Source: Chitinophaga pinensis
GTDB lineage: Bacteria > Bacteroidota > Bacteroidia > NS11-12g > UBA955
DNA: 32,346 nucleotides
Reading direction: 5' to 3'
NCBI GenBank assembly: GCA_945863965.1
Contig: CAMBBZ010000008.1
Location: 1-32,346 of the forward strand
Both the position numbers and the translations under genes were made by a program. Below the pieces are notes generated by a model. The model was not told the DNA's origin. It made no database searches and saw only the letters and a program-made list of their open reading frames with translations. The number at the start of each line of letters is the position of its first letter. Position 1 is the stretch's first letter. Shown here one piece after another: positions 1 to 32,346 of this stretch.

Positions 1-646
1 AATGGGCCATTTTAGATAATAGTGGTTGCAATTCGGGCAGCTTGCGCGTGTGCGAATTGCGATACAACATCCCCGTTCGGGTATTCCAATCTACCTCTCT
101 GTAATAGGTATTATCGCCTAACCATAACATAAAATCAGCACCGTGCTGGGCCATCGCATTAAATATCCCATAATCGCCACCATAAGGCTTTCCGGGTCGG
201 TCCGTTGCACTATCGTTGATATACACACAACTTCCCGCCAAAAAGGAAAACTCCGGCGGATCCATACGATACTGCCAAAGCGTTTGTGTTTTGAAATTCA
301 AGGGGCGATTTAACTCCGCTTTTTTGCGTCCAACGAACACTTCGTATTCATATTCACGGCCCGGTTGAACGCGATCGGCTGTTAATACTGCTGTAAAAGC
401 ATTATGCGGACTTGTAGTAATCGTTTCCGTATTTATAAAGGGCAAGGAAGTTCCTTTAAGCTTGTATTTCAAAAACACCGGTTGTGCTTTTTCGGTTTGT
501 ACCCAAACTTTGACTTCTTTAAAGTCAACCGCACCTATCATAGGTCCGGCGGCCAACTGCGCTGTCGTTGGATTCAATAGACAAATGGTGAAAAATGCAA
601 AAAATAACCTCTTTACAATTTGCGAATTCTGCAACGAATAAAACAT
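1..646 (-). CDS. PhoD-like alkaline phosphatase / phosphodiesterase, 5' part only
   Basis: Partial gene that runs off the left edge; about 215 N-terminal codons are visible. It starts at the ATG at 646. The first ~30 residues form a signal peptide (hydrophobic FFAFFTICLL, then a TAQ cleavage site), so the product is exported. Next comes a beta-rich region resembling the PhoD N-terminal domain, then the start of the metallophosphatase domain: a GSC motif, and later LGDNTYYREVDW followed by HTRKLPELQPLL. The GDN(T)YY and HTR...PELQPLL pattern is typical of the Bacteroidota PhoD-like family, which hydrolyses phosphate mono- or diesters outside the cytoplasm using metal ions. Most of the metal-binding and catalytic residues lie beyond the window. 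A perfect -7 box sits 4 nt before the ATG. Substrate cannot be inferred. Confidence 0.82.
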   Translation of the reverse strand, partial: MFYSLQNSQIVKRLFFAFFTICLLNPTTAQLAAGPMIGAVDFKEVKVWVQTEKAQPVFLKYKLKGTSLPFINTETITTSPHNAFTAVLTADRVQPGREYEYEVFVGRKKAELNRPLNFKTQTLWQYRMDPPEFSFLAGSCVYINDSATDRPGKPYGGDYGIFNAMAQHGADFMLWLGDNTYYREVDWNTRTGMLYRNSHTRKLPELQPLLSKMAH

Positions 647-650
647 GTGT

Positions 651-658
651 CAAAAATA
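651..658 (-). promoter_or_regulatory. -7 promoter box of the PhoD-like gene
   Basis: Read on the minus strand this is TATTTTTG, a perfect match to the Bacteroidota -7 element TAnnTTTG. Exactly 4 nt separate it from the ATG at 646, which would place transcription start at or next to the start codon. No clear -33 TTG is seen at the usual distance. Confidence 0.6.
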
Positions 659-797
659 CACCCTAAATATTACGCTACGATTAATCTAATGGCCAAGACT
701 ACTTGTCCCATAATTTTAGACGATGGAATACCCCAACTGTGCTACCTAAGAAAAAATAGAAACCCCGCAACCCACCGTTTCAACTGTGGGTAAAACA

Positions 798-825
798 AAA
801 ACAGCACTCCGAAGAGTGCTGTTTT
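798..825 (-). terminator. Intrinsic terminator downstream of tRNA-Asp
   Basis: Perfect 12-bp stem (arms 798-809 and 814-825, loop CGAA). On the minus strand it is followed by a T-rich tract (TTTTGTTTTA). It lies 3 nt after the encoded CCA end of the tRNA, so it terminates the tRNA transcript. Confidence 0.85.
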
Positions 826-827
826 AC

Positions 828-904
828 TGGCGGTCCGGACGGGACTCGAACCCGCGACCCCGTGCGTGACAGGCACGTATTCTAACCAGCTGAACTACCG
901 AACC
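828..904 (-). tRNA. tRNA-Asp (GTC), with encoded CCA
   Basis: A 77-nt cloverleaf on the minus strand. The acceptor stem pairs GGTTCGG with CCGGACC (one T-G wobble); discriminator G is followed by an encoded CCA. The T arm carries GGTTCGAGTCC. The anticodon loop is CTGTCAC with anticodon GTC, decoding aspartate (GAC/GAU). It has its own promoter upstream and its own terminator downstream, so it is transcribed as a single-gene unit. Confidence 0.96.
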
Positions 905-928
905 GTGTCCTTTCTTTCGAAGGGACTG

Positions 929-960
929 CAAAGGTAAGAGCTATTGCGATTGATTTCCAA
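929..960 (-). promoter_or_regulatory. Promoter of tRNA-Asp (TTG-N21-TACCTTTG)
   Basis: On the minus strand a TTG at 960-958 is followed after 21 nt by TACCTTTG at 936-929, matching Bacteroidota consensus TTG-N(17-23)-TAnnTTTG. It lies 24 nt before the mature 5' end of the tRNA. Confidence 0.75.
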
Positions 961-978
961 ATTTTTTTAAAGAATTTT

Positions 979-1006
979 TTGAAGCCCCCCAAAGCCACTA
1001 TTTTCG
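979..1006 (+). promoter_or_regulatory. Promoter of the M1 peptidase (TTG-N17-TATTTTCG)
   Basis: TTG at 979-981, a 17-nt spacer, then TATTTTCG at 999-1006. The -7 box has C in place of the third T of the TTTG half. The ATG follows after 10 nt. The same TTCG variant appears before htrA and the AsmA-like gene. Confidence 0.6.
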
Positions 1007-1016
1007 TGTCCTCACT

Positions 1017-3452
1017 ATGAAGCGATTGATCAGTATTACCCTCAGCACCGCCTTGTGTATCGGCACCCTATTTTCTCAATTTCCCCATACCCATAGCTAC
1101 CACGATGACCCAGGGGCAATCGAAAGAAATCGCAATATCGACGTTACCCACATGCGCGTCGACGTGTCTTTCATCCCCAAAGAAAACAAAGTCTTAGGTA
1201 ACGTACAACACCGTTTCAAAACCCTGCAAAATAGTACCGACACCATTTTCTTGCATGCACCGAACATAAAAATCAGCAACGTAAAACTCAACGGAAAATC
1301 GGTTAATTTTCGCACCAATGCAGACGGCCTAATCGTGAGCGCCCAACTTAAGGCTCCCTACCTCTCCGAGCATACCTTAGAAATTGACTACACGGCAACC
1401 CCGCAAAAAGGGCTCTATTTCATCGGTTGGAATTTAGATAGCATCGCAGAGCCCGCGCACATGTCGCGCCGTCAAATCTGGACGCAAGGACAAGGAATAG
1501 ACAACCGAAATTGGATTCCCATGATCGACGATCGCAGCGACAAATTCACCACTGAAACGATCATCACCTTCGATAAATCTTACCAAGTACTCTCCAATGG
1601 GGAATTAATTTCCACCAAAGAAAACAAAAAAGACGGTACTAAAACCTGGCATTACTCCCTCAAAAAACCACATGCCGGCTACCTATTGATGCTCGCCATC
1701 GATCGGTACGAAATCAAAAAAAGCAAAAGTAAAAAAGGCATTGAACACCAATTTTGGTATTATCCCGAACACCCCGAACGCATAGAACCTACCAGCCGAT
1801 ACAGCGAGGAAATCCTCGATTTCTTGGCCGATGAAATCGGCGTTCCTTATCCTTGGGGAAGCTATTCTCAAGTGATGGTCCAAGATTTTCTTTACGGGGC
1901 TATGGAAAATACCTCAGCCACCGTTTTTGGCGACTTTTTCTGGATCGACCAACGGGCGTATTTGTTAAACCGCAATTATGTGAGTGTGAATGCCCATGAA
2001 GCTACCCACCAGTGGTTTGGCGACTTAATCACGGGTCGCAAAGACAACGAACAGTGGCTCCAAGAAAGTTTTGCTACCTTTTACCCCGGATTGGTAGAGG
2101 GTCATTTATTTTCGAATGACCACCAAGCTTGGTATTTTCGCAATAATAGAAACAGTGCTGTGGCTGCCGGACGTGAAAACTCCCTGCCCGTGCGACACTC
2201 GCTCTCGGGTTCTTCACGGCATTATCCCAAAGGCGCATTTATATTATACATGCTCCAACACCAAATCGGACGGGATAATTTCAGACGGGGCATCAAGCAT
2301 TATTTGGATCAATATGCGTTCAAAACCGTAGAAACTTGGGACTTACAAAAGGCGTTTATTGATGCAACCGGCATCAATGTAGACGCATTTTTTGACCAAT
2401 GGATTCACCGAGGCGGAGAACCCAAATTCAACGTGCGCTACTTCGAAAACGATAAACAAATTCAGTTTTTTGTAGAGCAAACGCATACCCAAGATGACGT
2501 AGTGCGGCATTTTGAAATCCCGGTAGACATGGCTATTTATTACAAAGACGGTCGTGTGACCCGATTTACGAAGTCGCTAAAAAACACCACAGAATCCTTC
2601 ACGGTGGCCACTAACGGAGCTATCGATTTCATTTTGTTCGACGAAGGGTCGTTTATTTTAAAAGAAATAGATTTCCAAAAGTCGGAATCAGAATGGCTTG
2701 CCCAATTCCAAAAAGCGACCTTCATGCTTGACCGTTACGACGCACTCATCGCATTGCGCAACACAGCCCCCGCTCTCAAAAGTTCCGCGTTGATTCAAGC
2801 ATTCACTAAGGAAACCTTTCCGATGCTTCGGGCGGAAATCGCCTCACAGCTCCTCTCCGACAATGGAACGCCTTTGTCGGTTGTAAGGAGCATCGCTATA
2901 GACAAACAAGCGGAAGTTCGATTGGTATTTGCCAAATCGGCTCCCATTTTAAAGCCCACAGAGGCCTTGATAGAAAACATGCTGCGCGACTCCAGCTATC
3001 TCATTATTGAAACGGTTTTAGATCGAATTTATGACCATCCCTTATTTGCACCGCGCAAAAATTCGATGCTCGATAAAATCAATACCGTAGATGGTTTTAC
3101 TCATGGCATCCGCATCAAATATCTAGAAAAGGCGCAGACCGAATACCCCAATATGGGAATTGGAATGCGGAATGCTTTAGTGGATTTAGCGGGACCTTTA
3201 TACGAATTCAGAACCCGCACGCTTGCTATGGAAGCATTACAGCGCATGAATTATTTGGATGCCAACTTAGCGAATAATTTATTTGAAGCGGCCACGAATT
3301 TCAACTCTCGTTTAAACGGTTCGGCATGGGGCGTTTTGAATTATTTCTTGAGTCAAACCGATAAGGCCCAACTCCTAAAATCCGAGGTTTGGAAATGGCA
3401 AGGTGGCGATTCTAAGAGTATTTCCTTGAGGAAAAAAATCACAGGTCAATAA
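1017..3452 (+). CDS. Exported M1 family metallo-aminopeptidase
   Basis: Zinc aminopeptidase of the M1 (gluzincin) family, 811 aa, removing N-terminal residues from peptides. A signal peptide is visible (about residues 1-20), so it probably acts in the periplasm or outside. Family landmarks are all present: the GAMEN exopeptidase motif at 294-298, HEATH at 327-331 with the third zinc ligand E350 (HExxH-x18-E), and a Tyr at about 403 in the position of the transition-state tyrosine. The N-terminal ~230 residues are the beta-rich saddle domain; the region after ~540 is helical or unassigned. No T9SS sorting domain is seen at the C-terminus. It has its own promoter. Which peptides it acts on cannot be told. 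Confidence 0.92.
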   Translation: MKRLISITLSTALCIGTLFSQFPHTHSYHDDPGAIERNRNIDVTHMRVDVSFIPKENKVLGNVQHRFKTLQNSTDTIFLHAPNIKISNVKLNGKSVNFRTNADGLIVSAQLKAPYLSEHTLEIDYTATPQKGLYFIGWNLDSIAEPAHMSRRQIWTQGQGIDNRNWIPMIDDRSDKFTTETIITFDKSYQVLSNGELISTKENKKDGTKTWHYSLKKPHAGYLLMLAIDRYEIKKSKSKKGIEHQFWYYPEHPERIEPTSRYSEEILDFLADEIGVPYPWGSYSQVMVQDFLYGAMENTSATVFGDFFWIDQRAYLLNRNYVSVNAHEATHQWFGDLITGRKDNEQWLQESFATFYPGLVEGHLFSNDHQAWYFRNNRNSAVAAGRENSLPVRHSLSGSSRHYPKGAFILYMLQHQIGRDNFRRGIKHYLDQYAFKTVETWDLQKAFIDATGINVDAFFDQWIHRGGEPKFNVRYFENDKQIQFFVEQTHTQDDVVRHFEIPVDMAIYYKDGRVTRFTKSLKNTTESFTVATNGAIDFILFDEGSFILKEIDFQKSESEWLAQFQKATFMLDRYDALIALRNTAPALKSSALIQAFTKETFPMLRAEIASQLLSDNGTPLSVVRSIAIDKQAEVRLVFAKSAPILKPTEALIENMLRDSSYLIIETVLDRIYDHPLFAPRKNSMLDKINTVDGFTHGIRIKYLEKAQTEYPNMGIGMRNALVDLAGPLYEFRTRTLAMEALQRMNYLDANLANNLFEAATNFNSRLNGSAWGVLNYFLSQTDKAQLLKSEVWKWQGGDSKSISLRKKITGQ

Positions 3453-3645
3453 GTAATTTTACCCCGAATGGATTAATTGAATAAAATGCGGTTACGCGTT
3501 TATTTATAAGCGCATTGTAGGAAATACGGTCATCAGTTCGATATGGATCAAACAGATGACTGGTTTCGTCGTTTCTTAATCACTAAAAACGATTTGTTTA
3601 GGCAAATGCTGAGTTTGGCATATCTTTTGCAACGTATTAATTGTT

Positions 3646-3963
3646 ATGAAAACCACCCTATTCGCTTTGGCCTTGATTCTCAGTGCAGCGGTGCGGGCGC
3701 AAATTTCGCCCTCATTTCAAGTAATTCCGAATCCCGCCCACAGTCGGGCAGTCATCGAATTGAATCAAATCGATATTGAAAAGGTAGACGTGGCTATTTT
3801 CACGGTCTTAGGGACTCCTGTAAACGGAATCTATCAACAGATTCAGCGGGGCGATTCCAAAATAAACCTATATTTCCCAGATTTGCCGGAAGGTATTTAC
3901 CTAATCCGTATCCGCAGTGGTGAATTTGATAGGACCCAACGCATGAAGGTTCAACGGCAATAA
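3646..3963 (+). CDS. Signal peptide plus stand-alone T9SS type A sorting domain protein
   Basis: A 105-aa protein. Residues 1-19 are a clean signal peptide ending in RAQ. Nearly all of the remaining ~86 residues look like a type A T9SS C-terminal sorting domain: IPNPA near its start, an IFTVLGTPV strand, then LPEGIYLIRIRSG and a closing RMKV. This domain normally forms the tail of large secreted proteins and is recognised by the T9SS translocon; here there is no cargo in front of it. It lies about 100 nt upstream of the PorE-like gene on the same strand. It may be a small secreted or surface protein, a decoy or occupant of the secretion machine, or the remnant of a larger gene. The reading frame is intact. 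Confidence 0.8.
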   Translation: MKTTLFALALILSAAVRAQISPSFQVIPNPAHSRAVIELNQIDIEKVDVAIFTVLGTPVNGIYQQIQRGDSKINLYFPDLPEGIYLIRIRSGEFDRTQRMKVQRQ

Positions 3964-4065
3964 GGGCCTTGTGTAAGGGCCTTATTCAAAATAAAATGTG
4001 CCATTTTCTTTGATTTTCCAATACTAATCTATTAATTAGCATCTTAATTTAGCCAAATTGTGAAG

Positions 4066-6867
4066 ATGCGATCAACCAACCCAAGCACATTTGCCAAAAG
4101 AATGAAAAATATCATGCGTTTTGCACTCCTAAGTGTGGTAAGCGGATTGAGTTTTTGGGGTTGTGCCCCCAAATTTGAAGAAGCGAAAACATTATACGAT
4201 CAGGGATATTACGGCCAAGCAGCCGTAACATTCGAAAATGTATATCGAAACGAAAAAGATCCAGTGAAGAAAGAGCTTTCCTTATTATTGGGGGCAGAAT
4301 CCTATCGTTTGAATAACAAATACGACCGAGCCCTTAAATTATACGAGCGGGTGCTTAAAAAAGACCCTAATAATACAACCGCGCTTCTCATGAAAGCCAA
4401 TATGCTCAAGAAAATGGAAGAGTATCGTAAAGCAATCGGAGCTTACGACGACTATCTAGAGCGCGTTCCTGGCGACAGTGAAGTAATGCAGAAAATGTAC
4501 GGCTGTGAATTGGCCTTGCGTTGGACCAAAGACAGTTCCTTATTTCAAGTAAAAGAATTCAAAACAGCCAATTCAAGTTCTAACGATTGGGCCCCTATGA
4601 TGGCCTCACGAAAAGACGATGTTGTGTTTTTCGCTTCCGATAGAGAAGGCGGAATGAACAAACGCATATACAGCGGGACCATGGAACATTGGGCTGATAT
4701 TTGGTATGTTGAAGGAAAAAAAGCGAAAAAAAAACGCGGAGCAAAAACAACTGCTGAAACCGAAATAGAATGGTTACGTCCTTTATTTTCCAAATCAGCA
4801 AGTTCCAAATTTAACGAAGGTGGACTTACCTTCAACCAACGGTATTCTGAGTTGTATATAACCCAATGTGGGGGTAACGACGGAAAATCAGAAAAATGTG
4901 CCATTTACCAAATGAAAAAAGTAGGTCCCGATTGGCAAATGGGTGATGTGCTTGAAATTTGCAAAGCCGATTCTACACACAGCTACGGACACCCTGCTCT
5001 AAGTCCCGACGATAAAGTTCTTTACTTCTCCTCAGACCGTGAAGGCGGTTATGGAGGCTTCGATTTGTGGGCCGTTACTTACAGCCGCCGCTCACGTACT
5101 TGGGGAAATCCAGTAAACTTAGGTCCCTCCATTAACTCACGAGGTAACGAATACTATCCTTATTTGAACAGCCACGACAACCGACTCTACTTCAGTTCTG
5201 ATTATTGGCCTGGACTTGGCGGTATGGATATGTTTGCAGCCGACCAAACCGAGGATATTACCAAATGGGAAGATATGGAAAACCTTCGGGAGCCTCTAAA
5301 CTCTGGAGGCGACGATTTTGCGATAACCTTTACGAGCGAAAGTTCTAAAAAAGGATATTTTACCTCTAACCGTGGAACCCGCCGTAATGACGATGATATA
5401 TACGAGTTCGATGTGCTGCCTCTTGTTATTACCATACGCGGTATCGTTACCGATTGCAATACCAACAAACCTTTAGTAGGCGCTACCGTTACCATTACCA
5501 ACGATCGCGATACGTCTAAAATCATAATGAAGGCCAACGAAAATGGCGAGTATGCGGCCGATTTAAAACCGCGTACGAATTATGAAATTACTGCCACTTT
5601 CCCAGAATTATACTATTTTGAGAAGCCTCCCGTTAATCGGACTACCATGGGAATTCGGTTCTCTACCCAATTGGAGCAAGATTTTTGCTTGATTAATCCT
5701 TTGGACCAAATTTACTCATTACCCATATTTTATGATTTAGACTCTGCGGCTATCCGACCTGATGCGGCAAAGGTGTTAGATACGTTTGCGCAAGAAGTAT
5801 TAATCCGTTATCCCCGCCTAATCGCGGAATTAGGATCTCATACCGATTGCCGTGCATCTGTAGATTATAATACCCGATTGGCACAGCGTCGCGCAGATTC
5901 TGCACGCAACTATTTAATGCGCCGTTGGAATATTGATTCTGGACGTATCCTTGCCGTTGGTTTTGGAGAAACCGAACTCATTAACGACTGTAAATGTGAA
6001 GGGGCAGAAAAAGCAGGCTTTACGCCCTATGTGGCTGGGAAAACGCGTAAAATGATCATTGAAAAAGACAAAAAAGGCAATGTAATTAACAGTTATTACG
6101 ATACCTACAAAGCAAGTGAAATATCGGCCATAGAAGGAAAGCCTTTTGTTAAATGCGATGAATTTCAGCACCAACAAAACCGACGTACCACCGTTCGTTT
6201 CGCCTTTGAAGATAAAAAATCACGTGTTAAAGTGAATCAAGACGTAGATTTGAACAACACCAATAAAGGATCTAATACCCGAGATTCAGCCGCGCGATTG
6301 GATTCCTTGAATGCTAAAAATCCAGCAACAGCCGTTACTGATTTAAGTTTTGCCATTAAGTTACCCTTAACCATCATTAGTGAAGATCAGGTTTCTGTTC
6401 CGGTTATGATTCAAGACACGGAGCCTGCAATGCTCATAATCGACAATAAAGCTAAAGCCAATATCATTTCACCTGAATTGGCAGCCGAATGGTGGTCGAA
6501 AAAATTAATCACCAAAAAAGATTTCGTTAGCGGCGACAAACTTAAAGTAGGAAAAGTAAAACTACCTGGTAACCGCTTCACGGTTGATTTAGTAAAAATG
6601 GGCCGTTACGAGGTTAATGGCATTCAATTTAAAATCGACGAACGTGCTACGGGTCCAATCGTCGGTATCCGCGTATTGGATAAATACTTTAAGTCTGATT
6701 CGTACAAAACGCCAACCGAATATGTACTTATTCCGAAGCGTGTTCCTAAGGAATGGCGCGCAAAACCGGTGAAGGAAAAACCACAACGGGCTCCAAAAGG
6801 CAAAAAACCGGCCGCCAAAACGGACGATGAAAAAGCCGAAGACAAAGCCGACGAAAAAGCCGAATAA
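4066..6867 (+). CDS. PorE-like OmpA-family lipoprotein: TPR, PD40 propeller, CRD, OmpA and extra C-terminal domain
   Basis: A 933-aa envelope protein with the same domain order as PorE of the type IX secretion system. From the ATG at 4066: a hydrophobic segment ending in WGC (candidate lipid-modified Cys33, with a non-canonical lipobox); TPR repeats ~35-150; five PD40 blades ~165-450 (YFSSDREGG, YFSSDYWPG and similar); a carboxypeptidase-regulatory-like domain ~455-545; and an OmpA C-terminal peptidoglycan-binding domain ~555-715 with HTDCR and NTRLAQRRADSARNYL. Beyond that, ~775-885 resembles a retropepsin fold, with IDNKA where DTGA is expected, so it is probably not catalytic. The end is a K/E/D/A-rich tail. 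PorE is reported to anchor the T9SS to peptidoglycan. Other in-frame starts are GTG at 4060 and ATG at 4102; the latter would give the shortest signal peptide. An OmpA/PD40 protein unrelated to secretion remains possible. Confidence 0.8.
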   Translation: MRSTNPSTFAKRMKNIMRFALLSVVSGLSFWGCAPKFEEAKTLYDQGYYGQAAVTFENVYRNEKDPVKKELSLLLGAESYRLNNKYDRALKLYERVLKKDPNNTTALLMKANMLKKMEEYRKAIGAYDDYLERVPGDSEVMQKMYGCELALRWTKDSSLFQVKEFKTANSSSNDWAPMMASRKDDVVFFASDREGGMNKRIYSGTMEHWADIWYVEGKKAKKKRGAKTTAETEIEWLRPLFSKSASSKFNEGGLTFNQRYSELYITQCGGNDGKSEKCAIYQMKKVGPDWQMGDVLEICKADSTHSYGHPALSPDDKVLYFSSDREGGYGGFDLWAVTYSRRSRTWGNPVNLGPSINSRGNEYYPYLNSHDNRLYFSSDYWPGLGGMDMFAADQTEDITKWEDMENLREPLNSGGDDFAITFTSESSKKGYFTSNRGTRRNDDDIYEFDVLPLVITIRGIVTDCNTNKPLVGATVTITNDRDTSKIIMKANENGEYAADLKPRTNYEITATFPELYYFEKPPVNRTTMGIRFSTQLEQDFCLINPLDQIYSLPIFYDLDSAAIRPDAAKVLDTFAQEVLIRYPRLIAELGSHTDCRASVDYNTRLAQRRADSARNYLMRRWNIDSGRILAVGFGETELINDCKCEGAEKAGFTPYVAGKTRKMIIEKDKKGNVINSYYDTYKASEISAIEGKPFVKCDEFQHQQNRRTTVRFAFEDKKSRVKVNQDVDLNNTNKGSNTRDSAARLDSLNAKNPATAVTDLSFAIKLPLTIISEDQVSVPVMIQDTEPAMLIIDNKAKANIISPELAAEWWSKKLITKKDFVSGDKLKVGKVKLPGNRFTVDLVKMGRYEVNGIQFKIDERATGPIVGIRVLDKYFKSDSYKTPTEYVLIPKRVPKEWRAKPVKEKPQRAPKGKKPAAKTDDEKAEDKADEKAE

Positions 6868-6884
6868 TCGTATTGAATATTACG

Positions 6885-6915
6885 AAAAAGGGCCCCTATT
6901 ACCGGGGCCCTTTTT
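6885..6915. terminator. Bidirectional terminator between porE-like gene and kdsA
   Basis: Perfect 12-bp stem (AAAAAGGGCCCC at 6885-6896, GGGGCCCTTTTT at 6904-6915) with a 7-nt loop. Both strands end in a T run, and the two converging genes stop at 6867 and 6916, so it can end transcription from both sides. Confidence 0.92.
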
Positions 6916-7731
6916 TTATACAATGGCAGCTCGAATCCGAATCAACCGTTCCATCAAACCCCGCATCTGATCAAGAGGCAGCATGTTGGCGCCATCTGAC
7001 TTGGCCGATGAAGGATCTGGATGCGTTTCAACAAATAACCCATCGGCTCCCACGGCAATAGCAGCCTTTGCAATAGTTTCTATTAGTTGTGGCTTACCAC
7101 CTGTTACACCCGATTGCTGATTGGGTTGCTGCAGGCTGTGCGTGATATCCATTATAACCGGAGCTCCAAAAGATTGCATTTCGGGTATATTACGGTAATC
7201 TACGATTAAGTCTGTATATCCAAAAGAATTTCCCCGATCCGTCAACATAACACGAGGATTTCCTGATTCTTGACATTTAACTAAGGCGTGTTCCATAGCT
7301 CCCGCCGCGGCAAATTGTCCCTTTTTAATATTAATCCACTTACCCGTTGCGGCAGCAGCCACCAATAATTCCGTTTGTCTGAATAAAAAAGCGGGAATTT
7401 GTAATACATCTACATAGGCAGCGGCCATTTCCGCTTCGTGAGATTCGTGTATATCCGTAACGACCGGTATGTTGAATTGGGCGCGAACTTCGGCCAAGAT
7501 CTGCAGGGCCTTCTCATCGCCAATGCCCGTAAAGGAATCCAATCTCGAACGATTCGCTTTTCGATACGACCCCTTAAAAACTAACGGTATCGATAATGCT
7601 TCACTCAATTCTGCCAAAGATTCGGCAATGACAAAGGTGGTATCGCGACTTTCAATGGCACATGGACCGGCTAAAATGAAAAAGTTATTGGAGTCCGTAT
7701 GTTTCAATAACGGAATTGCGGGAATCGTCAT
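6916..7731 (-). CDS. kdsA: 2-dehydro-3-deoxyphosphooctonate aldolase (KDO-8-phosphate synthase)
   Basis: Cytoplasmic enzyme, 271 aa (the usual size), that condenses phosphoenolpyruvate with arabinose-5-phosphate to KDO-8-phosphate, the precursor of the KDO sugar of LPS inner core. Visible signatures: LAGPCAIES near residue 20, FKGSYRKANRSR, VVTDIHE, the GQFAAAGAM segment, MLTDRG, IMDITHS and VETHPDPS near the C-terminus. These distinguish it from the related DAHP synthase class. The start is the ATG at 7731. A perfect -7 box lies 4 nt upstream, which leaves no room for a leader. It shares a terminator with the converging PorE-like gene and fits with the lpxB gene at the other end of the window. 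Confidence 0.96.
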   Translation of the reverse strand: MTIPAIPLLKHTDSNNFFILAGPCAIESRDTTFVIAESLAELSEALSIPLVFKGSYRKANRSRLDSFTGIGDEKALQILAEVRAQFNIPVVTDIHESHEAEMAAAYVDVLQIPAFLFRQTELLVAAAATGKWINIKKGQFAAAGAMEHALVKCQESGNPRVMLTDRGNSFGYTDLIVDYRNIPEMQSFGAPVIMDITHSLQQPNQQSGVTGGKPQLIETIAKAAIAVGADGLFVETHPDPSSAKSDGANMLPLDQMRGLMERLIRIRAAIV

Positions 7732-7735
7732 AATA

Positions 7736-7743
7736 CAAAGATA
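7736..7743 (-). promoter_or_regulatory. -7 promoter box of kdsA
   Basis: Minus-strand TATCTTTG is a perfect TAnnTTTG box, followed by 4 nt and then the kdsA ATG. This predicts a leaderless or nearly leaderless mRNA. No convincing -33 TTG is seen. Confidence 0.6.
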
Positions 7744-7850
7744 CGACCTTCAACGCGGTCTGCATTACGGCTAAGGGCAGTTCCGCTAAATCCATAAAAA
7801 CAGTACCTGGTGAAACAGCCGTTCGTTTTGCTTCCCCCGAAACAGGCTAA

Positions 7851-9284
7851 TTAATACCTAAAGAAGGAATACGATTGCCGGTTACCCTGCTCGTCCATGC
7901 CTTCAATTTTCATACTGCCACTGCTGCCCTCCATGGCCCCAATTAGTTCTTCTGGGTCTTCAAAAACTTTACCGTTGTACGACAAAATCATGAAACCTTC
8001 GCTCAGACCCATTTGGGATATGGCCCCGCCCCTGCGGATATTGAGGATTCGAATACCCGCTTTGACCTTATATTTCGCTTTGTCTTCGGCATTTAAGGGT
8101 TGAAAATCGGCCCCCAAATATTTACTGGAAACCACACCGCGCATCATGAGTTCCCGTTGTGATTTTCCATCTATAAGTTGCAGTTTCACACTCCGCTCTT
8201 TGCCATCACGAAGTGCCATTAACGTCACTTCATTATTCGGCCGTTGATAGGCCAAAAACTCGTCATAGCTAGAACGCCCATTGATGGTGAGATTGTCAAT
8301 TTTGATAATCACATCGCCTACTTTTAATCCTGCTTTCTCGGCCGGACTGCCTTCTAATACGGAACGGATTTTTATGGGCTCTGGCTTCCCTTCAAATATT
8401 TGTATTTCTTCGCCGCTAATGCCCGTAACCTCGAAGCCTGTAAACGCGCGTAACACCTCTCCTTTATCGATAAAATCTCGTACAATTTTCTGCACGATAT
8501 TACTGGGAATAGCAAATCCGTATCCGGCATAACTTCCGGTATTGGATTGGATAGCGGTATTGATACCGATCAGTTCTCCTTTGAGATTTACCAAAGCGCC
8601 CCCTGAATTGCCTGGATTAATAGCGGCGTCTGTTTGTATAAAACTTTCTATGGGAAATTGGTTTTTAACAATATTAATATTTCGACCCTTTGCGCTCACA
8701 ATTCCTGCTGTTACTGTGCTAGTCAAGTTGAATGGATTGCCTACGGCAAGTACCCATTCGCCTACATTCACCCCTTCGGAGTTTCCAAAAACGATTGCTG
8801 GTAAGTCTTTCTTATCAATTTTAATTAGGGCCAAATCCGAACTCGGATCGGTTCCAATAACCGTGGCTTTGTATTCCCGTTTGTCTTTATTCAAAACTAC
8901 CGAAATTTCTTCGGCTCCCTGAATTACGTGGTTATTGGTTACAATATATCCATCGGCATTTACAATTACACCACTACCGGTAGAGGAAGCTTTACCCCGA
9001 CTTCCAAACGGATCAAAATCCCAAAACCAACCGAGGGGATTCTCATAACGCACGGTAGAAATTGTTTTTATGAATACGACCGTAGGCGTGGAAATGGCAC
9101 TGGCCTGTTCAAACGAACTTAGGTCCATACCCGACGAGGCCATGCGACCCGGTATAGAAGGATAGTCCGAGGCGACGCGCAACGGTGAAGAACGCTTATT
9201 CTCTATCCATCCTTGAACCCATGAGCCCGCAAAACCAGCGGTAAATGCGACGGCTAAAATACCAATCCATGTCAATTTTTTCAT
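7851..9284 (-). CDS. htrA: HtrA/Do family periplasmic serine protease
   Basis: A 477-aa protease and chaperone of the DegP/DegQ type, which degrades misfolded envelope proteins. Residues 5-27 are a hydrophobic export or anchor segment. The trypsin-like domain carries the full triad: H119 (TNNHV), D150 (SSDLALIK) and S227 (NPGNSGGAL). Two PDZ domains follow: the first at about 280-375 (GSPAEKAGLKVGD), the second, more divergent, at about 390-470. A WFWDFDPFG loop before the catalytic His lies where the LA loop of this family is found. All active-site residues are intact. A TATTTTCG box lies 20 nt before the start. The next upstream gene ends in a strong terminator, so htrA is its own unit. Confidence 0.94.
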   Translation of the reverse strand: MKKLTWIGILAVAFTAGFAGSWVQGWIENKRSSPLRVASDYPSIPGRMASSGMDLSSFEQASAISTPTVVFIKTISTVRYENPLGWFWDFDPFGSRGKASSTGSGVIVNADGYIVTNNHVIQGAEEISVVLNKDKREYKATVIGTDPSSDLALIKIDKKDLPAIVFGNSEGVNVGEWVLAVGNPFNLTSTVTAGIVSAKGRNINIVKNQFPIESFIQTDAAINPGNSGGALVNLKGELIGINTAIQSNTGSYAGYGFAIPSNIVQKIVRDFIDKGEVLRAFTGFEVTGISGEEIQIFEGKPEPIKIRSVLEGSPAEKAGLKVGDVIIKIDNLTINGRSSYDEFLAYQRPNNEVTLMALRDGKERSVKLQLIDGKSQRELMMRGVVSSKYLGADFQPLNAEDKAKYKVKAGIRILNIRRGGAISQMGLSEGFMILSYNGKVFEDPEELIGAMEGSSGSMKIEGMDEQGNRQSYSFFRY

Positions 9285-9304
9285 AAGGGACTATTTTATA
9301 AACT

Positions 9305-9312
9305 CGAAAATA
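9305..9312 (-). promoter_or_regulatory. Probable -7 box of htrA (TATTTTCG)
   Basis: Minus-strand TATTTTCG, the same variant seen before the M1 peptidase and AsmA-like genes, 20 nt upstream of the htrA ATG and just after the terminator of the preceding gene. No -33 TTG is visible, so it is only moderately supported. Confidence 0.45.
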
Positions 9313-9317
9313 ACAAA

Positions 9318-9343
9318 AAAGGTCTTTCCTAAGAAAGACCTTT
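9318..9343 (-). terminator. Intrinsic terminator of the 144-aa membrane protein gene
   Basis: Perfect 11-bp stem (9318-9328 and 9333-9343) with a 4-nt loop. Read on the minus strand it ends in TTTTTTG. It lies between the end of the four-helix membrane gene and the start of htrA. Confidence 0.88.
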
Positions 9344-9373
9344 CGATAAAGAGATCGGGTAGTCGGTTGGGAT

Positions 9374-9808
9374 TTAAACCCCCATTCCTGGGAATAATCC
9401 ACGTGCAATACCTGGACTTAGGAAAGGCCATGGGATGCGCGAAAGTATCAAGATCAATGCCACTACATATAACCATTTGGCACTGCTTTTTTGTTTACGG
9501 AGGTATACGCCACCCATGGTAATCAAAACAGTAGCGATAAGCATTGTTAACGTGTGTTCTATTACAAAGAAACGCTGTGCAGGTGTTTTCATTACCGCAC
9601 CCATGCCATTGGCTTGAATCAACTTCAAACCCCAATTCCCCAAAAACCATTGGGCTATGCCAATTAATAGCATGATATGGGTTACGATGGTTAAGAAACG
9701 TGCTTCTTTTCCTGCTTTCCCCTGAAACGAACGAATTATCGTGTAAATTAACAAAATGAGTATGACCCAACGTAGGAGTGAGTGCATGTGATTAAGGCCC
9801 GTTATCAT
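9374..9808 (-). CDS. Small four-helix membrane protein, possibly cytochrome b-like
   Basis: 144 aa when started at the ATG at 9808, the most plausible start because MITGLNHMHSLLRW leads straight into the first helix. A longer frame up to 9886 would add 26 unlikely residues. Four hydrophobic helices are visible. Histidines occur in or near three of them (LNHMHSLLRW, VTHIMLLIG, IEHTLTML). Small Bacteroidota proteins of this kind are sometimes labelled cytochrome b; the histidines make haem binding conceivable, but there is no proof in the sequence. The C-terminus has a proline/glycine-rich end. A weak -7 box (TAACTTCG) lies at 9835-9842 on the minus strand, 26 nt before the start, and a strong terminator follows. 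Function unknown. Confidence 0.75.
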   Translation of the reverse strand: MITGLNHMHSLLRWVILILLIYTIIRSFQGKAGKEARFLTIVTHIMLLIGIAQWFLGNWGLKLIQANGMGAVMKTPAQRFFVIEHTLTMLIATVLITMGGVYLRKQKSSAKWLYVVALILILSRIPWPFLSPGIARGLFPGMGV

Positions 9809-9929
9809 AGTATGATTTTTTTGCTTTTGTAAAGCGAAGTTACGGAAAATGCAAAAACTTATTGACTGATTTTTTGTCGAAATCACATTTTAACCCTAGG
9901 CAACAACGCCAAAAGTCTGTTAAAAATAG

Positions 9930-9937
9930 TATTTTCG
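9930..9937 (+). promoter_or_regulatory. -7 promoter box of the AsmA-like gene
   Basis: TATTTTCG followed by exactly 4 nt and the ATG at 9942. It is the TTCG variant of the Bacteroidota -7 box and predicts a leaderless mRNA. Confidence 0.5.
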
Positions 9938-9941
9938 TTTT

Positions 9942-12770
9942 ATGATAAAAAAGTGGATTATCCGCATCAGTGCCGTTATTGCTGTATTTTTTGTACTGCT
10001 ATTGATATTGCCTTTTATGTTTAAAGGTAAAATTTTAAGCGCCGCCCAAAAAACCGCATCAGAGTCGGTTACCGCTACGATTAGTTTTGATGAAGACCTA
10101 AGCCTTAGTTTGATTCGTAACTTCCCCAATTTATCGGTGGGCGTTAATAACGTCCGGGTAATTGGTCAAGACTCTTTTCAAAACGACACCTTATTTCAAG
10201 CCAAACAGATTCGGCTAACCCTAGACCTTGCTTCTTTATTCTCAGAGACCAATCCCATAAACATTAAAAAAATATACGCCCGAGAACCCCGGATTTTTGT
10301 ACACTTTTTAAAAAGCGGTCGGGCCAATTACGACATTGTTCCTTACGACAGCTCAGCGGTTGAAGAACCCGTTGATACTTCCGCTGCCCCAATGTCATTA
10401 AACTTAAACAATATCGATATCGAAAACGGCTACATCCATTACAAGGACGTGAGCATGGGCGTTGACTTTGTGTCTGCCGGTACCGATTTTCAAGCTAAAG
10501 GCGATTTTGCCAAAGATATTTTCACCCTTGCCAGCCATTACCAAGCAAAATCATTAAACCTTTCTTATGAGGGAATGACCCTTGTTTCCAAAGCGGTATT
10601 TGACGTAAAAAGTGATATACAGATGGACTTAGAAAAATTCCGATTTGCATTTGAACCCCTAACCGCTCGATTGAATGAACTGCCTATAGAAATGCGAGGT
10701 TGGATTCAAATGAACGATGAGAATATGGATATGGATTTAAAAATAGACGTCCCCAATTCAGAATTCAAATCCCTACTATCTGCGGTTCCTGGTTGTTATA
10801 CTTCAGATTTTAAAAACGTAAATGCCTCTGGCAAAATGTCTTTCAAAATGGCCATAAAAGGCATTATGGATGATCTTAAAATGCCACAAACCAAAATGGA
10901 TTTGAGCATTGAAAATGCCCAATTCCAATACCCCGATTTACCGAAATCTGTTAGTGGCATTAATGTAGACCTACATATATTAAACGAAGATGGAGATCCA
11001 GATCATACCACCGTAAACCTGAAAAACTTTAGTTTACTATTGGGTAAAGACCCGTTCAAAATGAACCTATTTACACAAAACCCTGTTTCTAGTCCATACG
11101 CCCGAGGTGCCATATCTGCCAATCTTACCCTTAACGATTGGAAAGACCTATTGCCTTTAGATTCGGGAGTATCCGTTTCAGGGAATGTGAAAGCCGGTTT
11201 GGTTTTCGACGGACACTATTCCTCAATTACCCAACAAAAATTTGACGACCTTAAAGTGGAAGGATCACTCGGATTAAGCAACTTCCAATATTCCGCCCCA
11301 GGGTTACTTCTAACCAACATCAAAAACCTAGATATCAAAGCAACCCCTAGCGCCTTTATCATAAGTCCCTCATCCATTCGATATGGTTCTTCTTCGGTGG
11401 AAATTACCGAAGGCCGACTTAACAATATGTTAGGTTATGCCCTGCATAAAGAAACCCTAAGTGGTGCGCTCCGCATCAACAGCCAGCGTATCGATCTGAA
11501 TGAGTGGATGCCCACCAGCGAAACGACTTCCCAAGAAAAAGAAAAAAGTAGCGATACGGCAGCCCTAACCGCCCCGCAAATTCCATTGAATATCGACATG
11601 GTATTCCAAGGCAAAATTGGAGAGCTTCTTTATGAAGACTACCAGCTAAAAAATTGTGAGGCGCAAATTGCCATTAAAGAAGGAAAGGTAAATATCAATC
11701 CTATAAAAGCAGAAATGTGGGGAAGCCAAATTTCGTTTTCTACCAATTATGCCTATTTCGAAGGGGGCAAACCTCATATCAATGCCGCCTTTTCGTTGCA
11801 AAATCTCATCCCAAAAAACATCAGTAGCAATTTCAAAATGCTCAATACCTACGCCCCTATTTTGAAAGATTTAGACGCTCCTTTTAACCTATCCATGGAA
11901 ATGATTAGTGATCTCGGAGAGGATTTGAGCGTAGATATGCAGAGCGTATCGGCCGACGGATTAATGGCGGTTACTCAGGCTCAAAACTTGAAATCACCTG
12001 AGTGGCTTAAGCAAGTTTTTGAACAACTGAAATGGAACAAAAGCAAACTCGGTGATGTCAAAATCAAACCGGGAAGACTGGGATTTGCCATAAACGACGG
12101 TAAATTATCGCTAAAAGACAGCATCCGCTTAGATGTTTATGAAGGGGCTAAAATGGCTTTTGCCGGAGATGTAGATTTAGCACAAAATCTAAATTTCAAA
12201 GGCTTCTTCTATACCCAAGGCAAAGCGGTTCCCATGTCTATAGTTGGAACCACCACCAGTCCAAAATTGCGTATCGATTGGAAACAATTGGGATTAAAAG
12301 TGGTGGAAGAGTATAAAGAAAAGGCCGTTACCGAAGTCAAAAAGGAAGTCAATAAAGTGGCTGATAAAGCCATCGAAGAGGCTGAAACCCAAGCGGCTAA
12401 ATTGAGAGCAGAAGCTAAAGAAAAAGCCGACCAACTGCGCAGTGAAGGAAAAAACCTAGCCGAGAAAACGCGGAAAGAAACCGACAAATTAGTTCAAGCA
12501 AGTTTGGATAAAACAAAGGCGGAAATAGACGCAACGGTGGCGAAAGCCCGTAATCCATTAGAAAAAATGGCCGCTGAAAAAATCGGCAAAAAACTCAACG
12601 AGGAAGCTCAGAAGAAAGCAGAAAAATTGAGAAAAGAAGGTTACGACAAAGCCGATAAGATTGAATCTGAAGCCAATGCCAAAGCCGAAACACTTGAAAA
12701 AGAAACCGATAGGCGCTCCCAAAAACTCATCGACGATGCGAAAGCCCAACAACAGTCCAAACTGAAATAA
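9942..12770 (+). CDS. AsmA-like envelope protein with long coiled-coil tail
   Basis: A 942-aa protein. Residues 5-27 are a single N-terminal transmembrane helix followed directly by the AsmA N-terminal pattern (an SVTATISFDEDLSLSLI type segment, then NFPNLSVGVNNVRV). The next ~730 residues are repetitive beta-strand sequence as in AsmA/TamB-like proteins, thought to sit in the periplasm and to take part in outer-membrane assembly or lipid transfer. Residues ~785-942 change abruptly to a highly charged, alanine-rich helix of Lys/Glu/Ala heptad- or 11-mer-like repeats, probably a long coiled coil. Bacteroidota AsmA homologues can carry such tails, but their role is not known. The exact partner or lipid is unknown. 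The gene stands alone. Confidence 0.82.
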   Translation: MIKKWIIRISAVIAVFFVLLLILPFMFKGKILSAAQKTASESVTATISFDEDLSLSLIRNFPNLSVGVNNVRVIGQDSFQNDTLFQAKQIRLTLDLASLFSETNPINIKKIYAREPRIFVHFLKSGRANYDIVPYDSSAVEEPVDTSAAPMSLNLNNIDIENGYIHYKDVSMGVDFVSAGTDFQAKGDFAKDIFTLASHYQAKSLNLSYEGMTLVSKAVFDVKSDIQMDLEKFRFAFEPLTARLNELPIEMRGWIQMNDENMDMDLKIDVPNSEFKSLLSAVPGCYTSDFKNVNASGKMSFKMAIKGIMDDLKMPQTKMDLSIENAQFQYPDLPKSVSGINVDLHILNEDGDPDHTTVNLKNFSLLLGKDPFKMNLFTQNPVSSPYARGAISANLTLNDWKDLLPLDSGVSVSGNVKAGLVFDGHYSSITQQKFDDLKVEGSLGLSNFQYSAPGLLLTNIKNLDIKATPSAFIISPSSIRYGSSSVEITEGRLNNMLGYALHKETLSGALRINSQRIDLNEWMPTSETTSQEKEKSSDTAALTAPQIPLNIDMVFQGKIGELLYEDYQLKNCEAQIAIKEGKVNINPIKAEMWGSQISFSTNYAYFEGGKPHINAAFSLQNLIPKNISSNFKMLNTYAPILKDLDAPFNLSMEMISDLGEDLSVDMQSVSADGLMAVTQAQNLKSPEWLKQVFEQLKWNKSKLGDVKIKPGRLGFAINDGKLSLKDSIRLDVYEGAKMAFAGDVDLAQNLNFKGFFYTQGKAVPMSIVGTTTSPKLRIDWKQLGLKVVEEYKEKAVTEVKKEVNKVADKAIEEAETQAAKLRAEAKEKADQLRSEGKNLAEKTRKETDKLVQASLDKTKAEIDATVAKARNPLEKMAAEKIGKKLNEEAQKKAEKLRKEGYDKADKIESEANAKAETLEKETDRRSQKLIDDAKAQQQSKLK

Positions 12771-13096
12771 CCAATCGAATTAGCCACATCGATAAAACGA
12801 GATTATACATAAATATCTGTTGTACAATTGGTTTAAAACGTTCAACAAGGCAGCTTGGGTGTTTCACCCAAGCTGCGCGCTTATGAACTCTTAATTACAC
12901 CACAATACAAAACGCGTATTCCGTCTGCGCTATTGATGATTAAAGGGTTAACAGGGGTTGTAATCAGGCTCAAGAAAAGTAGTTTTAGAGGTATACCGCC
13001 TATTAAATTAACCCTCCTGGGTTTCTTTTGTCACCCTAAAACAAAGGTGCACTACTAGAATTTGGTAGAAACAACAAATCGATTGAGGATTTATCG
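12771..13096. other. Gene-free intergenic stretch with a perfect inverted repeat
   Basis: About 350 bp between the AsmA-like and desaturase genes without a credible gene; the short frame at 12855-13058 has no recognisable features. It contains a perfect 12-bp inverted repeat with a TTT loop at 12850-12876 (GCAGCTTGGGTG / CACCCAAGCTGC) that lacks a T tract on either strand. It also holds a distant pair AGGGTTAA (12944-12951) / TTAACCCT (13008-13015), and a small hairpin ACCC-TCCT-GGGT (13011-13022) followed by TTCTTTT. No known riboswitch or RNA family is recognised. Confidence 0.5.
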
Positions 13097-13104
13097 TAAT
13101 TTTG
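13097..13104 (+). promoter_or_regulatory. -7 promoter box of the desaturase; decides its start
   Basis: TAATTTTG, a perfect TAnnTTTG box, 14 nt upstream of the ATG at 13119. Because it lies inside the longer reading frame that begins with TTG at 13062, it argues for the ATG as the true start. Confidence 0.6.
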
Positions 13105-13118
13105 AATACTATTTAAAT

Positions 13119-14219
13119 ATGACAGCAATTAGGTTCGAAGGCCGAAACGGCGAATTCTTCTCAACAATGAGAAATAGAATTAACGAGTATTTTAGCGAAA
13201 ACAACATTCAACCAACGGGCAATTGGAAGTTATATTGGAAAACCATTATCCTTTTCAGTGTTCTTATCGGTTGTTATTTAATGATTTTAATGCTTCACCC
13301 ACAAAACAGCTGGATCTATTTGGCCTATGGCATTATGGGTTTGGCTTTCGCCGGTATTGGTTTTAACGTAATGCACGATGGCGCTCACGGCAGCTACTCC
13401 AAACATGCATGGTTGAATAAAATTATGGCCAACTCTCTAAACCTTTTGGGTGGAAGCGCCTTTTTATGGGCTGAGAAACACAATGTGGTGCATCATAGTT
13501 TCACCAACATCGAGGGCATCGATGACGATATCGACCTATGGCCTTTATTGCGCGTAAACACAGCCAAAAAGAAATTGTGGTTTCATAAATATCAGCACAT
13601 TTACGGCTTACCCTTGTACACCGTAGCCTATTTGGCTTGGATCTACATGCAAGATTTTAAAAAGTACTTCACAGGTAAAGTGGTAGACCGCCCTTTCAAA
13701 AACAAATTAAATACCTTCCAGCATATCGAATTCTGGGCTTCTAAGGTGGTTTATTTTAGTATGTTCGTATTGGTACCTGCCTACTTTATCGGATTTACAA
13801 CGGCTATTCTTGGATACCTATTAATGGCTATCGTAACCGGTATCTGTATCACTATCGTATTCCAATTGGCGCACGTAGTGGAAGACATTCATTTTGTGAC
13901 CGACAAAGCGGACGCGGATAACGCCAATATCGTAATTGATACGATTCACGTTCAGGATGATTGGGCTACCCACCAAATACGCACTACCTCTAACTTCAGC
14001 ACCAAAAGCAAGTTCCTAACTTGGGCATTAGGGGGTTTGAACTTTCAAGTAGAACACCACTTATTTCCTAAAATTAGTCACATCCATTACCCAAAAATTA
14101 ACGAAATAGTGAAGAAAACGTGTGAAGATTTCAATGTACAGTACAACGAAATCCCCTCCTTTTTTAAGGCCGTTCGCTCGCATTTCATGCACTTGAAGGT
14201 GATCGGACAAGTCGCATAA
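13119..14219 (+). CDS. Membrane fatty-acid (acyl-CoA / linoleoyl-type) desaturase
   Basis: A 366-aa integral membrane di-iron desaturase that introduces a double bond into an acyl chain, adjusting membrane fluidity. All three histidine boxes are intact: HDGAH at 86-90, HNVVHH at 121-126 and QVEHH at 310-314. The Q-x-E-H-H third box is typical of the front-end (delta-5/delta-6, linoleoyl-CoA) group, but there is no cytochrome b5 domain, so a separate electron donor is needed. Hydrophobic segments lie at about 40-85 and 205-250. I place the start at the ATG at 13119 because the -7 box lies just upstream; the frame could open at TTG 13062. A strong terminator follows. The position of the double bond cannot be deduced. 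Confidence 0.9.
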   Translation: MTAIRFEGRNGEFFSTMRNRINEYFSENNIQPTGNWKLYWKTIILFSVLIGCYLMILMLHPQNSWIYLAYGIMGLAFAGIGFNVMHDGAHGSYSKHAWLNKIMANSLNLLGGSAFLWAEKHNVVHHSFTNIEGIDDDIDLWPLLRVNTAKKKLWFHKYQHIYGLPLYTVAYLAWIYMQDFKKYFTGKVVDRPFKNKLNTFQHIEFWASKVVYFSMFVLVPAYFIGFTTAILGYLLMAIVTGICITIVFQLAHVVEDIHFVTDKADADNANIVIDTIHVQDDWATHQIRTTSNFSTKSKFLTWALGGLNFQVEHHLFPKISHIHYPKINEIVKKTCEDFNVQYNEIPSFFKAVRSHFMHLKVIGQVA

Positions 14220-14270
14220 ATTCAATTTAAAACTAAGCGAGGTTACCCAAACCTCATTCATACCCATAGA

Positions 14271-14296
14271 AAAGCGAGACGTGCACGTCTCGCTTT
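14271..14296 (+). terminator. Intrinsic terminator of the desaturase gene
   Basis: Fully palindromic 26-mer (11-bp arms around TGCA) followed by a run of T on the plus strand, 51 nt after the desaturase stop codon. Confidence 0.9.
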
Positions 14297-14340
14297 TTTT
14301 ATAGCTAATTCCCCTAGTACCCAATATGGCAATTCCACAA

Positions 14341-14372
14341 AAAAGGCGCGATGTAAGCACATCCCGCCTTTT
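14341..14372 (-). terminator. Intrinsic terminator of the anmK-dehydrogenase-pepT operon
   Basis: Stem with arms 14341-14354 and 14359-14372 and a single C-C mismatch, loop AAGC. On the minus strand it ends in TTTTTTG, about 20 nt after the pepT stop. Confidence 0.85.
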
Positions 14373-14393
14373 CTATTGTAATCGAAAAATATC

Positions 14394-15638
14394 TTAATTA
14401 TTCGCAGGACCAGCCGCCCACAATCCAACAAGATGCACCAACACTTCACGAGATTTTTCCATGTCTTGAACACTTACGTATTCATGTTTACCATGAAAGG
14501 CCATTTCACCCGTGAAGATATTCGGACATGGGAGTCCCATAAAACTCAAACGAGACCCATCCGTTCCTCCCCTTGCACTGCTTAATTGCGGTACGATTCC
14601 AGCCATTTCAATGGCTTTAACCGCATATTCAGAAATAGCAGGCGTTAACATGACCACTTCCTTCATATTGCGATACTGCGCCTCGGTGCTCATTTCCATG
14701 CGCGTTCCAGGATAATCAGCCACCGTAGCCTCTGCAATAGCCTTCAATCGTGCTTCGTGTTCGGCCAATTTTGCCGTTTCAAAATCACGTACAATAAATT
14801 TCACCCACGCATGCTCAGCCACCCCTCCCATCGTTACCGGATGCACAAACCCTTCACGATCGGACGTAGTTTCAGGACTGAATTCGCCTTTCGGTAAGCG
14901 ACTCAAAAAATCACCCGCTACCTTCAGCGCGTTCACCAATTTCCCCTTGGCATAACCAGGATGTGCCGAAATTCCATAGAAATTAAGCGTGGCACCATCG
15001 GCACTAAAGGTTTCATCTTCGTAACTACCGCGTTCTCCCGCATCTAACGTATAACCGTAATCCGCCCCCAATTTTTCAATATTCACATAATCGACCCCGC
15101 GACCAATTTCTTCATCGGGCGTAAATAAAATACGGATATCGCCATGGGGCAAACTCGGATTGTTAACCATATACTGCACAAAATCCATAATTACGGCAAC
15201 CCCCGCTTTATCATCAGCCCCTAATAAGGTGGTACCCGAAGCAGTAATGATATCATCGCCGAGGCGCTCCAATAAATACGGATGCGCTGCGGCTTGGATA
15301 ACCTGACTGGTATCGTCGGGCAAAACCAAATCCTGACCTTGATAATTTTTATGTATAATGGGCTTCACATTGGCACCCGTGCAATCGGGTGACGTATCAA
15401 CATGCGCACAAAAACAAATCACCGGTACTTTTTTGTCGATATTGGACTTCAAAGTGGCATACACATATCCGAACTCATCCAAATGGGCATCGGATATCCC
15501 CATTTCTAAAAGTTCCGATACCAACAACCTGCTTAAATCTTTCTGCTTTTCGGTGCTGGGAAACGTAGTGCTTTCAGGATCGCTTTGCGTATCTATTTTG
15601 GCATAATCGCAAAAGCGATCGGCAATGTATTTATTCAT
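14394..15638 (-). CDS. pepT: Peptidase T (tripeptide aminopeptidase)
   Basis: A 414-aa M20-family zinc peptidase that removes the N-terminal residue of tripeptides in the cytoplasm. Metal and catalytic residues are visible: H79 and D81 in AHVDTS, D142 in GADDKAG, the E176/E177 pair in TPDEEIGRG, D199 in TLDAGE, and a late histidine in FHGKHEYVS. The length and the phrase GIVPQLSSARGGTDGSRLS fit PepT rather than other M20 enzymes. Its ATG overlaps the end of the upstream dehydrogenase gene by 8 nt (ATGAATAA), so the two are translationally coupled. It is the last gene of a three-gene operon with anmK. Confidence 0.95.
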   Translation of the reverse strand: MNKYIADRFCDYAKIDTQSDPESTTFPSTEKQKDLSRLLVSELLEMGISDAHLDEFGYVYATLKSNIDKKVPVICFCAHVDTSPDCTGANVKPIIHKNYQGQDLVLPDDTSQVIQAAAHPYLLERLGDDIITASGTTLLGADDKAGVAVIMDFVQYMVNNPSLPHGDIRILFTPDEEIGRGVDYVNIEKLGADYGYTLDAGERGSYEDETFSADGATLNFYGISAHPGYAKGKLVNALKVAGDFLSRLPKGEFSPETTSDREGFVHPVTMGGVAEHAWVKFIVRDFETAKLAEHEARLKAIAEATVADYPGTRMEMSTEAQYRNMKEVVMLTPAISEYAVKAIEMAGIVPQLSSARGGTDGSRLSFMGLPCPNIFTGEMAFHGKHEYVSVQDMEKSREVLVHLVGLWAAGPANN

Positions 15639-16878
15639 GTTGCTTTACTAAATCGGTTAAAGACATTTCCAGTGCTTTGGCGGAAATACCGGTTGACTTT
15701 GGATTGAACTGATGCACCCGCGCCATGGCGCCGGCAATTATTTGACTTACATCTTTAAAAATGGCCACATCGGTTACCTCCGCATTTTTAGTCATCAAAT
15801 ACGCAAAAACACGCGCCATTCCACAATTAGCAATGAAATCTGGTATCACCGCCATTTGTGAATCGGCCATTCTTGAAATAGGACCCATAAAAATTTCCGA
15901 ATCGGCAAAAGGCACATTCGCACCGCAAGAAACCACTTCAATGCCCACATTTACCAAGCGTTTCACTTGATCTTCGGTAATTAAGCGACTCGCCGCTCCT
16001 GGGATGAAAATTTCTGCAGGAACATCCCATATTTTTTCATTGACTTCCTCAAACGACAACATATTGGGTGCGTTCAAAGCGTTACCCTCGCGATTCAAGA
16101 AAAGTTCAACCACTTCTTCGTGACCAAGGCCTTGAGGCGCTATGATACCGCCATTGCGATCAATAATTCCCCCAATACGAATGCCGTATTTGGTTAAATA
16201 AAAAGCCGCCGCCGCTGCTACATTACCCCAACCTTGAATAATGGCCAACTTATTATTCATAAAGCCACCATAAATCTCGTAGTAATGTCGAACCGCCTCG
16301 GCTACCCCCCAACCCGTTATCATATCGGCGATGGTATATCCTTTTTCTAAAGAAGGGGTAAGACGTTCGTCGGTAATAGGCAATAATACGCCCTTTTGTA
16401 AACGAGAAATAGCCTTTAAACGCTCTTCCGGAGTATACGCCGTATGATATCCGTTTACAACGCCCTCTTGGGGATGTAAAATATCAAGAGCCGCCGTCAT
16501 GGGAATCACTTCGTGAATTTCATCCACGTTCAAATCGCCACCCGTGCCATAATAATGCTTCAAAATGGGCTTTACCGCTTTATACCAACGCTCTAAAACC
16601 CCCTTTTTTCGGGGATCGGCCGGATCGAAGTTAATTCCCGATTTCGCGCCCCCAATCGGAGGTCCCGCAATCGTAAATTTCACTTCCATTGTTTTGGCCA
16701 AGCTTTCCACCTCGCGCTGATTCAATCCTTTGCGCATCCGCGTACCGCCACCGGCGGCACCATTACGCAATGAATTTATTACCACCCAGCCCTCGGCTTC
16801 CGTTTCAGTATCCTTCCACGAGAACACAATATGTGCTTGTTTGTTCTCGAATTTGTTGATTAAAGTATCTAATTTCAC
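15631..16878 (-). CDS. Glu/Leu/Phe/Val dehydrogenase family amino-acid dehydrogenase
   Basis: A 415-aa NAD(P)-dependent enzyme for reversible oxidative deamination of an amino acid to its 2-oxo acid. Family residues: K67 and K79 (EVKFTIAGPPIGGAKSG), D115 in GTGGD, and a nucleotide-binding fold around IIQGWGNVAAAAA. The ALDH-like alternative does not fit. It resembles the Flavobacteriia members annotated as Glu/Leu dehydrogenases; whether leucine, glutamate or another amino acid is the substrate is not clear. I place the start at the GTG at 16878, one nucleotide after the anmK stop, because MKLDTLINKFENK gives the expected N-terminus; the other possible start, GTG at 16902, would overlap anmK. 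Its last codons overlap pepT, so the three genes are coupled. Confidence 0.88.
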   Translation of the reverse strand: MKLDTLINKFENKQAHIVFSWKDTETEAEGWVVINSLRNGAAGGGTRMRKGLNQREVESLAKTMEVKFTIAGPPIGGAKSGINFDPADPRKKGVLERWYKAVKPILKHYYGTGGDLNVDEIHEVIPMTAALDILHPQEGVVNGYHTAYTPEERLKAISRLQKGVLLPITDERLTPSLEKGYTIADMITGWGVAEAVRHYYEIYGGFMNNKLAIIQGWGNVAAAAAFYLTKYGIRIGGIIDRNGGIIAPQGLGHEEVVELFLNREGNALNAPNMLSFEEVNEKIWDVPAEIFIPGAASRLITEDQVKRLVNVGIEVVSCGANVPFADSEIFMGPISRMADSQMAVIPDFIANCGMARVFAYLMTKNAEVTDVAIFKDVSQIIAGAMARVHQFNPKSTGISAKALEMSLTDLVKQHE

Positions 16879-16879
16879 G

Positions 16880-17962
16880 TTATAATAGCTTCGAAAAATC
16901 ACCGTCTAATGAACCTCCAATAACCGAGCGCAAGGCACCCGTTGTTTCCCCAGAAACATTACTTAAGTTCTTAACCCGCATAGCACCAAGCAATGCAAAA
17001 ATCATCGCTTCTTTATATTGAATTAGTTGGGTATCGGGCACCACAATATCCGAATCCGACTCTGATTTTATATAATCGATAAGGGTATCGTTAAAAACAC
17101 CGCCACCGGTAACCAATATCTTCATTTCATGTAAGGGCTTCGGGGCATAGGCCTCTAACGACATCGCAATTTGTGTGGCAATGTGCATAACCAAGGTTTT
17201 CATCCGATCTTCCAATGGATTCTCGTCGAAATCGCGCACCAAATGCCAAAAATCTTTATTAATCCACTCACGACCCAAACTTTTTGGAGCCGATTTGCCA
17301 TAATACGCAATGGCATTCAATTGTTCCAACAGCGGGTAAATGATATTCCCCTGTTCGGCAATAGCACCGCCATCGTCGTATTTTAACTTACGCTCCCGCG
17401 CCAAGCGATTTAATACAATGTTACAAGGTGCGATATCGAAAGACAAACGACCCGCAGCCGTTTTGATCGACATATTACAAAAGCCGCCTAAATTCAAGCA
17501 CGCATCGTATTCCGAAAATAACAATTCATCGCCCAAGGTAACCAAGGGAGCGCCTTGTCCGCCTGCGGCTACATCCGCACGCCTAAAATTACTCACAGTA
17601 GGAATACCAGACGTACCGTATAAGGTAGCGCCATCTCCCACCTGCGCGGTTATCCAGGCATGGGGTTGATGAAATATGGTATGTCCATGAGATGCAATTA
17701 AATCAATATTTAGGCCTGTTTCCTTCTGAAAAGCCAGGGCTAATTCGCCTAAATACCGCCCATAAAAAACATCCGTTCGAACGTATAATTCGGGATTTTG
17801 GTATTTTAATTGCGATAATCGCACCCGCCATGTTTCATTGTAAGGCAGGGTAATCGCCCTTAAAATTTCAACATTCCATTTGCCTCCTGATTGGTCTACC
17901 GCACACAATGCCAAATCAATGCCATCCATGCTCGTTCCACTCATAATCCCTAATACGTTCAT
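16880..17962 (-). CDS. anmK: Anhydro-N-acetylmuramic acid kinase
   Basis: A 360-aa cytoplasmic kinase that hydrolyses and phosphorylates 1,6-anhydro-MurNAc, released by lytic transglycosylases, to MurNAc-6-phosphate: the entry of peptidoglycan sugars into recycling. Signatures are GIMSGTSMDGIDLAL at the N-terminus, ASHGHTIFH, FRRADVAAGGQGAPL, NLGGFCNMS and VTGGGVFND. Length is normal. It heads the operon anmK - amino-acid dehydrogenase - pepT, which brings together use of cell-wall sugar, amino acids and short peptides; that functional link is inference. A perfect -7 box lies 23 nt upstream of the ATG. Confidence 0.95.
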   Translation of the reverse strand: MNVLGIMSGTSMDGIDLALCAVDQSGGKWNVEILRAITLPYNETWRVRLSQLKYQNPELYVRTDVFYGRYLGELALAFQKETGLNIDLIASHGHTIFHQPHAWITAQVGDGATLYGTSGIPTVSNFRRADVAAGGQGAPLVTLGDELLFSEYDACLNLGGFCNMSIKTAAGRLSFDIAPCNIVLNRLARERKLKYDDGGAIAEQGNIIYPLLEQLNAIAYYGKSAPKSLGREWINKDFWHLVRDFDENPLEDRMKTLVMHIATQIAMSLEAYAPKPLHEMKILVTGGGVFNDTLIDYIKSESDSDIVVPDTQLIQYKEAMIFALLGAMRVKNLSNVSGETTGALRSVIGGSLDGDFSKLL

Positions 17963-17985
17963 AATTATTATACAATGACCTATCG

Positions 17986-17993
17986 CAAAAATA
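17986..17993 (-). promoter_or_regulatory. -7 promoter box of the anmK operon
   Basis: Minus-strand TATTTTTG, a perfect TAnnTTTG element, 23 nt before the anmK ATG. No clear -33 TTG. Confidence 0.55.
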
Positions 17994-18111
17994 AGGATTT
18001 ATATTAGAAACCCGATTTAACGGGCTTTTTACCTTTTCAATAGCGCCCAATCCCATCGAATTTGCTGATGCATTTCCTATTTTCATCGATTTTCATTAAC
18101 ATGCACACACA

Positions 18112-19425
18112 ATGGATCGCAAAAAATTCATCAAAACCGGCGTTAGCGCCGCACTCGTAAGCTCCTTTTCTCCCTCTTGGGGGAAGCCAAAGAACGCCGG
18201 AGCCCCAAATGACACCTCAGTTAATTTGTCATATGATGTGTCCACATGGGAAAAAATCCGACAAGCCTTTCCGTTAAAACAAAACATCACCTTTCTTAAT
18301 AACGGCACTATGGGAATTACCCCGAATCCCGTTTTAAACGCCATTACCGAATCCTTTACCCATATAGCCGAAAATGGCGCTTACCCACATCACAACAACC
18401 AACTTGAAACCCAACTGGCAACGCTGTTAGGCTGTCTCCCTGAAGAAATAGGCATCACAAAAAATGTGAGTGAAAGCATTAACCATATTGCCTGGGGCTT
18501 ACCTCTTAAATCGGGCGATGAAGTACTCATAACCCAGCACGAACACATCGGCGGCTGCGCCGCCTGGATGCGTCGTGCCCAACTAGAAGGCATTCGAGTT
18601 ACCGCCGTTCCTATTGGTTCTACCCCCGATGAATGCCTTAGCCTCATTGCTCGGGCCATTTCCCCCAAGACAAAAGCCATTGCCGTGCCGCATATACCGT
18701 GTACGACCGGACAAGTACTACCCGTGAAAGCAATTTGTGCATTGGCGCGTGAAAAAGGCCTCATCTCGGTACTAGATGGCGCCCACCCGTTGGGCATGAT
18801 TCAGTTCAATTTACGCGAAATCGACTGCGATTATTATGCGGGATGCTTCCATAAATGGATGCTCGGACCTATTGGCAGCGGTTGGATGTACATAAAAAAA
18901 GACCTCATCGATAAAACCCGTATTACCCATGTGGCCGCCTATTCTGTGAATGCCTTTGATATGAGCGCGGTACCGCCGCACATGGATATACCCATTTTAG
19001 AAGTGAGCCGCTACGCCTACGGGTCCTTCTCAGGTCCGCATATCGCCGGTTGCAAAGCCGCCCTGGATTGGTACCAACTTATAGGACCCGCTCGCATCGA
19101 AAACCGCATCAAACAACTCAATACCTACCTGCGCAATAAATTAGAAGATACCGATGGAAAAGTTAAAATTCTGAATGCCAAAGACCCGTCTTCGCAAGGT
19201 GCTCAATTGGGATTCCAAATTATGCCTGCCCACACCGCCCAAAAAGACCCCAACCAAGGATTTGTGAATTTCGCCCGTGAAAATGGACTAATTTTGCGAT
19301 ACGTGGGCGAGAATAAGGTAGATTGTGTGCGGGTATCGACGCATTATTACAACAACGAAACCGAAATCGACCGCTTCTTCGAACTCCTAAAAGACTATGC
19401 TTGGAATCCGGCATCCACTCGATGA
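18112..19425 (+). CDS. Class V aminotransferase-fold PLP enzyme with Tat-like leader
   Basis: A 437-aa fold-type I PLP enzyme of the class V aminotransferase / isopenicillin-N epimerase / cysteine desulfurase superfamily. The PLP lysine is K248 in GCFHKWML and the cofactor-binding Asp is D222 in LDGAHPLG; LNNGTMGITP near 63-72 is the usual N-terminal strand. The N-terminus (DRKKFIKTG followed by a hydrophobic stretch to about residue 24) looks like a Tat signal with RK instead of RR, so export of the folded, PLP-loaded enzyme is possible. The substrate is not identifiable. The MenE-like gene follows after 42 nt and may be co-transcribed. Confidence 0.85.
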   Translation: MDRKKFIKTGVSAALVSSFSPSWGKPKNAGAPNDTSVNLSYDVSTWEKIRQAFPLKQNITFLNNGTMGITPNPVLNAITESFTHIAENGAYPHHNNQLETQLATLLGCLPEEIGITKNVSESINHIAWGLPLKSGDEVLITQHEHIGGCAAWMRRAQLEGIRVTAVPIGSTPDECLSLIARAISPKTKAIAVPHIPCTTGQVLPVKAICALAREKGLISVLDGAHPLGMIQFNLREIDCDYYAGCFHKWMLGPIGSGWMYIKKDLIDKTRITHVAAYSVNAFDMSAVPPHMDIPILEVSRYAYGSFSGPHIAGCKAALDWYQLIGPARIENRIKQLNTYLRNKLEDTDGKVKILNAKDPSSQGAQLGFQIMPAHTAQKDPNQGFVNFARENGLILRYVGENKVDCVRVSTHYYNNETEIDRFFELLKDYAWNPASTR

Positions 19426-19467
19426 AACGAAACCGGAATCTATTGTTGTTTTGAAAGCCTAAAAAGT

Positions 19468-20433
19468 ATGCCTGAAACGCAGCCCATACCCGATGATTGG
19501 ACCTCGAAATGGGCGCATAACCAACCCTTCGAAATCCATTCCTCCGGCAGTACCGGCATCCCCAAACCGCATATCTTATGGCCCCAACTAATTCGTTGGA
19601 GTGCCGAACAAACGCGCAAACATTATATTCAATCGAGCAGCTTACACCAACTATTGGCCCTGCCCATCGAAAAAGTAGGCGGATTCATGCAATGGGCCCG
19701 CGCCCAAACCTGGCAATCTCCCATCGATATCATCGCCCCAAGCGCCAATCCGTTGCTCAGCTATACCGGTGCCGCCAAAATTACGTCACTCACCCCCATG
19801 CAAATTGAAGGCATTTTGAGCCACCCCGAATCGAGAAAAAAACTTCTCGATTTCGAAAGCATCCTCATCGGCGGCGCGCCCATTTCGGGGGAAATCGAAG
19901 AACGGCTTTTACTTGAATTTCCCCATATTCACTGGGTGCATACCTTCGGCATGACCGAAACTTATTCGCATTTTGCGGGTCGAGTACTCGGCCAAAAAGA
20001 ATACAGCACCGTAGACGATACCGAAATACTCGTGAACGAAATAGGCCTGCAAGTTAAAAATCCCTGCACCGAAAATCAGTGGATGCAAACCCACGATTTG
20101 GTGGAAATTACCGCATCCAATTGCTTTGTTTGGACCGGCAGAAGCGATTTCACCATTAATTCCGGAGGTATCAAAATTCAATTAGAAACCGTTGAGTCTG
20201 AAATACAAAAACTAACGGGCTGGTCGCCACGTGATTTTTTCTGTTGGGGGGAACCCGATGCGGTTTTAGGACAGCGTTTGGTGCTTTATGCAAAAATGGG
20301 CTTGCACCTCAGCGATGATTTGCAATTTTCGTCGCGGTATTATCGACCCAAGCACGTATACCATTTACCTGATTTCATTTACAGCAATTCCGATAAAATA
20401 GTGCGCGCAAAAACAGTTGAAGCCTTTTTATAG
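19468..20433 (+). CDS. menE: AMP-binding acyl-CoA ligase, probably o-succinylbenzoate-CoA ligase (MenE-like)
   Basis: A compact 321-aa ANL-superfamily adenylating enzyme. Core motifs: the phosphate loop HSSGSTGIPK near residue 30, TFGMTET (A5) near 157, WTGRSDF with NSGGIKI (A7/A8) near 215-230, and a C-terminal lysine in SDKIVRAKTV (A10). The short length matches the abbreviated MenE proteins of Bacteroidota; MenE activates o-succinylbenzoate with CoA during menaquinone synthesis. No other men gene is in the window, so the assignment rests on the protein alone; another small AMP-dependent ligase is possible. It follows the class V aminotransferase by 42 nt. Confidence 0.68.
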   Translation: MPETQPIPDDWTSKWAHNQPFEIHSSGSTGIPKPHILWPQLIRWSAEQTRKHYIQSSSLHQLLALPIEKVGGFMQWARAQTWQSPIDIIAPSANPLLSYTGAAKITSLTPMQIEGILSHPESRKKLLDFESILIGGAPISGEIEERLLLEFPHIHWVHTFGMTETYSHFAGRVLGQKEYSTVDDTEILVNEIGLQVKNPCTENQWMQTHDLVEITASNCFVWTGRSDFTINSGGIKIQLETVESEIQKLTGWSPRDFFCWGEPDAVLGQRLVLYAKMGLHLSDDLQFSSRYYRPKHVYHLPDFIYSNSDKIVRAKTVEAFL

Positions 20434-20558
20434 GGCCGTCAAAAATTGAATTTGCGTCAAAAAACAGCATTTGGGCTTCACCATTTGACTATTGAATACC
20501 TAAAGTACCGAAAACCAAAGAATTAGCCGTGGTGACAATCCACCAAGGAGCCGGGATA

Positions 20559-20963
20559 CTATGCGTATATGTAATACAACATCGACATAAAAAAGACCAA
20601 TATTCCGATAAAACGAACCCATAAAATACGCATATACAGCGTCATATAGGCTTGAGGCAATTCGATTTCATGGGTTTTTTTATACGCCAAATATTGCGTC
20701 AAGGATATGTAAATAAACAACAAGCCAAAGTAAGCAAAAGCACTATTCACGGATGAAGTAGCCCAATAGGTAAAGACGGCATACAATAGAAAAACGGCTA
20801 AAAGCGCATACAGATTCACCATACGAAGCTTCGCAAACTGACCGATAAATCGGCCGCGTTCTTCATCAGTGAGCAGGGCCAAAGCCTTCTCATTTTGATA
20901 CCGATTTATAATTATAGAGGCCACAAGAACGGCTAAGCCTCCAAAAAATACAATTTCCTTCAT
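20559..20963 (-). CDS. Hypothetical small integral membrane protein
   Basis: 134 aa with four hydrophobic helices (about 2-20, 48-68, 76-94 and 112-133), separated by short charged loops (NRYQNEKALALLTDEERGR; KKTHEIELPQ). I do not recognise the family. Its ATG overlaps the end of the upstream epimerase-like gene by 4 nt (ATGA), which indicates translational coupling. It converges on menE across 125 bp in which I see no clear terminator. Function unknown. Confidence 0.7.
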   Translation of the reverse strand: MKEIVFFGGLAVLVASIIINRYQNEKALALLTDEERGRFIGQFAKLRMVNLYALLAVFLLYAVFTYWATSSVNSAFAYFGLLFIYISLTQYLAYKKTHEIELPQAYMTLYMRILWVRFIGILVFFMSMLYYIYA

Positions 20964-21820
20964 AATCGGTTTATTTTGTATTCAAAGGAACGGCTTTCCC
21001 CTGGCAAAAGCGAATTCATGCCTTCTTTATCGCGTAAATCGCCCTTAAACCCAATTGAATCGGCGATGCCCCACCAGGGTTCCAAACATAAAAATGGGGC
21101 CTGCGGCTTTTTCCAAATTCCCCAATACGGAGCTGGAATTCCGGTAATATCAAAATCAATAAGGGGCGTATCGCCTTTCCACAAGCGCATTGAATCAATA
21201 TTTTCGTGTTTAAATACGAGGGCATCGTCTTTGAAATATTCCTCATTTAAGGATAAAAACCCATCCCCTTCGAAATTAACCCATTCCGTTTCACCGGTGT
21301 AATACCCGTTTTGAATCAAATGCCTTTGCAACCTGGTTTTCCCGATAATTTGCAAACGGCACTCTGAAATATCTCCCTCTATATGGAAACCAGGATGGGC
21401 TCCAAAGCCAAATAACATAATGGTAGATCCGGTATTTTTAACGGTATTACTGACACAAAGGGCGCGTTCTTGCAGCTCGTAATTAACGGTGAATTCAAAG
21501 TCGAACGGGTAACATGCTCTACTTAACGCATCCGCGCACAAGCGCAGGGTTACCTGATTTTCCTGTTCGTACACACAGGTAAAATCCGCATCGCGCGCAA
21601 AACCGTGTTGCGGCATCCGATAGGACTTTTCGTTATAGGTGTAAGAGTCGTTAACAAGTCTTCCCACAAAAGGAAACAAAATGGGCGACACTCGGTTCCA
21701 ATAGGACTCGTTTAAATTCCAAAGTACTGGTTTACTTTGAAGTAAATCTTCCCAAGAAAGTAGTTGAGCGCCTTTCGAATCTACTTTTATACTACTGAAT
21801 GCGTTCTTTATTACATGCAT
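20960..21820 (-). CDS. Aldose 1-epimerase family protein (LacX-like)
   Basis: A 286-aa cytoplasmic protein of the galactose mutarotase / aldose 1-epimerase fold. Visible features: GAQLLSWED near the N-terminus, RVSPILFPFVGRL, the family segment PQHGFARD with a conserved His and Arg, AHPGFHIE with a second His, and CLEPWWGIADS near the C-terminus. Such proteins interconvert sugar anomers or bind hexose-phosphates; the exact sugar is unknown. The start is the ATG at 21820; a TTG at 21835 would add five residues. It is divergent from the response-regulator gene, with only 54 nt between the starts, and overlaps the next gene by 4 nt. Confidence 0.85.
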   Translation of the reverse strand: MHVIKNAFSSIKVDSKGAQLLSWEDLLQSKPVLWNLNESYWNRVSPILFPFVGRLVNDSYTYNEKSYRMPQHGFARDADFTCVYEQENQVTLRLCADALSRACYPFDFEFTVNYELQERALCVSNTVKNTGSTIMLFGFGAHPGFHIEGDISECRLQIIGKTRLQRHLIQNGYYTGETEWVNFEGDGFLSLNEEYFKDDALVFKHENIDSMRLWKGDTPLIDFDITGIPAPYWGIWKKPQAPFLCLEPWWGIADSIGFKGDLRDKEGMNSLLPGESRSFEYKINRL

Positions 21821-21843
21821 TACTTTATTCCACAAAGTAACAC

Positions 21844-21851
21844 TACTTTTG
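21844..21851 (+). promoter_or_regulatory. -7 promoter box of the response regulator
   Basis: TACTTTTG, a perfect TAnnTTTG element 23 nt before the ATG at 21875. It lies in the 54-nt divergent region shared with the epimerase-like gene. Confidence 0.55.
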
Positions 21852-21874
21852 AGGATAATACATGGCTAAAAAGG

Positions 21875-22591
21875 ATGGATAATTCTAATAATTATAAGTT
21901 AAAGGCATTAATAATCGACGACGAAATTTCCGGCAGAACCATGATTGATTATTATCTTAGGGAGTATGCTAGCGATATGTTCCAAGATATGATATCGGTG
22001 GCTACGCTGCGCGAAGCCATTAGCACCATGAAATCGTTTAAACCGGATGTGATTTTTACCGATTACGAGCTGCGCAATGAAAATGGACTCATGATACAAT
22101 CGCATTTAACCAAAGACATTCCTGTGGTGGTGGTTAGTGCGCATTCGCAATATGCCTTGGAAGCGGTTCAAACCAATGTGTTCGATTATTTATTAAAACC
22201 GCTAAATGAGGCTGAAATTTTGCGATTAAAGAGTCGTTTAAAGAAAAAAATTACGCGCGAAATATTGTCTACTCCCCAATTAAATTTCGAAGAGCATTTA
22301 ATTATTAAAGATGCGGGAGAAAACATACTTGTGGCCTATCAAGACATTATATTCATCGAAGCTGCAGGGGCCTATTCTAAAATTGTTACAGAGGCCAAGA
22401 ATTTTATAGCGTCTAAAACCTTGAAAAGTATTGAATCCAAACTTCCGTCCTCTTTTATTCGCATCCACCGATCTTTTATCGTTCCCCTTAACCAAATTGC
22501 GAGTTACTCGAGTAGTATCGTATGCCTGAAAAACGGTCAACAAATAGCGCTATCCAAAACTGGAAAAAAATTACTCCAATCCTTTATTTAG
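21875..22591 (+). CDS. LytTR-family two-component response regulator
   Basis: A 238-aa regulator. The receiver domain (~8-125) has the acidic pair D15/D16 (IIDDE), phospho-acceptor D63 (FTDYEL), the switch Ser in VVVSAH and the conserved Lys in LLKPL. The LytTR DNA-binding domain follows (~135-235), ending in FIRIHRSFIVPLNQI and the ISSxxxxVxLxNG type strand. The ATG at 21875 is chosen because upstream start codons would lie before the -7 box or inside it. The sensor kinase gene starts within its last 70 nt in another frame, so the two form one system. Targets are unknown; LytTR regulators often bind near their own operon. Confidence 0.93.
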   Translation: MDNSNNYKLKALIIDDEISGRTMIDYYLREYASDMFQDMISVATLREAISTMKSFKPDVIFTDYELRNENGLMIQSHLTKDIPVVVVSAHSQYALEAVQTNVFDYLLKPLNEAEILRLKSRLKKKITREILSTPQLNFEEHLIIKDAGENILVAYQDIIFIEAAGAYSKIVTEAKNFIASKTLKSIESKLPSSFIRIHRSFIVPLNQIASYSSSIVCLKNGQQIALSKTGKKLLQSFI

Positions 22592-25455
22592 TTTTCTTAA
22601 TCGTAGGGATTTTCCAACCTATCTACGCACAAGAAATTGAATATGGTAGAGAAATTAATGAGTATAACGGCCTCGTATCTAACGTATCCCGAACTACGCA
22701 TACCGATGAAAACGGTGCTGTCTGGGTGGGCACCGATGCCGGTTTAAACGTATTTCCCAACTTTAACAAAGCACACCAAAAAATTTGTGGGTTTGTTAAA
22801 CACTCCCAAATTTGGGCCATTTCCCAACAAGCGAATCAACTTTATATTGGAACTTTTGATTCTGGACTCTACCTTTTTGCACTCAATTCAGGAAACTTAA
22901 TCAAACATTGGAATAGTACCGAAATGCCGCGTATTCGTCGCATTCGCAAAATTAACGAGGTCATTTACATCGTTCACGGAAAGGGCGTTACCCAAATTTC
23001 ATCCAATATCGATCGCCCCCTGTATAATTTGCCCTTGGAGGGATTGGTGAAAAAAGATTTTCCTATAGATGTTTTTACCATCAACGGTCGTTTACACATT
23101 TCCTTTTATATAAATACGGTTCCCTATAGATTAGCCTCAGACGGCCGCTGGGTATCAACCCCCTTATTTCGAGAAGACAAAGACTCTTTGAACCACAAGA
23201 AGATTCTATGTGCCAAAGAAATCAATGGTAAAACCTTTATCGGTTTATTTTCTAACCACTATGTGGTATACGATCACGGCAAATACGAGGTTTACAAATT
23301 TACGTTCGACCGCCCTAAAGAGCTTGCCCCTTGGAATGTTGATGGCATCGGACCGCACGTATATTTCGCCATTGGCAATAATATCGATTTAAACAATGGG
23401 TACTTTTGGAAACACGATCCTTCCCAAAATAAAACGATCAAATTGGGCTTACTCGATGAGCGCAAATATGCCTGGGGTGTTACCGTTGATGAAGTACATA
23501 AAGGGGTTTGGTTTTCTACGATTACCCATGGTGCATTTTTTCAACCCCATCGCAATCATTGGATTAAAATACCCAGCGGTTATCACGACATGCGTTTGAC
23601 TCGCAATTATACCATTGCTTGGAATTCGTTTCAGATGTATATAAAGCATAAAAGTCAAACATTTTGGAGCACCTTCCCCATCTCAAGCTCCATACTCGAT
23701 ATCGTAGAGCATTCCGACACTTTATATATTATTACCAACCACGAATTTTTGCGTTTCTCCAAAACCGACAAAAAACCCATTTTGATCGCGTCCGATTTCT
23801 ATCAAAAGATGCTGATTCATCAAAATAAATTGTATTTGTTCCGATTATTTGGTCAAACCGATTATTTCGATTTTAAAACCCAAAAACGCGTAATTAATTT
23901 CAATCCCAAATTACATCACGTTGTTAACACGGCTCAAAACCAACGATTATGCCTGTTGCAACTCGAGGATCAGGGTTATTTTTTGCTGGAAAATAATTCA
24001 CTGATTCCCCTAAAAAGCGATTTGAAATCCGATATAACTAAAAATCGCATTTTCTTTTGCGAAAACTACTTGATAACCCAAGTAGGAAATACCCTGCGGC
24101 TTTCGCGCGTGAATCAATTCACCCAAAAAATAAAAACCTATCAAAACATCAACCTGAATGAACTATTCCCGAGTTTATCTATTGAATGGATCAAGGGCCA
24201 AGGTGCTCATATTTGGCTAGGTAACAGTTCGAACGCGTTTCGCTTCACTATCGATAAAAAAACCCACCAAATGGTCTTTGATGGGCAATTTTATTTAGGA
24301 CAATCGCCCCTAAGTTTTGAACCCGTTCAAATAGTTGATGGTTTCATTTATAAAAAAGGAAAGGGCGAAATCATTGTTATACCAACCGAAAAAACCAACA
24401 TCCTTGATTTTAAAGCGCCCATTGAATTCCATTTAACCGATAGTGATCTGAATTTCAGAACTATAGCGACCAGAAGCTGGGAAGGACAAACGTTGAGCCT
24501 CTCGGCCCAATCCAACAACTATTTAATTAGCCGTTACAGCCACCAATTACTTGAAATCTGGAACACCACGGGATTATTAGAGCGTAAAATTATTTCACTC
24601 CAAAAGCCATATACGCTTGATAATTTCTCCTATGGACTGTACAATCTCAATGTGGGGACTAACAACATCCAGCAACACCTAATATTTCGAATAAACCAAT
24701 CCATTTTTTACAACATCGGATTTTGGCTCATTCTCCTCATTACCTTACTGCTATTGGGTTATATTGTTTTTAAGTACCAACGTGAAAAACTATCGCTCAA
24801 TCAAAAAATAGTTAGCTTACAATTAAGTACACTAAAGGCCAATCTCAATCCCCATTTTATTTTTAATATCATGAATCTTATTCAGTCATTAATTGTAAAA
24901 TCCGAAAAAGCCAAAGCCTTAAAAGCGACCAGCGATTTAGGGGTTTTGAACCGGCTTTTTTTAGAAACTTCAAATAAAGATCTCATAACCTTAGAAGAAG
25001 AGTTAGACTTTGCCTCGAAATATATGGGCCTCGAAAAAATGCGTTTTGAGGAAGATGCGGCCATCACGTTTGAAATTAAAATTCATCCAAAAATTCAAAT
25101 CTGTGAATGGTTTATCCCTCCCCTTATCCTCCAGCCTTTACTTGAGAACGCCCTCAAACACAGCCACTATTCCGATGACGCACTTCAAACACCTATTTCT
25201 ATACAAATCACCAACTTAGAACCCCATCAGCTGCATATCAATATTACCAATCCACTGCCAAAAAATCCCGGACAAAAACCATTGGGTACCAATTTGGGAA
25301 TTTCTTTGGTAAAAGACCGACTTGCTTTGCTGAATGAACGGTATGAATACGATTATCATGCATATTTTAGATCTTACAAAGATTTGAAAGGACTTTTTGT
25401 AGCCACTATTACCATTGAAAAACGCAATATTGCGTGGATGGTCAAAAAGGATTAA
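22522..25455 (+). CDS. Sensor histidine kinase (LytS/YehU-type kinase core) with periplasmic propeller
   Basis: A 977-aa membrane sensor. Residues ~14-36 are a signal peptide ending in YAQ. A large periplasmic region (~40-690) starts with a two-component-regulator propeller repeat (DENGAVWVGTDAGLNVF); later blades are divergent. It ends in a Y_Y_Y-like beta domain, then one transmembrane helix (~731-752). The cytoplasmic part is a His_kinase (PF06580-like) domain with phospho-acceptor H778 in LNPHFIFN, and an ATPase domain with N876 in LLENALKHS and a G-box NLGISLVKDRL. No receiver or DNA-binding domain is fused, so it is not a hybrid one-component system; its partner is the LytTR regulator, whose gene it overlaps by 70 nt. 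The ligand is unknown. Confidence 0.9.
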   Translation: MPEKRSTNSAIQNWKKITPILYLVFLIVGIFQPIYAQEIEYGREINEYNGLVSNVSRTTHTDENGAVWVGTDAGLNVFPNFNKAHQKICGFVKHSQIWAISQQANQLYIGTFDSGLYLFALNSGNLIKHWNSTEMPRIRRIRKINEVIYIVHGKGVTQISSNIDRPLYNLPLEGLVKKDFPIDVFTINGRLHISFYINTVPYRLASDGRWVSTPLFREDKDSLNHKKILCAKEINGKTFIGLFSNHYVVYDHGKYEVYKFTFDRPKELAPWNVDGIGPHVYFAIGNNIDLNNGYFWKHDPSQNKTIKLGLLDERKYAWGVTVDEVHKGVWFSTITHGAFFQPHRNHWIKIPSGYHDMRLTRNYTIAWNSFQMYIKHKSQTFWSTFPISSSILDIVEHSDTLYIITNHEFLRFSKTDKKPILIASDFYQKMLIHQNKLYLFRLFGQTDYFDFKTQKRVINFNPKLHHVVNTAQNQRLCLLQLEDQGYFLLENNSLIPLKSDLKSDITKNRIFFCENYLITQVGNTLRLSRVNQFTQKIKTYQNINLNELFPSLSIEWIKGQGAHIWLGNSSNAFRFTIDKKTHQMVFDGQFYLGQSPLSFEPVQIVDGFIYKKGKGEIIVIPTEKTNILDFKAPIEFHLTDSDLNFRTIATRSWEGQTLSLSAQSNNYLISRYSHQLLEIWNTTGLLERKIISLQKPYTLDNFSYGLYNLNVGTNNIQQHLIFRINQSIFYNIGFWLILLITLLLLGYIVFKYQREKLSLNQKIVSLQLSTLKANLNPHFIFNIMNLIQSLIVKSEKAKALKATSDLGVLNRLFLETSNKDLITLEEELDFASKYMGLEKMRFEEDAAITFEIKIHPKIQICEWFIPPLILQPLLENALKHSHYSDDALQTPISIQITNLEPHQLHINITNPLPKNPGQKPLGTNLGISLVKDRLALLNERYEYDYHAYFRSYKDLKGLFVATITIEKRNIAWMVKKD

Positions 25456-25596
25456 CCAATTTTCATTTTTTGCCACTCGTGCTTGCAAAAAGGTTTGGTG
25501 CGCGTTTTCAAACAAAACCCGAATTAGTTTACAATTCGGTAACATAGATGTGGGAATCCCTGCTTTATTTTGCATCAACTAAAAATCAAAAACAAC

Positions 25597-28500
25597 ATGA
25601 AAAAATGCATTCTTTTTTTGTTAGTTGCTTGTGTTACGGCTTTAAGCTTTGCGCAGGTAACCACATCTTCAATTGGAGGAACTATTAGCAATAATGGTAC
25701 GCCTATAGAAGATGCAGAAATCAAATTGGTGTTAACAACCACCAATGCCAAATACAATACAACCACCCGCACAGGTGGTAGTTTTGACATTTTCAACGTG
25801 CAAGCTGGTGGACCTTATACTTTAAGCGTTACTGCAGGCGGATCTAAAACCGTTTCCGTTGACAACATCTTCTTGATTTTAGGAGAAAACTACAAATTAG
25901 ATTTAGACTTAAGTGCGGCTGCAGAAAAAATTTCTGAAGTATCCATTACGTCTGGTCGTAATTCAGGTACAAAAACAGGGGTGAATTTAAACTTGTCTAA
26001 AGAACAGTTAAACACACTACCTACTATCGCTCGTTCTATCGACGATTTTACCAAATTTACGCCTCAAGCAGGTGGAAACAACAGCTTTAACGGTCGCGAC
26101 GGTCGTTTTAACAATGTAACCATCGATGGTGCTAACTTCAACAACAATTTTGGTTTAAGTTCAAACAACCTTCCAGGTGGTGATGCCCAACCCATTTCTT
26201 TAGATGCTATTGAAGCCGTTCAGGTAAACGTGTCTCCTTACGACGTACGTCAGAGTAACTTCACCGGTGCCGGTGTGAACGCAATTACCCGCAGCGGTGC
26301 TAACAAAACCGAAGGATCTGCTTACACCTTCTTACGTAACCAAAGTTTAAATGGAACTAAAATTGGTGATGTAACGTTAGAAAACTTGCCTACCACTTCG
26401 GCTAACATTTTCGGTTTCCGTTTAGGTGGTGCCTTGGTAAAAAACAAAGTGTTTTATTTTGTAAATGCCGAATATGAAAACATTTCACGTCCAGGATTGC
26501 TTTGGAATTCTACCCAAGATGGCGTAGATCCTAAAGACCCCAATACGTCTCGCGTACTTAAAACAGACCTTGAGAAGGTAAGTCAACACCTTGCAAGCAA
26601 ATATGGTTACAATACCGGAGATTTTGAAAATCTAGGTAATTTCGGAACTCGCAATTATAAAATATTGGGTCGTATCGATTGGAACATTAACGATAAACAC
26701 AAATTCAGTGCCCGTTATAACTTCGTTAAAAACAACAACGATCAAGAAACCAACGGAACCTCTGCTCCTAACCCACGTTCTGCTTCTAACAGATGGAGTA
26801 ATAACGCCATGAGTTACGCAAATTCTTTGTATTCGTTTGAGAACACCGTAAGTTCAATTGCCTTAGAATTGAAAAGCAATATCAACAGCCGTATGAGTAA
26901 CCAATTATTGGTTACCGGTACTCAAATTGTTGACCAACGCGGTTCAGACAGCGATCCGTTTCCTTTTGTAGATATCAAAAAAGACAAAGACCAGTACATC
27001 TCTTTTGGTTATGAACTATTTAGCTGGAATAATAAGGTAATAAACAATACCTATTCTTTAATCGACAACTTTACCTATAACACCAAGCAACACACCCTAA
27101 CCGCAGGTATTGCCTACGATCAAATGTATGTAGGTAACAACTTTATGCGCTACGGAACAAGCTACTACCGTTACGATTCATTATCACAATTCCTAGAAGA
27201 TAAACAACCTACCGTATTTGCTGCTACCTATGGCTACAATGGCAACAACAACCCTATCGCAGAAATGGGTTTTGGTCAAGCCGCAGCTTACGTTCAAGAC
27301 GAATACCGCATGAACCGCCGATTGAAATTAATCGCAGGTCTTCGTATGGATGCGCCTATTTACTTAACAGATGCAGTTGCCAATCCTGGATTCAGTGCAT
27401 TTAGTGACGTAAACACAACTAAGTTTAAAAATCCAGAAAACGAAGCGTTTGCTTACGATCCATCAAAATGGCCTACAACCACATTACTTTGGTCTCCTCG
27501 CGTTGGTTTCAACTACGATATTAAAGGCGACAAGTCTATGATCGTTCGTGGTGGTACTGGTATCTTCACTGGCCGCTTGCCATTTGTTTGGTACACCAAC
27601 CAAGTTACCAATGCTTACGGTTTACAGTCTACTCTTGAGTTAACAACCAAAGCACAGCTTGACCAATATGGTATTACCCAGTTCAATCCTACTTGGGATG
27701 GTAACTACAGTAAATTCCCAACCACGTCTACAGCATTGCCAAGTAGCGGCGGTTCTTATGCTTTAGTAGATCCAACTTTCCAATTCCCACAGGTTTGGAG
27801 AACAAGCGTTGGTTTTGACTACAAACTACCATTTGACATCGACTTTACCGCCGATTTCATCTACACGAAATCTTTAAACGATATCTATCAGTTTGATGCC
27901 AACATGGCTCCCTCTGATACTATGTTGTTCAAAGGTACCGCATGGGAACGCGCTGGTTATTCCAAAGCAGCTGCCCGCACCTATGATGCCAAAGTACGTA
28001 ACGCTATCGTATTGAGCAATACCAACCAAGGACAAGGCCTAAGTGCTTCTTTCACCTTGAAGAAAGATTTCCAAAACGGATTGAATGTTTTTGTGAGTTA
28101 CTCGTATAACAACACCATGGACATTACCGCCAACCCCGGTGCACAAGCTGCTTCTGCCTGGTCAGGTAACGCCATCATCGGTAACGAAATTGGACAAAAC
28201 CAAAATACACCGTATTTAGCTAATTCACAATACTCCACGCCAAACCGCGTAGTGGGTGCTATTTCTTACACGAAAGAATATGCTAAAAACTTTGCAACCA
28301 CCGTAACGTTGAGTTACGAAGGTTTCAACGCCGGTCGTTTTAACTATGCCTATTCAACGGATATTAACAACGATGGTATCACTAGCAACGACTTGATTTT
28401 CATCCATAAATCTTCAGATATCAAGTTTAAAGAGTACAAAGTTGGTACTACTGTATTTACTGCTGATGCTCAAGCCAAAGCATGGGATGCCTATGTTGAC

Positions 28501-28857
28501 CAAGATGCATACTTAAGCAAAAACGTAGGTAATTTTGCCGATCGTTATGCCGCTTTATTCCCTTGGTTGCACCGCTTCAATTTGGCTATCTACCAAGACT
28601 TCATCAAAAACATTGGTGGAACCAACCAGAAGTTACAGTTGAGTGCGAACATCTTAAACATTGGTAACATGATCAGCTCCAACTGGGGTATTGCACAACG
28701 CTTAACCGTAAACAACGGAGCCGTATTGCGCTCTAACACCGATGGTACGTACCAGTTCAACGCCGTTAGCGGCGCATTGCCTACGTCTACTTTCACCAAT
28801 ATCTCTAGCACCTCTACCACTTGGGGCGCACAGGTTGGTGTTCGTTATTTGTTCTAA
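25597..28857 (+). CDS. Oar-like TonB-dependent outer-membrane receptor
   Basis: A 1086-aa outer-membrane protein (ATG at 25597; the frame opens at a TTG at 25570 that adds nine residues). Signal peptide ~1-20 (ALSFAQ), then a carboxypeptidase-regulatory-like domain (~25-100), a plug domain with LPTIARSIDDFTKFTPQAGG and an NVTIDGANFNNNFGL segment, GAGVNAITRSG, and a long beta-barrel ending in VGVRYLF with a terminal Phe. This is the Oar/TonB receptor pattern of Bacteroidota. No SusD partner is nearby, so it is not a typical polysaccharide-uptake pair, and the substrate is unknown. It follows the sensor kinase by 141 nt without an obvious terminator, so co-regulation is possible. Codon choice looks more uniform than in the neighbours, which could mean high expression. 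Confidence 0.9.
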   Translation: MKKCILFLLVACVTALSFAQVTTSSIGGTISNNGTPIEDAEIKLVLTTTNAKYNTTTRTGGSFDIFNVQAGGPYTLSVTAGGSKTVSVDNIFLILGENYKLDLDLSAAAEKISEVSITSGRNSGTKTGVNLNLSKEQLNTLPTIARSIDDFTKFTPQAGGNNSFNGRDGRFNNVTIDGANFNNNFGLSSNNLPGGDAQPISLDAIEAVQVNVSPYDVRQSNFTGAGVNAITRSGANKTEGSAYTFLRNQSLNGTKIGDVTLENLPTTSANIFGFRLGGALVKNKVFYFVNAEYENISRPGLLWNSTQDGVDPKDPNTSRVLKTDLEKVSQHLASKYGYNTGDFENLGNFGTRNYKILGRIDWNINDKHKFSARYNFVKNNNDQETNGTSAPNPRSASNRWSNNAMSYANSLYSFENTVSSIALELKSNINSRMSNQLLVTGTQIVDQRGSDSDPFPFVDIKKDKDQYISFGYELFSWNNKVINNTYSLIDNFTYNTKQHTLTAGIAYDQMYVGNNFMRYGTSYYRYDSLSQFLEDKQPTVFAATYGYNGNNNPIAEMGFGQAAAYVQDEYRMNRRLKLIAGLRMDAPIYLTDAVANPGFSAFSDVNTTKFKNPENEAFAYDPSKWPTTTLLWSPRVGFNYDIKGDKSMIVRGGTGIFTGRLPFVWYTNQVTNAYGLQSTLELTTKAQLDQYGITQFNPTWDGNYSKFPTTSTALPSSGGSYALVDPTFQFPQVWRTSVGFDYKLPFDIDFTADFIYTKSLNDIYQFDANMAPSDTMLFKGTAWERAGYSKAAARTYDAKVRNAIVLSNTNQGQGLSASFTLKKDFQNGLNVFVSYSYNNTMDITANPGAQAASAWSGNAIIGNEIGQNQNTPYLANSQYSTPNRVVGAISYTKEYAKNFATTVTLSYEGFNAGRFNYAYSTDINNDGITSNDLIFIHKSSDIKFKEYKVGTTVFTADAQAKAWDAYVDQDAYLSKNVGNFADRYAALFPWLHRFNLAIYQDFIKNIGGTNQKLQLSANILNIGNMISSNWGIAQRLTVNNGAVLRSNTDGTYQFNAVSGALPTSTFTNISSTSTTWGAQVGVRYLF

Positions 28858-28881
28858 TTAATTCGTTACATCATTATAATT

Positions 28882-28913
28882 AAGGGCGTCTCTTTTAGAG
28901 GCGCCCTTTTTTT
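28882..28913 (+). terminator. Intrinsic terminator of the TonB receptor gene
   Basis: Hairpin with arms 28882-28892 or so and 28898-28908 (AAGGGCG.. / ..CGCCCTT, one T-G wobble) followed by a run of T to 28913. The T run is also the first bases of the 68-bp tandem repeat. Confidence 0.88.
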
Positions 28914-29110
28914 CTTGGGAAATTCATCACGCCTTTTCCCCTCCCAACGCCGCTGCATCAATGCCAGCTGCTAATGTTTTTCTTGGGAAATTCATCACCC
29001 CTTTTACCATCCCAACGCGACTGCATCAATGCCGGCTGCTAATGTTTTTCTTGGGAAATTCATCACGCCTTTTACCACCACAAAGCTGTTGTATCAAAAC
29101 AATCTAAATG
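28909..29110 (+). repeat. 68-bp tandem repeat, two good copies and one decayed
   Basis: Copies start at 28909, 28977 and 29045, each opening with TTTTTCTTGGGAAATTCATC. Copies 1 and 2 differ at about six of 68 positions by eye. Copy 3 matches for about 33 nt and then degrades, ending near 29110. Each good copy contains a small dyad GCAT-CA-ATGC. No coding frame of note crosses it. There are no unique spacers, so it is not a CRISPR array. It lies between the TonB receptor terminator and the toxin-antitoxin pair. Confidence 0.85.
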
Positions 29111-29135
29111 TAATAAAACTCACAAACTCCCATTG

Positions 29136-29166
29136 TTGTGTATGGTTTTTTTATTGTGTATATTTG
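29136..29166 (+). promoter_or_regulatory. Promoter of the antitoxin gene (TTG-N20-TATATTTG)
   Basis: TTG at 29136-29138, a 20-nt spacer and a perfect -7 box TATATTTG at 29159-29166, close to the Bacteroidota consensus. The ATG follows after 4 nt, so the mRNA should be leaderless or nearly so. Confidence 0.7.
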
Positions 29167-29170
29167 AAAG

Positions 29171-29560
29171 ATGAAAAAACGCATCAATATTTCTCTTGAC
29201 CCACATCTGCATGAAAAAGGACATGCGTGGTCTCGAGCAAATAGAATCACATTCAGTAAACTGTTAGAAACACTATTGAAGGATTTGGGTGACGTAAAAG
29301 CTTCCCCAAAGAAAGAAAACACATTAACCGTTAATGAACCACAATCCACCTACTTGAGTCCAATAACCCACTCGCTTTTTGCCAAAATAAGCCAATTACC
29401 GGCCTATCAGCAGCAACACCTCGACGTATATACCGACTTTCTTTTATCAAAGGTGGAACATCCATTGAAAAAGCGACTTCCCCCCGGCATGCTCAAAGGT
29501 GGCATTTTCATGAGTCAGGATTTCGATGAACCCCTGGCCGACTTTGACGATTATGGGTAA
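29171..29560 (+). CDS. Antitoxin: ribbon-helix-helix plus DUF2281-type tail
   Basis: A 129-aa protein. Residues 1-40 form a ribbon-helix-helix domain of the DUF6364/CopG kind (strand KKRINISLD, then two helices ending TFSKLLETLLKD), expected to bind operator DNA. A polar linker (~41-65) leads to a C-terminal part (~66-129) that reads like a DUF2281 antitoxin: LPAYQQQHLDVYTDFLL, then LPPGMLKGGIFMSQDFDEPLADF. DUF2281 proteins usually accompany PIN-domain toxins, which fits the VapC-like gene downstream. The fusion is longer than either usual antitoxin. The toxin starts 163 nt further on, an unusually wide gap for this type of pair. Confidence 0.8.
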   Translation: MKKRINISLDPHLHEKGHAWSRANRITFSKLLETLLKDLGDVKASPKKENTLTVNEPQSTYLSPITHSLFAKISQLPAYQQQHLDVYTDFLLSKVEHPLKKRLPPGMLKGGIFMSQDFDEPLADFDDYG

Positions 29561-29723
29561 ATAAATCCCCTTACCCAGTAATAAATCCATGCTCACTAGA
29601 ACATATAAGACTTCATACCATTAATTTAACACCATTTCACCACTAAATATACGCACCAAGTAGCAGCAAATTTTCATTACCAACACGCTTCACTTAGTAC
29701 GCATTAAATTCATAAACCACTAG
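29561..29723. other. 163-bp gap between antitoxin and toxin genes
   Basis: AT-rich, with stop codons in all plus frames that I checked by eye, no repeat and no TAnnTTTG box. A TAAATTCA near 29704 is only a weak promoter candidate for the toxin gene. Confidence 0.35.
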
Positions 29724-30140
29724 ATGAAACTACAAAAAGGAATTCTTATTGATACCCATATCCTACTTTGGTATCTGAACGACGATGAAAGATTGACCGC
29801 CGCCAATCGCGAGCTCCTCATCAATATTCAAAATAATATTTACGTTTCTTCCATCAGTCTTTGGGAAATATCTATAAAAATATCCCTCAAAAAACTAACA
29901 ATAACCATTTCTATAACAGAAATAGAACAATGGATAAGGATGCTTCAGTTTACACTATTACCTATTAATACAGATACCTTAGAGGCCTTGAAAGTGCTTC
30001 CCTTTTTACACCGCGATCCCTTTGACCGGTATTTAGTAGCCGAAGCCCAAACCCAAAATCTTCAAATTTGCTCCGAAGATCCCAATGTAAACCGATACTT
30101 CGAAAACCCGATAGATTCCCTACCAAATGCCAACGCTTAA
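29724..30140 (+). CDS. VapC-like PIN-domain toxin
   Basis: A 138-aa PIN-domain ribonuclease. The acidic active-site residues are present: D10 in LIDTHILLWYL, E48 in ISLWEISIK, D98/D101 in HRDPFDRYLVAEAQ and D119 in CSEDPNV. The phrase HRDPFDRxLxAEA is typical of this VapC subgroup in Bacteroidota. It would cleave RNA (often tRNA) when not bound by the antitoxin encoded upstream. The frame is intact and no catalytic residue is missing, so it is probably functional. Target RNA unknown. surE begins 15 nt after its stop with its own -7 box. Confidence 0.9.
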   Translation: MKLQKGILIDTHILLWYLNDDERLTAANRELLINIQNNIYVSSISLWEISIKISLKKLTITISITEIEQWIRMLQFTLLPINTDTLEALKVLPFLHRDPFDRYLVAEAQTQNLQICSEDPNVNRYFENPIDSLPNANA

Positions 30141-30143
30141 ACC

Positions 30144-30151
30144 TAAATTTG
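30144..30151 (+). promoter_or_regulatory. -7 promoter box of surE
   Basis: TAAATTTG, a perfect TAnnTTTG element, then 4 nt and the ATG at 30156. It lies directly after the toxin stop codon, separating surE from the toxin-antitoxin transcript and predicting a leaderless mRNA. Confidence 0.6.
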
Positions 30152-30155
30152 TAGC

Positions 30156-30935
30156 ATGTCGGATTCAAAACCCCTGATACTCATTAGCAACGACGATGGC
30201 ATCACCGCCCCCGGAATCACCGCATTGATAGCCGTAATGAAAGAGCTTGGCGATGTAATCGTAGTGGCCCCAGACAAACCTCAAAGTGCTATGGGTCACG
30301 CCATCACCATCAACCACCCCTTGCGACTTACCCAAGTAGACATGCACCCCGGTGTAATCGCCTATCAGTGTTCTGGAACCCCCGTTGATTGCGTAAAATT
30401 GGCCATAGATAAAATTCTACCTCGACGACCCGATTTAATGGTATCAGGCATCAATCACGGCGCCAATTCCTCCATAAATGTCATTTACTCCGGCACCATG
30501 TCGGCGGCCATGGAAGCCGCAATAGATGGTATGACAGCCATCGGATTTTCTCTGTGCGATTATGCTTGGGAAGCCGATTTTGAATCCATTAAACCTTACA
30601 TCCGACAAATTGCCAAAGAAACCTTAAAACGAGGCCTCCCCTATGGTACTTTATTGAATGTGAATATTCCCGTTCCTGAAGATAAAAAAATCAAAGGAAT
30701 CAAAATTTGCCGTCAAGCCCAAGCCAAATACAAGGAAGCGTTTGAAGAACGACAAGATCCTTTTAAACGTTCCTATTATTGGATGACCGGTCAATTTATC
30801 AATATGGATCAAGGTCAGGACACCGATATTTGGGCACTCGAAAACGGATACGTTTCGATAGTTCCCACCCAATTCGACCTTACCGACCACCAGCGAATTG
30901 CCCAACTCAACCAATGGAATCTGCATGAAAGTTAA
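30156..30935 (+). CDS. surE: 5'/3'-nucleotidase SurE
   Basis: A 259-aa metal-dependent phosphatase that dephosphorylates nucleoside monophosphates, linked to survival in stationary phase. Metal-site residues are visible: D13/D14 in ISNDDG, S44 in KPQSAMG and N100 in VSGINHGANS; GTPVDCVK follows the family pattern. Length is normal. It is followed by the small membrane-protein gene (64 nt) and then lpxB (34 nt further on), all on one strand, and may form an operon with them. Confidence 0.96.
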   Translation: MSDSKPLILISNDDGITAPGITALIAVMKELGDVIVVAPDKPQSAMGHAITINHPLRLTQVDMHPGVIAYQCSGTPVDCVKLAIDKILPRRPDLMVSGINHGANSSINVIYSGTMSAAMEAAIDGMTAIGFSLCDYAWEADFESIKPYIRQIAKETLKRGLPYGTLLNVNIPVPEDKKIKGIKICRQAQAKYKEAFEERQDPFKRSYYWMTGQFINMDQGQDTDIWALENGYVSIVPTQFDLTDHQRIAQLNQWNLHES

Positions 30936-30999
30936 ACCCTTCCCTAATATATTTTAACGGATCACCAAGGAATTACCCTACTCAATAATAGGAATTTAC

Positions 31000-31299
31000 A
31001 TGAAAGCGAAACCACTCCATATAATATTAGGCATGTTGTTTGCCTGTATCACCACATTACTCATTGGCGCAGTAGTTGCCTATTTTCAAGGCATACAACC
31101 GAAAAATTTTCTTTGGGCCGTCTTTCATTTAAGCACCGCTTACAACACCTCATTTCAAGTGGGAGTACTTTCTAATATTGGTATTTTCTTTTTACTACTC
31201 AAACGCGATTCCCTCATATTTTGGGCCCGCGGTTGGATGGTCGGCACCATGATAGCCGCCACCGTAGCCCTGGTTCGCATTTCTGCAGGAGGGTTTTAA
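31000..31299 (+). CDS. Hypothetical small membrane protein
   Basis: 99 aa with three hydrophobic helices (about 6-30, 51-67 and 76-92). I do not recognise a family motif. It sits between surE and lpxB on the same strand with short gaps, so it is probably co-transcribed with them, which hints at an envelope role, but nothing in the sequence specifies one. Confidence 0.75.
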   Translation: MKAKPLHIILGMLFACITTLLIGAVVAYFQGIQPKNFLWAVFHLSTAYNTSFQVGVLSNIGIFFLLLKRDSLIFWARGWMVGTMIAATVALVRISAGGF

Positions 31300-31333
31300 A
31301 TTAAAAAAGTCCAGCCTAACGCATTCCCGACCT

Positions 31334-32346
31334 ATGAATCCCGAAAAGTCATTCTTGCCGCCATCCTTATGGGGGGAAACCACCTTGGACGGGAAAAAGT
31401 TATTCTTAGTTGCCGGCGAAGCCAGTGGCGACCAACACGGTTCCATCTGGGTTGAAGCCATAAAATCACGATTCCCAAATTGTGATATACTATGCTGGGG
31501 CGGCGATAAAATGCAAGCAGCGGGAGCCACTTTGCTATCGCATTACCGCGATCGTAACATTATGGGATTGGTTGAAGTGATAAAAAACCTCAAAAAAATA
31601 AAGGGATTCATGGCCCAAGCACAAGTCGATATCGAACGCGAACGACCCGGTAAAATCCTATTTATTGACAACCCCGGATTCAATTTGCCTTTGGCCAAAT
31701 ACGCGCATTCATTAGGCATTGAAGTCCATTGGTATATTGCGCCCAAAGCATGGGCTTGGAATACCCGCAGAATCAAAACCATGAAACGGGTAATTGACTA
31801 TTTGTATGTGATATTTCCTTTTGAAGTTGAATTTTTTGCCTCTTATGGTATGCCCGCTGTTTACGTGGGAAATCCAACCAATACGGCGGTAACCGAGTAT
31901 TTAAAGGATCGACCCGCATCCACAATTCCTAAAAAAACCATCGCATTATTGCCGGGTTCACGTCCGGCCGAAGTAAGCAGTTTATTGCCGAGTTTTATCA
32001 AGGCCGTGCAACTAAGAGAGGGAGGAAAGCAAACCAATATTACCATAAAAGTAGCAGGAGCCCCCAGTTTATCGCGTGAATTTTACGAAAAAGTTTTGCA
32101 AGAATCGCAACTAAACGCTGAAATTGTATTCGATCAAACCTTTGATTTATTGCACACGGCGGCTCAAAGCGGAGGATACGCGCTGGTTGCAAGCGGAACG
32201 GCTACGTTAGAGACGGCGTTGTTGGGCTGTCCGCAATTGGTGGCCTATAAGGTAAGTCCCCTAACCTATTTTATCGGTAAATTTCTATTTAGAATCCAAT
32301 ATGTAAGTTTGGTAAACATTTTACTCAAACGCCCAGCCGTACAAGA
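31334..32346 (+). CDS. lpxB: Lipid-A-disaccharide synthase, 3' end cut
   Basis: About 337 codons are visible before the window ends. LpxB is a GT-B (GT19) glycosyltransferase at the inner membrane that joins UDP-diacylglucosamine and lipid X to form the lipid A disaccharide. Signatures: FLVAGEASGDQHG near the N-terminus, GGDKMQAAGATLL, the IDNPGFNLPLAKYA segment, YIAPKAWAWN, YVGNPT, ALLPGSRPAEV and ASGTATLETALLGCPQLVAYK. The start ATG at 31334 gives an N-terminus ~20 residues longer than the core motif. Together with kdsA it shows a complete-type LPS pathway in this organism. The remaining C-terminal part is outside the window. Confidence 0.94.
   Translation, partial: MNPEKSFLPPSLWGETTLDGKKLFLVAGEASGDQHGSIWVEAIKSRFPNCDILCWGGDKMQAAGATLLSHYRDRNIMGLVEVIKNLKKIKGFMAQAQVDIERERPGKILFIDNPGFNLPLAKYAHSLGIEVHWYIAPKAWAWNTRRIKTMKRVIDYLYVIFPFEVEFFASYGMPAVYVGNPTNTAVTEYLKDRPASTIPKKTIALLPGSRPAEVSSLLPSFIKAVQLREGGKQTNITIKVAGAPSLSREFYEKVLQESQLNAEIVFDQTFDLLHTAAQSGGYALVASGTATLETALLGCPQLVAYKVSPLTYFIGKFLFRIQYVSLVNILLKRPAVQ

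Follow-up and report, generated by a model that had tools for sequence, protein, structure and literature searches.

The PorE-like lipoprotein encoded in the window (the whole stretch of DNA analysed here, 32,346 nucleotides in length) carries, beyond its regular domains, an additional C-terminal domain that is a well-supported, true member of the retropepsin fold, homologous to the DTGAS-bearing retropepsins of Bacteroidota. Loss of the catalytic motif from this domain is likewise well supported by comparison of aligned copies, and we judge the domain to be catalytically dead. The presence of a pseudo-retropepsin on PorE is a trait of a single order of Bacteroidota, whose members are uncultured and mostly from freshwater and to which the window genome belongs, and no quirk of that genome.

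Identity and regular domains of the PorE-like protein

The 935-aa protein has the domain order TPR, propeller, CRD and OmpA_C, which matches that of PorE (Table 1); this normal order had been described in the original prediction and is borne out by Pfam, the NCBIfam model T9SS_PorE and the full-length structural model. T9SS_PorE scores 379.6 bits across residues 23-638 of the ORF product, against a curated cut-off of 600, and the NCBIfam model CHU_0125_OmpA scores 335.9 bits, under its curated cut-off of 620; the careful name "PorE-like" is therefore used. The T9SS_PorE cut-off is narrow, with scores above it in only 31 of 396 class genomes. With 380 bits against a cut-off of 600, a role in the type IX secretion system (T9SS) is presumed by orthology. 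All eight reference PorE-family proteins compared (8/8) prefer the 935-aa protein over the two paralogues of the same genome (638 and 582 aa). The lipobox was read by eye; its cysteine is invariant in 27 homologues, and a lipoprotein signal is predicted. Within OmpA, D596, N604 and R611 are the counterparts of Porphyromonas gingivalis PorE D576, N584 and R591, are invariant in 27 relatives and are spaced 8 and 15 residues apart, as in the crystal structure (PMC7192894). The genome encodes a T9SS, including SprA (2236 bits), four PorP-family proteins and 53 sorting-tail matches. Just upstream of the PorE-like gene, a 105-aa ORF (window 3646-3963, + strand) consists almost entirely of a T9SS sorting tail (Por_Secre_tail, 8.5e-9).

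P. gingivalis PorE is likewise a lipoprotein of TPR, propeller, CRD and OmpA with three peptidoglycan-contact residues, and its structure comprises four domains, of which OmpA is the last (PMC7192894). Nothing follows OmpA there, whereas the window protein adds a linker of ~45 aa, the pseudo-retropepsin, a charged tail and an insertion of ~55 aa within OmpA, so that residues 776-935 (window 6385-6867) lie beyond all domains of described PorE. The OmpA insertion (residues 646-700, window 5995-6159; xGFTPY..GKTRKM..YY..YKxSEI) is absent from genus g4 and from locus L047. In addition, three loci from the genus of the window genome (L053, L054 and L055) encode ~1,050-aa proteins in which three or four OmpA-like domains stand in tandem; the later ones are close (50-58%) to the OmpA of the window PorE and contain the same insertion.

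Table 1. Features of the PorE-like gene and its product, with positions in the window
Feature	Window position	Strand	Residues	Basis or remark
PorE-like lipoprotein gene	4060..6867	+	935 aa	ORF; lipobox LSFWGC, Cys35
TPR domain	4174..4539	+	~39-160	Pfam TPR 47-142; model helices 39-154
PD40 / WD40-like beta-propeller	4552..5409	+	~165-450	PF07676 (310-337); model strands
CRD (carboxypeptidase regulatory-like, CarboxypepD_reg)	5422..5694	+	~455-545	PF13620 1.3e-9 at 458-517
OmpA_C-like peptidoglycan-binding domain	5716..6207	+	553-716	PF00691 1.9e-13; Pfam OmpA 558-649
Flexible linker	6208..6351	+	717-764	Residues 726-759 pLDDT < 50; mean identity to relatives 0.42
Pseudo-retropepsin domain	6352..6738	+	765-893	AlphaFold2; Foldseek to APRc/Ddi1; hhalign 98.8%
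Degenerate active-site loop	6442..6456	+	D795-N-K-A-K	Active enzymes have D-T/S-G-A-S there
Hydrophobic-hydrophobic-Gly strand	6655..6678	+	P866-I-V-G-I-R-V-L873	Counterpart of LLLGQSAL; Pro866 and Gly869 nearly invariant
Disordered K/E-rich C-terminal tail	6748..6864	+	897-935	pLDDT < 50

Fold and homology of the C-terminal domain

Pfam recognises no domain beyond OmpA in the protein, and no LysM match occurs anywhere along it. The original prediction had assigned residues ~775-885 to the clan AA (retropepsin) fold from three segments, VPVMIQD, LIIDNKAKANIIS and GPIVGIRVLDKYF, all of which are found in the ORF product. The retropepsin-like segment is indeed present, with slightly wider boundaries than first drawn, since the model places it at 765-893, followed by the tail to residue 935. 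AlphaFold2, run on residues 742-911 with 32 sequences, gives a mean pLDDT of 88 (94-98 in the core), and the first 16 places of a Foldseek search of this model against the PDB are all retropepsin-like, with a probability of 1.00. The best match is the Rickettsia retropepsin APRc (5c9b; E 2.5e-5), followed by the retroviral-protease-like domains of Ddi1. The proposed structure prediction and fold search thus put retropepsin-like proteases at the top, and neither a different fold nor membership in another known domain family was found. APRc and the Ddi1 RVP domain are the closest solved folds, although they share only ~10-18% identity with the PorE domain, are active proteases with D-T/S-G and stand outside any secretion scaffold. 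In the full-length AlphaFold2 model (pTM 0.52), disordered stretches precede and follow the domain (726-759 and 897-935), and its position relative to OmpA is not fixed. The strongest conservation in the domain falls on the flap-side segment I-x-K-K-D-F..G-[DE]-K...K-L-P-S-N-x-F and on the hydrophobic-hydrophobic-Gly strand.

Single-sequence Pfam scans return the window domain at E 0.15-0.2 (Asp_protease_2, E 0.15), which is no evidence by itself, and the PF13650 score of 13.2 bits lies under the gathering threshold of 24.3; the thresholds of both PF13650 and PF13975 are not reached. Across the domain family, 12 of 26 members match Asp_protease_2 (best 7.6e-5) and 10 of 26 match gag-asp_proteas (best 4.1e-5). 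Searching PDB sequences with the domain profile gave one chance match (E 1.2). A narrower domain alignment gathered 31 related loci, and the domain HMM reached L124, a relative from the same order whose DSGAS motif is intact, at 4e-10. Twelve further retropepsin relatives were recovered by a class-wide search, eleven with DTGAS or DSGAS and one, L165, with DTVAS. Eleven of these twelve were combined with L124 into an active-type alignment (A6) of 12 sequences, all of which Pfam calls aspartyl proteases. Aligned with A6 by hhalign, the PorE domain scores 98.8% (E 1.3e-16) over 125 columns, end to end, whereas control stretches of 140 residues from the TPR, propeller, CRD and OmpA of the same protein family score at most 0.8%, which indicates that the retropepsin signal belongs to the C-terminal domain. 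The profile-profile alignment places LIIDNKAKANIIS on FIFDTGASDVSIS without gaps and PIVGIRVL on PILLGQSAL. As the Pfam gathering score is not reached, membership of clan AA is drawn from this comparison together with the fold. A chance resemblance of some other beta-rich fold would fit the E of 0.15 with which the window protein alone reaches Asp_protease_2; however, the family profile, the model, the fold search and the controls agree with one another and refute it as far as computation can, leaving it next to no credibility.

The DTGAS-bearing retropepsins of Bacteroidota (PF13975/PF13650; L124, L158-L169) share the fold and the end-to-end alignment with the PorE domain, but they retain D[TS]GAS (12/13) and are stand-alone or fused to TPR or FKBP. 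Read by eye, seven such Bacteroidota loci (L158, L160, L162, L165, L166, L167 and L233), nearly all with DTG, carry their retropepsin-like domains in fusions, with partners including TPR repeats, FKBP-like domains (L160) and an M28-like/cyclophilin/FKBP chain (L233). The secreted RloA retropepsins of Pseudomonas also present an exported, dimeric bacterial retropepsin-like fold, but they possess DTG, fall into a zinc-protease class in Pfam and have no PorE context (PMC12239564).

Catalytic motif, selection and distribution

In the alignment, LIID-NKAK-ANIIS of PorE stands opposite FIFD-TGAS-DVSIS of the active-type set, and D[TS]G occurs in none of the 67 distinct PorE copies, in which DxxG[KR], DPDGS and NGEER are common forms. 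The replacement of DTG by DNK that had been noticed in the window protein therefore holds, and the loss of D[TS]G extends to every copy. Seventeen further ORFs were compared; in four of these the motif is PorE-like (for example DLIGK), and they are regarded as PorE fragments cut at contig ends, and the remaining 13 have D[TS]GAS, except for one with DTVAS. The latter (L165:1480-1863) is an otherwise active-looking retropepsin. The motif Asp, D795, is kept in most PorE copies and is invariant in 27 relatives, but it is Asn, Glu or Ile in some genera. The alternative that the domain is still a protease, with a non-canonical active site in which the retained Asp and other residues would let PorE cut a T9SS partner or substrate, would draw on this residue, which makes residual chemistry formally possible, and on the retained fold and flap-side segment. 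However, pepsins and retropepsins need the Gly and the Thr/Ser of the D[TS]G loop, both of which are gone from 67 of 67 PorE copies, and the Asp itself is replaced in some genera, so such an activity is very unlikely.

Compared with the close relative L077, pS is 0.75 and thus saturated, and no numerical dN/dS is given for this reason, while pN reaches 0.105 across the domain, against 0.075 for residues 39-716 and 0.21-0.23 for the linker and tail. Mean identity to relatives is 0.43 in the domain, 0.76 in OmpA and 0.60-0.76 in the rest of PorE. These substitution patterns indicate that the pseudo-retropepsin evolves faster than OmpA yet is plainly held by purifying selection. The lower conservation relative to the rest of PorE, together with the lost catalytic motif, would also suit the remnant of a protease fusion that is decaying and no longer has a function. 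However, the domain is intact in some 94 genomes from two families, is confidently folded in AlphaFold2 and combines near-saturated pS with a low pN; given this selection, we consider the remnant reading highly improbable.

At the family level, all 70 genomes match the PorE-like protein, some only to a paralogue. Throughout the order, the domain profile matches 95 of 108 genomes (60 of the 64 good ones); in one of these, G068, the match is to a different protein, leaving about 94 genomes, from two families, with the domain on PorE. The G068 protein (L231:635-2479, same genus) is 615 aa long, lacks any Pfam match and has a pseudo-retropepsin-like C-terminal part (partial match, E 1.7e-7), so the module may also occur on proteins other than PorE. 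Several of the non-matching genomes of the order either have a PorE truncated at a contig end (G069 and G044, for example) or show only the paralogue (for example G022), and no complete PorE orthologue without the domain was seen among those inspected in the order. A class-wide draw of 396 genomes yielded matches in PorE-length frames for 18 of 18 genomes of the order and matches in other frames for 29 others, with no PorE among the best 12 of the 29. Because 394 of these 396 genomes do match the PorE model, a missing domain does not mean a missing PorE. A phylum-wide draw added no further PorE carrier of the domain, and the new matches that were read are mostly aspartyl-protease-like with D-T-G. 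The search for the same architecture in other Bacteroidota, which had been suggested at the outset, thus places it order-wide on PorE and on no PorE outside the order in the genomes surveyed.

Longer PorEs of other lineages were considered as further carriers and rejected, as their tails are LysM-like (families f59 and f74) or of low complexity. LysM-like repeats follow the OmpA of PorE in f59 and f74 (L197, L199-L206; Pfam LysM 4.1e-13 in L197), and a repeated LysM-like pair is visible by eye in both. These PorEs resemble the window protein in adding a C-terminal module after OmpA, but the module is LysM, not retropepsin. LysM binds peptidoglycan, and its occurrence at the same C-terminal position in f59 raises the alternative that the pseudo-retropepsin is a cell-wall binder in its place, with peptidoglycan stem peptides lying in the old substrate cleft, a peptide cleft that could accommodate them. 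However, OmpA of the PorE-like protein already provides peptidoglycan binding, stem peptides contain D-amino acids, and we know of no retropepsin relative that binds peptidoglycan, all of which makes a wall-binding function unlikely.

PorEs of ~1,020 aa occur in genera g4, g5, g9 and g13 (L040-L046, L048 and L049), with ~140 extra residues after OmpA and ahead of the final domain. In hhalign comparisons, the profile of this segment scores 96.5% (E 9e-10) against the active-type retropepsins and 94.3% against the PorE domain; a plain HMM of it reaches DTGAS-bearing retropepsins at 1e-8. The segment is also without the catalytic Asp-Thr-Gly, and these proteins thus end in two dead retropepsin lobes, a tandem like that of pepsins, which carry two lobes within one chain.

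Proposed role of the pseudo-retropepsin

Published work describes PorE as a peptidoglycan-binding lipoprotein of the outer membrane (PMC7192894) that also binds PorP and possibly links the PorK/N ring to the cell wall (PMC9143113). In the proposed arrangement, the lipid would anchor PorE to the outer membrane, the TPR and propeller would hold T9SS partners such as PorP, OmpA would grip peptidoglycan, and the pseudo-retropepsin, on its flexible linker of ~45 residues, would act as a periplasmic gripping module. Two options can be envisaged. Retropepsins function as homodimers (PMC12239564), which makes PorE-PorE pairing a natural reading, in which PorE molecules would pair through the ancestral retropepsin dimer face. 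Alternatively, an extended polypeptide strand may be held under the flap. In the two-lobe genera, the two lobes of a single chain could close on each other as they do in pepsin, and either option would then be intrachain. The loss of catalysis combined with the retention of the fold and flap side points to a gripping or pairing module, consistent with the binding module that the original prediction had suggested in place of a protease, and the two options taken together make it probable that the dead retropepsin serves as a putative pairing or strand-gripping module for a protein partner. It may further be proposed, tentatively and with considerable doubt, that PorE of this order acquired a retropepsin, which lost catalysis, and came to bear a second dead lobe in several genera, giving rise to a putative pepsin-like, non-cutting clamp that would hold a polypeptide of the secretion machine in the periplasm, which might be a T9SS component or a substrate in transit.

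Eukaryotes are known to have binding modules derived from proteases. Literature searches, in which subscription journals were thinly covered, returned no description of such a module within a bacterial secretion scaffold, no report that combines a retropepsin and type IX secretion, or a retropepsin, OmpA and Bacteroidetes, and only Babesia for pseudoprotease with retropepsin. Within the same coverage, no earlier description was found of a PorE whose fifth domain is a dead retropepsin, which agrees with the initial statement that no such domain was known in described PorE proteins, the published structure ending at OmpA (PMC7192894); the combination therefore appears to be new.

Collectively, a whole order of Bacteroidota uses a dead aspartic-protease fold as the fifth domain of PorE, and some genera use two. 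Since its place is taken by LysM in some other PorEs and by nothing in others, the module offers a defined, removable part for identifying the contacts of PorE at its far end.
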